Assembly: GCA_001784175.1 (NCBI GenBank)
Contig: MFPR01000004.1
Location: 62,001-126,000 of the forward strand
DNA: 64,000 nt
From: Candidatus Lindowbacteria bacterium RIFCSPLOWO2_12_FULL_62_27
GTDB taxonomy: Bacteria > Lindowbacteria > 2-12-FULL-62-27
Direction of reading: 5' to 3'
Positions 1-64,000 of this stretch are shown here, one piece after another. The number at the start of each line of letters is the position of its first letter. The first letter of the stretch is position 1. Under the pieces are notes generated by a model. The model saw only the letters and a list, made by a program, of their open reading frames with translations. It did no database searches and had not been told where the DNA came from. A program made the translations under genes and the position numbers.

Positions 1-1
1 G

Positions 2-580
2 GCGGCCGTGCAGTTTCCGCTGTCGACCACGCCGGGATTTTTCGGCATGGGCGCCGTCCTGTCGCCGTCCAATATATGGCATTGGAAGGCGGACATTCAG
101 GCGGACATCGATCTCCGAAAGGCGGACCACCGGCGCCGGGACGTCGAAACCGCCTATCCCAACATGGCGGCCGACGCGTATCCGTTTTTGGGCAAGGATT
201 GGAGCGGCGCCGCGCATGACGACCGGCGGCGGCCCGCAAAAGATTATGACGACCCCGCGTTCCTCACGGCCTGGGCGGCCGACAATCCCCTCGCCGATCC
301 CGAACGGAAAAGTCCCTGCACCGAATACAACGCCGAAGGACCCGGCAGCCTGACGGTCCAGCCGCATGGCCATCAGAGCATCAACGGCGCCGGCGTCTGG
401 CGCGGCGGCGTCTGGACGCTCGTGCTCCTGCACGAGCTGCACTCCGGCGACGAGATGGACGCGATGTTCACGATGGGCGACGAGCGGCCGGTGGCGTTCG
501 CGATCTGGGACGGCGCCGCCGGCGACCGCGACGGCCAGAAGGTCGTGTCGCAGTGGCACAAGATGGTGCTGCGGCCGTGA
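2..580 (+). CDS. NxrC-like / ethylbenzene-dehydrogenase-type heme b gamma subunit (5' truncated by window edge)
   Basis: The reading frame is open to the first base, so the gene starts upstream; about 192 C-terminal residues are visible. They show the EBDH-related heme-binding fold: a VQFP strand, an FFGMGA loop whose Met matches the family's heme-ligand Met, an IWHWKAD strand, and C-terminal strands VWTLVLLHEL and VAFAIWDG followed by SQWHKMVL, whose Lys is a candidate second ligand. In this family the subunit is periplasmic and passes electrons between the beta subunit and a cytochrome partner. It lies just upstream of the catalytic and Fe-S subunits, with only one short gene between. Its stop overlaps the next start (GTGA), so it belongs to the operon. 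Residue roles are inferred from the family; the missing N-terminus hides the export signal. Confidence 0.85.
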   Translation, partial: AAVQFPLSTTPGFFGMGAVLSPSNIWHWKADIQADIDLRKADHRRRDVETAYPNMAADAYPFLGKDWSGAAHDDRRRPAKDYDDPAFLTAWAADNPLADPERKSPCTEYNAEGPGSLTVQPHGHQSINGAGVWRGGVWTLVLLHELHSGDEMDAMFTMGDERPVAFAIWDGAAGDRDGQKVVSQWHKMVLRP

Positions 581-1503
581 AATCCGAAATCCGTAATCTG
601 AAATCCGCACAGCCGTGTCCGTTGGTCACCTACGACCCGGCGCTGATCGAGGCCCTCGTCCGGTCGAAGGTCGATGCGGCGGCGGACGCGGATCAGAGCT
701 GGATCAACGCCTACCGGGACGAGCTGGACGACATCTATGAGCGCAGCCCGGAAGAGCGCGAATCGCTCTTCGCCTCCCTGGATCGCCGCTATTTTCAGCG
801 CGTCGGCATTCCGGCGATTGTGGAGGAGTGCCTTGCGGAGCGCGCCGGGGCGCTGCCCAAAACATGCAATGTGACCATGCTGTCGGCACAAGACCGGTCG
901 GAAGAGGGCGCGGACGTAAACCGCGCCGGCCAGATGATCCTGCGCTTCCGGACCGCGACGCTGGCCGACTCGGAAAAATTTCGGCGGCGGCTGCGCAGGG
1001 AGATTGTCCAGGCGGCCGATTGTTTCAACCCGGAATTCGGCCATGCCCCGGAATTGCTGGACGCGCTGCTTCCATCCGAAAGAGAGCGCATCCGCGCGGC
1101 CCTGACCCTGCTCTGGGCGCTGACGGCGCAGATTCGGCTCTGCGCCGAGGAACCGTTGAAGACCGGCGCAACCGCGCAGGTTGAGAAAGAACGCCTGGAC
1201 CGGCTGGCCGCGGATCTGCGCGCCGCGCTGTGCGGCGACGCCCATGCGCCGCTGGCCGAACTTCTCCAGGACCTCCCGGCTCGGCCGCCGGCCTTCGGCC
1301 GGATGCTTGAGTTTTGCCGCCGGCACGCGGGCTCGGAGGCCGCGGCCTCCGGCATCTGCGATCTCTGCCGCTTTCCCTCCGAGGACGTTCAGACGTTGAG
1401 CGTCCTGCCGGACAACGTCCGCCGGGCGCTGACAGCGGAATTTACGTCACTCCAAAATATGTCACACGTCTGCGCACGCTGCGCCGAACGGTCCGCGATA
1501 TGA
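577..1503 (+). CDS. Unknown protein with C-terminal paired CxxC motifs, inside the molybdoenzyme operon
   Basis: About 308 residues, not recognised. The first two thirds are helical and charged, with no signal peptide or membrane segment. The end carries CDLC (C261/C264) and CARC (C299/C302) separated by 34 residues, which looks like a zinc ribbon or treble clef. A GTG at 577 overlaps the upstream stop (GTGA) and is preferred over the GTG at 553, which would overlap 28 nt. The gene in turn overlaps the catalytic-subunit start (ATGA), so it is translationally coupled on both sides. Placement suggests a cytoplasmic maturation factor for the molybdoenzyme, comparable in position to accessory proteins such as FdhE; that is inference. 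Its first codons consist of a dispersed repeat (peptide KSEIRNLKS) also found in the aconitase gene. Confidence 0.8.
   Translation: MKSEIRNLKSAQPCPLVTYDPALIEALVRSKVDAAADADQSWINAYRDELDDIYERSPEERESLFASLDRRYFQRVGIPAIVEECLAERAGALPKTCNVTMLSAQDRSEEGADVNRAGQMILRFRTATLADSEKFRRRLRREIVQAADCFNPEFGHAPELLDALLPSERERIRAALTLLWALTAQIRLCAEEPLKTGATAQVEKERLDRLAADLRAALCGDAHAPLAELLQDLPARPPAFGRMLEFCRRHAGSEAAASGICDLCRFPSEDVQTLSVLPDNVRRALTAEFTSLQNMSHVCARCAERSAI
580..606. repeat. AAATCCGAAATC-type repeat at the start of the zinc-finger-like unknown
   Basis: AAATCCGAAATCCGTAATCTGAAATCC lies exactly between the gamma-subunit stop and the body of the next gene, and is translated as KSEIRNLKS. It resembles the acnA element at 60254-60292 in both sequence and reading frame. 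Confidence 0.7.
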
Positions 1504-4500
1504 CCTGGTCCGTATCCCGCCGCGCGTTCCTCCAGGCCGGCAGCCTCGCCGCGCTCCTCGCCGCCTGCGGCAAATCCAATCTCCGCCAGCTCAAAGGCAT
1601 CGTGGGCGTCGAGAACCCGCTCGAATATTATCCGGAACGCGGCTGGGAAAAAGTCTATCGGGACCAGTACCGGTACGACCGTTCCTTCACCTACGTGTGC
1701 TCTCCGAACGACACCCACGCCTGCCGCGTGCGGGCCTTTGTTCGAAACGGCGTGATCGTCCGCGTCGAGCAGAATTACGACATCCAGAATTACGCCGACC
1801 TCTACGGCAACAAGGCCACGCGCAACTGGAACCCGCGGATGTGCCCCAAGGGCATGACGTTCCCCCGCCGCGTCTACGGGCCCTACCGCCTCAAGCAACC
1901 GCTCATGCGGAAGGGCTGGAAGGCATGGGCGGACGACGGCTTTCCGTATCTGACGGCGGCGCTTCGGACCAAATACAAATTCGACAGCCGCGGCGCGGAC
2001 GAATTTCTGCGCGTGTCGTGGGACGAGGCGTTTGGATACGCGGCGCGCGGATTCGTGGCGATCGCGAAACACTACAGCGGCGACGGAGGCCAGCGGCGGC
2101 TTCTGTCCGAGGGATACGCGCCGGAGATGGTGCGGGCGATGGAGGGCGCGGGAACGCGCACGATCAAGACCCGTGGCGGGATGGGCCTCCTCGGCGTCAT
2201 CGGCAAATACGGCATGTACCGCTTCTGCAACACGCTGGCCTTGGTCGACGCGCACGTGCGCGGCGCGGACAGGGAACACGCCAAGGCCGGCCGCGTCTGG
2301 GACAATTACACCTGGCACGGCGATCAGGCCCCGGGCCACCCCTTCGTCCACGGCATCCAGACCTCCGACTGCGATTTCAACGACCTCCGCTTCACCAAAC
2401 TGCACATCCAGTGCGGCAAAAATCTCGTCGAAAACAAAATGCCCGACTCCCACTGGTTCATCGAAACCCTCGAACGCGGCGCCAAGATCGTCGTCATCAC
2501 GCCCGAGTACAGCCCGCCGGCCACCAAGGCCGATTACTGGATCCCGATCCGGCCCAACAGCGACACGGCACTCTTCCTGGGCATCACCAAACTTCTCATC
2601 GACGGGAAAAAATATGACTCGCGATTCGTCAAACGCCACACCGATTTCCCCTTGCTGGTCCGGACCGACACGCTCACCCGCCTCAAGGCCGCGGACGTTT
2701 TCCCCGGCTACAAGAACCGCGATCTTCACGGGGGGCCCAGCTACGAAGTCCAGGGCCTGACGGACGATCAGCGCGAGAAACTGGGGGATTATGTGGTCTG
2801 GGATTTGAAGCGAGGCGCGCCGGCGCCCGTCACGCGGGATGACGTCGGCGGAGTCTATGACAAACTGGGCGTCGACGCGGCCTTGGAGGGAAAATTCGAC
2901 GTCACATTGACGGACGGCCGCAGCATCCAGGTCATGCCGCTGTTTGAGATGTACAAGGTACACCTCCGCGATTACGATCTCGACAGCGTCCATGAAATGA
3001 CCAACGCGCCCAAGGAACTCGTGCGGCGGCTCGCCGACGACATCGCCACCATCAAACCGGCCGCCGTCCATGTCGGCGAAGGCATCAACCACTGGTTCCA
3101 CGCAACGCTCGTCAACCGCGCGACGTATCTGCCGCTCATGCTGACCGGCAACATCGGCCTTCCCGGCGCCGGGTCGCATACGTGGGCGGGAAACTACAAG
3201 GCCGCGAATTTCCAGGCGGCGCCGTGGTGCGGCAAGGGATTCAAAACATGGATCGCGGAGGATCCCTTCGAGCCGAACCTCGATCCGAACACGGACGGCA
3301 AGGACATCCACGTGCACTCCTACACCCGCGACGAGGCGGTCGCCTACTGGAACCACGGCGACAAACCCCTGGTGGTCGACACGCCGAAATACGGCCGGAA
3401 AATGTTCACCGGAAAATCACACATGCCGACGCCCACCAAGGCCATCTGGTACACGAACGTCAATCTCATCAACAACGCCAAATGGGCCTACGAGATGATC
3501 AAGAACGTCGATCCCAAGGTCGACATGATCCTGTCGAACGACATCCAGATGACGGCAAGCATCGAATACTCGGACTTCGCCTTTCCGGCCAATTCGTGGT
3601 GCGAGACGAAGACTGCCGAGATCACCAACTCCTGCTCGAATCCTTTCCTCCAGATCTGGAAGGGCGGCATCGAGCCGCTCTATGATTCGCGCGACGACGT
3701 GATGATCCTCGCGGGCATGGCCAAGGCCGTCGGCGACGCGATCGGCGACAAGCGGTGCGAGGAGTACTGGAAATTCGCGCTGGAAGGCCGGCCGGAGGTG
3801 TATATTCAGCGGCTCCTCGACGCGTCCTCCACCCTGCGCGGCTACAAATACGAAGACATCATGGCCGGAAAATACGGCGAGCCCGGCGTGTGCCTCATGC
3901 TGTACCGGACGTACCCGCGTATTCCGTTTTACGAGCAGGTCCACGAGGACCATCCGTTCTGGACCGACACGGGACGCCTGAACGCCTACTGCGACATTCC
4001 GGACGCGATCGAGCACGGAGAAAATTTCATCGTCCACCGGGAAGGACCCGAGGGGACGCCCTACTTGCCGAACTGCATCGTAAGTTCGAATCCGTTCATC
4101 CGGCCGGACGATTTCGGCATCCCCGAAACCGAAATGCACTGGGACGCGCGGCATGTCCGCAACATCAAAAAGCCGTGGCCGCAGGTCGTCCGCACCGTGA
4201 ACCCGCTCTGGGCCCGGGGATACCGCTTTTTCTGCCTGACCCCGAAAACCCGCCACCGCGTCCATTCGCAGTGGAGCGACACCGACTGGAACCTCATCTG
4301 GGACTCGAATTTCGGCGACCCGTACCGCGCCGACAAGCGAATGCCCGGTGTGGGCGAGCACCAGCTTCACATGAACCCGCAGACCGCGCGCGACCTCGGG
4401 ATCAACGACGGCGACTACGTCTACGTCGACGCCAATCCGGCCGACCGGCCCTACATCGGCTGGAGCCCGACCGACCCGTTCTACCGCGTGGCGCGACTGA

Positions 4501-4961
4501 TGCTGCGCGTGAAATACAATCCGGCCTATCCGTACCACACGGTCATGATGAAACACGCGCCGTACATTGCGACCGAGCGCAGCGTCAAGGCGCACGAGAC
4601 GCGGCCGGACGGCCGGGCGCTGTCGGCCGGCACCGGATATCAGGCCAACCTTCGATATGGCTCCCAGCAGTCGATCACGCGCTCCTGGCTCATGCCGATG
4701 CACCAGACCGACACGCTGTTTCACAAAACCAAAATCGGCATGGCGTTCATGTTCGGCGGCGAGGCCGACAACCACATGATCAACACGACGCCCAAGGAAA
4801 CGCTCGTCAAGATCACCAAGGCCGAGCCCGGCGGGATCGGCGGCAAGGGCATCTGGGCGCCGGCGACCTCCGGGTTCACGCCGGGCAACGAAAGCCCGGC
4901 GATGCTGTCCTACCTGACCGGCGACCTGACGAAGGTTCAAGGGGGCGGCAACCATGCCTGA
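1500..4961 (+). CDS. nxrA: Type II DMSO-reductase-family catalytic subunit, nitrite oxidoreductase/nitrate reductase (NxrA)-like
   Basis: About 1153 aa, the size expected for NxrA of the Nitrospira/anammox clade. A Tat signal (SRRAFLQ, R7-R8) is followed by a hydrophobic stretch ending in a lipobox-like LAAC (C23), so the protein may be an exported lipoprotein. The N-terminal Fe-S region has C67-S-P-N-D-T-H-A-C75 and later C115 in NPRMCPKG, the arrangement I recall from NxrA rather than from classic NarG. Many further stretches (TWHGDQAPG, KLHIQCGKNLVENK, GEGINHWFHATL, GSHTWAGNYK, GTGYQANLRYGSQQSITR) also match the NxrA pattern as I remember it. It should bind bis-MGD molybdenum and an [4Fe-4S] cluster and act on nitrite/nitrate in the periplasm. 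The direction of catalysis cannot be read from sequence, and related enzymes occur in non-nitrifiers. The start ATG overlaps the upstream stop, and the 3' end overlaps nxrB by 8 nt. Confidence 0.88.
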   Translation: MTWSVSRRAFLQAGSLAALLAACGKSNLRQLKGIVGVENPLEYYPERGWEKVYRDQYRYDRSFTYVCSPNDTHACRVRAFVRNGVIVRVEQNYDIQNYADLYGNKATRNWNPRMCPKGMTFPRRVYGPYRLKQPLMRKGWKAWADDGFPYLTAALRTKYKFDSRGADEFLRVSWDEAFGYAARGFVAIAKHYSGDGGQRRLLSEGYAPEMVRAMEGAGTRTIKTRGGMGLLGVIGKYGMYRFCNTLALVDAHVRGADREHAKAGRVWDNYTWHGDQAPGHPFVHGIQTSDCDFNDLRFTKLHIQCGKNLVENKMPDSHWFIETLERGAKIVVITPEYSPPATKADYWIPIRPNSDTALFLGITKLLIDGKKYDSRFVKRHTDFPLLVRTDTLTRLKAADVFPGYKNRDLHGGPSYEVQGLTDDQREKLGDYVVWDLKRGAPAPVTRDDVGGVYDKLGVDAALEGKFDVTLTDGRSIQVMPLFEMYKVHLRDYDLDSVHEMTNAPKELVRRLADDIATIKPAAVHVGEGINHWFHATLVNRATYLPLMLTGNIGLPGAGSHTWAGNYKAANFQAAPWCGKGFKTWIAEDPFEPNLDPNTDGKDIHVHSYTRDEAVAYWNHGDKPLVVDTPKYGRKMFTGKSHMPTPTKAIWYTNVNLINNAKWAYEMIKNVDPKVDMILSNDIQMTASIEYSDFAFPANSWCETKTAEITNSCSNPFLQIWKGGIEPLYDSRDDVMILAGMAKAVGDAIGDKRCEEYWKFALEGRPEVYIQRLLDASSTLRGYKYEDIMAGKYGEPGVCLMLYRTYPRIPFYEQVHEDHPFWTDTGRLNAYCDIPDAIEHGENFIVHREGPEGTPYLPNCIVSSNPFIRPDDFGIPETEMHWDARHVRNIKKPWPQVVRTVNPLWARGYRFFCLTPKTRHRVHSQWSDTDWNLIWDSNFGDPYRADKRMPGVGEHQLHMNPQTARDLGINDGDYVYVDANPADRPYIGWSPTDPFYRVARLMLRVKYNPAYPYHTVMMKHAPYIATERSVKAHETRPDGRALSAGTGYQANLRYGSQQSITRSWLMPMHQTDTLFHKTKIGMAFMFGGEADNHMINTTPKETLVKITKAEPGGIGGKGIWAPATSGFTPGNESPAMLSYLTGDLTKVQGGGNHA

Positions 4962-6258
4962 CGTCTACAACTGGCATCTCGGCCGGAAAATGTCGTATCC
5001 ATACGAGGAGGCGCATCCGCGCCGGCAGTTCGCGTTCGTGTTCAACATCAACCGCTGCATCGCCTGCCAGACCTGCACGATGTCCTGCAAGTCGACATGG
5101 ACATTCTCCAAGGGCCAGGAATACATGTGGTGGAACAACGTCGAAACAAAACCCTACGGCGGCTACCCAAAATTCTGGGACGTCAAACTCCTCTCAATGC
5201 TCGACGCCGCCAATCCCGGCGGGCAGGTGTGGGACGCGGCGGTCCAAAATGGCCCGTCGAAACCGTACGGTCTCTTCAACGGCATGACCATTTTCGAAGC
5301 GGCCCGAAAACAGTTCGGCCCCGCCGGCCACAATCACGCGATCGGATTCATCCCCGACGAAGAGGCATGGCGCGGCCCCAACCACGGCGAGGACGCGGCG
5401 GTCACGTTCGAGGACAGCTACCGCAAGGCCAGCGCGGCCCGCCCGATCTCGGCCGAAGGATCCGCCCTGCCGGAACACCGCACCTGGTTTTTCTATCTTC
5501 AGAGGCTGTGCAATCACTGCACCTACCCGGCGTGCCTCGCGGCCTGCCCGCGAAAGGCGATCTACAAACGCGAAGAGGACGGCATCGTGCTGATCGACCA
5601 GGAACGCTGCCGCGGATACCGCAAGTGCGTGGAGGCCTGCCCCTACAAAAAGCCGATGTACCGCGGCACCACGCGGGTTTCGGAAAAATGTATCGGATGT
5701 TATCCGCGAATCGAGGGCAAGGACCCCATTTCAGAGGGCCGCCCGATGGAAACCCGCTGCATGACCGCCTGCGTCGGCCAGATTCGTCTCCAGGGTCTGG
5801 TGAACATTGACGAAAAAACGGGCTTGTGGGCCAACGACCGCCAGAATCCCATCTACTATCTCGTTCACGTCGAAAAAATCGCCCTCCCGCTCTACCCGCA
5901 GTTCGGGACGGAACCCAACGGGTACTACATCCCGCCGCGATGGGTGCCCCGGCCGTACCTGAGGCAGATGTTCGGCCCGGGCGTCGACGCCGCGATTGAA
6001 AAATACGTCGCACCGAACCGCGAACTCCTCGCGGTCCTCCAGTTGTTCCGCAAACATCAGGACATCGTCTTCCGATACGAGATCGAGGAGGGGAAGAAAG
6101 TCTACGAGCGGGAAATCGACTACCGCGGCCGGAAAATCCCGTTCACGCTCTACAACGACACCGTCATCGCCTTCGACGCGGCCGGCAAGGAAATCTTCCG
6201 CACGGCCGTCGAAGAACCCATCCACGTCCGGCCGGCGAAACACTCCAATTCGGTCTGA
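4954..6258 (+). CDS. nxrB: Fe-S electron-transfer subunit, NxrB/NarH-like
   Basis: About 434 aa, close to the roughly 430 aa of Nitrospira-type NxrB. Four ferredoxin-like cysteine groups are visible: C35-x2-C38-x2-C41-x3-C45; CNHCTYPACLAAC; CRGYRKCVEAC, where a Tyr occupies the second-Cys position as expected for a [3Fe-4S] site; and EKCIGC with TRCMTAC. The WWNNVETKPYGGYP and EPNGYYIPPRWVPRPY segments are hallmarks of this clade. There is no signal peptide, as expected for a beta subunit co-exported with its Tat-bearing alpha partner. It would carry electrons from the molybdenum subunit to the heme b gamma subunit. The start overlaps the nxrA stop by 8 nt (ATGCCTGA). Confidence 0.92.
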   Translation: MPDVYNWHLGRKMSYPYEEAHPRRQFAFVFNINRCIACQTCTMSCKSTWTFSKGQEYMWWNNVETKPYGGYPKFWDVKLLSMLDAANPGGQVWDAAVQNGPSKPYGLFNGMTIFEAARKQFGPAGHNHAIGFIPDEEAWRGPNHGEDAAVTFEDSYRKASAARPISAEGSALPEHRTWFFYLQRLCNHCTYPACLAACPRKAIYKREEDGIVLIDQERCRGYRKCVEACPYKKPMYRGTTRVSEKCIGCYPRIEGKDPISEGRPMETRCMTACVGQIRLQGLVNIDEKTGLWANDRQNPIYYLVHVEKIALPLYPQFGTEPNGYYIPPRWVPRPYLRQMFGPGVDAAIEKYVAPNRELLAVLQLFRKHQDIVFRYEIEEGKKVYEREIDYRGRKIPFTLYNDTVIAFDAAGKEIFRTAVEEPIHVRPAKHSNSV

Positions 6259-6259
6259 C

Positions 6260-6955
6260 ATGGAAAACGCCATCCGCTCCGCCCATCTTCGCACCGCCGT
6301 CTACGAATTGTTCGGACGGATTCTGTCCGCGCCCGATCCCGAACACGGCCGGCGCGCCCTTCAAATCGCGTTCACCCTCGGGCGCATCGAGAGCCTCCCG
6401 GCCGGGTTGCGGCGCCGGTTCGGCGAATTCACCGACACCCTCGCCCGGCTGGGACTCAACGAAATCGAGCGCGACTGGCAGGAAACGTTCGGCCTGACCG
6501 ACGGAGGGCCCTTCAGCCTCTGCGAGAGCGAGTATGGCATGGCGCACATTTTTCAAAAATCCAACCGGCTGGCCGACATCTCCGGATTCTACAGGGCGTT
6601 CGGCGTGGAGCCCCGGGCCGGCGCGGAGCGCCCGGACCACCTGAGCGTCGAGTTCGAGTTCCTTTCGTTTCTGGCCGCCAAGGAGGCCCACGCTCTGTTG
6701 GAGAACAGGACGGACCGCGCCGAAGTTTCACGCGAGGCCGAACGGATGTTTTTGTCTGATCACACAGGCCATTTCTGCGTGGGACTCTTCAAGCGATTGG
6801 TGGACGGCCAGGGATTCTATGCCTCCGTCAGCCGGCTCGGCTTGGAGGCCATCGAGTGGATATTCTCTCAACTGAGCATCTCCGAGCCCTGCCAAGCCGC
6901 GCTCGCCGGCGCGATGGGTCCCGAAGAACCCATGCAATGCGGCGGCTGCAGATGA
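6260..6955 (+). CDS. TorD/NarJ-family molybdoenzyme chaperone (NxrT-like)
   Basis: About 231 aa, helical and soluble. It contains the family signature PDHLSVEFEFLSFLAAKEA in the middle and an EYGMAHIFQKS segment typical of TorD/DmsD-like proteins. Such chaperones bind the Tat leader of the catalytic subunit, hold it for cofactor insertion and prevent early export. It begins one base after the nxrB stop and its own stop overlaps the next gene, so it is translated with the enzyme it most likely serves. The C-terminus ends in CGGCR, a small CxxC-like tail that is unusual and could bind metal or may simply be incidental. Confidence 0.88.
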   Translation: MENAIRSAHLRTAVYELFGRILSAPDPEHGRRALQIAFTLGRIESLPAGLRRRFGEFTDTLARLGLNEIERDWQETFGLTDGGPFSLCESEYGMAHIFQKSNRLADISGFYRAFGVEPRAGAERPDHLSVEFEFLSFLAAKEAHALLENRTDRAEVSREAERMFLSDHTGHFCVGLFKRLVDGQGFYASVSRLGLEAIEWIFSQLSISEPCQAALAGAMGPEEPMQCGGCR

Positions 6956-7227
6956 AAAATCTCGATCCGGAGGACCCCTTCAGCCTGACCGGTCACGCGG
7001 TGGCGCTCAGCGCCGAAGAGGCGGAAGAACACTTGATCGAAATGACCGATACGATCATCCACGAGTTCACGCTCCTCGGCTGGACACCGGAGAGAATACT
7101 CGGCATGTTCAATAATCCGTTTTATCGCATGCCGCACGAGATTCTCCGCAGCCGTGGCGCATCGTTCGTTCAGTCCCGCATGGCCGCGGTCACAGGAATC
7201 GACCTTACAGAACTTGTTACGAATTAA
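6952..7227 (+). CDS. Small unknown protein, last gene of the molybdoenzyme operon
   Basis: 91 aa, not recognised. It is acidic at the N-terminus (DPEDPFSLTGHAVALSAEEAEEHL) and then predicted helical; it has no cysteine, signal peptide or membrane segment. The ATG overlaps the stop of the chaperone gene (ATGA), which is the main evidence that it is real. About 155 nt without a gene follow before the NnrS-like gene, so it probably ends the transcript. By position it could be an assembly or regulatory partner of the enzyme, but nothing in the sequence proves that. Confidence 0.75.
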   Translation: MKNLDPEDPFSLTGHAVALSAEEAEEHLIEMTDTIIHEFTLLGWTPERILGMFNNPFYRMPHEILRSRGASFVQSRMAAVTGIDLTELVTN

Positions 7228-7383
7228 GACAACTTGTCCGCCTGCCCGACCGAAGACCAGTTCGACAACCTTCAGATAATCAATCCGTTAAAATAAGTTC
7301 ACGCCCCTCCCATCCTTTGGAATACGCTTTGCAGACTCTCTCTCTTGGCTTGTTTTTTTAGACACACGAGGAGGCGACCGCAG

Positions 7384-9219
7384 GTGTATCGAAAGACGGG
7401 GATCACGTCGGACATGACGGTGAGAGAAATACTCAAAATGTTCCCGGCAAGCCGCGCCGTATTTGACAAGTATGGAATGATGGGGTGCGGTGGAGCGGAG
7501 GGACCGGCGGAACCGGTGTCATTTTTTGCCGAGATGCACGGGCTCACCACGGCGGAACTTCTGTCGGAGCTTCGAAGCGCCCTGCAATCGAACGGCGACC
7601 CCTGCCGTTGCGGGCCTGCGGCCGCAGGCGATATTTCGCCTCGCGCGGCGGGATTGCTTTCGGCCCCTGATCCGAATCCAGAAGGCTCCAAATGCACGCA
7701 CGGCGATCAATCCAAACGGTTGGCGAGGACGTTCATCCGGACGGCCCTCGTTGTTTTTCTGGCCTATGGCGGCGCCGTGGGCGCGTGGGCGTTCCTCTCT
7801 CTGGTAACGCCTGGCGTTTCTCTTCCCTCGGTCCTGACGTGGCCGGCGCTGGTGCAATCGCATGCACACGCGCAAATCGTCGGCTTCGCGGCGATGTTCA
7901 TCTTCGGCATTTCCTATCACGTCATGCCGAGATTCATGGGCGTGCCCCTTCAAAATGTCGCGGCCGCATGGGTCTCCTTCGGTCTGCTTCTCGGAGGAAT
8001 GATCCTGCGATGCCTGTACCAGCCTTTCGCGCACCACACGGCGGCCGGCGTCACGGCGCTTCTCGGGTCGGCCATGGAGGTGGGCGCGGCGGTTGCATAT
8101 CTGACCGTGGTCCGCGCGACCCTGCGGGAACACAAGCGGACTTTGGCGCCCGGCAGGGCAGGCCAGCCGTTCGTTCACGTCGCGTATCTGATCATCGGAA
8201 GCCTCGCGCTGCTGGCCTCCACGCTCGTGGTCCTCGCCGGGTCCGTGTTCATGCTCGTCCGGCAGGTCAACCTCCAACCGCCGCATCTTAATATGGTATG
8301 GATCCATCTCTCGGTCGTCGGATTCGCCGGGATGTTCATCTTCGGCGTCGGCCAGCGCACGATGCCCCATTTCCTCGGGCTCGAACACACCCGCCCGGCC
8401 GCCGGCAAGGCGGCGCTGGTGCTCTTGACCATCGGCCTCCTTTTACAGATTGCAACGCTCGCGATCCCGGCGCAAAAAATTCTCTCGGCCGGCTCGGCGC
8501 TCTTTGAGCTTGCCGGATTCATTTTTGTCTTATTGGCGGTGCCGCTCTTCGGTCGTCTCCCCGTCCATCGGCCGGCGGCGCCGCCTCTTTTTGCCTTATT
8601 CGTCCGTACCGCCTTCGCGTGGGGATTGGCGGGCAGCGCCGGCTTCGCGGCCGTCGCCATCGCCGAGGCCGCCGGCGCCGTGCCTTCGAGAGTGATCGTC
8701 GACGCCTGCCGCCACGCATGGACGCTGGGATTCATGACAACGCTGATCGTCGGCGTCGCCTACCGCCTCGTGCCGATTTTTTTCGGAAGGGAAATCCATC
8801 GGCCCGGCTGGATCCCCGTGATTTACGCCGTCCTCACGGCGGCCGTGGCAATCCGTGTCGGCGCGGATATCGCGTCCCTGTGGGCGCCCGCCGTCTATCC
8901 CTGGACGGCCGTCTCCGGCCTGCTGGTTCTCTCGGCTGTGTTACACTTCACCATCGAAATCTGGAGGCTGACCGCCCGCGACCGTGCGGCCGCCGACCTG
9001 CCGCGCGGCGAAATCAGCGACGCCTCCAACGTCGGTGCGGTGCTCGAAGCCCATCCGGAACTGTTACCGGTGTTCCTCCGCCATGGCTTTGGCGCCCTTC
9101 AGAATCCCGTCGCCCGCAAGACCGTCGCGCGGTTCGTCACGATCGGCCAGGCGGCCCGGAAACACGGCGTCGACACTGCACACCTCATCCACGAACTCAA
9201 CAGCGCGCTTCAGCCGTAG
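7384..9219 (+). CDS. DUF1858 - NnrS-like membrane protein - DUF1858 fusion
   Basis: About 611 aa. Residues ~1-65 are a DUF1858/ScdA-N-like domain (TVREILKMFPASRAVFDKYGM, then CGG). A long hydrophobic core of about a dozen helices follows, and residues ~545-610 form a second DUF1858 copy (VGAVLEAHPELLPVFLRHGF). The core contains three copies of one motif, H-x4-GF-x3-(F/L)I-x-G-x5-(M/V)P-x-F-x-G, at residues ~160, ~306 and ~442. This fits NnrS, a heme/copper-binding membrane family linked to nitric oxide stress. GTG at 7384 is chosen because GAGGAGG lies ~9 nt upstream; the longer TTG start at 7345 lacks a ribosome site. Placement behind a nitrite/nitrate enzyme fits a role with reactive nitrogen species, which is inference. 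Confidence 0.85.
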   Translation: MYRKTGITSDMTVREILKMFPASRAVFDKYGMMGCGGAEGPAEPVSFFAEMHGLTTAELLSELRSALQSNGDPCRCGPAAAGDISPRAAGLLSAPDPNPEGSKCTHGDQSKRLARTFIRTALVVFLAYGGAVGAWAFLSLVTPGVSLPSVLTWPALVQSHAHAQIVGFAAMFIFGISYHVMPRFMGVPLQNVAAAWVSFGLLLGGMILRCLYQPFAHHTAAGVTALLGSAMEVGAAVAYLTVVRATLREHKRTLAPGRAGQPFVHVAYLIIGSLALLASTLVVLAGSVFMLVRQVNLQPPHLNMVWIHLSVVGFAGMFIFGVGQRTMPHFLGLEHTRPAAGKAALVLLTIGLLLQIATLAIPAQKILSAGSALFELAGFIFVLLAVPLFGRLPVHRPAAPPLFALFVRTAFAWGLAGSAGFAAVAIAEAAGAVPSRVIVDACRHAWTLGFMTTLIVGVAYRLVPIFFGREIHRPGWIPVIYAVLTAAVAIRVGADIASLWAPAVYPWTAVSGLLVLSAVLHFTIEIWRLTARDRAAADLPRGEISDASNVGAVLEAHPELLPVFLRHGFGALQNPVARKTVARFVTIGQAARKHGVDTAHLIHELNSALQP

Positions 9220-9267
9220 TCCCACCGCCGGCCTGAAGGTTCTCGTCCAAGCGGGCGGAGAGCCTTA

Positions 9268-11703
9268 ATGTCTGAAACCGTTCTCATCCTCTCGGGCCTT
9301 CTGGCCGTCGGCTTTCTGACGATCCAGCTCGCGCGGTCGATGAACATTCCGCACTCCGTGTTCCTGGTCATCATCGGCGGCGCGGCGGGACTCACCATCC
9401 GCGCGGTTCATCCGGAGTGGGTCCGGGGCGTCTCGGAGGCGTTTCCCGGGATCATCCTGTACGTTCTTCTGCCGCCGCTGATTTTCGAGTCGGCCTACAA
9501 CATGGATTTCTCGGCGTTGAAAAAGGACGTGCTGCCGATCACGGTCCTCGCCGTGATCGGACTCATCATCTCTGCCGTCCTCATCGGCTCGGGGATGCAT
9601 CTGTTCCTTGGGTTCCCCCTCATGGCCTGCCTGCTCTTTGGCGCATTCATGTCCGCCACGGACCCGGTGGCGGTGGTGGCGCTCTTCAAGGAACTGGGCG
9701 CGCCCAAGCGGCTGACGATGCTGGTCGAGGGCGAGAGCCTCTTCAACGACGGCTCGGCCATCGTGTTGTTCCAGGTCCTGCTGGCCGCCGCGATGGCGCC
9801 GGCGATGCCGGTGGGTGCGGGGATGGTGGGGACGATCTGCAAGAGTTTCATCATCGTCTTTTTCGGCGGCGTGCTGGTCGGTCTGGTCATCGCCGTGATA
9901 ACGAGCTGGCTGCTCAAGATGATCCCGACCGGCAGCGGCCAGATGGGCATGACCGTCGCGGCCGCCTACCTGAGCTTCATCGTGGCCGACCACGTCTTTC
10001 ACGTCAGCGGCGTCATGAGCACCGTGCCGGTCGGCCTGTATCTTGGCAACCGCGCGCGGCTCGAGTTCAACAAGGAAGCGCTTCACGGCATGCATTACCT
10101 GTGGGAGTTTCTGGCCCTCGCGGCCAACATCATCGTTTTCTTCGGCGTCGGCCTCACCGTCGAGCCGAAGGTCTTGCGGGAATGCTTGAAATACATCCCG
10201 GCCGTCCTCTTCATCGCCTACGCCGCACGCACCCTGTCCGTGGTCCTCACGGTGCCCGTCATGAACCGGTTCAAGATGACCGAATACATTTCCGGTTCCT
10301 ATCAGGGCATCCTCATCTGGGGGGGACTGCGCGGCGGCCTCGCGCTTGCGCTCGTGCTGCTCCTGCAGGATTCGTTCGAGTACAAGCAGTTGTTCCTGGG
10401 ACTCGCCACCAGCGTGGTTCTGGCGACCCTCCTCATCAACGCGCTCACGATCAAAACGGCGATGAAGCTTTTTGGGCTCAGCAAGCTGACCGACCAGGAG
10501 GAGAACCTGTTCATGCGGACCATCCACAAACTCCAGCATCACCTGTACCCGCCGCTTTTTCGCGCCGCTGAGGACGGCAGCCTCTCCAACGCCCTCGTCA
10601 ACCGCAGCCGCGCCGACGCGGAGGAGGCCTTAAAGGACTACTCGGTCGCGCGGCCGGAGACGGACAGCGAGCGGTTTGATTTCGAGTTCAGAAACCTCAT
10701 GCTGTCCGAAAAATCCTATTACGACGAGAAGCTGGAAGACGGCATCCTGTCGAAAACGGCCTATCGACGGCTCATCCGCATCATCCAGCAGCGCTTTGAC
10801 GCCTACTGGACTGGAGGGAACCTCGCCCTGTTCGAATACAAGTTTCCGCTGCTGGAAAAGGAGCGCGCTTCGTCACGATTCTTCTCGGCCATCGCGCCGC
10901 AAACCTACCACAAACTCCGCATCCGCCGGCTCACCCGCGTCCTCGAGGAGTGCCTCCACCTGCGGTTCGCCATCCGCGAGGCGTTGACCGACGTCGAACA
11001 CGAGGAGGCCCGGAAACTGGCCGACGGATGGCTGGAGCAGATCGCGGACCGGCTCCATTATTTCTTCACGCTCTACCCCAGCTACGCCAATTCGATCCAG
11101 TCCCTCTACATCGCCAACACGCTGGCGGCCTCGGCGGAAAAGACACTCGACACATACATGAATCTCAACCTCATCACCGGCGGCGTCTACGCGAGGGCCC
11201 GCCAGTACGTGGAAGACCTGCGCCGGCGCGAGGTGTCGTCGTCCCGCGCCTATCTCAATCCGTCGATCGTCTACCTCCTCAAACATGTCCCGCTCTTTTC
11301 GCGGCTGCCCGACGCCGTCCTCGTCGAGGTCGCCGCGGCGGCCAAAATCCTCGAATTGCCCCCGGGCGCGCAGGTGGTCCGCGAGGGCGAGGCCGGCGAT
11401 TCGATTTATCTGCTGACGGCCGGGATGCTGAAAGTGACGGGGACGCGCGTGGCGAAGACCAAATCGCACAAGCTCTTTGCCGGAGACGCCATCGGCGACC
11501 CGACCCTCCTCACGGGCGATTTCTTCGGCGAGATGTCGCTCCTCCGCAAGGCGCCCCGCAGCGCCACCGTCACGACCGTGACGGACGCGACGATCGTCGA
11601 GATCAGCTACGCGGAGGTGGAGAAGATGATGGGGAATTTTCCTGAAGTTAGAAAAACGATTGAGGCCGGGGCGCAACAACGGATGGCGGCGCAGACCGCC
11701 TGA
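9268..11703 (+). CDS. CPA1 Na+/H+ antiporter with C-terminal cyclic-nucleotide-binding domain
   Basis: 811 aa. About 12 membrane helices span residues 1-410 and contain the CPA1 signature ATDPVAVVALFKELG and VEGESLFNDGSAIV, whose Asp residues carry cations. A long cytoplasmic helical region covers ~420-660, and a cNMP domain ~670-800 has an intact phosphate-binding cassette (GDFFGEMSLLRKAPRSATV with FGE and Arg). The architecture resembles plant SOS1-type exchangers. It should expel Na+ in exchange for H+, gated by a cyclic nucleotide or by the domain as a structural module. It is monocistronic and ends 6 nt from the convergent M23 gene. No nucleotide cyclase lies in the window. Confidence 0.92.
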   Translation: MSETVLILSGLLAVGFLTIQLARSMNIPHSVFLVIIGGAAGLTIRAVHPEWVRGVSEAFPGIILYVLLPPLIFESAYNMDFSALKKDVLPITVLAVIGLIISAVLIGSGMHLFLGFPLMACLLFGAFMSATDPVAVVALFKELGAPKRLTMLVEGESLFNDGSAIVLFQVLLAAAMAPAMPVGAGMVGTICKSFIIVFFGGVLVGLVIAVITSWLLKMIPTGSGQMGMTVAAAYLSFIVADHVFHVSGVMSTVPVGLYLGNRARLEFNKEALHGMHYLWEFLALAANIIVFFGVGLTVEPKVLRECLKYIPAVLFIAYAARTLSVVLTVPVMNRFKMTEYISGSYQGILIWGGLRGGLALALVLLLQDSFEYKQLFLGLATSVVLATLLINALTIKTAMKLFGLSKLTDQEENLFMRTIHKLQHHLYPPLFRAAEDGSLSNALVNRSRADAEEALKDYSVARPETDSERFDFEFRNLMLSEKSYYDEKLEDGILSKTAYRRLIRIIQQRFDAYWTGGNLALFEYKFPLLEKERASSRFFSAIAPQTYHKLRIRRLTRVLEECLHLRFAIREALTDVEHEEARKLADGWLEQIADRLHYFFTLYPSYANSIQSLYIANTLAASAEKTLDTYMNLNLITGGVYARARQYVEDLRRREVSSSRAYLNPSIVYLLKHVPLFSRLPDAVLVEVAAAAKILELPPGAQVVREGEAGDSIYLLTAGMLKVTGTRVAKTKSHKLFAGDAIGDPTLLTGDFFGEMSLLRKAPRSATVTTVTDATIVEISYAEVEKMMGNFPEVRKTIEAGAQQRMAAQTA

Positions 11704-11709
11704 ACCGGA

Positions 11710-12828
11710 CTACCTTCTTCTCAGATAGGCGAGTGGATTTTGAGGCAGGCCGTTCTTACGCACCTCGAAATGCAGGTTGGGACCGGTCGCCAGGCCCGTC
11801 GCGCCGATCGCGCCGATCATCTGGCCCTGCTCGACCCGCTGGCCCCTCGACACCCGCGTGCTCGACAGGTGCGCGTACCGCGTCGTGACGCCGTCGGCGT
11901 GCCGGATCACGACGATCTTGCCGTAGCCGCGCATCCAGCCGACGAAACTCACGCGGCCATCCCCCGACGCGAAAACGGTCGATCCGCGGCCGCCGCCGAT
12001 GTCGATGCCTTCATGGAAGATCCGCCGCTTGCGGATGGGATGCATTCGGAATCCGAACTCCGAATTGACGAGCCGGTAGGAGGCGGGCCACGCAAAACCG
12101 CCGGACGATCGGGCAAGCTGCTTCTGCACAGGTTGAAACGCCAGGTTCGGGTTCGGCACATACAGACGGTCGCCGCTCTTCAGGCCCCGCGCATCCTGGA
12201 TCCGGTTGAACTTCAGAATCTCCGCCGTGTTCACCGAGAACCGCGACGCCACCGTCCAGACGCTTTCACCCGACTTCAAACGCACCTCGATGGCATCCAT
12301 GTTCGGAATCTGGATCTCCCGGCCCACCGGAAGTTTCCCGGCGTCGGAAATCACACCCGCATTCGCCCAGAGCAGGGTGCCGCTCCGGATCCCGTGTCTT
12401 CGCGCGAGTTCCCACACGCTGTCTCCGGATCGAATCCGGTACTTCGTGAACTTGAGTTCCATCCGCGTCAGCGCCGTCGCCGGCTTGAGTTCCTCCACCA
12501 CCTCCTCGATCCGGTCCATGCTGTCCGGCTCGAACTCGTCCGGGTTGGTCAGCGGCACGCTCTGGAACGACGACAGCACCACCGGCCGCACCAGGAGCCC
12601 GGTGTCGAGCGGAGGCTGATAGGCGAACGAAAATTTCCGGCTGTTGAACATCGCAACCCCGGCGACCGCCAGGAGTACGCAGAGCAAGGCGAGTTTGATT
12701 TTTCGAAATCCCGCGCGCACGGCCTCCCGGCGGTGGCGGCGCCACACGCCCAGCCGGCCGAAAAACCCGAGCCTCTGGAAAAACCTCTCCTGAATGTCCG
12801 CGCCTCGAAACCTCGAATAGACCTTCAT
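11710..12828 (-). CDS. Membrane-anchored LysM / M23 peptidoglycan endopeptidase
   Basis: About 372 aa. The N-terminus is basic and cytoplasmic with one membrane helix (KLALLCVLLAVAGVAMF, ~45-62), followed by a spacer, two LysM repeats (YRIRSGDSVWELARRHGI and VRLKSGESVWTVASRFSV) and a C-terminal M23 domain. Zinc ligands are visible in FHEGIDIGG (HxxxD) and in NLHFEV; the usual first H of HxH is replaced by N here, so one ligand position should be checked. It likely trims or remodels peptidoglycan cross-links in the periplasm. The ATG at 12828 is preferred over the longer frame, which would run antisense into ilvN. TATAAG lies 12 nt upstream. Confidence 0.88.
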   Translation of the reverse strand: MKVYSRFRGADIQERFFQRLGFFGRLGVWRRHRREAVRAGFRKIKLALLCVLLAVAGVAMFNSRKFSFAYQPPLDTGLLVRPVVLSSFQSVPLTNPDEFEPDSMDRIEEVVEELKPATALTRMELKFTKYRIRSGDSVWELARRHGIRSGTLLWANAGVISDAGKLPVGREIQIPNMDAIEVRLKSGESVWTVASRFSVNTAEILKFNRIQDARGLKSGDRLYVPNPNLAFQPVQKQLARSSGGFAWPASYRLVNSEFGFRMHPIRKRRIFHEGIDIGGGRGSTVFASGDGRVSFVGWMRGYGKIVVIRHADGVTTRYAHLSSTRVSRGQRVEQGQMIGAIGATGLATGPNLHFEVRKNGLPQNPLAYLRRR

Positions 12829-12863
12829 CCCTTTTTCTCTCTTATACTTATCGGCCGCGCGAG

Positions 12864-12894
12864 ATTGACGCTTGATTGCGGTCAATGGTAGTTT
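12864..12894 (+). promoter_or_regulatory. Probable sigma-70 promoter with inverted repeat upstream of ilvN
   Basis: TTGACG (12865-12870), an 18-nt spacer and TAGTTT (12889-12894) precede ilvN. The -35 element is part of an inverted repeat ATTGAC-N11-GTCAAT (12864-12886), so a dimeric regulator could bind here. The -10 is weak. The intergenic region is shared with the divergent M23 gene. Confidence 0.45.
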
Positions 12895-12922
12895 TGCGAG
12901 TTTGGGAAGGGAGCATAAAACC

Positions 12923-13453
12923 ATGCGCCATGTGATTTCAATTCTGGTCCAGAATAAGTTCGGCGTGCTGGCCCGGATCTCCGGTTTGATCTCGGCACGC
13001 GGATTCAACATCGACAGCCTCACGGTCGGCGAAACCGAGGACACAAAAATATCGCGCATGATCATCGTGGTCCACGGCGACGATCCGGTGATCGAGCAGA
13101 TCATCAAGCAACTCCGCCGGCTGGTCGATACCATCAAGGTAATGGATCTGGCCGAGGGGAAATACGTGGAACGGGAGCTGCTCCTGGCCAAGATCGAGGC
13201 GACGCCGGCCAAACGGCTCGAGATTCTCCAGATCGCCAACGTCTTTGGCGCCAAAATCATGGACATGACCGGCAAGGACATCATCATGGAACTCGCCGCC
13301 GAGGTGGGCAAGGTCGATGCGCTGATCGCGATCCTGAAACCCTACGGCATCCGCGAACTCGCCCGAACCGGGTCGGTCGCGCTGGCCCGGGGAGGCGCGG
13401 CCCAGGTCCAGGCCGCGGCCGGCGCCACGGCGTCTGGAATCAATACCCTCTAA
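12923..13453 (+). CDS. ilvN: Acetolactate synthase regulatory (small) subunit
   Basis: 176 aa with an N-terminal ACT domain (RHVISILVQNKFGVLARISGLISARGFNIDSL) that binds valine as feedback inhibitor, and the standard C-terminal half ending with a short Ala-rich tail. ATG at 12923 has a GGGAAGGGAG ribosome site 8-12 nt upstream. It activates and regulates the IlvB catalytic subunit in branched-chain amino acid synthesis. ilvB is not next to it: the upstream neighbour is the divergent peptidase gene, so the catalytic subunit must be encoded elsewhere. First gene of ilvN-ilvC-psd-pssA-leuA. Confidence 0.95.
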   Translation: MRHVISILVQNKFGVLARISGLISARGFNIDSLTVGETEDTKISRMIIVVHGDDPVIEQIIKQLRRLVDTIKVMDLAEGKYVERELLLAKIEATPAKRLEILQIANVFGAKIMDMTGKDIIMELAAEVGKVDALIAILKPYGIRELARTGSVALARGGAAQVQAAAGATASGINTL

Positions 13454-13474
13454 AATCGAAAGGAGCATGTGATC

Positions 13475-14494
13475 ATGCCAGAGATTTGTTACGACAAGGA
13501 CGCCGATTTGAAGTTCCTGAAAAACCGGAAAATCGCCGTCATCGGATACGGGTCCCAGGGACACGCACAGTCCCAGAACTTGCGCGACAGCGGCCTCGCC
13601 GTCATCGTCGCCGCGTCCGCGCCCGGCAGCCCCTCCTGGGAAAACGCCACCAAGGCCGGCTTTACGGTCAAGACCGCCGCGGAGGCCGCCCGGGAGGCCG
13701 ATATCTTTGTGCTCCTGGCGCCGGACGAGAAACAGAAGAACATCTTTGAAAAGGACATTCTTCCCAACGCGAAGGAGAAGTCGGTCCTCATCTTTTCGCA
13801 CGGTTTCAACATCCGCTTCTTCCGCGTCGTCCCGCCCAAATGGATGGACGTCATCCTCGTCGCGCCCAAGGCGCCCGGACACACCCTCCGGACCATGTAC
13901 AAGGAGGGCAAGGGCGTGCCGTGTCTCCTCGCCGTCCAGCAGGACGCCAGCGGCCAGGCGCGCCAGACGGCGCTCGCTTACGCCAAAGGCATCGGCTCCA
14001 CCCGCGCCGGCGCCCTCTGGACCACGTTTACCGAGGAATGCGAAACCGATCTCTTCGGCGAGCAGGTCATCCTCTGCGGCGGCGTCGCGCATCTCATCCA
14101 GGCCGCCTTCGAAACGCTCGTCGAAGCCGGATACCAGCCGGAGGTCGCGTACTTTGAGGCGTGCCACGAACTCAAGCTCATCGTCGACATGATCCAGGAG
14201 GGCGGCATCTGGTGGATGCGGTACTCCTGCTCCGACACGGCAGAGTTCGGAGACTACACGCGCGGCCCGCGGATCGTCACCGATCAGACCCGGCAGGAAA
14301 TGAAGAAAATCCTGAACGAGATTCAGACCGGACAGTTCGCGCGCGAATGGCTCCTCGAAAACGAGGTCGGCCGGCCCTTCTTCAATTCCATGCGGCGCAA
14401 ACACAAGGACCATTTGATCGAAAAGGTCGGAGAACAGGTGCGGTCCATGATGTCCTGGATCCGCCGCCGCCGGACGGAAACCGGCGAGGATTGA
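13475..14494 (+). CDS. ilvC: Ketol-acid reductoisomerase, class I
   Basis: 339 aa. The Rossmann motif [17 protein letters not shown] lies near the N-terminus, with HGFNI and the Mg-binding TDLFGEQ and [13 protein letters not shown] segments further on. It converts acetolactate or acetohydroxybutyrate to the dihydroxy acid. ATG at 13475 is chosen because AAAGGAG is ~9 nt upstream; the GTG at 13469 is too close. The cofactor loop after beta-2 reads [11 protein letters not shown], lacking the usual basic residue (GLR or GLK) found in NADPH-using enzymes, so altered cofactor preference is possible. [13 protein letters not shown] also differs from the common HGFNIHFGQIVPP. Confidence 0.96.
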
Positions 14495-14509
14495 TCGTTC
14501 GCCCGCGCC

Positions 14510-15136
14510 ATGGCCCGTGAAGGGTTGAAATACGCCGTCCCGATGGCGGCGGTCGCTGTCCTCTCCGCCGTGCTCGGCTATCACGCGCTGGTGTGGACGG
14601 CCGCACTCTTCGCGGGCGCCTTCGCAATTTTTTTCCGGCTTCCGGCCGCGCCCGCGACGGCCGGAAACGGCGCGATTCTCTCCCCCGCCGGCGGGTTTGT
14701 CATCGAAGTGGTCCGGGAGGAAGAACCTGTTTTTTTCAAGACGCCCGCGCAGCGCATCAGCATTTTCATGTCGCCGCTCGACGTCCACGTCAATACCGCG
14801 CCGCTGACCGGGTCGGTCCGGTACGCCGAATACCGCCCCGGCGCGTTCTGGCGGGCGGACCGGCCGGAGGCCCGTCTTCAGAATGAGCGGATGAGCGTCG
14901 GATTCGAAACCGAAACCGGCGTGAAATGCCTCGCGACCCAGGTCGCCGGCTGGCTCGCGCGGCGGATCGTCTGCGACGTGCGCGTCGGCGACACGGTCCG
15001 GCGGGGCCGCAGGTACGGAATGATCGAATTCGGCTCACGGCTCGACTTGCACGTGCCGGAACACGCGCGGGTCACGGTCAAACCCGGACTCCATGTCCGC
15101 GCCGCCCGGACGGTCCTTGCGGAGGTGCGGCCGTGA
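14510..15136 (+). CDS. psd: Phosphatidylserine decarboxylase proenzyme, short form
   Basis: 208 aa. Two hydrophobic segments near the N-terminus (~8-45) are followed by the catalytic region with SPLDVHVNTAP and the self-cleavage site EFGS (G175-S176), where the pyruvoyl group forms from Ser. It converts phosphatidylserine to phosphatidylethanolamine at the inner membrane. The short form without the long N-terminal region is the type commonly encoded beside pssA in non-enteric bacteria. Its stop overlaps the pssA start (GTGA), so the two steps of PE synthesis are co-translated. Confidence 0.93.
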   Translation: MAREGLKYAVPMAAVAVLSAVLGYHALVWTAALFAGAFAIFFRLPAAPATAGNGAILSPAGGFVIEVVREEEPVFFKTPAQRISIFMSPLDVHVNTAPLTGSVRYAEYRPGAFWRADRPEARLQNERMSVGFETETGVKCLATQVAGWLARRIVCDVRVGDTVRRGRRYGMIEFGSRLDLHVPEHARVTVKPGLHVRAARTVLAEVRP

Positions 15137-15911
15137 ACCCGGCTGAGCCTCAGAAGTGGCGGTCCCGGTTTTCGATCCGGCGCGGCGTATATCTTTTGCC
15201 CAGCCTCTTCACGCTCGCCAATTTGTTTTTCGGATTCTACGCCATCATCCTTGCCTTCCGCGGCCATTACGTGGCCGCCTGCATGGCCATCATCTGCTCC
15301 TACGTGGCCGACATCCTCGACGGGCGGATCGCCCGGCTGACCGGCACCACCAGCGAGTTCGGCGTGGAATTCGATTCCCTCGCCGATCTCGTCTCCTTCT
15401 GCGTGGCGCCGGCCCTCATGCTCTATCTCCGCTGGCTTCACGATATCCCGAAAATCGGCTGGGTCTGCGCCTTTGTCTTCGTCGCCTGCGGCGCCATCCG
15501 CCTCGCGCGCTTCAACGCCTATGACACCACGCACGACACGGCCTATTTCAACGGCTTCTCGACGCCCGCCGCCGCGGGCGGGGCCATTTCGCTCGTCTTT
15601 CTCGAACACCGCATTTTTCCCGGCCAGACCCACGTCAGCGTCATCGTGCCGTGGCTCTGCATCGTCCTCTCCTTTCTCATGGTGTCGAACATCCGGTATC
15701 CGAGTTTCAAAAACTTGAAGCTCGAAGGCCGGATCCCGGCCCGGCTCCTCATCGCGATCGTGTTTTTCGTGTTCATCTTCGTCTCGAAATTCTACGTCGC
15801 CTTCGCCGCGCTCTTCTTCGTGTATCTCTTGTCCGGCCTGTTTGTGCAGCTCGCGTTCCTCAAGAGCGTGAGGGACGCCCGGCGGATTCAAAAAGAGGAG
15901 ATGTCGACCCG

Positions 15912-15915
<4 letters not shown>
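15133..15915 (+). CDS. pssA: CDP-diacylglycerol-serine O-phosphatidyltransferase
   Basis: 260 aa integral membrane enzyme with the complete CDP-alcohol phosphotransferase signature (DGRIAR, then G and two Asp in [11 protein letters not shown]-x2-AR-x8-G-x3-D-x3-D). It joins serine to CDP-diacylglycerol to give phosphatidylserine, the substrate of the neighbouring decarboxylase. About seven to eight hydrophobic helices cover residues 20-245, and the tail is basic. GTG start at 15133 overlaps the psd stop, and the stop overlaps the leuA GTG start. Confidence 0.95.
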
Positions 15916-17445
<1,530 letters not shown>

Positions 17446-17459
<14 letters not shown>

Positions 17460-19965
17460 AGCGGCCACGCCTGCTCCCGCCGCACCGCCGCCGAAACCGG
17501 AAAAATTAAAGTTTGAGGCCGGCGACCTCATCTGCGTCCAAGGTGAAGCCAGCCGCGAACTCTATCTCCTCAACAGCGGCAAGCTCGAAATTCTCGTGTG
17601 CGATCTCAACCCGCTGCCCAAGAGCAAGGATGAGATCGCCCGCAAATCGAGCCGGGTCGCCGTCATCGAAGAACCGGGGCCGTTCGGCGAACTCGCCTTT
17701 CTCCTCCGACTGCCCAGAACCGCCACCATCCGCGTCCTCGAAAACGCGCAGGTCACCAAGTTCGCCGCCGTCGACGGCGCATTCCAGTCCATGGTCGCCA
17801 AACAGCCCAAGCTCGGTGTGGATTTTTGCCGCAACCTTCTCAAGCGATACACCCTCTCTCTGCAGGGCATCTCGGAGGCCAACAAGCTCCTCAAGGCCCT
17901 CCAGCGGCTCTATGACAATTCCTGCCTCATCCTCGCCATCCACGCGGCCGAGGCGCTGGAAAAACAAACGTTTTTTTCCGGCCTCAAGTTCGATGAAAAG
18001 GCGTCCAAGGCGTTTCAGCATGGCCAGCGGGTGTATCAGATCCTGTCCAAGGCCGAAAAACTCCCGAAAAAGATCGGCCCGGCCATCCTCGAAGTCGACC
18101 ACTCGGACGCGCTGGGCGTCAAATATGGCGCCAAGACCGTCCGCATCTCCGAAATCAAGGAGGCCGACTTCTTCCGGAGATTGATCGCAAACGTCGACGG
18201 ACATTTCTTCGCCATGCTCGACGCCGACCCCTCCCTCGTGGTCTTTATGACCGAACGGCTCGCCGCCAAATTGCCGGCGGTCAATGCCCTCTTCCTCTCC
18301 CACAAGGACGCGGTGGACGATGCGATCGGGCGGTACATCGGGAAATCCGAAAGCATCCTCTCGGATCTCCTGGAGCTGACGGAGGCAGTGACGCAAAAAG
18401 AGGATCTGGCAACCCTGAAATCCCACCTCGACGAATTGCTCCATTCCATCTGCCGCGCCGGACGGCCCTGGGTCTCCCTCTATGTCGATCTCTGGGGCGC
18501 CCCGCCGCCGCGCCTCTCCGGAAGTTTCCGAAAGGTCGTCACCGACCTGGAAAAAAAGGAGGAGGAGGACCGCAAGGCGGCCGAACGCGCCGCGGCGGCA
18601 AAGGAGGCGGCGGCGGCCGGCAAGGGCGAGGCGCTGATCAAGGACATCTTTCAGAAATTCATGTCGCACTTCGACGCGCCCGAGGAAGTCAAAACGAAAC
18701 TCAAGAACGCGCTCGAAAATTTTCAAAAACTCGAAGACAAAATGGACATCCACGGCGACGGGCGCAAGGTTCGAAACGAGGTCACAAGTTCCTACTGGAA
18801 TTTCTACAAGACCGCCATCCGGTCCTATTTTGAAAATCCCGATGCCTTCCCGACCGAAGCCCGGATGCTTCTGCGATTCGGCATGATGGACGAGAAGATG
18901 ATCGCCGAGGACGATACCGAAACCCTCTCCAAGTTCCCATTCACACAGATTTGCGATGACTATCAGATCTTCTACGTCGACGAATGGCTCCGCAAGGTCT
19001 TCGAAGGCAAGGAGGGGCCCAGCTCGACGGAGCTCGGCGAAACGTTCCAGGAGGTCGTCAAACGTGGAGAGGACGAGGTCAAAATCTACACCGAGGACGC
19101 GACCTTCGGCCTGGTCGCTTACGAGGCCGACCACATGCTCAAAAGCGCCGTGCGCATGTGCGCCGGCGGCCCGGCCTACGCCTTTCCCGTTCTCACCAAG
19201 GATTTCTGCGGGGCGGGCTTGGAGAAAAAACTCGTCACCAAGGAAAAACTTGCGGCGGCCATCACCGAAATCATGAAACTCGATTACCGCGTCTTCGTCC
19301 GCGACGTCAAGGTCGTCGTCGCCGACAAGGCCTATTTCGTCGACAAGGAGGTCTCCCCGAACTTCATTCTCCTGCCTTCCACCGGATCCCAGGCGATCTG
19401 CTGGCAGGAACTGGACGGGCGCAGCAAGGAAACCCGGGCGCGGGTGGTCATCCCCACGATCCTTCAGGGCGACCTCAAGGAAATCCTGATGGACGTGTTC
19501 GCCAAGTTCCGCTGGAACCTCTGCCGGAGCATCGCCGGATACAACTGGGCCAACCCCGCCGAGGGCGGCCTCACGGGCGCATACTTCGATTATGTGAGCT
19601 TCTACAAAAAGAATTCGGAACTCACCGACGAGGAAAAGGAGAAACTGAAGGAAAAATTCGACAAGTATCCGGACATCGGCAGCAAGTTCGCGGCGGACTA
19701 CACCGAATGGCTGACCTTCGAGAAGGAGGGCATCCAGAAACTCAACGGCGTCGTCCGCGGCATCATGTTCAAGTTCGTGCCGTTCATGAAACGCATCCGG
19801 GAAAAACTCGCCGGGTTCCCCGCGTTCGAAAAACACATCTACAAGGACAACAATCTGCGGATCAAAAGAATTCAGGAACTCGAAACCCGCATCAAAGCCT
19901 TCGAAACCGACGGCGTCGAAGTCCCCCAGGAATTCCGGGACGCAATCGAGTTTCAGAAAAAGTGA
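17446..19965 (+). CDS. Large cyclic-nucleotide-binding-domain protein of unknown function
   Basis: 839 aa, soluble. Residues ~20-135 are a cNMP-binding domain with an intact cassette ([20 protein letters not shown] plus Arg), so ligand binding is plausible. The remaining ~700 residues are unfamiliar: helical segments (~150-350), a charged Ala/Lys/Glu coiled-coil-like stretch (~365-400), then a mixed domain to the end. There is no helix-turn-helix, kinase, cyclase or membrane segment that I can recognise. Similar long cNMP-domain proteins occur in spirochaetes, as far as I recall. It overlaps leuA by 14 nt and is convergent with the GT-C gene, overlapping 13 nt. A second, shorter relative lies at 39028-40026. 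Confidence 0.82.
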
Positions 19966-21542
19966 CCACGCACCTCCCGATGAAAATCCAGCACCCGCTG
20001 GTTCAGGCCCAACGGATGCGGCGGATATCGGGCAGCCTCACGGTACAACTGTTCTGCAGTCGCAGTATCGCCCTTTAATCGCTTCGCCTCCGCCAAACTG
20101 AGGATCGCCTCCGGATCGGTCGGCGCGGCGGCATACGCGGCCGAAAACCACCGTTCGGACTCGTCGCTCCGGCCGGCAGCCCGCTCTACCCGGCCAAGAT
20201 CGATGAAGGCGGGATAAAAGAGCGGATCGAGTTCCAATACCCGCGTCAACCACCGCCGGGACTCCTCGTAATTCCCGGCCGAAAATTCGATCCGCCCAAG
20301 ACCCCAAGTCGAAAGTTTGCTGTTCGGATGAATGTCGAGTTCTTTCGTATAGAGCGTCCTTGAGTCCCGGAAATCCCGGCCCCGAAGATGAGTGCGAACG
20401 CCTAATGAGAAAAGAAGAATCACCGCAAGACCAGCCAAAAGATAATACAAATGCGCCGCCTGAAGCCCGCGTTGGATCAGGCAGCCGGCGCCCAACGCGA
20501 GAAAAATACTTGGAATATACAGATACCGCTCCGCAGAAGCATTGGTCAGCGGCACGATTCCGGCCACCGGAAGGAGAAACACGAAGAACCAGAAACCGAA
20601 AACACACGATATAGATCGCCTCGCGAAACACAGGAAACTCGACGCGGCAAACGCCAAGAGTACCGCCGGGCCGATCCACCCGATGGAAAGCGGCAGCGAC
20701 GTCGCCGCCGCATGGTCGATCGATAGAACAGAAGGGAAAAACAGAATCTTCACGTAGCCGGTCCACACACCTGCCTGTTCCACCAGCCAGGGAATCTGCC
20801 GCGGCGCGGCAAAAAGACCCGGACCCGGTAAAACGGCGATCCGGATCACGGCATACGCAATATCCACCGCAAACAGGGCGATCAGCACCCCCCCTCTCCC
20901 GCCTCCGGCGGGAGAGGGTTGGGGTGAGGGTGGCGGGTTTCCGCCAACACCATCCGCCCCCCTCACCTCATTCCTCTCCCCCCTTCGGGGGGAGAGGAGG
21001 TAAACAGCCGTCACGAGAAACGGAAACCCGACGGCAGTCTCCTTCGACAAAAGCGCCGCCCCGAAAAAAAGCGCGGACCAGAAAGTCTTCGCTCGAAGCG
21101 CCGCCCAAAACGCCGACGCCAGAAACACGCCGCACAGAAGATCCTCCCGGAACGTGATCACGTAGACGGCCTCGCTGTAGGCCGGATGAACCAGAAACAG
21201 GAGCGTCCCCCACAGCGCGGCAGATCGACCGAAGAGCGATTTTCCCAACGCATAGAGGACGGTGCACGTCACCGCATGCAACGCAAGGTTCAGCGCATGG
21301 CCGACGGCCAAACCCCACCAGCGGTCCAGGACATGCGTCAGACTGACGACCGGCCGGTACGTCAGCTCCCGGCTGAAGATAAAATAATCGGCCCCGAATA
21401 TCCATTCCAGAATGGGAATGTCCAGATCGCGGTTCTGACTGATGACGTAGCCGTCATCCATCACCCAGCCGTTTTGGAATGCCGGCAGATAGGTCAGTGC
21501 GGCGACCGCGGACAGGCAAAGCAGGACGCGGAGGTTGCTCAC
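19953..21542 (-). CDS. GT-C-type membrane glycosyltransferase with C-terminal TPRs, carrying an in-frame repeat insertion
   Basis: About 529 aa. The first luminal loop carries the GT-C acidic pair MDDGY (D29-D30), and ~10-11 membrane helices follow with a LLSKETA motif typical of TMTC/ArnT-like proteins. The C-terminal ~130 residues are TPR repeats. It probably transfers a lipid-linked sugar on the periplasmic side to a protein or glycan. GTG at 21542 overlaps the stop of the upstream kinase gene (GTGA) and is preferred over the longer frame. A twin-palindrome repeat (20888-21001) sits in frame in a loop between two helices and encodes a Pro/Gly-rich segment (NPPPSPQPSPAGGGRGG), making the loop ~35 residues longer than expected. 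Confidence 0.82.
   Translation of the reverse strand: MSNLRVLLCLSAVAALTYLPAFQNGWVMDDGYVISQNRDLDIPILEWIFGADYFIFSRELTYRPVVSLTHVLDRWWGLAVGHALNLALHAVTCTVLYALGKSLFGRSAALWGTLLFLVHPAYSEAVYVITFREDLLCGVFLASAFWAALRAKTFWSALFFGAALLSKETAVGFPFLVTAVYLLSPRRGERNEVRGADGVGGNPPPSPQPSPAGGGRGGVLIALFAVDIAYAVIRIAVLPGPGLFAAPRQIPWLVEQAGVWTGYVKILFFPSVLSIDHAAATSLPLSIGWIGPAVLLAFAASSFLCFARRSISCVFGFWFFVFLLPVAGIVPLTNASAERYLYIPSIFLALGAGCLIQRGLQAAHLYYLLAGLAVILLFSLGVRTHLRGRDFRDSRTLYTKELDIHPNSKLSTWGLGRIEFSAGNYEESRRWLTRVLELDPLFYPAFIDLGRVERAAGRSDESERWFSAAYAAAPTDPEAILSLAEAKRLKGDTATAEQLYREAARYPPHPLGLNQRVLDFHREVRGHFF
20888..21001. repeat. Twin-palindrome repeat, copy 1 (inside a coding gene)
   Basis: Two palindromes, CCCTCTCCCGCC/GGCGGGAGAGGG (20892-20918) and CCTCTCCCCCC/GGGGGGAGAGG (20973-20997), are joined by GGGTGAGGG and CCCCTCACCTCA arms. 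The same arrangement occurs at 35174-35288. The copy lies in frame in the GT-C gene and is translated without a stop. Confidence 0.9.
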
Positions 21543-22558
21543 TCCTGAACGCGAGTCGCCGGAAGGATCAGCCGGAAGGACGCGCCGCCCAGGGCCGGAT
21601 GGCGCGGGCTGGCCAGATCCAGTTGGCCGCCCAAGGCTTGGGCCCACAAGCGCGAAACGAAAAGACCAAGGCCGTGGCCGCCCTCCGCGGTCGTGAAAAA
21701 AGGACGGAAGAGTTTGTCCACCAGACCTGCCTGAATGCCCGGGCCGTCGTCCGTGACGGTCACCACGGCCGTCCCCTCGTTCCGCTCCGCCGTCACCGTC
21801 ACTTTGGCGCGCGCATGCCGCCCGGCGTTCTTGAGCAGATTGTCCAGCGCCTCCGCCAGGAGCACTTCGTCCGACAGTACCTCGATCGGATCCGCCGGAG
21901 GGTCGAACACGAAGGAGACCTGCGAGTGGTTCAACAGGTGGATGCGATCGGAGACAAGGGTGTTCAGCATCACCGGCCGCACGGCCACTTTCCGGTCCCG
22001 AAACAGCGCCATGAACCGTTTCATCCGCTCCGCAAGATTTTTCGTCTCGCTCGCCATCAGCTTGGCGGACTCGGCGTCACCCTCCGCCGCGAGTTTCGCC
22101 AGCGTGGACAGCGCCGACAGCGGCGAGGCCAGCTCGTGCACGAGGCCGTCCGCCTGGATGCCGAGGGCCACCATCTGGGACTGCAGGAGCCGCTCGCGCT
22201 CCAGACGCTGCCGTTCCTGCCGCTCGCCCTGGAGCGCGTTCACCATCTGATTGTAGCCGCCCACCACGTCGCTGATCTCATCCCGCGCCGCCGGCTGTGT
22301 CATGCCTTCAAGCCGGTCCTTGCCGGCGCGCTGGAATTTCTGGCGCAGTTCCCGGAGCGGACTCAAAATCCGGCGGCGAATCATGAAATAGAGCGTGATG
22401 GGGATCCAGGCCACAAGGAGGCCAATCAATCCGATGGTGATCAGACGGAATTCCGGGACCCGCGCAAACGCGCGGTCGATGGAGACAACCACCATGAGCG
22501 CAAGAAGCATGAGACTGAGGGGAAGAATCAGCGACAGCGTCAAACTTCGGCGGAACAT
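21539..22558 (-). CDS. Membrane sensor histidine kinase
   Basis: About 339 aa. Two membrane helices (~5-24 and ~35-55) enclose a very short periplasmic loop. A HAMP-like linker, a phosphoacceptor helix with H-box GLVHELASPLSAL and a HATPase domain with N-box (EALDNLLKNAGRHA), DDGPGI and GHGLGL follow. The tiny sensor loop suggests it senses the membrane or uses a partner. No response regulator is adjacent, so it is an orphan kinase. ATG at 22558 is taken because TACCAT lies 9 nt upstream with TTGATT 18 nt further; no ribosome site is seen. It is coupled to the downstream GT-C gene (GTGA). Confidence 0.87.
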   Translation of the reverse strand: MFRRSLTLSLILPLSLMLLALMVVVSIDRAFARVPEFRLITIGLIGLLVAWIPITLYFMIRRRILSPLRELRQKFQRAGKDRLEGMTQPAARDEISDVVGGYNQMVNALQGERQERQRLERERLLQSQMVALGIQADGLVHELASPLSALSTLAKLAAEGDAESAKLMASETKNLAERMKRFMALFRDRKVAVRPVMLNTLVSDRIHLLNHSQVSFVFDPPADPIEVLSDEVLLAEALDNLLKNAGRHARAKVTVTAERNEGTAVVTVTDDGPGIQAGLVDKLFRPFFTTAEGGHGLGLFVSRLWAQALGGQLDLASPRHPALGGASFRLILPATRVQE

Positions 22559-22567
22559 GAAAAAAGT

Positions 22568-22615
22568 ATGGTACACCCCGGATGCCTTGTCAATCAAACG
22601 GAACTTTTCTAATCT
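22568..22615. promoter_or_regulatory. Overlapping divergent promoters without room for a 5' leader
   Basis: Plus strand: TTGTCA (22587-22592), 17 nt, TAATCT (22610-22615), then 9 nt to the ATG at 22625. Minus strand: TTGATT (complement of 22592-22597), 18 nt, TACCAT (complement of 22568-22573), then 9 nt to the ATG at 22558. The two -35 boxes share one base, so the promoters should compete. Confidence 0.6.
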
Positions 22616-22624
22616 GCCACTCGG

Positions 22625-25054
22625 ATGATCATCCCGATTTTCTTCGTGTCCGGCGCGATCAGCCTGGGATATCAGGTTCTGTGGAGCAGGATGATTCTGA
22701 GTTTCCTGGGCGTGGGCGCCTATTCCTATGCCATCGTCCTCTCAACCTTCATGGCAGGGCTGGCGTTGGGAAGCGCCTGGATCGGCCGATGGGCGGACCG
22801 CGTCCGGCGCCCCCTGGTCCTTTTCGCCGGCCTTGAGATGGGCGTCGGCCTTCTGGCGCTGGCGTTTGACCCGGCAGCCGACTGGGCCAGATCCGTTTAC
22901 CTCAATGTGGGAATCGCATCTAACTTGTGGATCAAGGCCGCGGTGTCCTCCATCCTGATTCTCCCGCCCACCATCCTCATGGGCGGAACCTATCCGGCGC
23001 TCCTGAAATTTTCGACGACACATTCCGGTTCGGTGGGATCTCATGCAGCCCGGCTGTATGCCGCAAACGCCGCCGGGGCCGCTTTCGGCGCGCTTCTGAC
23101 CGCCTACGTGCTGATGCCGGCCATGGGAATATCCTCGAGCCTCCTGGTCCTCGCGGCCGGCAACGCGATCGTCGCCACCCTTTCTTTTGTACTGTCTACA
23201 TCCCCCCTTGCAAAGGGGGGAATGAGGGGGGTTGACCAATTTTCATCGACTGGCTGCCCCCAACTGCCTTCCATCCCTGACGCAGGCCGACAGGCCTCTT
23301 TAGCTCTTCTCCTGATCTTTCTTTCCGGCCTCGTCAGCTTTTCGTATGAAATCGCTTGGACACGTTTCTTCGAAATGGTCCTCGGTTCCAGCACCTATTC
23401 CTTCGCCGTCATGCTCGCCGCGTTCACGCTCGGCATCGCCGTCGGCAATCTCTGGCTGGCCCGGCATGAAGGCCGCTTTCGCCGGCCGATCGTTTTATTC
23501 GGATGGACGCAGATCCTCGCCGCAACGGCCGTCATGGCGCCGATCCCCCTCTATCCCGTGATCCCCTGGACCCTCGTGCGCCTCGGCGCGCTTTTCCCTC
23601 CGGACCCGGCCGCTTTCTATGGATTCGAGATCTTGAAACTCGGAACATGCCTCCTCATCATGCTGCTCCCGACCCTTCTGATCGGAATGTCCGTGCCGCT
23701 CATGGTCAAGGGATTGGCCGGGCGGCCGGAGATGCTGGGCGCCGATTGTGGCAGGATATATGCTTGGAACACTTGGGGGAACGTCGCAGGCGCCGCTTTG
23801 ACCGGACTGTTTCTTCTTCCATGGATCGGCGCGGACAAACTCATCCGCGCGGGCGCTGTCGCCAACGCTCTCATCGGCGCCATCGCCATCCTTATGTATC
23901 TTCCCAAGGGAAACTGGCGGCCCCGATTGGCCAAACTCTCGGCGGTCGGCCTCGCGGCCGGCCTCGCGGGAATTTCGATCTGGATCGATCCATGGAATCC
24001 GGCATGGTTTACGCTGGCGCCGTTCCGGCGGCATTTCGCGGTGGCTACCTTCGACGAAACAAGAACACATCTGGCCCGCACCCGCGTCTTGATGGCCGCC
24101 GACGACCCCTCGGCCCACGTGATGGTCACCTCCACTGAGGACCGTCGCCTCACGCTCTATGTCAACGGACGCGCCGACGCCTCCTCCCATGCCAACCTCC
24201 CGACCCAGATCCTCCTGGCGCACCTGCCGATCCTGCTCCATCCCGCGCCGCAGGATGTCTGCATCGTGGGCTTGGGCAGCGGCATCACGGCCGGCGCGGC
24301 CCTGGCCCATCCGGTGCGGCGGGCGGACGTCGTGGAACTTGTGCGGATCCTGCCGCAGGCCGCGGCCCTGTTCGACGAATGGAACAACGGCGCGCTGTCC
24401 GACACGAGGTGCCGGATCATCATCAATGACGCCCGGGACCACCTGTCGGCCGCGTCCCACAAATACGATGTCCTCATCTCGCAGCCCTCCAACCTGTGGG
24501 TGGCGGGAACCGGATATCTTTTTTCGCGCGAATTCTACGAGCGGTCCAGGTCGTCGTTGAACACCGGCGGCCTCTTCTGCCAGTGGCTCCAGAGTTTCGA
24601 AATCGGGGACGCGACCCTCTCGGCCGCGATTCGCAGTTTCAGACTTGCCTATCCGTACGTTTACGTGTTTCAAATCAATGTCGGCGACCTCCTGCTCATC
24701 GGCGGCATGGAGCCCCTCCGGCCGGACTGGCCGGCGATGCGAAAGCGGATGGAACGGCCGTTGGTCAAGGACCAGTTGAATCGCATCCGCATCACGAATC
24801 TGTCCGACCTCCTGTTTTTCCAGCGGCTTTCCCCCCACACCGTGGACGGCATCGCCGCCGTTACGCCGCGGGAGCATACCGATGACAATCTGCTGATCGA
24901 ATCGATGGCGCCGAAGGACCTGTTTCTTAAAAGGGTTTCGAGTCTGCCCTTCCTGCTGGACGAACGACGGGTCGCGGCCCCCTCCCTCCTCTGGTCCCAG
25001 TGCGTCCGCGAGGCCGGCGCTCCTCTCGAATTGCCGACGCCCTACAGCAAGTGA
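22625..25054 (+). CDS. Membrane-fused spermidine synthase-like protein with an in-frame repeat insertion
   Basis: 809 aa. The membrane half (~1-460) shows an internal duplication: SGAISLGYQVLWSRMILSFLG near residue 8 and SGLVSFSYEIAWTRFFEMVLG near 237 are equivalent. The C-terminal half is a Rossmann methyltransferase/polyamine-synthase fold with VGLGSGITAGA and ISQPSNLW in place of the catalytic region. These proteins are annotated as spermidine synthases, but the membrane fusion type has no settled substrate. A palindromic repeat at 23196-23240 encodes SPLAKGGMRGV in the linker between the duplicated halves. ATG at 22625 has no ribosome site but a promoter 9 nt upstream. Confidence 0.85.
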   Translation: MIIPIFFVSGAISLGYQVLWSRMILSFLGVGAYSYAIVLSTFMAGLALGSAWIGRWADRVRRPLVLFAGLEMGVGLLALAFDPAADWARSVYLNVGIASNLWIKAAVSSILILPPTILMGGTYPALLKFSTTHSGSVGSHAARLYAANAAGAAFGALLTAYVLMPAMGISSSLLVLAAGNAIVATLSFVLSTSPLAKGGMRGVDQFSSTGCPQLPSIPDAGRQASLALLLIFLSGLVSFSYEIAWTRFFEMVLGSSTYSFAVMLAAFTLGIAVGNLWLARHEGRFRRPIVLFGWTQILAATAVMAPIPLYPVIPWTLVRLGALFPPDPAAFYGFEILKLGTCLLIMLLPTLLIGMSVPLMVKGLAGRPEMLGADCGRIYAWNTWGNVAGAALTGLFLLPWIGADKLIRAGAVANALIGAIAILMYLPKGNWRPRLAKLSAVGLAAGLAGISIWIDPWNPAWFTLAPFRRHFAVATFDETRTHLARTRVLMAADDPSAHVMVTSTEDRRLTLYVNGRADASSHANLPTQILLAHLPILLHPAPQDVCIVGLGSGITAGAALAHPVRRADVVELVRILPQAAALFDEWNNGALSDTRCRIIINDARDHLSAASHKYDVLISQPSNLWVAGTGYLFSREFYERSRSSLNTGGLFCQWLQSFEIGDATLSAAIRSFRLAYPYVYVFQINVGDLLLIGGMEPLRPDWPAMRKRMERPLVKDQLNRIRITNLSDLLFFQRLSPHTVDGIAAVTPREHTDDNLLIESMAPKDLFLKRVSSLPFLLDERRVAAPSLLWSQCVREAGAPLELPTPYSK
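23196..23240. repeat. Palindromic repeat translated as SPLAKGGMRGV
   Basis: CCCCCCTT-GCA-AAGGGGGG (23202-23220) is followed by AATGAGGGGGGTTGAC. It interrupts the linker between the two duplicated membrane halves of the spermidine-synthase-like protein without breaking the frame. Only one copy of this type is seen in the window; I recall the same peptide from other genomes. Confidence 0.75.
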
Positions 25055-26832
25055 CGCTCGTACCGGTAAACGCTTCGGGCGGATGAGGCCGCAAGGCCGC
25101 GGAGAATCCCGGGCTCATACAACTGCCGGAGCCGCTCCGCCAGCGTCCGGAAGCGTTCGGCGCGCCCGGCGTCACCGGCGGACGCCGCGATTCGCGCCAT
25201 CGACTCGTAGGCGCGGACTGCGCGCGGCTCCAGGCTGAGGACCCGCCGCAGACGCCAGCGAATCTCGCTGTCGCCTCGCGACCACGCGATCCCTTCGAGA
25301 TACATGGGAACATCGCAAGGCTGCAGGTCGTTTAACGTAAACATCAGATGGCGGCTCTTGTGAAAAAGCCTCGCCCCTGTTTCCCCGCGGCCCTGGACGA
25401 ACATCTCCCGGCAAAATCCGGCGCCATGATACCGCGCCGCGCCCTGACCCTGGTCCAGACGCAGCGCTTGATCGATCGACGCCTCGGCCAGATCCCGCCG
25501 GCCCATCGCGACGGCCGCGTGGGCGATGTGAAGCAGCGCCTGCTCGTCCCAGGGCCGGCGGGTGCGCGCGTCTTCATATGACTTCAACGCCTCCGCGCGA
25601 TTCCCGCGACCCTCCTCGTTGATGCCGATCCGCACGGACTGGCGGGCCATGAGGTCGTTCCACCCGACGAAGATCATGGCACCCCCCAGAACCAGCAGGC
25701 ACAGTCGAACCGCCTTCGGTGAAACACGCGGCAGGGGGACCGAGTACTCCGTCGTCAGCGCCAGCACGCCCACCAGGCCCATCCACCGGATGAAAGAAAG
25801 ACTCTCGGTCACGTTCAACATCAGTTCAAAAACAAACGCCGGGCACCACGCCACGGCGGCAACGATGGGCCAGCCGCCGGCCCGGCGGCGCATCCGGTTC
25901 GCGAGCATGAGACCGCACGACGCGAGGATCCCGATCACGGTCGCCATCCCCGTCACGCCGCCCTCCGCCGCCCACTGCAAAATCACGTTGTGGGCATGCG
26001 GGATGATCTTCGCGTACCGGGACAAATACCGGTGGTCATCCACGGGGAAACTTCTCGAAAGAGATTCCGTCAAAAATGTCCCGGCGCCGGACCCTGCCGG
26101 ATGTTCGCTGAAGATCTGCGCGGCCAGCATGTAAACGTGCCCACGGACTTCGGCGTGCGGGTCCGCCGCCATCCGCTGAAGCGACAAACCGACCACAATC
26201 GTTACCGCCGCCATCGCGATCAACGCGCACGTCCAATAGGCCTTTCGGCGCATCCACAAATATCCGGCCAGCAACATCCCGGCGCCCAGCCACGCCGACC
26301 GGCTTCCGTTGGAGTATACCCCGTAGCCGACAACCACGAAGCCGACGATCTGCCACAACCGCGACCCATTAGGCTTGAACAGAAGACACGCCAGCGCGCC
26401 CAACAGAACCTGCGCTTCCGCGCTCCGGGCATAACCGAACCCGCGCACCGGCAACGCCAGCGTATCCTGGATCAAATAGAGGATCGTCAGGACGACTCCG
26501 CAACACAGGACAAGATAGAAGAGAATCTCTCCGATGGCCTCACAGTTTTCGTTTCGCGTCGGAAGAAAAATCATTAGGAACAGGCCCAGAAACCACCAGC
26601 ACAGATTCTGAACAACCATCGACGTCCACACCCACGGCAACGCCAGCGCGGCCAGCGCCGGCAGGAGAAACAAACTCAGTACATGGATTCGCAGGGGTCG
26701 CCCGGAAAGCAAAAAGGCGCCGCACGCAACGGCGCCCCCGCCCCACCAGTAATCAAACTGCTCCCAACCGCTGGTATACCCGCCAAACACCAGAAGGAGG
26801 ATAAAATCCAACCCTAGCAAAAAAGGCAGCAT
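25042..26832 (-). CDS. O-antigen ligase / Wzy-like polymerase with C-terminal TPRs
   Basis: 596 aa. About 12 membrane helices cover residues 1-400. A large periplasmic loop holds HAHNVILQWAAEGGVTG, the H-containing motif of the Wzy_C/WaaL family, with upstream SGSGAGTFL. Residues ~415-590 form TPR-like helices. It probably joins or polymerises surface polysaccharide on the periplasmic face; ligase and polymerase cannot be told apart by sequence. It is convergent with the spermidine-synthase-like gene (13-nt overlap). With the GT-C/TPR gene it forms a small envelope-glycan neighbourhood. Confidence 0.88.
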   Translation of the reverse strand: MLPFLLGLDFILLLVFGGYTSGWEQFDYWWGGGAVACGAFLLSGRPLRIHVLSLFLLPALAALALPWVWTSMVVQNLCWWFLGLFLMIFLPTRNENCEAIGEILFYLVLCCGVVLTILYLIQDTLALPVRGFGYARSAEAQVLLGALACLLFKPNGSRLWQIVGFVVVGYGVYSNGSRSAWLGAGMLLAGYLWMRRKAYWTCALIAMAAVTIVVGLSLQRMAADPHAEVRGHVYMLAAQIFSEHPAGSGAGTFLTESLSRSFPVDDHRYLSRYAKIIPHAHNVILQWAAEGGVTGMATVIGILASCGLMLANRMRRRAGGWPIVAAVAWCPAFVFELMLNVTESLSFIRWMGLVGVLALTTEYSVPLPRVSPKAVRLCLLVLGGAMIFVGWNDLMARQSVRIGINEEGRGNRAEALKSYEDARTRRPWDEQALLHIAHAAVAMGRRDLAEASIDQALRLDQGQGAARYHGAGFCREMFVQGRGETGARLFHKSRHLMFTLNDLQPCDVPMYLEGIAWSRGDSEIRWRLRRVLSLEPRAVRAYESMARIAASAGDAGRAERFRTLAERLRQLYEPGILRGLAASSARSVYRYERHLL

Positions 26833-26915
26833 TCTAGCTTATGGAAACGCCGTTCAGAAAACAGACAAATATTCCAAACGATCGCTCCCTTTTCGAATGC
26901 CGCTCCCCGCTCTTC

Positions 26916-27314
26916 TTACGGACAGTTGGATCCGCCCGTAAGCACCTCTCCCTTTGAACTCTCAAAATACGCATAACACGCCGGGCTCGACTTGTTCACC
27001 TTGCAGGTGATCGTATACGCCCCACCCGCGCCTGTCGCGTACGCCACATCCGCGTCCCCGGCGCCACCCATCGGAATGTTGTCGAGAAACTCCGTCGTCA
27101 ACGCTCCCGTGTTGGGCGGATAATATCCCTTGTCCATGTTGTACATCAGTGAGGCTGATTTCACCGCCGCAATGTCCGCCTGACACCGGCCTACGCGCGC
27201 TTTGTCCATTGCCTTCATCAGCTTTGGAATCGCCGCGGCGGCCAAAATACCGATGATTGTTACGACAACCAATAGCTCAATTAACGTAAATCCCTTTTCC
27301 TTCCGGCTTGACAT
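26916..27314 (-). CDS. Type IV pilin-like / type II secretion pseudopilin precursor
   Basis: 132 aa. A short leader MSSRKEKG is cut after G8, leaving F9 T L I E with the conserved Glu at mature position 5, then a ~20-residue hydrophobic helix (LLVVVTIIGILAAAAIP) and a small globular head with a C-terminal cysteine pair (ITCKV...SSPAC, GGSNCP). The strong ribosome site AAGGAGGT lies before the ATG. No prepilin peptidase, ATPase or secretin gene is in the window, so the assembly machine is elsewhere. Its single-gene setting with its own promoter suggests a major subunit. GspG is an alternative, but the usual calcium-site pattern is not obvious. Confidence 0.9.
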   Translation of the reverse strand: MSSRKEKGFTLIELLVVVTIIGILAAAAIPKLMKAMDKARVGRCQADIAAVKSASLMYNMDKGYYPPNTGALTTEFLDNIPMGGAGDADVAYATGAGGAYTITCKVNKSSPACYAYFESSKGEVLTGGSNCP

Positions 27315-27364
27315 GCCTATACCTCCTTTGGCTTTTCGCTACTTACTAATGAAAGCAATATTCA

Positions 27365-27392
27365 TTCATATTCCTAAAAAATCAAATGGCAA
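27365..27392 (-). promoter_or_regulatory. Probable sigma-70 promoter of the pilin gene
   Basis: Reading the minus strand, TTGCCA (27387-27392), a 16-nt spacer and TATGAA (27365-27370) lie ~50 nt before the pilin ATG, in a notably AT-rich spacer (27320-27425). No sigma-54 box was found here. Confidence 0.5.
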
Positions 27393-27481
27393 TATCTTAA
27401 CTATAAAGAATACAATAAGTTAAATTTGAGCCCCGATCATGGCCCTGCACTGTATTTTTCGCCGCCCGTCAAATTCTTGAC

Positions 27482-28903
27482 CTAATTCCTATCGCCTTGA
27501 CATACAGCCTCTACAACTGTCCCGAGCTTCACTTGATTCGATGCCTTGAATAGAATCAACATCTTTCGCTCTGTTCGCATCCAGGATTGAATCTCCGTCT
27601 TCACGTCTTCTAGGCTCTCCATCAACGTGAGGGCCGTCCCACGACCTCCGGAAATTAGAAACCCCTTGCGAAAAGAAGGCCCTTCTTTCCCGACAAACAG
27701 TACACGCGATGGACGAATCCGGCGCGCCTCTTTTCCGAGCAGTACATGATAATATTTCGATTTCGAGCCCAACTCCAGCATGTCTCCCAAAACCAGAACC
27801 ACGTCCCGCCGGTCGTTGCGAGCCGCCAGAATACGCCCCAGGGTCCCAACCCGTTTGAGGGCCGCCGACATCGATCCCGGATTGGCGTTGTAACTGTCGT
27901 TGATGATCCAGTGCGGGCCGGCCCTGACAATCTCTCCCCGGCCGGGCGGCAGCTTCAGCGACCTGATCGCCGCCTCTATTTTTTTTGCCGGAACCGCGAA
28001 CTGCGCCGCGATGCCGATCGCCAGCGCGACATTGGCCAGATGATGCTCCCCGAAATTGGGACACCGGTACAGGTGCTGCGACACGGCAAACTCCATCCGT
28101 TTCAAACTGGATCGAACCGGCTTGACCCGCCAGTCAGCGGACGCCGCATATCCAAAGGTAATGACCTTCTTCCGCGCGGCGCGCCGTTTGAGGAGCGGCA
28201 GGAAAGGCGAATCCGCCGGCAGAAAAGCCGGGATGCCGTCGGCGCCGGCCGTCAGAATTTCGGATTTCGCCAGCGCCACATGCCGGAGGGATTTGAAAAA
28301 TCCGAGATGCGCGGCGCCGACGGTCGTGATGGCCACCAAGTCCGGATCGGCCATCCGGCAGAGCGCGTCGATTTCGCCCGGATGGTTCATCCCGATTTCC
28401 AGAACGCCGGCCTGCGTGTCCGGGGTCATCCGAAGAATCGTCATCGGAACGCCGATCGCGTTGTTGAAACTCCGCACCGCCGAAACGGTCCGGTACGTCG
28501 TCGTGAGGATCGCATGGACAAAATCCTTGACGCTCGTCTTTCCGGCCGACCCCGTGATCGCGACGATCTTCACGCCCAGCTTCGACCGGTACCCCCGCGC
28601 CAGATCGCCGAGCGCCTTAAGACTGTCCGGCGCCACGGCGGCCGCGCCCAGTTTTCCCTCCGCGTGCAGCTTCCTCGCCAGAGCGAGGGCGCGGTCTTCA
28701 ATCAAAAGACACGCCGCGCCTTTCGCGACGGCCTCCGGCACAAAATCATGCCCGTCGACCCGCGCGCCCCTCAGCGCCACATACAATTTTCCGCGCAGGT
28801 CCGCTTCACGGCTGTCGGTCGTCACACCGGCCAGCGGTTGATGGGGATCGCCAAAGACCAAACGGGCGGCAGCCGCCACGTCTCCGACGGTCAACCCCTC
28901 CAC
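27482..28903 (-). CDS. murF: UDP-N-acetylmuramoyl-tripeptide--D-alanyl-D-alanine ligase
   Basis: About 473 aa with Mur ligase layout: N-terminal UDP-binding domain (TTDSREADLRGKLYVALRG), central ATPase with P-loop AITGSAGKTSVKDF, NNAIGVPMTIL, and EIGMNHPGEI specific to MurF, then a C-terminal domain with NDSYNANPGSM. It adds D-Ala-D-Ala to the peptidoglycan precursor in the cytoplasm. The GTG at 28903 is chosen because it falls 11 nt after the upstream stop; the longer frame overlaps the phosphofructokinase gene by ~100 nt. Last gene of dnaE-accA-pfp-murF. Confidence 0.94.
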   Translation of the reverse strand: MEGLTVGDVAAAARLVFGDPHQPLAGVTTDSREADLRGKLYVALRGARVDGHDFVPEAVAKGAACLLIEDRALALARKLHAEGKLGAAAVAPDSLKALGDLARGYRSKLGVKIVAITGSAGKTSVKDFVHAILTTTYRTVSAVRSFNNAIGVPMTILRMTPDTQAGVLEIGMNHPGEIDALCRMADPDLVAITTVGAAHLGFFKSLRHVALAKSEILTAGADGIPAFLPADSPFLPLLKRRAARKKVITFGYAASADWRVKPVRSSLKRMEFAVSQHLYRCPNFGEHHLANVALAIGIAAQFAVPAKKIEAAIRSLKLPPGRGEIVRAGPHWIINDSYNANPGSMSAALKRVGTLGRILAARNDRRDVVLVLGDMLELGSKSKYYHVLLGKEARRIRPSRVLFVGKEGPSFRKGFLISGGRGTALTLMESLEDVKTEIQSWMRTERKMLILFKASNQVKLGTVVEAVCQGDRN

Positions 28904-28913
28904 GCAGCGCGCC

Positions 28914-30182
28914 CTAAATTGTTTCCGGACGGACGACCGATTCGAATCGACGGCGGAATTCTTCAGGCTCGAGCCGCGCCAGCCTGGCCAGCCGCCCGAG
29001 AACGGCCGCATCCTCCATGTCTTGCCGTTCCAGCCGGATCATATACTTGCGGGCGATCCGGTAATGGATGGAGGAGATGTTGACCATCCTGACTTCGGTC
29101 TTGCCCGTGGCCGGGTCCATCATCTGATCAAAGGGAATGGGGACAATGTGATTTTCCTGGACGGACACGAGAACGTTCGTCTTGTTGTTCTTCAACAGCT
29201 CCACCGCGCCGTACCCGAGGTGCCTCGCGTACTCAATATCAAATGCGATCGGATTCGCGCACCGCACCTCGTATCCCACCACGTGGTCGACGATCCGGAT
29301 CTTCACTCCCATCTCCGCCAGACGGCGCTCCACCTGGTGCTTGACGATCATGCCGAACTTGACCTCCGACAGCAGCATGTGGCCGAACTCGTCCCTCGGA
29401 ACCTCCTTCAGGCCCTCGAAATCCGACGGCTCCATCTTCTCCAGCAGCCCTTCGGCCAGAACGACAATGCCGTAGTTCCGGCCCTGGTCCATGCGCTTGA
29501 GCATCGAGGTGGCCACGATGTCCGCAACCGTGCTGAGGCGCACCGGACCCGGAAATTCCTCCGGGATGATGATCAGCGTCGCGCCGGCCGCCGTCCCGAT
29601 CCCCAACGCCAGATGTCCCGCCTTGCGGCCCATCGCAACGACCAGAAACCATCGGCCCGTTGTCCGGGCGTCCTCGGCCAGATTCTGCACGATGGTGGAA
29701 CCGACCTGCCGCGCGGTTTCGTACCCGAACGTGGGAATCCCCTCCGGCAGGGGCAGGTCGTTGTCGATGGTCTTCGGAACATGGACCACCCGGATGTCGG
29801 CCTGCCGCTCCTCGCGGGCGAATTTGGACACGCGGTAGGCCGTAAAGGCCGTGTCGTCGCCGCCGATCGATACGAGGTCGGTCACGCCCAGCTTGAGAAG
29901 GGACTCCACCACCATTTTCAGTTTCTGCGGGTCCTTGCTCGGGTTCGTCCGCGAAGTCCTGAGGAGCGACCCGCCGCGGTGATGGATGCGGCTGACGTCG
30001 CCGATTTCCAGAGGCATGATCTGGGGGTTGCCGCCCACCAGATGCTTGTAGCCGTCCAGAAACCCGATCACGGACCAGCCGTTGTTGCACGCCTCGATGG
30101 TGACCGAGCTGATCACTCCGTTGATGCCAGGCGCAGGGCCGCCCCCGACCACAATTCCGACGATTCTCTTTTTTGTCTCCAT
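28914..30182 (-). CDS. pfp: Diphosphate-dependent phosphofructokinase
   Basis: 422 aa. GGGPAPG (13-19) and GGDD (107-110) mark the nucleotide/PPi site. The second Asp in GGDD, instead of GGDGS, and PKTIDNDL are known markers of PPi-using enzymes. RTSRTNPS and a Met-Gly-Arg motif (AMGRKAGHLAL) bind substrate. It interconverts fructose-6-phosphate and fructose-1,6-bisphosphate using pyrophosphate, reversibly, serving glycolysis and gluconeogenesis. ATG at 30182 has GAGG 5 nt upstream and overlaps nothing; the longer frame runs into accA. Confidence 0.93.
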   Translation of the reverse strand: METKKRIVGIVVGGGPAPGINGVISSVTIEACNNGWSVIGFLDGYKHLVGGNPQIMPLEIGDVSRIHHRGGSLLRTSRTNPSKDPQKLKMVVESLLKLGVTDLVSIGGDDTAFTAYRVSKFAREERQADIRVVHVPKTIDNDLPLPEGIPTFGYETARQVGSTIVQNLAEDARTTGRWFLVVAMGRKAGHLALGIGTAAGATLIIIPEEFPGPVRLSTVADIVATSMLKRMDQGRNYGIVVLAEGLLEKMEPSDFEGLKEVPRDEFGHMLLSEVKFGMIVKHQVERRLAEMGVKIRIVDHVVGYEVRCANPIAFDIEYARHLGYGAVELLKNNKTNVLVSVQENHIVPIPFDQMMDPATGKTEVRMVNISSIHYRIARKYMIRLERQDMEDAAVLGRLARLARLEPEEFRRRFESVVRPETI

Positions 30183-30187
30183 GGGCC

Positions 30188-31129
30188 TCACGTTCCTATG
30201 GTCCGAAATCTCTTCCGCCGGCGCCGGCAAAGCTCGTCGACCGGGGCCTGCAAAACGTCCGCCAGGGCCAGTTCAAGCGTCCGGCGGATTTCATTCGCGC
30301 TCTGGATGACGTCCCGGTGCGCCCCGCCCAGCGGCTCCGGAATAATCCCGTCGATCAAACCCATTTTCAACAGCTCGTCCGCCGTCAGCTTCAGCGCACC
30401 CGCCGCTTCAGGCGCGCGGGCCGCGTCCTTCCACAGAATGGCCGCGCAACCTTCAGGCGAAATCACAGAATAAATTGCGTTCTCAAGCATGTAAATACGG
30501 TCGGCCACCGCAAGACCCAGCGCGCCGCCGCTGCCGCCTTCCGAAATGATCACCGTCAGGATCGGCGCGCCGAGATCCGACATCTCCAGGAGATTTCGGG
30601 CGATGGCCTCGGCCTGGCCGCGCTCCTCGGCCGCAAGACCCGGATAGGCGCCGGGCGTGTCGACGATCGTCAGGATGGGACACCCCAACCGGGACGCGGT
30701 TTCGAAGATCCGAAGCGCCTTCCGGTATCCTTCGGGATGGGCCATGCCGAAGTTTCTGCGGAGCGTCTCCTGCGTGCCCTTTCCTTTGGCCTGCGCCGCC
30801 ACCAGCAACGTCTTGCCGCCCAGACGCCCGAGGCCCGTGACCACCGCGGGATCGTCCCGGAATTGACGGTCCCCGTGGAGTTCCAAAAAATCGTCGAGAA
30901 GATGGGGCAGGATCTGCAGCGCGCCGGGACGCATCGGATGCCGGGCAAGCTGGACACGCTGCCAAGAGGTGAGGTTGGCGTAAACCTCCCGCTTCTTCTC
31001 CAGGAGCCTCGCCTCAAGCTTGTCGAGCCTCTCCCGGACATCCTGGCCGGCCGCTTGCTGCTGCTTCAGTTTTTCAACGTCCTCGTCGAGCGATTCGATG
31101 GGCTGCTCGAAATCGTAGTAAAAGGGCAT
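30188..31129 (-). CDS. accA: Acetyl-CoA carboxylase carboxyltransferase subunit alpha
   Basis: 313 aa with the standard N-terminal helical region (DFEQPIESLDEDVEKLK) and the crotonase-like transferase core (GGKTLLVAAQAKG, NFGMAHPEGYRKALR, TIVDTPGAYPG, SEGGSGGALGLAVAD). It forms malonyl-CoA with AccD, which is not encoded here. The gene starts 4 nt after the dnaE stop and ends 6 nt before pfp, so it is in the operon. The dnaE-accA adjacency is widespread in bacteria. Confidence 0.96.
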   Translation of the reverse strand: MPFYYDFEQPIESLDEDVEKLKQQQAAGQDVRERLDKLEARLLEKKREVYANLTSWQRVQLARHPMRPGALQILPHLLDDFLELHGDRQFRDDPAVVTGLGRLGGKTLLVAAQAKGKGTQETLRRNFGMAHPEGYRKALRIFETASRLGCPILTIVDTPGAYPGLAAEERGQAEAIARNLLEMSDLGAPILTVIISEGGSGGALGLAVADRIYMLENAIYSVISPEGCAAILWKDAARAPEAAGALKLTADELLKMGLIDGIIPEPLGGAHRDVIQSANEIRRTLELALADVLQAPVDELCRRRRKRFRTIGT

Positions 31130-31132
31130 GGT

Positions 31133-34100
31133 TTATCGGGTGAGGGCGGATTCGTTGGATTTCAGAAAAAAAACGGAATAGGGGCCCAGCAAAAGTTCCA
31201 GTTTCCGGCGAAGCGCTCCCGACGGCCGGCAGCTCCAGCCCACCCGGTACTCATACGAGACGCCCCCTTCGGACATTTCAACGTGCACCGGGCGGTCTCC
31301 CAAGTGATCTTTCAGAATCTCCTTGAGCTTTTTCATGGTGTCCATTCCAACGCTTTCATCAAGTTTGAGCCAGATCGATTCGTACAGCCTCTCCGGATTG
31401 TCGGTCTCGACCACCTGATCGGCCAAAAGTGTAACAGACGCGCCTTTCTTTTCAAGACGGCCTTGAATCAAGAGCGGCGCGCCGGGCGCAAGAAGCGGTT
31501 TGGCCTTGACGTAAATGTCATGAAAGAACACCACGTCCACGCTGCCCGTGCCGTCCTCGATCTTCGCAAATCCCATCTCCCGGCCCGCACGGTCCACATG
31601 CGGGCGCACCGACACGACCAGTCCCGCCACCGTCACGGCGCGGTTCGCCGGTTCTCCGGGATGCGAGGCTGACTGGCGCTGGAGCGCGTCGGTCAGTTCG
31701 GCGAGGGCGCCAGTGCAGAATTCCGATACCAGGTCTTTCATCTCCTCCAGCGGCGATCCGGTGGCGAAGAATCCGAGAGATTCGTGTTCGAGAAACAGCA
31801 GGCGCCGGGCGGCGCCGGCGTCCCCTTCGGGCGCCGGAGACGCTTCCACGGGCGGGGACATCGCTTCAAACAGTTCCGTCTGAAATCCGCCGGGCGAAGA
31901 CGATTTCTTGAACCTCGACATCCATTGCGGCAGACTCCCCAGAAGATCCATGCGGCTGCCGGCCAGACTGTCCAGCGCGCCGGACTTGCACAGCATCTCG
32001 AGCGTCTGATGCTGCGCCAAGCCCGCAACTTTCATCAACAGGTCCGGGATGTCGGCGAAGGGCCGCATCCGGAGAATGTCCGCTGCCGCGTCGCCCGATA
32101 CATGGCGGACCGTCCTCAAGCCGAGCCGGATCTGCCGGCCATCCGGGTCCGGCATGCAGTCGGCGCCGCAGCTCTGGATATCGGGCGGCAGAACACGTAT
32201 GCCGAGACGGCGCGCCTCGGAGAAAATATCGCTCAGTTGTTTTCGGTCCTCAAGATGCACATTGGCCGACGCGGCCAGAAAAGCGGCGGGATGACGGGTT
32301 TTCAACCAGGCGGCCCGACAGCAAAGCGTGGCATAAGAAACCGCGTGCGCCTTGTTGAACGAGAATCCCCCGTCGTGGGCGATCTGATGGACCAGCGACG
32401 CGGCGTCGCTCTCGGCCATGCCCGTCTTCCGGAGCGCTTCTTCAAACCGCCGGCCGGCGGATTGCATGAGATCCGCCTTCTTTTTCGAGATGGCCAGCCG
32501 GAAGTCGTCGGCCTCGACGGCGGTCAGGCCCGCGCGGCGGGCGCAGGCCAGAACTTGTTCCTGGTAGAGAACCAGACCGAACGTTTCTTTCAGGATGGAT
32601 TCGAACAACGGGTGCGGCGGCCGGCTCTCCATCCGGCCGTGCTTTCGCTCAACATAGTTTCTCGGCAAATCCGATTCCAGCGGGCCCGGCCGGAACAGCG
32701 CCAGAACGGCGGCCAGCGTCTCGATCGAGTCCGGCGCCACATCCCTCAGCATCTGGCGCATCCCCGGACTCTCAAGCTGGAAAATCCCGGCGGTTTCGCC
32801 ACGCGACAAACTCGCGTAGACTTGAGGATCGTCCAATGGGATGGATCGCAATTCCAGATCGGCAATCCCCGCGATCTTCAACCAGCGCACGGTCTCCGAC
32901 AGAACGGAAAGAATCTTCAACGGAAGAATGTCCAGTTTCGGAATGCCCATCCAGTCCAGATCCTCCGAATCGTACTGCAGCCACGTCTGGCCCTCCAAAG
33001 ACGCGTAGAGCGGAAGAAACGCCTCGAACGATTTCGGCACCATCATAAGCGCGGTGGGATGAACGTGGGGTGCGCGCGGGAGCGGCGCGATCAGGTTGAT
33101 CAGCGGCGCCAGCTCCTTCCAGGGCGGCTTGTCGTCCGGGTCCAGCCGCGCGGCGCCGGCGGCCAAGCTCTGCAGCTTTTCGTCAACGTCACGGTAGGAC
33201 AGCCCGCGGGCCCTCGACACTTCCCGGACGGCGGTTTTCAAACCGATTCCGACGATCGTGCCGGCCTGGAACACCCGGCGGGAAGGATTCAGGTCATGAA
33301 GAATTTGAATCACGGCCTCCCGCCGCGTAAAATCGACGTCCAGATCCACGTCCGGCAGGGTCCGCCGGGACGGGGACAGAAAACGCTCGAAGGACAGGCC
33401 GTACACCATCGGATCGATTTCCGTGATGTCCAGAAGACGCGCGACCAAGGACCCCGCCGACGATCCGCGGCCGGGGCCGACCGCGATCCCCTGACGCTTC
33501 GATTCGGATACCAGCTCGTGAATCATCATGAAATATTCCGCCATGCCGGCCGCTTCCAGTTCCTTCAGCTCCTGCTCGATTCGGGATTGGATTTCCGCCG
33601 GCGCATTTCCCCGGCGCTGTTCGACCGACCGAAACACGGCCAATCGCATTCGCTCGGCCGCGTCTTCGCGCTCGGCGCCCGTCCCCGGACGAATGTCAGC
33701 GGGCCGGATCGAACAGCGCTTCGCAATCGACACGGCTGTGTCGAACACTTCCGGCAAGTCCTTCCCAAAATTCTTCTTCCACTCGGATTCCGTCAGGAGA
33801 CCATAGGCCGGTTTCAGAAACCGTTCCCGGCGCGGATCCGTCGGCAGCTTGCGCGACCGCAGGTCCATCGCCTGCTGGTGGGCTTCGGCGTCGGCCGCGT
33901 TGAGATAATGAACGTCGTTGGTGGCCACGATCCCGAGCCGGCGGCGGCGCGCGAGCGCGACAAGTTTTTCCAGGAGCGGCTCCTCTTTCTGATCGAGACC
34001 GTGCCGCTGGACCTCCACAAAAACCCGGTCCCGGCCGAACACCTCCTCATAATATCCGACCAGCCGTTCCGCCTCCGCGTCGTCCGGCTTGAGCAGCAGC

Positions 34101-34531
34101 TCCGACAGCGCGGAATGAATGCACCCCGTCAGGACGATCAACCCGCCGGCGTTCGCGGACAGAAGTTCGCGGTCCACCCTCGGACGATGATGAAACCCTT
34201 CGGTGTAGCCAAGCGTTGACAGCTTCACGAGATGGCCATATCCCTCCACTGTCTCCGCCAGAACCGTCAGGTGATGCCCGACCGGCCTGAGATCCGGCGA
34301 ATGGTCGGTTCGCGTGGTGGGCGAAACGTACATCTCGCACCCAACGATCGCCTGGAGGCCCGCCCGTTCCGCGGCCCTGAGAAACTTCGGAATCCCGAAC
34401 ATCCCGCCGTGATCCGTCAGCGCGATGGCCGAATATCCCAGCTCTTTCGCCCGGCTCACCAACTCGTCGGGCGACGCCAGCGCGTCGAGAAAACTGAAAT
34501 GACTGTGCGCATGCAGCTCGATCAGCTTCAT
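31133..34531 (-). CDS. dnaE: DNA polymerase III alpha subunit (DnaE family)
   Basis: 1132 aa. The N-terminal PHP domain starts ELHAHSHFSFLDA and continues TDHGGMFG, GCEMYV. The polymerase core has GPGRGSSAGSLVA, the catalytic Asp cluster in PDVDLDVDF, GIFQLESPGM and SFNKAHAVSYA. A QTELF pentapeptide at ~884 is a good beta-clamp-binding motif, and an OB-fold and C-terminal domain follow. Some stretches (FSFLD; Asp box followed by RREAVIQ) resemble the DnaE2/ImuC branch while others resemble DnaE1, so it could be the main replicase or a second polymerase; accA linkage favours the former. The ATG at 34531 sits 6 nt after TACAAT, with no ribosome site. Confidence 0.93.
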   Translation of the reverse strand: MKLIELHAHSHFSFLDALASPDELVSRAKELGYSAIALTDHGGMFGIPKFLRAAERAGLQAIVGCEMYVSPTTRTDHSPDLRPVGHHLTVLAETVEGYGHLVKLSTLGYTEGFHHRPRVDRELLSANAGGLIVLTGCIHSALSELLLKPDDAEAERLVGYYEEVFGRDRVFVEVQRHGLDQKEEPLLEKLVALARRRRLGIVATNDVHYLNAADAEAHQQAMDLRSRKLPTDPRRERFLKPAYGLLTESEWKKNFGKDLPEVFDTAVSIAKRCSIRPADIRPGTGAEREDAAERMRLAVFRSVEQRRGNAPAEIQSRIEQELKELEAAGMAEYFMMIHELVSESKRQGIAVGPGRGSSAGSLVARLLDITEIDPMVYGLSFERFLSPSRRTLPDVDLDVDFTRREAVIQILHDLNPSRRVFQAGTIVGIGLKTAVREVSRARGLSYRDVDEKLQSLAAGAARLDPDDKPPWKELAPLINLIAPLPRAPHVHPTALMMVPKSFEAFLPLYASLEGQTWLQYDSEDLDWMGIPKLDILPLKILSVLSETVRWLKIAGIADLELRSIPLDDPQVYASLSRGETAGIFQLESPGMRQMLRDVAPDSIETLAAVLALFRPGPLESDLPRNYVERKHGRMESRPPHPLFESILKETFGLVLYQEQVLACARRAGLTAVEADDFRLAISKKKADLMQSAGRRFEEALRKTGMAESDAASLVHQIAHDGGFSFNKAHAVSYATLCCRAAWLKTRHPAAFLAASANVHLEDRKQLSDIFSEARRLGIRVLPPDIQSCGADCMPDPDGRQIRLGLRTVRHVSGDAAADILRMRPFADIPDLLMKVAGLAQHQTLEMLCKSGALDSLAGSRMDLLGSLPQWMSRFKKSSSPGGFQTELFEAMSPPVEASPAPEGDAGAARRLLFLEHESLGFFATGSPLEEMKDLVSEFCTGALAELTDALQRQSASHPGEPANRAVTVAGLVVSVRPHVDRAGREMGFAKIEDGTGSVDVVFFHDIYVKAKPLLAPGAPLLIQGRLEKKGASVTLLADQVVETDNPERLYESIWLKLDESVGMDTMKKLKEILKDHLGDRPVHVEMSEGGVSYEYRVGWSCRPSGALRRKLELLLGPYSVFFLKSNESALTR

Positions 34532-34537
34532 GGGGAG

Positions 34538-34565
34538 ATTGTAGGTTAGTCGGAAAAAGTTGCAA
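34538..34565 (-). promoter_or_regulatory. dnaE promoter, probably producing a leaderless mRNA
   Basis: On the minus strand TTGCAA (34560-34565), 16 nt and TACAAT (34538-34543) end only 6 nt before the ATG at 34531. Transcription should start at or within 1-2 nt of the start codon, and no Shine-Dalgarno sequence is present. Confidence 0.65.
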
Positions 34566-34583
34566 GCGGGGTCTATCCGCCCT

Positions 34584-34920
34584 TCACCGACGCCCTGCGT
34601 TCCGAATCGTCGTCGCGCGATGCTCATAAAAACCGGCCTCTAAAGACCGCCCCCTCTTATTGTAAAGCCGCCCTATCTTTTCGCACGTCAACGCCACATT
34701 CGAATCGTTCGGACCCAGGGCTTTCTCGAAAATGTCGAGCGCGCGCCGGAGGGCGGTTTCCGCTTCGGCGAATCGGCCCACGGTTGTGAAAAGCACGCCG
34801 AGATTGTACAGGTCGCCGCCCACCAAAGGATGGTCCGGACCCCGGCTTTTTTCCTGGATGGCCAGCGAGCGCTTGTACAATTTTTCCGCGTCCTCATCCG
34901 CAAAATAGTCAGCGAACCAA
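34584..34920 (-). pseudogene. TPR gene remnant, inverted relative of the secreted TPR protein
   Basis: A frame open from ~34920 encodes LYKRSLAIQEKSRGPDHP, NLGVLFTTVGRFAEAETALRRAL and the end GRSLEAGFYEHRATTIRN. These match the last TPR repeats and C-terminus (GRPMEADFYAHRVQEIKN) of the protein at 35354-37450 but lie on the opposite strand. There is no usable start and a stop blocks the frame upstream. It is best read as the decayed 3' end of a paralogue, left by duplication and inversion. A short expressed ORF from the TTG at 34880 cannot be excluded. Confidence 0.7.
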
Positions 34921-35353
34921 TGACGGCCATCTGCCGTTCATGGATGGATTAGAGCCGCGTTTATTGATACTACTTGACTATGAAATCGGAATTCGGCATG
35001 AGTCCGGAGCTGGAATCCGCGCCGAAGGAGGCGCTTAAGGGGTTGCGTCTCCGTCGAATGGTCGTAACGCCGGCCATCCGCCTTTTTAACGTACTGGAGC
35101 ATGGCCGCAGATTTATTCAAGGAACGGGTCAGAACATGTGAAAAAATTGAAGAAAAAACGTAACTGTTCAGGTACCCCCCTCTCCCGCCCTTGGCGGGAG
35201 AGGGTCAGGGTGAGGGTGGCAATATTTGCCTGACGACGCCTGACCCCCCTCACCTCAATCCTCTCCCCCCTGCGGGGAGAGGAGGTGAATAGTTACGAAA
35301 AAACCGTTTTGTCCACGAAGGAGCACGAATCTTTGGAATCGTTTCTCATTCCC
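34921..35353. other. AT-richer non-coding stretch with a repeat element
   Basis: I see no gene here. 34921-35170 is unremarkable apart from a small GCGCC/GGCGC hairpin near 35020; 35174-35288 is a twin-palindrome repeat. Base composition is clearly lower in GC than the flanking dnaE and rpe regions. Confidence 0.6.
35174..35288. repeat. Twin-palindrome repeat, copy 2 (upstream of the secreted TPR gene)
   Basis: Palindromes CCCTCTCCCGCC/GGCGGGAGAGGG (35178-35204) and CCTCTCCCC/GGGGAGAGG (35260-35282) are joined by the same GGTGAGGG and CCCCTCACCTCA arms as copy 1 at 20888-21001. The central spacer differs between copies, while the palindromes are nearly identical. Confidence 0.9.
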
Positions 35354-37450
35354 ATGAAGAGATATTCCTGCTCATTCGTGACAGGCTGTTTGTTTTTCGT
35401 TTTCTTGTTTTATCCGATTTCGGCTTCGGCAATTTTGGTGTTCAGGGAGGATTTCGATACACCCACGGCTCTCATCAACGAGAATTATGATACGCGGTAT
35501 TCAGAATCTCAGATACAGAATGGAAATCTGGTTTTGTTCTATGTGACCGCGACCAACAGCGAGCCATCCGGTGTCGAATGCAGATTGCCCTCCGTGGGCA
35601 AATCGCCGGACGTACGAAGAATCGTTTTGCACTTCGGTGAGAGCGGTTCTGAGATGTCAAATTCCCTTTTCATTTCTTATGCCATAGGTCCCGGTCGTGG
35701 CCTGTCCTTGGTCCCTTTCCCTTACGGAAAGCTGTCGAATATTCGATCCGGGCCCAGAACGGGTTATATCCTCCGGTTCCTTCGGCACGGAGATGGAACC
35801 AACGAAATGGAAATTTATAGAAATGACACGGGATGGGTTGATAAATTGAAAAACGTCTGGATTCCATCCAATCCTGTCAAGACACTCCGGCGGGTGGAAA
35901 TCACACATCGCAAAAGCGGTGACCATACCATCACCACTTCATTTGATACGGGTTCCCGTTATGAATATACGGTCGGCTTCCATGACGATGCCTATCCGCC
36001 CGGGGACATTCAGAGGGGCCTACAGGTCACAGGGAAGGCGCACTCGGGCATTGCCGCCGCGGGGGAGGTGCGACTTCAGACAGACACTTGGACCGTTGAA
36101 GATGAGTACATATCGACGGAGCCGTCGGGGAATACACGTTTGAAGAAGAATCGGATGCCCAAGGAAGAACCGGGAAACGAAAATACGCCATCCAACCTTG
36201 GACAGAAGAAATATGACTCGGCGAGCAGTCTTGCAAGCGCATTTGCCGAGGCCCGGGTGCTGTTTGAAAAATCTGACAGTCTTGCCGCCAGAGCCATCGT
36301 CCTGGATATACTTTCGATGGATTCCGCGCATGCCGATGCGCTCGAATTATTGGGGATGATAGAAATGGCGTCACAGAAATACTCTTCCGCCAACAATTGT
36401 CTGTCTCGGGCGCTGGCCCTGCGTCAGGCCGTATTGGGTCGGGCCCACCCCAAAGCAGCCGACAGCATGGATCGGCTGGCCCAACTTTATGAAAGCTGCT
36501 CAAAAGATCCAGCGGATGTTGAACGACTCTATGAAGATGCGTGGCGGATACGAGCGCAGGCCTACGGAGTGGAGGATCCCCGGGTTGTCATCAGTCTGAA
36601 AGAACTCGCAAACTTGTACATATCCCAGGGCAAAAATACGGAGGCCCGGAAATTGCTTAATACGGCCGTGCGCATATTGGAAACGGCTCATGGTCCACAT
36701 CACATTGACATCGCCGACAATCTGAATCTTCTTGCCAGGACATATCGGGTTTACGGACATTTCAGTGCGGCGGAGAAATTATATCTTCGGGAGCTGGCGA
36801 TTAAAGAAAAATATTATGGGCCCGATCATCCTGTCGTCCAGGCCTGTGTGTACAATTTGTCGTATTTCTACATGGCATTTGCTCAATATGCGAAGGCAGA
36901 ACCGTTCGAACAGCGGTTATTGGGCATGCTGGAGAAGACGCTGGATTTTGGGCACCCGGAAATCGGCGGACGTTTTTATAATCTTGGCTTCATCGCGTCA
37001 TCCAAGGGTCAATACCCGGAAGCCGAAAACTATTACAGGAAGGCTCTGGCCATCCGTGAAAAGGCCTTGGGTCCCGGTCATACGTTCACAGCCACAACAT
37101 TAAGTAATTTGGCGTATGTTCTATCCATGCTGAAACGGTACGACGAAGCGGCACGGATGTATCGACGCGCTATAGGAATTACGGAAAAAGAAATGGGCAT
37201 GGATCATCCGCATTTGTCCGATTACCTGAACAATTTGGGAGTCATCTACATCGAACAGAGCAGATTTGGAGACGCCGAACCATTGTTGAAAAGAGCGTTG
37301 GTCATTAAAGAAAAAACGGCCGGTAAAGAAAGCCCTGAGTTGAATGGTATTTTGGGCCACCTGTCCATGCTTTGCAGAAAAACCGGCCGCCCGATGGAGG
37401 CCGATTTTTACGCGCATCGCGTTCAGGAAATCAAAAATGGCGGACCGTAG
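35354..37450 (+). CDS. Secreted protein: jelly-roll-like N-terminal domain plus kinesin-light-chain-type TPRs
   Basis: About 698 aa. A signal peptide (MKRYSCSF then a hydrophobic run ending ISASA) is followed by a beta-rich ~220-residue region that starts LVFREDFD and looks like a LamG/concanavalin-type domain. A Lys-rich linker and at least eight TPR units of the KLC type (A..LY..AL.I.E..LG..HP) follow. The first ATG before the signal peptide is used; the frame also continues to a GTG at 35285 inside the repeat. It is probably periplasmic or surface-bound and involved in protein-protein contacts. Its lower GC and the nearby inverted remnant suggest transfer or recent duplication. Confidence 0.78.
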   Translation: MKRYSCSFVTGCLFFVFLFYPISASAILVFREDFDTPTALINENYDTRYSESQIQNGNLVLFYVTATNSEPSGVECRLPSVGKSPDVRRIVLHFGESGSEMSNSLFISYAIGPGRGLSLVPFPYGKLSNIRSGPRTGYILRFLRHGDGTNEMEIYRNDTGWVDKLKNVWIPSNPVKTLRRVEITHRKSGDHTITTSFDTGSRYEYTVGFHDDAYPPGDIQRGLQVTGKAHSGIAAAGEVRLQTDTWTVEDEYISTEPSGNTRLKKNRMPKEEPGNENTPSNLGQKKYDSASSLASAFAEARVLFEKSDSLAARAIVLDILSMDSAHADALELLGMIEMASQKYSSANNCLSRALALRQAVLGRAHPKAADSMDRLAQLYESCSKDPADVERLYEDAWRIRAQAYGVEDPRVVISLKELANLYISQGKNTEARKLLNTAVRILETAHGPHHIDIADNLNLLARTYRVYGHFSAAEKLYLRELAIKEKYYGPDHPVVQACVYNLSYFYMAFAQYAKAEPFEQRLLGMLEKTLDFGHPEIGGRFYNLGFIASSKGQYPEAENYYRKALAIREKALGPGHTFTATTLSNLAYVLSMLKRYDEAARMYRRAIGITEKEMGMDHPHLSDYLNNLGVIYIEQSRFGDAEPLLKRALVIKEKTAGKESPELNGILGHLSMLCRKTGRPMEADFYAHRVQEIKNGGP

Positions 37451-37479
37451 TCCGGCCACCCTCGACCCTGAACAAAAAG

Positions 37480-37508
37480 TTGCAAGTAAGACCCATCAGG
37501 GATACAGT
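37480..37508 (+). promoter_or_regulatory. rnpB promoter
   Basis: TTGCAA (37480-37485), an exact 17-nt spacer and TACAGT (37503-37508) place the start of transcription at ~37513-37515, which coincides with the first base of the RNase P RNA P1 helix. Confidence 0.75.
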
Positions 37509-37512
37509 TGGG

Positions 37513-37916
37513 GTGCGGGGGTGTTCAGGGCGTCGCTCCTTTCGCTTTGGGCGGAGGGAGAGGAAAGTCCGAGCGCCGCGTGGCCCCGTCCGATGGCGGG
37601 GTGGATGGTCGCTAACGGCGACCGGTCGAGTGGGAGGTCAATCGGGCTAAACCCGAAAGACTTCAAACGAAGATCAGGGAAAGTGCCACAGAAATCAAAC
37701 CGCTCTCCGGAGTTCCGCGGCGCCTCAACGGGCGACGCGGAGGGGAGCAAGGGTGAAACGGGGAGGTAAGAGCTCACCGCCCTGATGGTGACATCGGGGG
37801 CACGGCAAACCCCATCCGGCGCAAGACCCTCTTTGGGTCGCTCGAATCCGCCCGTAAGGGCGGATCCAGAGAAATGACGTCCCACGACAGAACTCGGCTT
37901 ACGAACACCCCCGCAC
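37513..37916 (+). ncRNA. rnpB: RNase P RNA (type A-like)
   Basis: The ends form a perfect 14-bp P1 helix: GTGCGGGGGTGTTC (37513-37526) pairs with GAACACCCCCGCAC (37903-37916). The universally conserved blocks are in order: GGAGGGAGAGGAAAGTCCGAGC (37553-37574), CCACAGAAA (37688-37696), AGGGTGAAACGGGGAGGTAAGAGC (37750-37773) and CCACGACAGAACTCGGCTTA (37882-37901). The length of ~404 nt is typical of bacterial RNase P RNA. It cuts the 5' leader from tRNA precursors together with RnpA. It is convergent with rpe and almost touches it. Confidence 0.97.
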
Positions 37917-37917
37917 T

Positions 37918-38580
37918 TTATCTCCCGCCGCGCACCCGCTTGATCGCTTTCTCATAGTCCGCATTCCCAAAAACGGCGCTGCCCGCCACCAACAGCGTGA
38001 CGCCGGACCGGCGGGCCATCCGGGCCGTGCGCTCGTCGATCCCGCCGTCCACGGAGAGGATCATGTCCGGACGGTGCTTCGAGATCCAGACATGCGCCAT
38101 ACGGAGTTTGGGCAGAACATCGGTGATAAATTTCTGGCCGCCGAATCCCGGATGGACGGTCATGCAAAGCAGTAGATCAAAATGATTCAAATAGGGAACA
38201 ACCCGCGAAAAGGGCGTTTCGGGATTGATCGCGACGCCCGGCCGCGCGCCCATCGACCGGATGGCCCGGGCCACCGCCGGCAGACGCCGGCCGCAGGCTT
38301 CGACATGGACGGTCAGCCAGTCCGCGCCGGCTTTCGCAAAGGCCTCCAGATATTTTTGCGGATGGGTCATCATGAGGTGAACATCGAACGGCAGTGAACT
38401 GGCGCCGCGCACGGAGCGGATCACGGGCGGGCCGAGGGTCAGATTCGGAACGAAATGGGCGTCCATCACGTCCACATGGATGACATCGGCGCCGGCCCGG
38501 GTCACGGCGCGGATTTCGGCGCCCAGCCGAGAAAAATCCGCCGACAAAATCGACGGAGCCACCCGCACGCGCCGGTTCAT
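37918..38580 (-). CDS. rpe: Ribulose-phosphate 3-epimerase
   Basis: 220 aa TIM barrel with APSILSADFSRLG, HVDVMDAHFVPNLTLGP, FDVHLMM, MTVHPGFGGQKF and SVDGGID, which contain the conserved metal ligands (His, Asp) and catalytic Asp residues. It interconverts ribulose-5- and xylulose-5-phosphate in the pentose phosphate pathway. The start overlaps the end of dtd by 4 nt. Last gene of the long minus-strand cluster running from spoVG or earlier. Confidence 0.96.
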   Translation of the reverse strand: MNRRVRVAPSILSADFSRLGAEIRAVTRAGADVIHVDVMDAHFVPNLTLGPPVIRSVRGASSLPFDVHLMMTHPQKYLEAFAKAGADWLTVHVEACGRRLPAVARAIRSMGARPGVAINPETPFSRVVPYLNHFDLLLCMTVHPGFGGQKFITDVLPKLRMAHVWISKHRPDMILSVDGGIDERTARMARRSGVTLLVAGSAVFGNADYEKAIKRVRGGR

Positions 38581-39014
38581 AGTTCGAGCAGGATGGTGAC
38601 CGGGCCCTCGTTCAGGAGTTCCACATTCATGAAGGCCGCGAATCGCCCGGTCTCGGTGCGGATGCCCTCCTGCCGCAGCGCCCCGACGTACTTCTCATAC
38701 AGCCGCTCGGCCAATTCCGGAGGCGCCGCGTCGGTGAACGCCGGCCGGTGGCCCTTATGGGTGTCGGCGTACAGCGTGAACTGCGAAATCACGAGGGCCT
38801 CGCCGGCCGCGTCTTTGAGGGAGATGTTCATTTTGTGGTTGTCGTCCGGAAAGATTCTAAGGGCGGCCGATTTTCTTGCGAGTGTTTCCGCTGTTTCCTC
38901 CGAGTCGGATTTTCCGACTCCCAGCAAAATCAAAAATCCCCGGCCGATTTTCCCGATGACCTCTTCATCCACACGGACGCTGGCCCGCGACACACGCTGA
39001 ATCAGCGCCCTCAT
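38577..39014 (-). CDS. dtd: D-aminoacyl-tRNA deacylase
   Basis: 145 aa. It begins MRALIQRVSRASVRVD and has SQFTLYADTHKGHRPAF and NEGPVTILLE, the latter containing the Gly-Pro pair of the active-site motif. It removes D-amino acids mis-attached to tRNA. The length is standard. It overlaps rpe by 4 nt and follows the cNMP-domain gene by 13 nt. Confidence 0.95.
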   Translation of the reverse strand: MRALIQRVSRASVRVDEEVIGKIGRGFLILLGVGKSDSEETAETLARKSAALRIFPDDNHKMNISLKDAAGEALVISQFTLYADTHKGHRPAFTDAAPPELAERLYEKYVGALRQEGIRTETGRFAAFMNVELLNEGPVTILLEL

Positions 39015-39027
39015 TCCGCTCCGCGGG

Positions 39028-40026
39028 TCACTTCGTCAAAAATTCCTTCCACTTGGCCTGCAGCGCTTTCATGTACTGCTCATCCAGACCGAACTTCTTG
39101 GCGATGGGGCATAACACCAGCTCCGTCTGGCCGCCTTCCTCCGCCAGGGCCTTGACGGTCCGGTCAAATTCGGTCACGGTCCGCTTGAACTCGTCCAGAC
39201 TGCCCTTCGCGTATTTGCCCAGCATGAGTTCCTTCAGGATCTGTTCCCGCATCGCGAAAGGCATCGTTTCCTCGATCAACGAAACCTCTGACCCCAGCCG
39301 GCTCAGGCCCAGATTCTGATGGTCGCTCAGGTGCCGGATCAGCGTCACGGATTTCTCCGCGATGGACAGGGCCGCCGCGCGGAAATCCGTGAAGGTATCG
39401 ATCCGGGGAATCTTGTAAGGCTTGAGGTCCATCGGGCTGAACGTCCGAAACCGGGTCGCGACGCTTTTTTCATACTTTTCCTTCACTGAATGCTGGCCTG
39501 CCATCCGACTGAGCGCGGCGGAGTCCTCCACGGCGTCCTTCCGCGTCAACAACTGGCTGAACGCCACTTCCACTTCCCGCCGGACCAGCTTGATATCCGA
39601 AAACGGCAGTTTCTTCTCGATGATCCTTTTTTCGGAAACGTGAACGGCCAGGACCTTCATGCATTCCTCGAGATACTGGTACTGATAGTCGTTGACGCGC
39701 TCGCGGATCATGTCGAACCGCTCGTTGAGGCTTCGAAGAAACTTGGACCCGAGCTCGCTCTGAAGCGTGAGCTTGGACATCATCTCCTTGCCGTTGTACA
39801 CGTCCATGGAGGCCGGCGTTTTCGCGATGACGCTGGCCACCCGGCTGCTGCCGAGGATGGGGCCGAGTCCTCCGACGAAACAGGTCGGTTTCACCTGGCC
39901 GATCAGGATGTCGCCTTTCAGAAGCAGGAGGGTTCCGACACGGAGAAAATAGATTTCGGTCGAGGCGTCCTTCTCGTGAAAGAGTTTCTCTCCCTTGTTC
40001 AGGCTCCGCGTCCGGACGTACTCCAT
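39028..40026 (-). CDS. Cyclic-nucleotide-domain-like protein with helical C-terminus
   Basis: 332 aa. The N-terminal ~100 residues follow the cNMP-domain pattern (SLNKGEKLFHEKDASTEIYFLRVGTLLLLKG), but the cassette reads FVGGLGPILGSSRVASV. The Glu that contacts the ribose is missing, so nucleotide binding is doubtful. The rest is helical and has no helix-turn-helix, so it is not a CRP-type regulator. It occupies the slot after gmk where many bacteria carry rpoZ. It looks like a small relative of the 839-aa cNMP protein at 17446-19965. Function unknown. Confidence 0.82.
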   Translation of the reverse strand: MEYVRTRSLNKGEKLFHEKDASTEIYFLRVGTLLLLKGDILIGQVKPTCFVGGLGPILGSSRVASVIAKTPASMDVYNGKEMMSKLTLQSELGSKFLRSLNERFDMIRERVNDYQYQYLEECMKVLAVHVSEKRIIEKKLPFSDIKLVRREVEVAFSQLLTRKDAVEDSAALSRMAGQHSVKEKYEKSVATRFRTFSPMDLKPYKIPRIDTFTDFRAAALSIAEKSVTLIRHLSDHQNLGLSRLGSEVSLIEETMPFAMREQILKELMLGKYAKGSLDEFKRTVTEFDRTVKALAEEGGQTELVLCPIAKKFGLDEQYMKALQAKWKEFLTK

Positions 40027-40039
40027 GCCGACCCGCCCC

Positions 40040-40636
40040 CTACCGAAGCGCCTTCAAACGGCTCTCCGCCCGGTGGGCGCGCCACCGCTCGGCCTCGAGG
40101 ATGGTCTTCACCCGCTCCACGGCGGCGTCGATATCGTCGTTCAGGACGACATAGTCGTATTGCTGCGCCATCGAAATCTCCCGTTTGGCCGCCATGAGCC
40201 GCTTCTTGATCTCTTCGGCGCTGTCCGTGTGCCGCTCCCGGAGCCGGCGGGACAATTCCCGGAGGGTGGGGGGAATCAGAAAAATGTAGACGCCGTCCGG
40301 ATATTTCTTCTTGAGCTGGATCGCGCCCTGAACGTCGATGTCCAGGATGGGGAAATAGCCGAGAGAGATCTTGGCGTCCAGAAATTTTTTCGGCGTGCCG
40401 TACAAGTAGCCGTGGACGTTGGCCCACTCCGCCAGCTCATGTTTCCGGACCATTCGTTCGAAGGCGGGTTTGGAGACGAAAAAATAATCCCGGCCGTTCC
40501 GTTCCCCCGTCCGGGGCGGGCGGGTGCAGATGGAAACCGAATACGCCGCCTTGGGCATGTCCGCCAGAATCCGGTGCACCAGCGTCGTCTTGCCGCCGCC
40601 GGAGGGTGATGAAATCACTATGGGGTAACCACGCAT
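40040..40636 (-). CDS. gmk: Guanylate kinase
   Basis: 198 aa with P-loop SSPSGGGKTTLV, the GMP-binding TRPPRTGERNGRDYFFVS segment and the DIDVQGAIQLKKKYPD motif. It phosphorylates GMP to GDP. AGGAGG lies ~5 nt before the ATG. It follows yicC by 12 nt, the usual bacterial order. Confidence 0.96.
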   Translation of the reverse strand: MRGYPIVISSPSGGGKTTLVHRILADMPKAAYSVSICTRPPRTGERNGRDYFFVSKPAFERMVRKHELAEWANVHGYLYGTPKKFLDAKISLGYFPILDIDVQGAIQLKKKYPDGVYIFLIPPTLRELSRRLRERHTDSAEEIKKRLMAAKREISMAQQYDYVVLNDDIDAAVERVKTILEAERWRAHRAESRLKALR

Positions 40637-40648
40637 GACTGCCTCCTG

Positions 40649-41536
40649 TTATTCGATGTTCTGGACCTGCTCCCGCATCCGTTCCACATAATCCTTGGAT
40701 TCGACCACCCACCGGGACAGGTCTGTGTCCCGGCCTTTGGAGCCGATCGTATTGATTTCCCGGTTCATTTCCTGAAGCAAAAAATCCAGTTTCCGGCCGA
40801 CCGATGCGCCCGGCGCCGCCAGGGCGCGCTGGAATTCCGAAATGTGAAAATTCATGCGCGCGCATTCCTCCGAAACGTCCAGCCGGTCCAGCGCGGCCGC
40901 GATCTCAAAGCCGATCCGGTCCCGGAGCGCCCCGCTGTCCTGGCAGAACCGCCCGGCCAGCGCATGGATTCGCTTTTCCTCCCCCTGCTTCAGCCCGGTC
41001 GACTTCCTCGACATCTGTTTCGACAGCGCCCGCAGCTTTCGGGCGTAGGCCCCGAGTTCCGCGCGAATTTTCCGGCCTTCACGGCTCTTGAACCGGATGA
41101 AAGAATCCAAGCACCGGTTCAACAGGCTGCACAAGAGGTTCCGGCCCTTCGCGGACAACTCCTCCATGCCGCTCATTTTCAAAACGCCCGGAATCCGCAA
41201 CGCCTCCCATTTGGCCGTCAGGCCCTGAGACCCTTGCGTCGGCAGGCCGAGCGTTTGGCAGATCGCCAGATAATCCTGAACCGCATTCTTGTCACAACAA
41301 AGTTTCGTTCGCGTCAGCGCCTCCAGATTTCCGTTCACCGTCAGCGTCACTTTCCCGCGCTGGATCCGGCGCGCAAGCTGCGCGCGGAAATCGTGCTCCA
41401 GCGCGGAAAGCGTCGGCGGAAGCTTGAAATTGTATTCGGCGAACCGGCTGTTGACCCCCTTGATCAGAACTTCAACCGCAAATCCGTTGTGCTCATGGGC
41501 CGCCCGGCCGAATCCGGTCATGCTTTTCACCGTCAT
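40649..41536 (-). CDS. yicC: YicC-family endoribonuclease
   Basis: 295 aa. MTVKSMTGFGRA opens the protein as in the family; the end is KLDFLLQEMNREINTIGSK followed by VESKDYVERMREQVQNIE. YicC proteins cut certain RNAs and are linked to small-RNA turnover; details vary by species. ATG overlaps the upstream stop (ATGA). Conserved neighbour of gmk. Confidence 0.95.
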   Translation of the reverse strand: MTVKSMTGFGRAAHEHNGFAVEVLIKGVNSRFAEYNFKLPPTLSALEHDFRAQLARRIQRGKVTLTVNGNLEALTRTKLCCDKNAVQDYLAICQTLGLPTQGSQGLTAKWEALRIPGVLKMSGMEELSAKGRNLLCSLLNRCLDSFIRFKSREGRKIRAELGAYARKLRALSKQMSRKSTGLKQGEEKRIHALAGRFCQDSGALRDRIGFEIAAALDRLDVSEECARMNFHISEFQRALAAPGASVGRKLDFLLQEMNREINTIGSKGRDTDLSRWVVESKDYVERMREQVQNIE

Positions 41537-42060
41537 GGCGCAGGCGCCGCCGCCCGACCTTCCACATTCGATAGCTTCAAAAGAAACCGGATCTCCGCGA
41601 TGCCCAGACCCGTCTTCTGCGCGATCTGCCGTTCGGTCAGACCCTGCCGGTACAGGCCGCAAACGGCGTCGCCCCGCGAGGATCGGACGGGCGAGGGCGG
41701 CGGCGGAGCAATCTCTCCGTCCGCTTCATCGGACGGCTTTCCGAGCGACTGTTTCACACGATGGATCCGATTCAACAGGATTTCCAGATCCGTCAGACTG
41801 CCCCGGATCCGCTTGAGCCGCTCGTCCGCAAGACCCCCAACCTCCCGCAAGGCGTCAATGCGGCTTTCCAGAAGCTCCACGTTCGCGCTCGTCACCCGGT
41901 GGACTTCCGTCATGAGACGCTCCATCCGGGTTTCAAACCCCGCCAAGTCCTGCGCCGGGCCCGGCCGGAACCATTTATTTCGACGGAAGAGATAAAACGT
42001 CCAAGCCAGGTTGGCGATCAAACCGGCGGCGAAAATCAAAATGAGGAGGATGTGGGTCAT
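41533..42060 (-). CDS. Membrane-anchored coiled-coil protein with a C-terminal HTH-like motif
   Basis: 175 aa. One N-terminal membrane helix (ILLILIFAAGLIANLAWTFYLF) is followed by a coiled coil (~40-115), a Pro-rich linker and a short helix-turn-helix-like segment (GLYRQGLTERQIAQKTGLGIAEIRFLLK). The layout recalls DUF6115-type proteins encoded among flagellar genes of Firmicutes, but identity is not certain. ATG overlaps the spoVG stop (ATGA) and its stop overlaps yicC, so it is firmly in the operon. Confidence 0.8.
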   Translation of the reverse strand: MTHILLILIFAAGLIANLAWTFYLFRRNKWFRPGPAQDLAGFETRMERLMTEVHRVTSANVELLESRIDALREVGGLADERLKRIRGSLTDLEILLNRIHRVKQSLGKPSDEADGEIAPPPPSPVRSSRGDAVCGLYRQGLTERQIAQKTGLGIAEIRFLLKLSNVEGRAAAPAP

Positions 42061-42386
42061 GGGCCATCCGGCGCCGGTGGCGGTGGCGGTTCTTTTTCGG
42101 CCGCGGCCGCCGGCGGCGGCGCGAGGGACGTGTATTTGGCGAGGATGGCGCCCGTCAATCCCGCGCGGGCCGGTTTGGTCAGCGGGAAAAACGAATCGCG
42201 CCAGTTGCCGTCCTTGTCCCGCTGAGACGGCATGCTGACCCACGGTCCCTTTTCGCCCGTCATGACCTTGAATCCGCGCACAACATACTTGCTGTACAGC
42301 GTCACGTCGGCAAACGCAAGGACATTCCCGGTGCCGTCCAGTTTTCTGATCTTAACGTCCGTTACATCCGCAAAGTCAGTCGTCAT
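42057..42386 (-). CDS. spoVG: SpoVG-family RNA/DNA-binding regulator with Pro-rich tail
   Basis: 109 aa. Residues ~7-80 match SpoVG: VTDVKIRKLDGTGNVLAFADVTL, VRGFKVMTGEKGPWVSMPSQ and GNWRDSFFPLTK. SpoVG proteins bind nucleic acid and modulate gene expression in many non-sporulating bacteria as well. A Pro/Ala tail (APPPAAAAEKEPPPPPAPDGP region) extends the usual length. ATG at 42386 is used; a TTG at 42398 with GAGGTAAG just before it is an alternative start. Confidence 0.9.
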   Translation of the reverse strand: MTTDFADVTDVKIRKLDGTGNVLAFADVTLYSKYVVRGFKVMTGEKGPWVSMPSQRDKDGNWRDSFFPLTKPARAGLTGAILAKYTSLAPPPAAAAEKEPPPPPAPDGP

Positions 42387-42428
42387 CGGCAGAACCAACT
42401 TACCTCAATCTTTGAAAACTTTCAACAG

Positions 42429-43262
42429 TTACGATTTTCGCTTCGTGGTGAGGGAGGCAACGAGGTCCGAGAGAAACCCGACGAACAAAATAATCAAGCC
42501 TGAAAGGACGAGCAGGATGGGAAGTTCTTCAAGACGGCCCCAGAAAATGCCCTGATAGATCAGGATCGCTCCGCCCGCCAGAAACAACACCAGGCCCGGC
42601 GGGACGAACACGCGCACCGGCTCGAACAATACCGCCAACCGCACAATGATGGTCAGAAATTTCAGCCCGTCCCGGAACGGCCGGATCTTGCTCACACCCT
42701 TTTTCCGCCGGCCCATGCCCTCCACCGGCAGATACTTCACACGGTACCCGCCTTTTAAGAAAGCGATGGTCGAGGTCGTCGGATACGAAAAGCCGCTGGG
42801 GAAGAGGTGGACATATTCCAGGAGGGCGTCCCGGCGGGCGGCGCGAAAGCCGGAGGTCAGATCGAGAATCCTGCGGCCCGTCATCACGCGCGCGAACTTG
42901 TTGAGGATGGCGTTGCCGAAATGCCGGAACGGAGACTGCGCGTCCGGCGATCGGCAGCCGATCACAAGGTCCGCCTCCCGCAATGCCTCGAGCAGCGACG
43001 GGATCGCCTCCGGAGGATGCTGGCCGTCCGCGTCCATCAGCACCACCACGGGGGTCTTCGCGGCGCGGATGCCGGTTTTGACCGAGGCGCCGTTTCCCAG
43101 GTTGCCCTCATGGACGATCACCGAAGCCCCCGTGACCCGCGCGGCGTCGGCCGTCCGGTCCGACGAACCGTCGTCGACCACCAGAACCCCGAATTCCGGC
43201 GATATCCGCCGGATGCGGCCGATGATATCCCCGATCGTATCGGCCTCGTTGAAGGCCGGCAA
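42429..43262 (-). CDS. Family 2 glycosyltransferase (dolichyl-phosphate-sugar synthase-like), start codon unclear
   Basis: About 277 aa from a TTG. PAFNEADTI, VVDDGSSD, ADGQHPPEA and a GCRSP region form the GT-A core, and two C-terminal membrane helices follow (~215-270). It likely makes an undecaprenyl-phosphate sugar. The sequence upstream in frame still encodes the first beta-strand (ITVVL before PAFNEA), yet no ATG, GTG or TTG precedes it until the stop codon of the radical SAM gene in the same frame. Either a non-standard start near 43300 is used or the annotated TTG gives a protein lacking beta-1. Confidence 0.85.
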   Translation of the reverse strand: MPAFNEADTIGDIIGRIRRISPEFGVLVVDDGSSDRTADAARVTGASVIVHEGNLGNGASVKTGIRAAKTPVVVLMDADGQHPPEAIPSLLEALREADLVIGCRSPDAQSPFRHFGNAILNKFARVMTGRRILDLTSGFRAARRDALLEYVHLFPSGFSYPTTSTIAFLKGGYRVKYLPVEGMGRRKKGVSKIRPFRDGLKFLTIIVRLAVLFEPVRVFVPPGLVLFLAGGAILIYQGIFWGRLEELPILLVLSGLIILFVGFLSDLVASLTTKRKS

Positions 43263-43316
43263 AACGACCGTGATGTCGGATGCGGAAAATTCGATGGGAT
43301 TAAGAACCGGTGGAGG

Positions 43317-44765
43317 TTATTCGCCGCGGAACGCGAAATCGAGGACCTTGGTGCCCGCCAGCGTGAACCGCTTGAAATCCTCCGGATTGGCCACGCGTTT
43401 CAATGTTTTGACGAAATATTTCGGCCGCGCATAAAATCTCCGGTAGGCGCGCCGGATGCCGCTGGAGAGAATCTTGCTGTCCACCTGCGTGTAATGTTCG
43501 TTGTAGAGGCCCTCGGTATGGAGCACGGAGAAATCGGAGGCGGTGCCGTCGCCGATCTCCGGGAACCGCTTCTCCACCATCTTGAACATCGGCGTGCCCG
43601 GATAGGGCGTGCAGACGCCGAAGGTGGCGGTGGTGGGATCGATCTCGGTGATGAACCGGATGGTGGTCTCGATCGTCTCCTCCGTCTCGCCCGGAGAGCC
43701 GAGCATGGTGTGGGCGTGGGAGTCGATCCCGACCTCGTTCATCCACCGGAAAGCCTGGCGGGTTTCCTCGACCGTGATGCCCTTGTGGATGTTGTCCAGG
43801 ATTTCCTGGACCCCCGATTCCACGCCGAACTTGATGTAATGACACCCGGCGCGCCGGGCCAGCTTGAGCAGCTCCTTCGAAACTTCGTTGACCCGCGTGT
43901 TGCAGATCCATACGATGTCCCATTTGTTCCGGATGATCTCCTCGCAAATCTTGATGTCGCGGTCCTTGTCGACGAAAAACGTCTCGTCGCGGAAGTAGAT
44001 CTCCCGGTAGCCCCTTGAGATGAGATGCTCCATCTCGCCCAACACCCGGTCCGCCGATTGAAAACGGGTCTTGGTGCCGTACAAAAACGGCGCCGTGCAG
44101 AAACTGCAGACCGCCGGACAGCCCCGCGAGGTGATCAGGGTCATGTACGGCATCCGCATGACCAGCGGATTGAAGTAATGGATGTCTTTCGGGAGTAAAT
44201 CCACGTTGAGATAAGGCAGCGCGTCGATGTCGACATATTCCGCGCGGTCGTTGACCACCGGGCCGGCTTGCGGATCCATGTACGCGATCCCCGGCGTGGG
44301 CCGCCAGTCCCGGCCGTCCTTCATGGCCTGAAGCACGTCCCGGACGGTATGCTCAGGCTCCCGCCGGACCGCCACATCAACCGCGCGATGCTGAACGGCG
44401 GCCTTGGGCATGAAGGTCGTGTGGGAGCCGTAGACCACGGACAAAAGACCGGGATTTTGCTTTTTGAAATGGTCCAGCACGTAGGCGTCCTCGCCGAAAC
44501 TCATGGTCGAGGTCGACGTCACGACGGCGCGGTAGGGCCGCACGTCTATTTTGCCGAGCGGGATATGTTCGGCCATCGCCTCGATGAAGGTCACATCAAA
44601 GCCGGAATTTTGCAAAACGGTGGCGATCGAAATCAGAAAAAACGGCGGTACCGTCCCGCCGCCGATCCGCTTGCCCTTGCACCAGCAACCATAGATCACG
44701 TCGCGCACGACATTCTGCGTGTACCGGCTGGGCGGGTTGATCACCAGCACCTTGAATTCGCTCAT
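43317..44765 (-). CDS. B12-binding-domain radical SAM enzyme
   Basis: 482 aa. An N-terminal cobalamin-binding-like Rossmann domain (VLVINPPSRYTQNVVRD; ~1-140) precedes the radical SAM core with TSRGCPAVCSFCTAPF (CxxxCxxC), then HTMLGSPGETEETI. Class B-type enzymes of this layout methylate or rearrange unreactive carbons and often act on lipids, hopanoids or antibiotics; the substrate here is unknown. The cobalamin-binding His of DxHxxG is not evident, so B12 may bind base-off without a protein ligand. It is followed by the GT2 gene, suggesting an envelope-lipid or glycolipid product. Confidence 0.88.
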   Translation of the reverse strand: MSEFKVLVINPPSRYTQNVVRDVIYGCWCKGKRIGGGTVPPFFLISIATVLQNSGFDVTFIEAMAEHIPLGKIDVRPYRAVVTSTSTMSFGEDAYVLDHFKKQNPGLLSVVYGSHTTFMPKAAVQHRAVDVAVRREPEHTVRDVLQAMKDGRDWRPTPGIAYMDPQAGPVVNDRAEYVDIDALPYLNVDLLPKDIHYFNPLVMRMPYMTLITSRGCPAVCSFCTAPFLYGTKTRFQSADRVLGEMEHLISRGYREIYFRDETFFVDKDRDIKICEEIIRNKWDIVWICNTRVNEVSKELLKLARRAGCHYIKFGVESGVQEILDNIHKGITVEETRQAFRWMNEVGIDSHAHTMLGSPGETEETIETTIRFITEIDPTTATFGVCTPYPGTPMFKMVEKRFPEIGDGTASDFSVLHTEGLYNEHYTQVDSKILSSGIRRAYRRFYARPKYFVKTLKRVANPEDFKRFTLAGTKVLDFAFRGE

Positions 44766-44789
44766 GGATTCGGCTTTTCCGACCTCCGT

Positions 44790-45113
44790 TTAAGTGGTGA
44801 CGTCGATCCGGATGCCCTTGCCGTCTTCCGCTGCGGCCACCGGCTTCCCGGCATCCCCGTCTTTGTCCTTCTCCGCTTCCGCCTGCCCTTTCTTGCCCTT
44901 CTTCTTTTGCTCCGCCTCTTTCTCTTTTACCTTGATGGCGTTCGATTCGCCGTCCTTCTCGACCTGCATCTCCCGCTCGTGCGTCTTTTCCGGATACTTT
45001 TGCAACGCCTGCGCCTGCACCTGACCGGCCATGTTCTGCTGACCCTGTTCGACGCCCGCGACGTTGGTCTGCTGAGCAACCACGACCTGCATGTCAATCG
45101 GCCGGATGGTCAT
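44790..45113 (-). CDS. Small highly charged protein of unknown function
   Basis: 107 aa. It starts MTIRPIDMQVVVAQQ and continues with Gln-rich and then Lys/Glu-rich low-complexity sequence, ending KGIRIDVTT. No membrane segment or cysteine is present. Similar short proteins with an IRPxDxQV start are found near motility genes, as I recall; here a cheX-like gene lies upstream. GAGGG precedes the ATG. Probably unstructured apart from the two ends. Confidence 0.75.
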   Translation of the reverse strand: MTIRPIDMQVVVAQQTNVAGVEQGQQNMAGQVQAQALQKYPEKTHEREMQVEKDGESNAIKVKEKEAEQKKKGKKGQAEAEKDKDGDAGKPVAAAEDGKGIRIDVTT

Positions 45114-45177
45114 CCCTCACACCTCTCTTCCGACACCCATGAGTCTACCGAGAGATTGATTTTAAGTCAATGGAGCG

Positions 45178-45211
45178 GAAAAAAAGACGGGGCGACCCGG
45201 CGGATCGCCCC
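45178..45211 (-). terminator. Rho-independent terminator after the cheX-like gene
   Basis: On the minus strand GGGGCGA (complement of 45205-45211) pairs with TCGCCCC (complement of 45189-45195) around a 9-nt loop, followed by GTC and seven T residues (complement of 45179-45185). It separates the cheX-like gene from the charged small protein. Confidence 0.85.
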
Positions 45212-45246
45212 TCAAGGGGGAATGTGGCATTCAAGCGGGATAATGG

Positions 45247-45765
45247 TCAGGCGGTGCGAAGATGAAAGGCCAACTGACAGACCCCGTACGCCGTGTGCAG
45301 GGAAATCGCGATCATCGGAACTTTGCTCATCGGCGTCTTGTTCCATTCAAACCGGCTGTAGACCTGCGGGGCCGACACACTCACACGGATGTTGACCTGA
45401 TCGAGAAGATCGAGCGCGGAAACCAGAACGTCGTTCGCCAGCATCTGAACGGCCAGCCGAAACTCAAAATCGCTGACTTGAAACCGCTTCATCAGCATTT
45501 TTCGGACCATCTGGCGCGCCATCCGCGGGTCCATTCCCAGCACGACATCGCCTTCGATCATTCCGCGAACCTGCGTGTAGACCGCGTATCCTTCGGCCAG
45601 CCACCCTTCCTTGCAGGCCCTCGCTTTGCCGACCCGCACGTCCGCAATCTCCATCTCGGTCAGCATCGTCATGGTCGTCCGCAGAATCGTGTTGATGTTG
45701 CTGCCGACCATCGATGATTTCGTGGCCTCTTTCTCTTTCGTCTCCACCGCCGGCGCCTGGGTCAT
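45247..45765 (-). CDS. CheX/CheC-like chemotaxis phosphatase-fold protein, catalytic Glu apparently missing
   Basis: 172 aa. After a charged N-terminus the protein follows the CheX fold: RGMIEGDVVLGMDPRMARQMVRKML, then VQMLANDVLVSALDLL and VSVSAPQV, and the last strands VPMIAISLHTAYGVCQLAFHL. CheX normally uses E-x-x-N in the helix that reads ELAN; here it is MLAN, so the catalytic Glu is replaced by Met and phosphatase activity on CheY-P is unlikely. It could be a binding or scaffold variant. GAGAGGTG lies upstream of the ATG, preceded by a sigma-54 promoter and followed by a terminator, so it is a single-gene unit. Confidence 0.78.
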   Translation of the reverse strand: MTQAPAVETKEKEATKSSMVGSNINTILRTTMTMLTEMEIADVRVGKARACKEGWLAEGYAVYTQVRGMIEGDVVLGMDPRMARQMVRKMLMKRFQVSDFEFRLAVQMLANDVLVSALDLLDQVNIRVSVSAPQVYSRFEWNKTPMSKVPMIAISLHTAYGVCQLAFHLRTA

Positions 45766-45848
45766 CTGGACACACCTCTCTCGTTGTCGTTTTCAGGTCT
45801 TTCATCCGTATGCGTCTGTGAAAGAACACCTGCTACTGCCTTAATCTC

Positions 45849-45864
45849 AGCAAGAGACATGCCA
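45849..45864 (-). promoter_or_regulatory. Sigma-54 (RpoN) promoter of the cheX-like gene
   Basis: The minus strand reads TGGCATGTCTCTTGCT, matching the -24/-12 consensus TGGCACG-N4-TTGCW at all fixed positions but one, with the required spacing between GG and GC. Transcription would start near 45838, giving a ~72-nt leader before the ATG at 45765. The rest of 45866-46006 shows nothing I can identify. Confidence 0.8.
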
Positions 45865-46006
45865 GAACATTAGAACGGAGGATTTTGTAGTTAATATCCT
45901 GTTAAACAGATGATTACAAACCAGGGGTCGCTGGGGGGTAAAGGCAAAATCAGATGAGATTTACAACAACCTGAAGGCCCATGTTGTCTTTTTGGTCAGT
46001 AATCCG

Positions 46007-46843
46007 TCACTTTTGAATCTGCTCTGCGACCGTCCGTATCGCCTCCATCAGGGGCGTGTCCTTCGCGAGTTGAAATCGCGTGGTCGACGTTGGCGTCGGC
46101 CAGGGTTCCGCCGACGTGTAGGCATAAAACGCAAATCCCTCCGATCCCGCGGCCAGCGACATGGCGACCATGGCCCGAAGTTCCTCAGGCGTCGGCGGGC
46201 GCGGCCAGTTCGGAAGACCCGCGAAGGCCTGGATCACGGCGAAGACCGGTTTGGTCTTGACGATGTTCTTCGCGAGAAGCACCGACTGATGCACCCTCAT
46301 CAAATCCATTTCCGTCAGAGGCTCCTTCCGGGTGACGACATAGGGGACCACGGCCAGAATGTCGCAGTAGGGAGCATAGTCCGCGTATCGAAGCGGATTC
46401 CAGACGGCTTGATAGACGGGATGGAGCGGGTCCAGCGATTTCATCAGCCGGTAAAAGGCCGCGACTTCCGACAACGGTTTCCGATTGAGATCGGGTTCGT
46501 CATAAATCGCCCACGCGTACAACGCCGGATGCGATTTCAGTTCCAAGACACGCTTCTTCCATGCAGCCGTGTCCGGGAAATGCAGAGGCGCGATGTTGAC
46601 GATTCCTCGCACCCCCGCGGCCTGCGCCTCATCCAGTTGGCGGCGCTCGGGCCAGATCACCACGGTATTGAGAGACAATTTTTTTGCGAAGGCATACTGC
46701 CCCTGCGGGACGTTGTAGAGCGCGAGGATCGGACCGGTTTGGGAATGGACGGCCACCGGAAACGTGAAACAGACAAGGGCAAATACAAAACATAAACATT
46801 CAACACGAATGGTCACGAATGTGTTCGAATGAACACGAATCAT
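46007..46843 (-). CDS. Secreted glycoside-hydrolase-like TIM-barrel protein, N-terminus formed by a repeat
   Basis: Up to 278 aa. A hydrophobic signal segment (CLCFVFALVCFTFPVAVHS) is followed by a barrel of the clan-A glycosidase type, with AWAIYDEPDLN whose Glu fits the acid/base position. The size is small for a full catalytic barrel, so activity is uncertain. The first ~14 codons (MIRVHSNTFVTIRVE) derive from a dispersed CACGAAT-type repeat at 46804-46840. A GTG ten codons in is a possible alternative start. It follows the DUF59 gene by 13 nt on the same strand but lacks an obvious ribosome site. Confidence 0.72.
   Translation of the reverse strand: MIRVHSNTFVTIRVECLCFVFALVCFTFPVAVHSQTGPILALYNVPQGQYAFAKKLSLNTVVIWPERRQLDEAQAAGVRGIVNIAPLHFPDTAAWKKRVLELKSHPALYAWAIYDEPDLNRKPLSEVAAFYRLMKSLDPLHPVYQAVWNPLRYADYAPYCDILAVVPYVVTRKEPLTEMDLMRVHQSVLLAKNIVKTKPVFAVIQAFAGLPNWPRPPTPEELRAMVAMSLAAGSEGFAFYAYTSAEPWPTPTSTTRFQLAKDTPLMEAIRTVAEQIQK
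46804..46840. repeat. CACGAAT-type repeat at the start of the glycosidase-like gene
   Basis: ACACGAAT, TCACGAAT, TTCGAAT and ACACGAAT units follow each other within 37 bp. I recall this kind of short array as dispersed in several environmental bacterial genomes. Here it supplies the putative start codon and first residues of the neighbouring gene. Confidence 0.65.
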
Positions 46844-46856
46844 GTCGAATTGTTTC

Positions 46857-47177
46857 TCACGCCATCCCGAGTTCCAGCCGCGCGGCGTCGGACATCCGGT
46901 CCGGCGTCCACGGCGGGTCCCACACCAGCTCCACCCGGGCCGACCCGACGCCTTCCATGGAGGCCAGCTTGGCCTGCGTCTGGGCCTGCATCATGGGCGC
47001 TTCCGGACAACCCGGCGCGGTCAAGGACATCCTCACCGAAACGCTGGATTTGCCGGGCTGGTCGGACAATGGATTAATCTTGACGTCATAGATCAGCCCA
47101 AGGTCGACAATGTTGACCGGTATTTCGGGATCGTAACAGGTGGACAATACATCCATCACCTGGTCGTTGGAAACCAT
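46857..47177 (-). CDS. DUF59/MIP18-family Fe-S assembly protein (SufT/PaaD-like)
   Basis: 106 aa with the family core DVLSTCYDPEIPVNIVDLGLIYDV and the Cys-containing LTAPGCPEAPMM. Members help load Fe-S clusters or other metals onto target enzymes; SufT acts with SUF systems. AAGGAGGT is ~8 nt before the ATG. It is the third gene of cysM-sulfur carrier-DUF59, away from the SUF operon. Confidence 0.9.
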   Translation of the reverse strand: MVSNDQVMDVLSTCYDPEIPVNIVDLGLIYDVKINPLSDQPGKSSVSVRMSLTAPGCPEAPMMQAQTQAKLASMEGVGSARVELVWDPPWTPDRMSDAARLELGMA

Positions 47178-47182
47178 TCCGA

Positions 47183-47464
47183 TTACCTCCTTCCGCCCGC
47201 AATCGAGGGCACGATACTGACTTCGTCGCCATTTTTGACAGGAGCGTTCATGTCCCCTTTTTGCCGGATGTCGTCTTCGTTCACGAAGACGTTCACGAAA
47301 CTCCGGAGTTTTCCGTTGTCCGTAAAAATATGGGTTTTCAAGCCGGGATGGGCCGCTGCAAGGTTCTGCAATGTGTCCCCGACCGTTTTCCCGTCCACGG
47401 CGACGGTCGCCTGATTCCCCGTGTACTGCCTCAGGACCGTCGGAATTAAAATCGTCACCGGCAT
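47183..47464 (-). CDS. MoaD/ThiS-family sulfur carrier protein (CysO-like) with two extra C-terminal residues
   Basis: 93 aa ubiquitin-like fold: VTILIPTVLRQYTGN at the start, NVFVNEDDI in the middle and NGDEVSIVPSIAGG near the end. The di-glycine that must be C-terminal to become a thiocarboxylate is at 90-91, followed by R92-R93, so a peptidase would have to trim it. Adjacent cysM (4 nt away) points to the CysO/CysM route of cysteine synthesis. A JAMM peptidase and an activating E1-like enzyme are not in the window. Confidence 0.87.
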   Translation of the reverse strand: MPVTILIPTVLRQYTGNQATVAVDGKTVGDTLQNLAAAHPGLKTHIFTDNGKLRSFVNVFVNEDDIRQKGDMNAPVKNGDEVSIVPSIAGGRR

Positions 47465-47468
47465 GATG

Positions 47469-48395
47469 TCATGCCTCCTTCCAGAACCGTTCCGTCAGAT
47501 ATTTGTCCGCGTTGTCCGGCAGGACGGTCACCACAAGACCCCGCTGCCGGGCCTTGATGAGCCGGCCCGCCACAAGTTCTGCGGCAGTCAGCGCCGCGCC
47601 CGAGGACAAGCCGACGAGCAACCCTCCCTTTCGGGCGGTCTTGCGAATGGCGGCATGGGCCGCCTCCGTCGAGACAAACAGCGTCTCGCCTGCAAACCCT
47701 CGGTCGTATATTTTCGGGACGATGGAGGTCGCCATGTGTTTCATCCCTTCCAGGCCGTGAAACGGCGAGTCGGGCTCCACCGCGATCACCTGGATCGATG
47801 GATTCTTTTCCTTCAAAAACCTCCCCGTCCCCATCAAGGTCCCGCCGGTCCCGACCGTCGCGACGAAGTGCGTGACGGCGCCGCCGGTTTCCTCCCAGAT
47901 CTCCGGGCCGGTCGTTGCGTAGTGCGCCCGCCAGTTTTCGTCGTTTCCGTACTGGTCCGGATAATAGTAGCGCTCCGGGTCCTCGTCAAACAGCCGCCGG
48001 GCCTCCCGGATCGCGCCATCCGACCCTTCCTGGGCGCTCGTGTATATCACCTCCGCGCCCAGCGCGGCCAGCATGTGTTTCCGCTCGGGACTGATGTTGG
48101 CCGGCACACAGAGTTTCAGCCGGTATCCACGAGCGGCGGCGAGACAGGCGTAGGCGATCCCGGTGTTGCCGCTGGTCGCGTCGAGAATGATTTTGTCCTT
48201 CGTCAGCCGCACCCCGCGCTCGCCCTCGAGGATCATCCGCGCGGCCGGCCGGTCCTTCACGGACCCGCCCGGATTCGTCCACTCAGCCTTGGCGACCACC
48301 CTCACATCGCCGCCGGCAGAAACCACATGGGACATGTCCACCAGCGGCGTGTGCCCCACCAAGCCGATGAAATCTTTTCCTGTCGCTAGCGCCAT
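47469..48395 (-). CDS. cysM: PLP-dependent cysteine synthase, CysM type
   Basis: 308 aa. HTPLV, the PLP-Lys in NPGGSVKDRPA (K47), TSGNTGIAYA for the substrate carboxylate and GTGGTLMGTGRF for the PLP phosphate are all present. EPDSPFHGLEGMKHM and the sulfur-carrier neighbour suggest the branch that uses a protein thiocarboxylate with O-phosphoserine or O-acetylserine. The ATG at 48395 lies 5 nt after TAGGCT of a promoter and lacks a ribosome site; a TTG two codons upstream is an alternative. Confidence 0.92.
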   Translation of the reverse strand: MALATGKDFIGLVGHTPLVDMSHVVSAGGDVRVVAKAEWTNPGGSVKDRPAARMILEGERGVRLTKDKIILDATSGNTGIAYACLAAARGYRLKLCVPANISPERKHMLAALGAEVIYTSAQEGSDGAIREARRLFDEDPERYYYPDQYGNDENWRAHYATTGPEIWEETGGAVTHFVATVGTGGTLMGTGRFLKEKNPSIQVIAVEPDSPFHGLEGMKHMATSIVPKIYDRGFAGETLFVSTEAAHAAIRKTARKGGLLVGLSSGAALTAAELVAGRLIKARQRGLVVTVLPDNADKYLTERFWKEA

Positions 48396-48400
48396 ACCCA

Positions 48401-48429
48401 AGCCTACCGCAGCCGGATTGAGTTCGCAA
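48401..48429 (-). promoter_or_regulatory. cysM promoter next to the start codon
   Basis: On the minus strand TTGCGA (48424-48429), 17 nt and TAGGCT (48401-48406) end 5 nt before the ATG at 48395, too close for a ribosome-binding leader. Confidence 0.5.
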
Positions 48430-48443
48430 TAGAAACCCGTCCA

Positions 48444-48472
48444 TTGTGTTTAACTTCCCGCACAGATAATAT
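48444..48472 (+). promoter_or_regulatory. Sigma-70 promoter of the 133-aa unknown and cobJ fusion
   Basis: TTGTGT (48444-48449), a 17-nt spacer and TAATAT (48467-48472) are followed by GGGGAGGTG at 48482-48490 and the ATG at 48497. It is divergent from cysM. The leader is too short for a cobalamin riboswitch. Confidence 0.65.
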
Positions 48473-48496
48473 CAACAATAAGGGGAGGTGATACTC

Positions 48497-48898
48497 ATGG
48501 CCGGCAAGCTGCAGGCCGATCTCGTACAACTCTTCAACGACGTCACGGCCTACACGGGAGAGGGAACCCGGCGTCTGGACTTCCCGCCCTGGCGGGTGCA
48601 GTTGTACAAGGGCGCGATGGAGATCCCTCTGGTGGCGTTTTATCCGGCGGCGCGGATTCCGCTGGACGCCGCGTGGGTACAGGAGTTCGCGGCGCTCCTC
48701 GCGACACTGGGTCTGGACCTTGAGTGCGTGGAGGAGGAAAACAATTACAAGATCAACACGTCCGACACCAAACTGTATCTTGGCCGTGTGACCGGCGAGG
48801 CGCTGAAACTCCACGCGCCCCGCATGAAGGAAATGGGATTCGACACGTTCCGGCAGATCGTCGGCGGATATTTCAGGCTTCATGAGGTCCGGTCATGA
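48497..48898 (+). CDS. Unknown 133-aa protein coupled to the cobJ fusion
   Basis: 133 aa, soluble alpha/beta and not recognised. It has a central VQLYKGAMEIPLVAFYPAAR segment and ends near MGFDTFRQIVGGYFRLHE. No cysteine-rich or membrane part. ATG at 48497 has a strong ribosome site 8 nt upstream. Its stop overlaps the next start (ATGA), so it is co-translated with the cobalamin methyltransferase; any functional link is inference. Confidence 0.82.
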   Translation: MAGKLQADLVQLFNDVTAYTGEGTRRLDFPPWRVQLYKGAMEIPLVAFYPAARIPLDAAWVQEFAALLATLGLDLECVEEENNYKINTSDTKLYLGRVTGEALKLHAPRMKEMGFDTFRQIVGGYFRLHEVRS

Positions 48899-50517
48899 CA
48901 CGCGCGGGGGGAAACGGCGCCCGCGGCAAACTCTATCTCGTTGGCTTCGGGCCCGGCGATCATGACCACCTGACGTTTCGGGGCCGGGAAGCCATCGGCG
49001 AGGCGGAGGTGGTGATCGGATACCGGACCTACATCCAGCTCGTGAAGGAGCTGCTGGACGGCAAAGAGGTCGTCTACACGGGAATGACGGAGGAACTCTC
49101 TCGCGCCCGCAAGGCGATCGAGCTTGCCTACGCGGGGAAAAAGGTCGCGCTGGTGTCCAGCGGCGACGCCGGAATCTACGGGATGGCGGGGCCATGCTTT
49201 GAGCTTCTCAAAGAGCGCGGCTGGACGCCGGCGGAGATGGAGGTCGAGGTGGTGCCGGGCGTGACGGCGATCTCCTCCTGCGCGGCGGTCTTGGGCGCGC
49301 CGCTGGTTCACGATTTCTGCGCGATTTCGCTGTCGGATTTGTTGACGCCGTGGGACGTGATCGTGTCGCGGATCGAAGCGGCGGCGAAAGCCGACTTTGT
49401 GATCGGGCTGTACAATCCGAAAAGCGGCCGGCGCACGCGGCAGATCGCGGAAACTCAGAAAATTCTGTTGAAGTACCGGTCGCCCCAAACGCCGGTGGGT
49501 CTCATCAAGTCCTGCAAGCGTGACATGGAAAAAATCGTCGTGACGGATCTTTCGGACATGCTCAATCACGAAATCGGAATGCTCACGACGGTCATCATCG
49601 GCAACTCCAATTCCTCCCGGTACCTCGATTTCATCATTACGCCTCGCGGATACACGAACAAGTATAACCTTGAAACGAGCGCGGTGCGCGAAGGGCAGAA
49701 ACCGGGGATTTCGTTGAGAATCGATCCCGGAAAAGTCAGCCAGACCCGATGGGGAACCCTCTACGGCATCGGCGCCGGACCGGGTGACCCGCAGCTCCTG
49801 ACGGTCCGCGCGTCCCGGATTTTGGGCGGGGTCGAAGACGTGTTTTACCCGTCTTCGAGCGGAACGGACGAGAGCATGGCCCTCAACATCATCGAGCCGT
49901 ATTTGAAAGAAGGCGTGAAAATTCACAGCCTCTTTTTTCCGATGACGAAGGACCGCGCAGAGCTGGAACAGGCGTGGACGACGGCGGCGGGAAAGGTTGC
50001 GGAGATATTGGGCCAGGGCAGGGATGCCGTCTTTGTGACGCTCGGCGATCCGATGATTTACAGCACTTATTTTTATCTGCTCAATACCCTCCGGCGGCTC
50101 CACCCACACGCAACCTGGGAAACCGTCCCGGGCATCAGCTCGTTTCAATCCGCCGCCAGCGCCGTTGACGCGGCCATCTCCGAGGGAAAAGACCGCGTGG
50201 CGCTCGTGCCGGTGAACCGGGACGCGAGCAACATCGAAGACGCCCTGGACCGGTTCGACACGGTGGTTATGTTCAAGGTGGGATCCAAACTGCCGGCCGT
50301 TCTCGAGATCCTCGAACGAAAGGGCCTCCTGGAACAGGGACGGCTCTTCAGCTACCTCGGCACCCCCGACCAGAGAATCGAAACGGACCTCACAAAAGTC
50401 AAACGCGAAAAGATCGGGTACATGTCGCTGCTCATTGTAAAGAAGAAAAAGACAGGGGCGGTCAATGCGGAAGAACCTGAGGAGGTGAATATTTACACAC
50501 CGGGCACGGACACATGA
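48895..50517 (+). CDS. cobJ: CobJ-CobI fusion: precorrin-3B C17- and precorrin-2 C20-methyltransferase
   Basis: 540 aa with two tetrapyrrole methylase domains. The first (~10-255) has LYLVGFGPGDHDHLT and SSGDAGIYGMAG and ends with the CobJ-type TTVIIGNSNSSR and ITPRGY. The second (~285-510) starts LYGIGAGPGDPQLLTVRA and has TLGDPMIYSTYFY as in CobI/CbiL. They methylate C20 and C17 of the corrin precursor in succession in cobalamin synthesis. No other corrin gene is nearby. The tail (~510-540) is acidic and unstructured. It overlaps the convergent DUF971 gene by 56 nt. Confidence 0.92.
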   Translation: MTRAGGNGARGKLYLVGFGPGDHDHLTFRGREAIGEAEVVIGYRTYIQLVKELLDGKEVVYTGMTEELSRARKAIELAYAGKKVALVSSGDAGIYGMAGPCFELLKERGWTPAEMEVEVVPGVTAISSCAAVLGAPLVHDFCAISLSDLLTPWDVIVSRIEAAAKADFVIGLYNPKSGRRTRQIAETQKILLKYRSPQTPVGLIKSCKRDMEKIVVTDLSDMLNHEIGMLTTVIIGNSNSSRYLDFIITPRGYTNKYNLETSAVREGQKPGISLRIDPGKVSQTRWGTLYGIGAGPGDPQLLTVRASRILGGVEDVFYPSSSGTDESMALNIIEPYLKEGVKIHSLFFPMTKDRAELEQAWTTAAGKVAEILGQGRDAVFVTLGDPMIYSTYFYLLNTLRRLHPHATWETVPGISSFQSAASAVDAAISEGKDRVALVPVNRDASNIEDALDRFDTVVMFKVGSKLPAVLEILERKGLLEQGRLFSYLGTPDQRIETDLTKVKREKIGYMSLLIVKKKKTGAVNAEEPEEVNIYTPGTDT

Positions 50518-50809
50518 CCCGGAGTCGATCGAATGCGTAGATGCCGGTGGCGTGGCCGTCGCTCCAGGTGATCTGGATCGCGTAGCGGCCCACCGGCAGG
50601 ATGTTGAGCGGCCGCACGCCCTCCGGAACGGATGTGGGGTTGATCAACGTATGGCCCGTGAATTCGTGGACGCAGGCGGCGCAGGCGCAGGCTAAGCGGA
50701 GGGACCGCGCCGGGTAGACACTTTCGTGACCATCCCGCCATTTGATTTTGACGTCGTGCTGGTTGGCTCTTGAAATTTCCTCCGGAGTCCGGGACAGATC
50801 CGCGTCCAT
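50462..50809 (-). CDS. DUF971-family protein, last gene of the SUF operon
   Basis: 115 aa: IKWRDGHESVYPARSLRLACACAACV, GVRPLNILPVGRYAIQITWSDGHATGIYAFDRLR and a final CPCPVC. This is the fold seen at the N-terminus of gamma-butyrobetaine hydroxylase, which binds zinc; stand-alone members often sit next to mrp or SUF genes, as here (8 nt after mrp). Two cysteine groups could bind Zn or Fe-S. The exact role is unknown. Confidence 0.88.
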   Translation of the reverse strand: MDADLSRTPEEISRANQHDVKIKWRDGHESVYPARSLRLACACAACVHEFTGHTLINPTSVPEGVRPLNILPVGRYAIQITWSDGHATGIYAFDRLRVMCPCPVCKYSPPQVLPH

Positions 50810-50816
50810 GACGCGG

Positions 50817-51899
50817 TCAGAAAGTGATTTTGACCGGCGCCGCGCCGCTCATGTTCTGGATGCTGATCTGCGCCGCCACGTTTTCGGCGGCGTGCAGGAA
50901 GGCTTTCGCGTACGGCGAATCCGGATCGGACAACAGAATCGGCCGGCCGTCGTCGGCGGATGTCCGGATTTCCGTGGCGAGCGGGATATCCCCCAGAAAG
51001 GGGACGTCGAGGTCGACCGCAGCCCGGCGCGCGCCGCCGCTGCCGAAGATATCGTCGCGCTCGCCGCATTTTCTGCAGACGTAATGACTCATGTTTTCAA
51101 TGATGCCCAGCACGGGACAATTCAGTTTCTGAAAGAGCGCGATGGCCTTCTGGGCCACCTTGAGCGCCACGTCCTGCGGCGTCGACACGATGACCGCGCC
51201 GGTGAGCGGGATGGTCTGGCACAGCGAGAGCTGGATGTCGCCCGTGCCCGGCGGGAGGTCCACGACCAGGTAGTCCAAGTCGCCCCACTCGACGTCGCCG
51301 AGGAACTGGCGGATCATCTGGATGAGCATCGGGCCGCGCCAGATGACGGCCTCTTTTTCCTGAAGGAAAAACCCCATCGAGATGATTTTGACGCCGTTCT
51401 GCGCCGGCGGGATGATGCGACGGTCATCCACAATCTCCGGACCCTCCGTCACGCCCATGATCATCGGGATGCTCGGGCCGTAGATGTCGGCGTCCATGAG
51501 GCCGACGCGCGCGCCCATCTGGGCCAACGCCACCGCGAGATTCGCGCTCACGGTCGACTTGCCGACGCCGCCCTTGCCGCTGGCAACCGGAACGACGTTC
51601 CGGACGCCCGGGATGAGCTGATTCTTGATCTCGGACTGCGACGGGCGGACTTGCGACGTCATTCGGACGTCCACGGAGCCCACACCGGGAATCTGCGACA
51701 CATGCGCACGCGCTTCGGCCTGGAATTTTTCCCGGACCGGGCATGCCGGCGTCGTCATTTCGATGGTGAAGGAAACTTTGCCGCCGTCGATCTTCATGTC
51801 TTTGATGAATCCCAGAGAAACGATGTCCCGGTGCAGGTCCGGGTCCTCGATCTTGCGCAGCGCGTCGAGGACGGCCGCCTCTGTCACACGATCAGGCAT
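50817..51899 (-). CDS. mrp: Mrp/NBP35-family Fe-S cluster carrier ATPase (ApbC)
   Basis: 360 aa. An N-terminal DUF59 domain (~5-85; ALRKIEDPDLHRDIVSLGFI) is fused to the deviant P-loop ATPase (VASGKGGVGKSTVSANLA) with the C-terminal CRKC motif that bridges an Fe-S cluster between two subunits. It carries clusters to target proteins. ATG overlaps the ygfZ stop by 8 nt (ATGCCTGA). Confidence 0.95.
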   Translation of the reverse strand: MPDRVTEAAVLDALRKIEDPDLHRDIVSLGFIKDMKIDGGKVSFTIEMTTPACPVREKFQAEARAHVSQIPGVGSVDVRMTSQVRPSQSEIKNQLIPGVRNVVPVASGKGGVGKSTVSANLAVALAQMGARVGLMDADIYGPSIPMIMGVTEGPEIVDDRRIIPPAQNGVKIISMGFFLQEKEAVIWRGPMLIQMIRQFLGDVEWGDLDYLVVDLPPGTGDIQLSLCQTIPLTGAVIVSTPQDVALKVAQKAIALFQKLNCPVLGIIENMSHYVCRKCGERDDIFGSGGARRAAVDLDVPFLGDIPLATEIRTSADDGRPILLSDPDSPYAKAFLHAAENVAAQISIQNMSGAAPVKITF

Positions 51900-52938
51900 G
51901 GGCAGGAACCTCCCACGGATTTTCGCGCGGGACGGCGATGTCCACCACCACCGCGCCGGGCCCCTCCGGGCCTCCGATGCGCACCACGGCGCCGGGCACG
52001 GCGGCCGGCTTGGCGACCATCGCCAGCGCGACCGACTTCGAAAACGCGAGCGACCGGGCCGCCGATGTGACCGCGCCGCATTCGGCGCCGTTTCGAAAGA
52101 CCCTGTCGCCCGGCGCGGCCGGAGGGCCGTCCAGCACGAGGCCAACGAGCCGGCGGTTGACGCCGCCGTAGGTCTTGATGCGCGCCACGACCTCCTGGCC
52201 CGTGTAACAGCCCTTGGTGAAACTCACGAACTGCTCCTCCAGCGCCGCCTCCTGCGGGAAATGCTCTCCCGAAAAATCGACACCGAAGGCCGCAATCGCC
52301 GCCTCGATCCTCAAAATGTCCGCCGCGATTGTGCCAACCGGGCCGCCGCCCAGCCGACGCGTGGCGGCCTGCAATTTCTCGAACCACGCATCCGCATCAG
52401 CCGACGCTACAATGAGATCGACGCCAGGCCGCAGGGTCCGGCGGCGCCGGACCACCGTCACCGGCCCCGCGGAAATCCACGACAGTTCGGTGCCGGTCGG
52501 AATCGGAAGCGAGAGGTCCGCCATGATGTCCGCGGAACGCATACCGGCCAGATGAAACACCTGGAACTCGGCGGCCGTGTCACGCACCGCGACATCTTCC
52601 ATGACGAGGGACGATTCCAGAAACTGTTTGAATGCCGCATGGTACCGGTCGGCCGCCTGCACCCACACCTGAGACGCGCTGACCCGCGCGGCGAACGGAA
52701 ACAGGATTTTCCCCTTCGGTGTCAGCATCAACGCGCAGCAGCCCTGGCCGCGGCCGAGGGACTTGAGGTCATTGGAACAGATATTGTGCAGAAAGGCTGT
52801 TCGATCCTCACCCGCCAGCGAGAGCGTCGACTCCGGAACGACCATCACGCCGACCGAGCGATGAACGGACATCGCCTCGGCGCAGGCATCCCCATATTCC
52901 GGCCGGGCCTTAAGCCCGGTCGCGGCGAAGACGGCCAT
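51892..52938 (-). CDS. ygfZ: YgfZ/GcvT-like folate-binding Fe-S assembly protein
   Basis: 348 aa. GcvT-like fold with the YgfZ signature KGCYTGQEVVAR, whose Cys is essential in the family. It binds tetrahydrofolate and is needed for maturation or repair of some Fe-S enzymes. Placement between sufA and mrp fits. The start overlaps the sufA stop by one base (TGATG). Confidence 0.94.
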   Translation of the reverse strand: MAVFAATGLKARPEYGDACAEAMSVHRSVGVMVVPESTLSLAGEDRTAFLHNICSNDLKSLGRGQGCCALMLTPKGKILFPFAARVSASQVWVQAADRYHAAFKQFLESSLVMEDVAVRDTAAEFQVFHLAGMRSADIMADLSLPIPTGTELSWISAGPVTVVRRRRTLRPGVDLIVASADADAWFEKLQAATRRLGGGPVGTIAADILRIEAAIAAFGVDFSGEHFPQEAALEEQFVSFTKGCYTGQEVVARIKTYGGVNRRLVGLVLDGPPAAPGDRVFRNGAECGAVTSAARSLAFSKSVALAMVAKPAAVPGAVVRIGGPEGPGAVVVDIAVPRENPWEVPAHA

Positions 52939-53324
52939 CAGGCGGGGCCGGACGGAGCGTCTTGCTTGAAGGCGACCGACGATCCGCAGCCGCAGGACGA
53001 GGCGACCCGGGGATTGATGATGGTGAACCCGGCGCCCTGATACTTCATCACGAAATGCAGGGAGGATCCGTTCAGCAGCCTCAGGCTCCTCTCATCGACG
53101 ATGGCACGCGCGCCGTTGTGCTCAAACACGGTGTCCGCGTCCTTGGGCCTGTCCATGCGCATGACGTACTCGTAGCCCGAACAGCCGCCGGCCTTGACGC
53201 CGACGCGAAACGCATACTCGGCCGGGTTCAGTTTCTGCTCGGTCATGAAGATGCCGATCCACCGGGCGGCATCGTCGGTCAATCGAATGAACGGTTTGAC
53301 CGCGGGCGTCTGGGGTTCCATCAT
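52938..53324 (-). CDS. sufA: A-type Fe-S carrier (SufA/IscA/ErpA family)
   Basis: 128 aa. The three conserved cysteines are in GVKAGGCSGYEY and SSCGCGSS. Such proteins hold [2Fe-2S] or [4Fe-4S] clusters and pass them to apo-enzymes. Slightly longer at both ends than E. coli SufA. Two tandem ATG codons open the gene; the first is used. Confidence 0.95.
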   Translation of the reverse strand: MMEPQTPAVKPFIRLTDDAARWIGIFMTEQKLNPAEYAFRVGVKAGGCSGYEYVMRMDRPKDADTVFEHNGARAIVDERSLRLLNGSSLHFVMKYQGAGFTIINPRVASSCGCGSSVAFKQDAPSGPA

Positions 53325-53328
53325 CGTT

Positions 53329-53766
53329 TCATCCTTTCCTGGCGGCCCTGTCGTTGAGCGCCTTTTCGAGGGTGGTCCACGCGAGGAGCGCGCATTTGAC
53401 GCGCGCCGGGAAATCGGCCACGCCCTTCAGCGCCTCCATGTCGCCCAGCTCCTCGTCATTCAGCTTGTCCTCGCCGTGCATCATGGCCTTGATGCCGTCG
53501 ATGTACTTGTGCGCATGATCGTGGGCGTGGCCCTTGAGGGCCTCCGTCATCATGGAGGCCGACGCGAGGCTGATGGAACAGCCCTTGCCCTCGAACCGGA
53601 TGTCCTGGATGGTCCGGCCGTCGAGTTTGGCCTGGATGCGGATCTCGTCGCCGCAGAGCGGATTCGACTCGAAAATGTCGATGTCCGGATTCTCGACGGA
53701 CCCCCGGTTCCGCGGCGCTTTGTAATGATCGAGAATAATCTCCTGATACAGCCCTTCCAGACTCAT
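53329..53766 (-). CDS. sufU: SufU/IscU-type scaffold or sulfur-transfer protein
   Basis: 145 aa with C38 in NPLCGDE, C63 in GKGCSIS and a third Cys in VKCALLAW, the three zinc- or cluster-binding positions. The insert between the second and third cysteine (HAHDHAHKYIDGIKAMMHG) is the region that marks SufU versus IscU. It accepts persulfide from SufS. ATG overlaps the sufS stop (ATGA). Confidence 0.95.
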   Translation of the reverse strand: MSLEGLYQEIILDHYKAPRNRGSVENPDIDIFESNPLCGDEIRIQAKLDGRTIQDIRFEGKGCSISLASASMMTEALKGHAHDHAHKYIDGIKAMMHGEDKLNDEELGDMEALKGVADFPARVKCALLAWTTLEKALNDRAARKG

Positions 53767-54995
53767 GTTTTGAAAATCTCCTCCGCTTTATGAATGCCTT
53801 CGACCAGCCGGTCGATGTCTTCCTCCACATTATACAAATAAAATCCGGCCCGCGCAGTAGCGGCGACGTTCAGGCGCTTCATCAGCGGCTGGGCGCAGTG
53901 ATGGCCGGCGCGGATGGCGACGGCCGATTCCCGGTCCAGAATGGTCGCCAGATCATGCGGATGAACACCCTCCACATTAAAGGAAACAACGCCGCCGCGC
54001 AAGGCAACGTCCCTTGGGCCGTAGAGGGTCACGCCCGCCATTTCGCCGAGCCGGCCGATCGCGTATCCGGTCAAGGCCCGTTCATGTTCCTGCAGCGCAT
54101 CCAGCCCCACCGCGGACAGAAAATCGATGGCCGCGGCGAGGCCTACCGCATCCGCGAAATTCGGCGTGCCGGCCTCGAACTTCCACGGCAGGTCGTTCCA
54201 GGTCGCGTGGTCCAGAAAGACCTGGCGGATCATGTCGCCGCCGCCGTGAAAGGGCGGCATCGTCTCAAGGACGGCTTTGCGGACATAGAGCGCGCCGATG
54301 CCCGTCGGCGCGAGCATCTTGTGGCCCGACAGGACAAAAAAATCGCAGCCGATGTCCCGGACGTCGACGGCCATGTGCGGAACGCTCTGGGCGCCGTCGA
54401 CCAGGAGGAGCGCGCCGCGCTCGCGCGCAAGCTCGGCGATCCGCCGGACCGGATTGATCGTGCCGAGGACGTTGGAGACCTGCGTCATCGACACGAGCCG
54501 CGTGCGCGGCGTGATGAGGGCGGCGGCGCGGGTCACGTCGATCGTGCCGTCATTTTCGACCGGCACGAATCTCAAAACGGCCTTCTTCTCCTGTGCGAGC
54601 AGTTGCCAGGGCACGAGATTGGAATGGTGTTCCATCTCGGTGAGCACGATCTCGTCGCCTTCCGCAACGTGTTTGCGGCCCCAGGCGTAGGCGACGAGAT
54701 TGATCGATTCGGTGGCGCCCCGGGTGAAAATGATCTCCTCGACCGACGCGGCGTTGAGAAACCCCCGGACCTTCTCCCGCGCGCCTTCATACGCCGCCGT
54801 CGACTCCTCGGCCAGGCGGTACGCGCCGCGATGGACGTTGGCGTTGGAGTGCTCGTAAAACCGGGAAACGGCGTCGATCACCGCGCGGGGTTTCTGGGTC
54901 GTCGCGGGATTGTCGAGATACACGAGCCGCTTGCCGTCGAACTCCCTCGACAGAATCGGGAATTCCTTGCGGAGGCCGGCGGCGTCAAATCGCAA
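53763..54995 (-). CDS. sufS: Cysteine desulfurase, SufS type
   Basis: 410 aa. The PLP lysine is in SGHKMLAPTGIG and the catalytic Cys in RAGHHCAQPLMK; VYLDNPATTQKP opens the fold. It removes sulfur from cysteine as persulfide. The only start that avoids a long overlap is a TTG at 54995, 11 nt inside the end of the Rieske gene, so a weak start and coupling to that gene are likely. Confidence 0.95.
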   Translation of the reverse strand: MRFDAAGLRKEFPILSREFDGKRLVYLDNPATTQKPRAVIDAVSRFYEHSNANVHRGAYRLAEESTAAYEGAREKVRGFLNAASVEEIIFTRGATESINLVAYAWGRKHVAEGDEIVLTEMEHHSNLVPWQLLAQEKKAVLRFVPVENDGTIDVTRAAALITPRTRLVSMTQVSNVLGTINPVRRIAELARERGALLLVDGAQSVPHMAVDVRDIGCDFFVLSGHKMLAPTGIGALYVRKAVLETMPPFHGGGDMIRQVFLDHATWNDLPWKFEAGTPNFADAVGLAAAIDFLSAVGLDALQEHERALTGYAIGRLGEMAGVTLYGPRDVALRGGVVSFNVEGVHPHDLATILDRESAVAIRAGHHCAQPLMKRLNVAATARAGFYLYNVEEDIDRLVEGIHKAEEIFKT

Positions 54996-55296
54996 CGTCG
55001 ACCAGCACCCGGTCGCCCTCGACCTTGACCGCGTAGGTCCGCACGGGCGTCACGGCGGGCATGGTCAGCGCCGCGCCGGTTTTGATGTTGAACAACGCCC
55101 CGTGCCATGGACATTCGACCGTCTCCCCGTCCACCCTACCTTCCGCCAGCGAAGCCTCTTCATGAGTGCAGATATCATCCATGGCATGGAAACTCCCGTT
55201 CAAATGGAACAGCGCAACCCGGTGACCTTCGACCTCGAACAGTTTGCCCGCGCCGGGCGGCAGGTCCGTAATCGTCGTTACGAATTGGTACGCCAT
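54985..55296 (-). CDS. Rieske-type [2Fe-2S] ferredoxin within the SUF operon
   Basis: 103 aa soluble Rieske domain with ICTHEEASL and ECPWHGALF (C-x-H and C-x2-H ligands). It resembles the small NirD/dioxygenase-ferredoxin class. In SUF clusters it may deliver electrons for cluster assembly, though this is not established. Its ribosome site AAGGAGGGG and ATG lie inside the end of sufD (19-nt overlap). Confidence 0.93.
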   Translation of the reverse strand: MAYQFVTTITDLPPGAGKLFEVEGHRVALFHLNGSFHAMDDICTHEEASLAEGRVDGETVECPWHGALFNIKTGAALTMPAVTPVRTYAVKVEGDRVLVDVAI

Positions 55297-56669
55297 TCCA
55301 TATCCCCTCCTTCGATGTCCGGCGTGTCATGATCGCGCATATCGAATTTGGCCTGCAGGGCCCGCCGGACGCGCTCCTGAAGCGCGGCGGCCGGAACGCC
55401 CTTGAGGACCTCTTCGTAGAATCCCAGAATGATCATCTTTTTCGCCAGCGCCTCCGGTATGCCACGGCTGCGGAGGTAAAACAATTCCTCCTCCGAAATT
55501 TCTCCGACGGTCGCCGCATGCTTGCAGACGACATCGTTCGCCTCGATCTCCAGCGTCGGGACCGAATCGGACCGCGACTTGTCCGAGAGCAGCATGGTGT
55601 GGTCGGCGAGGAAGGACTGGGTCTGGTTGGCGGCGTGCTGGACGACAATGCGCCCGCGAAATCCCGACCGGGCGAAATCGTCGCAGACGCCCTTGTAGAG
55701 GATGTTGCCCTCCGTGTGCGGCGCCTTGTGCGTGAGAAGCGTCACGATGTCGGACTGCTGCCGGCCGTTGATGAAGTAGAGCCCCAGAAGCTCGCACCGG
55801 CCGCCGCTGCCGGTCAGATCGCAGTCGATGAATCCCTTGTTGAGCTTGCCGCCCAGCTCGGCGGTCAGCCACGCCACGCTGGCGTCGCGGCCGCCCACGG
55901 CCTTTTCGGAGGAAAAATTGTAGGTCTGCGGGTCGTATTCCTGGAGCGACATGAACCGTATCTGCGCGCCGTCCTTCATGTGGATTTCGGCGACGCTCGA
56001 CACCAGGTTCTGCCGGGCGCCGGGCGCGGGCCGCGAGGCCACGCGCTCCTCGAAATACGTCAGGCGGGCGCCCCGGTCCAAGACGATCAGCGTGTGCGGA
56101 AACAACCCGAAGCCCGGCGCGTCCGCGAACACGAGGTTTCGAAGCGGCACATCGATCTGGACGCCGGGCGGAACGTACAGGAACGCGCCGCCGGATTGGA
56201 ACGCATAGTGCAGCGCCGTGAATTTTCCGCCCGCCGGCGGCCGGACGGTCCCATAATAAGTCCGGACGATATCTTCATGCCGGCGGACCGCCTCGTCGAA
56301 TCCACACCAGATCACGCCCTTGGCCCGAAGGCCGGCGCTGAGTTCCGAATGGATGTCCTCCGAGTTGCGCTGAATCAGGAGGCCGTCCGAATGCGGCCCC
56401 AGATCGACCCGCGCCTGCAGGACCTCTGGCCGGTCCGACCGGGCGCCGACCACCGGCGCGAAGGGCGCGATGTCGTCAAACCGGATGGACCGCAAATCCA
56501 CCCGGCGCCACTCCTCGTCCTTGCGCGTGGGCATCGGAAGATTCTGGAACAGATCCCACGCGATCGTCCGTTGCTCGGTCATCCATGCCGGCTCGCCGGC
56601 GCGCCGCGCGAGGAAGACGGCGAAGCCTTCGGGATTCAGACCCGTGCGTGTCAGTTCTGCGGTTTCCAT
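55278..56669 (-). CDS. sufD: Fe-S cluster assembly protein SufD
   Basis: 463 aa. The N-terminal helical part has LPMPTRKDEEWRRVDL, followed by the right-handed beta-helix and C-terminal VGEISEEELFYLRSRGIPEALAKKMII. It pairs with SufB and SufC in the scaffold complex and helps iron entry. It follows sufB by 36 nt. Confidence 0.95.
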   Translation of the reverse strand: METAELTRTGLNPEGFAVFLARRAGEPAWMTEQRTIAWDLFQNLPMPTRKDEEWRRVDLRSIRFDDIAPFAPVVGARSDRPEVLQARVDLGPHSDGLLIQRNSEDIHSELSAGLRAKGVIWCGFDEAVRRHEDIVRTYYGTVRPPAGGKFTALHYAFQSGGAFLYVPPGVQIDVPLRNLVFADAPGFGLFPHTLIVLDRGARLTYFEERVASRPAPGARQNLVSSVAEIHMKDGAQIRFMSLQEYDPQTYNFSSEKAVGGRDASVAWLTAELGGKLNKGFIDCDLTGSGGRCELLGLYFINGRQQSDIVTLLTHKAPHTEGNILYKGVCDDFARSGFRGRIVVQHAANQTQSFLADHTMLLSDKSRSDSVPTLEIEANDVVCKHAATVGEISEEELFYLRSRGIPEALAKKMIILGFYEEVLKGVPAAALQERVRRALQAKFDMRDHDTPDIEGGDMEWRTNS

Positions 56670-56705
56670 ATTTGTTGTGAGCGGCCCGGTGTCAGCGAAG
56701 GAGGA

Positions 56706-58136
56706 TCAGCCGCAGGCGCCGGTCATCTCAAGCTCGATGAGCCGGTTGAGCTCGACAGCGTATTCCATCGGGAGTTCCTTGACGAGGGGTTCGATGAATC
56801 CGCGGACGATCATCGTCATGGCCTCGCCCTCCGGAACGCCGCGGCTCATCAGGTAAAAGAGCTGCTCGTCGCCGATCTTCGACACGGTGGCCTCGTGGCC
56901 GATCGACACGCGGTCCTCCTCGTTCTCCATGTACGGGAACGTGTCGGACTTGCTTTCCGGATCCAACAGAAGCGCGTCGCAGCGGACGTGGGATTTCACG
57001 TCCTTGGCGCCTTTTTCGACTTTCACCAGGCCCCGATAGCTCGTGCGGCCGGTGCCTTTGGAGATCGACTTGGAGATGATCTGCGACTGCGTGTGGGGCG
57101 CGCAGTGGACCATCTTGCCGCCCGCATCCTGGTGCTGGCCGTCGCCGGCAAAGGCGATCGACAGGACCTCGCCCTTGGCGCCGGGCTCCATCATGTAGAC
57201 CGCCGGGTACTTCATGGTGAGTTTCGATCCGAGATTGCCGTCGACCCATTCGACCGTCGCGCCCTCATAGGCCATGGCGCGTTTGGTGACGAGATTGTAG
57301 ACGTTCTTGGACCAGTTCTGGATGGTGGTGTACCGGAGCCGCGCGCCCTTTTTGGCGATGAGCTCCACGACGGCCGAGTGGAGAGAGTCGCTCGAGTAGA
57401 CCGGCGCGGTGCAGCCCTCCACGTAATGGACATAAGAGCCTTCGTCCGCGATGATGAGGGTGCGCTCGAACTGTCCCATGTTTTTGGCGTTGATCCGGAA
57501 ATACGCCTGAAGCGGAACCTCCACATGCACGCCGGGCGGAACGTAGACGAAGGACCCGCCGGACCAGGCGGCGGAATTGAGCGCGGCGAACTTGTTGTCG
57601 GCCGGCGGGATCACCGTGCCGAAATACTGTTTGAACAGGTCCGGATACTGCTTCATGGCTTCCGAGGGGTCGAGGAAGATCACGCCCTGTTTGGCCCACT
57701 TCTCCTGCAGGCTGTGGTAGACGACCTCGGACTCGTACTGCGCGCCGACGCCGCCCAGGAATTTTTGTTCGGCCGCCGGGATCCCGAGTTTATCGAAGGT
57801 GCGCTTGATGTACTCGGGCACGTCATCCCAGGAACCCTCGTTCGAACGGTCGGAGGGTTTGACGTAGTAATAGATGTCGTCAAAATTCAGCGTCGAGAGG
57901 TCTCCGCCCCAGGTCGGCATCTGCTTCTTTTCGAAAATCTGCAAAGAGCGCTGCCGGAACTGGCGCATCCATTCGGGCTCTTCCTTCATGTGGGAGATCT
58001 GGTCGACGACCCGGGTGTTCAGGCCCTTCTGGGACTTGAACGAGTAGTCCTCCCGGTCCGAGAATCCATAGACCTCCTTGTAGTCGTCTTTCGCCCTGGT
58101 CAGTTCCTGTATCCTGGTTTCGTCCGAGGTTGCCAT
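56706..58136 (-). CDS. sufB: Fe-S cluster assembly scaffold SufB
   Basis: 476 aa. [21 protein letters not shown] at the N-terminus, [20 protein letters not shown] in the beta-helix and [23 protein letters not shown] at the end are typical. Clusters are built on the SufBC2D complex. ATG at 58136 is preceded by AAGGAGAAG, and the longer frame into sufC is rejected. Confidence 0.96.
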
Positions 58137-58158
58137 GTTGAAGCTTCTCCTTATTTGA

Positions 58159-58983
58159 TCAGGCGGCCGCCGAGGAGGCGACGCCGTATTTTTGCCGGAT
58201 CCAGTCATATCCCTTCGCCTCAAGCTCCAGCGCGAAGTCTGGCCCGCCGGAGGTGACGATCCGGCCATCCATCATGACGTGCACCACCTGGGGCCTGATG
58301 TAATTGAGCAGCCGCTGGTAATGCGTGATGACCAGCGCACCCATCGCGGGTCCGACCATGCGGTTGACGCCGTCGGACACGGTTTTCATCGCGTCGATGT
58401 CAAGCCCGGAATCGGTTTCGTCCAGGATGGCGATCTCGGGTTTGAGGACCGCCATCTGGAGAATCTCGACGCGCTTCTTCTCGCCGCCGGAGAATCCGTC
58501 GTTCAGATACCGGAACGCGAAATCCTCCTTGAGCCCCAGGTTCTTCATGTTTTCCTTGAGTACTTTTAAAAATTCCCGCGCGGAAATCTGGCTCCCGTTC
58601 TTTCCGGCAATCTCCGCGTCCTTTCCCGTCAGCGCCTTCACCGGCGCGCCGCCCGCACGCTTGGCGTTGACGGCGGTCCGGAGAAAATTGCCGACCGTGA
58701 CGCCCGGGACGGCGGCGGGATACTGGAAGGCCAGAAAGAGGCCGGCCCGCGCGCGCTCGTCCGGGGGCATCGTCAAAAGATCCTCTCCCTTGAACGTCGC
58801 CGATCCCCGCGTGACCGTATATTTGGGGTGCCCAGCCAGCGCGAACGAGAGCGTGCTTTTTCCGGAGCCGTTCGGCCCCATGAGCGCGTGTACCTCGTTC
58901 TTGTTGACCTCGATGGAAACCCCTTTGATGATCTCCTTGCCTTCCACCGAAACGTGCAAATCTTTTATTTCAAGCGTTGCCAC
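58159..58983 (-). CDS. sufC: SUF-system ABC ATPase SufC
   Basis: 274 aa with Walker A (GPNGSGKST), signature FSGGEKKR and Walker B/D-loop ([13 protein letters not shown]). It powers conformational change in the SufB-SufD scaffold and is not a transporter. The GTG start at 58983 has GGAGGT 9 nt upstream. First structural gene after the regulator. Confidence 0.96.
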
Positions 58984-59000
58984 CTTGCATCCACCTCCAG

Positions 59001-59486
59001 CTAATTCGCCGCAGGCGTCGCTGCAGCAGCAGGCTGAGGCATCCGGCCGGCCATCAGCCGCACCACTTCCTGCTCCTCCAGCAACATGTCCGCCAGCGTC
59101 GTCCGATTTAGAGTCGTGTAGATTTGCCTCGACAGGATCATCCAGATGGGCCGGATGCCGCAGTTGACCAGATGACAACACTCATGCAGTTTGCCCGGAT
59201 ACTCGGCGCAGATATCCTTGGGATAAAAAAATCCCCCCAAGGACCGCATGACCTCCCCAAGACTGATGTCAGCCGCCGGCCGGTGCAACGTGTAGCCGCC
59301 GTTGATGCCGCGGACACTCGTAACCAAACCGGTCCGGCGAAGCGTGACGAGGAGCTTGGTGACGTAGTCGGTCGAAAGACCTTCCTTCTTCGAAATTTCT
59401 GTGACCGCCACCGACTTGCCGTGTCCGGCACGCGCAAGCTGCAATATGCATCTCAACCCATACTCTTCCTGTTTGGAAATCTTCAT
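59001..59486 (-). CDS. Rrf2-family Fe-S-sensing repressor of the suf operon
   Basis: 161 aa. A winged-helix domain (~1-85; KISKQEEYGLRCILQLA, RGINGGYTL) is followed by a cysteine loop C93, C103, C104, C109. IscR uses three Cys with a different spacing, so the ligand pattern here is distinct. It likely senses cluster supply and represses its own operon. A perfect inverted repeat overlaps the -35 box of its promoter. The Ala/Pro tail is unusual. The ATG is 8 nt from the -10 box. Confidence 0.92.
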   Translation of the reverse strand: MKISKQEEYGLRCILQLARAGHGKSVAVTEISKKEGLSTDYVTKLLVTLRRTGLVTSVRGINGGYTLHRPAADISLGEVMRSLGGFFYPKDICAEYPGKLHECCHLVNCGIRPIWMILSRQIYTTLNRTTLADMLLEEQEVVRLMAGRMPQPAAAATPAAN

Positions 59487-59494
59487 ACAACTGA

Positions 59495-59525
59495 ACTCTA
59501 GCGAAACCTGACTTGAATGTCAAGT
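59495..59525 (-). promoter_or_regulatory. suf operon promoter with operator palindrome
   Basis: On the minus strand TTGACA (59518-59523), 17 nt and TAGAGT (59495-59500) precede the Rrf2-gene ATG at 59486 by 8 nt. The palindrome ACTTGA-ATG-TCAAGT (59511-59525) covers the -35 box. A wider pair ACCTGACTT (59507-59515) / AAGTCAGGT (59539-59547) encloses it. Confidence 0.7.
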
Positions 59526-59542
59526 ATTATACGAAAAAAAAG

Positions 59543-62245
<2,703 letters not shown>

Positions 62246-62254
62246 GGCGTTGCT

Positions 62255-62283
62255 AAAATAGGTTATTTGGGAATTTCTGACAA
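62255..62283 (-). promoter_or_regulatory. acnA promoter close to the start codon
   Basis: On the minus strand TTGTCA (62278-62283), 17 nt and TATTTT (62255-62260) end 9 nt before the ATG at 62245; no ribosome site is seen. Confidence 0.6.
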
Positions 62284-62339
62284 GCCGTATATGCGGTGTG
62301 CGCGGTAAAAACGATTTAGTAGATGAATCTATCATTTTG

Positions 62340-62368
62340 TTGATTTGCGCCCCCGTCTGCGGTATGAT
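62340..62368 (+). promoter_or_regulatory. Promoter of the DUF4143-type ATPase gene, leaderless geometry
   Basis: TTGATT (62340-62345), 17 nt and TATGAT (62363-62368) lie exactly 6 nt before the ATG at 62375, so the transcript should begin at the start codon. No ribosome site. Confidence 0.65.
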
Positions 62369-62374
62369 CCCGCC

Positions 62375-63592
62375 ATGAGAAACTTTGTCCGCTCCCAGAC
62401 GCGGATGCTGATGGGCAGATTGGCGGAACCCCCAAGGCTGATCCAGATCGTGGCCGGGCCGCGGCAGGTGGGGAAAACGACGGCGCTGGCGCAGGCCGTC
62501 CGGGCGTTTCGCGGACGCGGATTTGCGTCTGTCTCCGTCAGCGCCGACGCCCTCGCCGCTCCCCCCCGGGACTGGATATCAGAACAGTGGGCCCGCGCCA
62601 ACCGGATCGCGAAGTCGGGCCGGCCGGTCATTCTGGCGTTTGATGAGCTGCAGAAGATTCCGGGCTGGAGCGAAACCGTGAAATTGGAGTTCGACCGCAA
62701 CCAGCGGCGGAGGCGGGGCGCGCGGCCGCGCGTGGTTTTGACGGGCTCGTCGGCGTTGATGGTGGAGAAGGGGCTGACCGAAAGCCTGGCGGGACGATTC
62801 GAGCTGATTCGATTTCCGCATTGGAATCTGGATGAAGAAATGCGGGCATTTCGCCGCCGGCCGGATGATTTCCTCGGCCTGGGCGGATACCCGCGTCTGG
62901 CCGAATTCAAATCCGACTTCCCACGGTTTCTTCAATACGTCCGGGACGCCGTCATCGAGCCGGTCCTGAGCAGGGACATTCTCCTGCTACATCCGGTGGA
63001 CAAGCCGGCGCTCTTGCGCCGCCTGTTTGAATTTGCCTGCCATCATCCGGCCGAAATCGTGTCTCTTCAGAAGATGCTCGGCCAGCTCACCGACCGCGGC
63101 AACGTCACGGTCATTTCGCATTACCTGGATCTTCTGGCCAAGGCGTTTTTGGTGACGCCGCTGCAAAAGTTCAGCCGGGAAATACTGCGAGTGCGCGCGT
63201 CCAGCCCCAAACTCATCGTGATGGCCCAGGCGCTCATCGCCGCCGTCCAAAACAAAACGCCGGCGGAGCTTGCCGTCGATCGCGAACGGCTTGGCCGCTG
63301 GGCCGAAAACGCCGTCGGCGCCCACCTGATCCGGTCCGGTCTCGACGTTTTCTACTGGCGCGACCGCGATCGGGAAATCGACTTCATCGCCGGGAAAGGC
63401 TCGGACCTGATGGCCATCGAAGTAACCTCCGGCGAACGCGGCCATTCGGCGGCGGCCGTCGAACGCCTGGCCGGCAACCTCGGCATTCACCGGTTCCTCC
63501 TCGTCGGTCCCGGCGGCGTGGACATCCCCCGGTTCCTCCGAACCCCTCCTGACCGCTGGCTCAAAAAACCCGGCGGTACTCTCGGCGGATGA
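62375..63592 (+). CDS. AAA-type ATPase with C-terminal DUF4143-like domain
   Basis: 405 aa. P-loop GPRQVGKTT (28-36), Walker [12 protein letters not shown], sensor VLTGSSALM and a [10 protein letters not shown] region form the ATPase. The C-terminal part (~300-385) has [17 protein letters not shown] and [10 protein letters not shown], a restriction-nuclease-like D-x-n-E-x-T core typical of DUF4143 proteins. These are common, poorly understood, often mobile genes with suspected roles in defence or toxin systems. ATG at 62375 is used. The following ABC remnant starts in its stop (ATGA). Confidence 0.88.
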
Positions 63593-63660
63593 AATGCGGA
63601 AACACGGCGGCCATCGAGGTTGCGGGGCTGACCAAAATCTTTCGCATCACGATATATCCA
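63589..63660 (+). pseudogene. 5' remnant of an ABC-transporter ATPase gene
   Basis: The ATG overlaps the stop of the ATPase gene. It encodes [20 protein letters not shown], the first strand of an ABC ATPase (usually IEVxGLTKxF), and then loses all similarity: no Walker A follows and the antitoxin gene lies just beyond on the other strand. The frame stays open but reads antisense to that gene. Likely a gene cut by deletion or insertion. Confidence 0.6.
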
Positions 63661-63684
63661 AAACGTGAGAGGTTGGTGGATCAG

Positions 63685-63975
63685 TCAAGCTGCCCTGCGG
63701 CGGGTCTTGCGCTCCTTTCGATCCGCCTCCTCCACCGCACGGACAACTTCTTTCCTGGAATATCTCCGCCCTTCGGCCGCGAGTCTTTGATTGAAAAGAT
63801 CCATCAGTCTCCTGCTGTTCGATACCAGGAAGACCTCGACGTCAAAATCATCAGCCAGCGGCAGAACACCGGCCCACGGCCGTCCGTGTTTGGTAATCAC
63901 CAGCGGCTCCTGCCTGACGCGGTTCATGCACAGGCTCAAATTCTGCTTGAAATCCTTCATGCTTCGGATTGCCAT
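63685..63975 (-). CDS. Phd/YefM-family antitoxin without a partner in the window
   Basis: 96 aa. It starts MAIRSMKDFKQNLSLCMNRV and contains PLVITKHGRPWAGVLPLAD, the Phd/YefM fold that binds DNA and dimerises. The C-terminus is basic and helical (RKEVVRAVEEADRKERKTRRR), the part that usually clasps a toxin. Downstream on the same strand there is no toxin gene, only the ABC remnant; a toxin gene upstream, beyond the window edge, is possible. Confidence 0.85.
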   Translation of the reverse strand: MAIRSMKDFKQNLSLCMNRVRQEPLVITKHGRPWAGVLPLADDFDVEVFLVSNSRRLMDLFNQRLAAEGRRYSRKEVVRAVEEADRKERKTRRRAA

Positions 63976-64000
63976 TGCGCATACACCTTTCCGCGGACCC

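Follow-up and report, generated by a model that had tools for sequence, protein, structure and literature searches.

The window, by which we mean the whole stretch of 64,000 nucleotides under study, corresponds to positions 62001-126000 of contig C4 in a 4.39 Mb assembly (94% complete, 1.09% contaminated). Its positions 2-7227 hold the 3' portion of a collinear operon whose genes are tightly coupled, in the order nxrC, a gene of the zinc-finger/HExxH type, nxrA, nxrB, a TorD-type chaperone gene and a small-protein gene, with the following features:

2..580, + strand: 3' part of nxrC, gamma subunit with EB_dh haem-b domain (PF09459, Cytochrom_C; PDB 6h5l_B and 7b04_C; Met/Lys ligands)
577..1503, + strand: gene of a conserved NXR-cluster protein with a CxxC/CxxC zinc-finger-like C-terminus (recurrence in NXR loci; motifs)
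1500..4961, + strand: nxrA, catalytic molybdenum subunit, 1153 aa (PDB matches, tree, residues, Tat signal and lipobox)
4954..6258, + strand: nxrB, iron-sulfur subunit, 434 aa (PDB match, Pfam, tree)
6260..6955, + strand: TorD/NarJ-type assembly chaperone of DMSO reductase family type II enzymes, 231 aa (PF02613; TIGR03482 below cut-off)
6952..7227, + strand: gene of a small helical protein, 91 aa (homologues shortly after nxrA in other phyla)

The first-pass annotation had described genes resembling those of nitrite oxidoreductase (NXR), joined by overlaps of 1-8 nt or a gap of 1 nt, and both the genes and their junctions are as it described them. The nxrC stop (580) and the GTG start of the next gene (577) overlap by 4 nt, as do the zinc-finger-type gene stop (1503) and the nxrA ATG (1500), and the torD stop (6955) and the ATG of the small gene (6952); the nxrA stop (4961) overlaps the nxrB ATG (4954) by 8 nt, and 1 nt separates the nxrB stop (6258) from the torD ATG (6260). 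The gamma gene that it listed is present but cut by the window edge: the whole nxrC is a 513-aa frame starting at G000:C4:61039, so that its first 961 nt, with the diheme cytochrome c half, lie upstream of the window.

Over its whole length, NxrA shares about 67% identity with the structurally solved NXR-A of Kuenenia (PDB 7b04; 1880 bits), its weaker PDB matches being PcrA (214 bits), EbdA (153) and NarG (about 105). For NxrB, the match to Kuenenia NXR-B scores 635 bits and that to PcrB 214. As homologues of each operon gene also recur next to nxrA in loci from many phyla, these scores place the match of the operon far beyond chance. A 30-row NxrA tree, built like the larger one without EbdA or SerA and without rows named as Nitrospira or Nitrospina, whose position therefore rests on the literature, places the window protein inside a 20-row NXR clade including PDB 7b04 and Brocadia (support 100/100), with ClrA, PcrA, NarZ and the haloarchaeal enzymes outside. 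The larger, quick tree recovered a 49-row NXR clade including the window protein (SH-aLRT 100), and the NxrB tree agrees with the NxrA tree at the clade level. The assignment to NXR proposed at first reading is thus upheld, the alpha subunit falling with Kuenenia and Brocadia and not with ClrA, PcrA or NarG.

The active-site residues lead to the same assignment. The tested set, taken from residues named as NXR-specific in PMC8387239 and PMC12300631, comprised Asp275 (Mo ligand), Asn70, the FS0 ligands (3Cys and Asp71), Asn312, Glu527 and Lys917. In Kuenenia numbering, the window NxrA has C67, N70, D71, D275, N312, E527 and K917, identical to NXR in 7/7 cases, while NarZ, ClrA and PcrA differ from NXR at positions 67, 71, 312 and 527. 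The envisaged loss of NXR residues was not seen, all the tested NXR-versus-NAR positions being NXR-type. The two motifs previously cited as NXR hallmarks, CSPNDTHAC in alpha and WWNNVETKPYGGYP in beta, are both present, but CxPNDTH cannot identify NXR by itself, as a sister clade of about 43% identity has CAPNDTHNC and yet differs at positions 312 and 527. This second NXR-like clade, with Thr312 and Met527 (loci L022/L085 at G001:C365:4973-8425, L020/L089, L021 and L078), also occurs in haloarchaea, and a TGA was reported within the open frame of one copy in the metagenome-assembled genome (MAG) G001. The N-terminus of NxrA, MTWSVSRRAFLQAGSLAALLAAC, carries the Tat motif SRRAFLQ, and NxrB starts with MPDVYNWHLGRKMSYPY, without signal. 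On its sequence, the operon is a genuine periplasmic NXR operon of the Nitrospira/anammox type, of predicted activity.

The gamma subunit is not of the soluble NxrC type found in Kuenenia. The N-terminal half of NxrC is a diheme c-type cytochrome with 6h5l_B as closest solved relative, and its C-terminal part is an EB_dh haem-b domain closest to 7b04_C, in which the Met/Lys haem-b ligands are kept (M340 and K504 of the open frame, the counterparts of M155 and K305 in the Kuenenia protein). We take 6H5L to be the anammox Kustc0457/0458 complex; a kinship of the diheme half with Kustd1711 was considered and dropped, the PDB match being 6h5l_B and Kustd1711 having a different “nose” architecture. 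No EB_dh protein other than this fusion was found in the genome, and hence no canonical single-domain soluble NxrC; since this trait varies within the NXR group, its absence is treated as a variant trait which does not exclude membership. Anammox loci encode two proteins: besides the canonical NxrC there is a diheme fusion that ends in a transmembrane helix at its C-terminus, a helix that the window NxrC does not have. In the NxrC tree the window protein groups with fused NxrC encoded in NXR operons outside the anammox bacteria and is separated from the two anammox types (SH-aLRT 95), which, considering the long branches of this tree, indicates with moderate confidence a separate third NxrC clade common to non-anammox NXR operons. 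Nitrospina and Nitrospira were reported to have alternative NxrC proteins that carry two c-haem sites, to which no definite role was assigned (PMC3578206, PMC6606698). The present operon, with such a fusion as its sole gamma subunit, suggests that proteins of this kind may be true NXR subunits.

Regular expressions identified a lipobox in NxrA (ALLAAC, after the Tat motif) and another in the N-terminal half of NxrC (FVSAC). Because both proteins have such motifs, membrane anchoring by lipid is predicted and is the probable mode of attachment for alpha and gamma, the lipidation being a pattern-based prediction. Among the NxrA sequences compared, the pattern matched solely in the three rows of the Lindowbacteria family; some Acidobacteria NxrA have a Cys near the end of the signal which does not fit it. 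The operonic NxrC of several other phyla likewise match a lipobox.

The protein encoded at 577-1503 has no Pfam match; most of its homologues (L036, L058, L042 and others) have HELMH (HExxH) plus CxxC/CxxC, and HExxH is replaced by RExxQ in 3/3 copies of the Lindowbacteria family, which suggests a lost zinc site. Its AlphaFold model (pLDDT 89) gave weak zincin-like matches, and an FdhE-like identity gained no support, Foldseek returning nothing at E<=0.001. The torD product matches the NCBIfam type II chaperone model TIGR03482 below its cut-off. The product of 6952-7227 is all-helical, about 90 aa long with a DP...FxxPFY core, and has homologues in L026, L025, L032, L057, L061 and L064; no known fold matched it. 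Directly downstream of the operon, 7345-9219 encodes a membrane protein whose two ends carry DUF1858 domains and whose middle resembles NnrS/COX1; it may have a link to NO or nitrite stress, and no homologue of it was seen beside NXR in the other NXR loci compared. Elsewhere on the contig, an 844-aa fusion of radical SAM/SPASM and arsenite-methyltransferase-like (ArsM) parts is encoded two genes upstream of nxrC (C4 56780-59311; L009 4780-7311). The stretch at about 30.1-33.4 kb (L011 218-3514) encodes a large subunit resembling that of arsenite oxidase, with a TIGR02693 match that narrowly misses the cut-off, and after it a diheme cytochrome sharing about 40% identity with the diheme half of NxrC.

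The presence of nxrA extends to 3/3 examined genomes of the phylum Lindowbacteria. The nearest NxrA are those of the two other genomes of the phylum, a Lindowbacteria MAG (90%) and a groundwater MAG (89-90%), with the same gene order in the family relatives where contigs reach, and the next-nearest is from non-anammox Planctomycetota (77%). A literature search of limited depth found no earlier report of NXR in Lindowbacteria; NXR-like genes in Planctomycetota MAGs have already been reported (PMC10732223). The operon is thus a known enzyme, of predicted function, in a new phylum host and with a variant gamma subunit.

The genome encodes two aa3-type cytochrome c oxidase subunits I and a CoxB, a NapA above the NCBIfam cut-off, and NrfHA; NirK was not found in it. 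NapA comes right after cytochrome c oxidase genes and is followed by two tetrahaem proteins (C4 at about 13.2-19 kb; L010 3176-8970). Oxidases are present in G001, which also has a broken-looking syntenic NapA near its oxidase genes, and no haem-copper oxidase was found in G002 (81% complete). Carbon fixation was searched for through three markers: RuBisCO and acetyl-CoA synthase (CdhC), neither of which was found in this 94% complete genome by searches whose control worked, and ATP-citrate lyase, not found by a Citrate_bind search of the genome run without positive control. With neither RuBisCO nor acetyl-CoA synthase found, the markers tested do not point to a classical autotrophic nitrite oxidiser, and with a separate NapA, nitrate reduction is a less pressing role for NXR. 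This gene set fits a metabolically flexible organism that could perform nitrite oxidation with O2 or nitrate/nitrite reduction.

We consider it likely that the operon encodes a periplasmic, Tat-exported and reversible NXR of the Nitrospira/anammox type delivering electrons via the fused NxrC to an oxidase, its activity and electron path being deduced from the genes. The Mo-bis-MGD site of NxrA would convert nitrite to nitrate, and the electrons would pass from FS0 (3Cys/1Asp) through the NxrB clusters to the Met/Lys haem b in NxrC, then to the two c-haems of the same polypeptide and from there to a c-type oxidase (aa3). The enzyme could also reduce nitrate when donors are plentiful; Kuenenia NXR works both ways (PMC8387239). 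Regarding the net direction, we lean towards facultative nitrite oxidation with O2 as an energy source. More tentatively, as a proposal we hold to be possible but still doubtful, Lindowbacteria may be non-autotrophic nitrite oxidisers whose lipid-anchored NXR would rely on a gamma subunit of a third kind, in which haem b and diheme c are combined in one protein encoded by the operon and wired straight to cytochrome c oxidase, in replacement of the soluble NxrC. If so, a phylum without detected carbon-fixation markers would join the possible groundwater nitrite oxidisers.

The most serious competing explanation retains the NXR-type enzyme and reverses its role: in a heterotroph that does not oxidise nitrite, it would act in vivo as a nitrate reductase supplying nitrite to NrfHA for ammonification. 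The presence of NrfHA, which fits nitrate/nitrite reduction, and the genome G002 without detected haem-copper oxidase both count against an oxidative direction, and no carbon-fixation marker was found. Moreover, the Vmax of Kuenenia NXR is higher for nitrate with methyl viologen than for nitrite with ferricyanide, two assays whose artificial partners differ (PMC8387239). However, the genome already possesses NapA and two aa3-type oxidase subunits I, and heterotrophy is compatible with mixotrophic nitrite oxidation; we regard this explanation as a real possibility falling short of probable. A DMSO reductase type II enzyme acting on chlorate, perchlorate, selenate, dimethyl sulfide or ethylbenzene and merely resembling NXR is very improbable: the fold and subunit plan are common to type II enzymes, an EB_dh gamma domain is typical of them and there is a sub-threshold match to the NCBIfam type II model, but NxrA lies inside the NXR clade at 100/100, shares 31% identity or less with ClrA and PcrA, keeps all the tested NXR-specific residues and scores 1880 bits against Kuenenia NXR-A, compared with 214 for PcrA and 153 for EbdA. 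An arrival of the operon in this genome by misbinning or contamination, making it uninformative on the lineage, could be suspected from the multi-contig assembly and an operon GC of 0.63 against 0.59-0.61 in nearby DNA, but it is slightly less probable still, because the contig is long (507,730 bases) and copies 89-90% identical, with the same gene order as far as the contigs extend, exist in two other genomes of the family, the contamination estimate being 1.09%.

To our knowledge, virtually all biological nitrate formation is due to NXR, and the predicted nitrite-oxidising reading of this operon is best appreciated against the systems already described. The most remote are the chlorate reductase ClrABDC and the perchlorate reductase PcrAB, DMSO reductase type II enzymes which share with the window the alpha/beta plan and a chaperone, ClrC being moreover a gamma subunit encoded in the Clr operon as in the window NXR. 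Their ClrA and PcrA are only 25-31% identical to the window NxrA and fall outside the NXR clade; their FS0 ligand pattern is H...C where the window has C...D, and in those sequences that could be read position 312 is T and position 917 is H. Much closer are the NXR-like genes of non-anammox Planctomycetota, KSB1, Acidobacteriota, Tectomicrobia and other MAGs (66-77% NxrA identity), many of whose loci share with the window the operonic diheme NxrC, the zinc-finger gene, TorD and the small gene. They differ by belonging to other phyla, by their gene order, by an NxrA in which no lipobox was matched and by HExxH, which is mostly kept.

Kuenenia stuttgartiensis NXR-ABC (PDB 7b04, kustd1700/1703/1704) resembles the window enzyme in NxrA (about 67%), NxrB, the tested catalytic and FS0 residues, and the Met/Lys haem-b domain of its gamma subunit. 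In contrast to Kuenenia, the window gamma subunit includes a fused diheme cytochrome c and falls in a different NxrC clade, and both NxrA and NxrC have a lipobox. The Kuenenia enzyme is a soluble one that assembles into tubules together with NXR-T (PMC8387239). The fused ORFs of the Brocadia nxr cluster combine diheme and haem-b parts as the window NxrC does; however, they have a C-terminal transmembrane helix and coexist with a canonical NxrC, neither of which applies to the window protein, the first gene product of an nxrAB operon, its sole gamma subunit and a member of a separate clade. The alt_NxrC1 of Nitrospina and the alt_NxrC_2 of Nitrospira likewise have, as in the window, a type II haem-b domain and two c-haem sites, and the electron exit from NXR and its membrane attachment are open questions in these organisms (PMC3578206, PMC6606698). 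A diheme fusion as sole gamma subunit, together with the predicted lipid anchors, would offer a concrete and testable answer to both.
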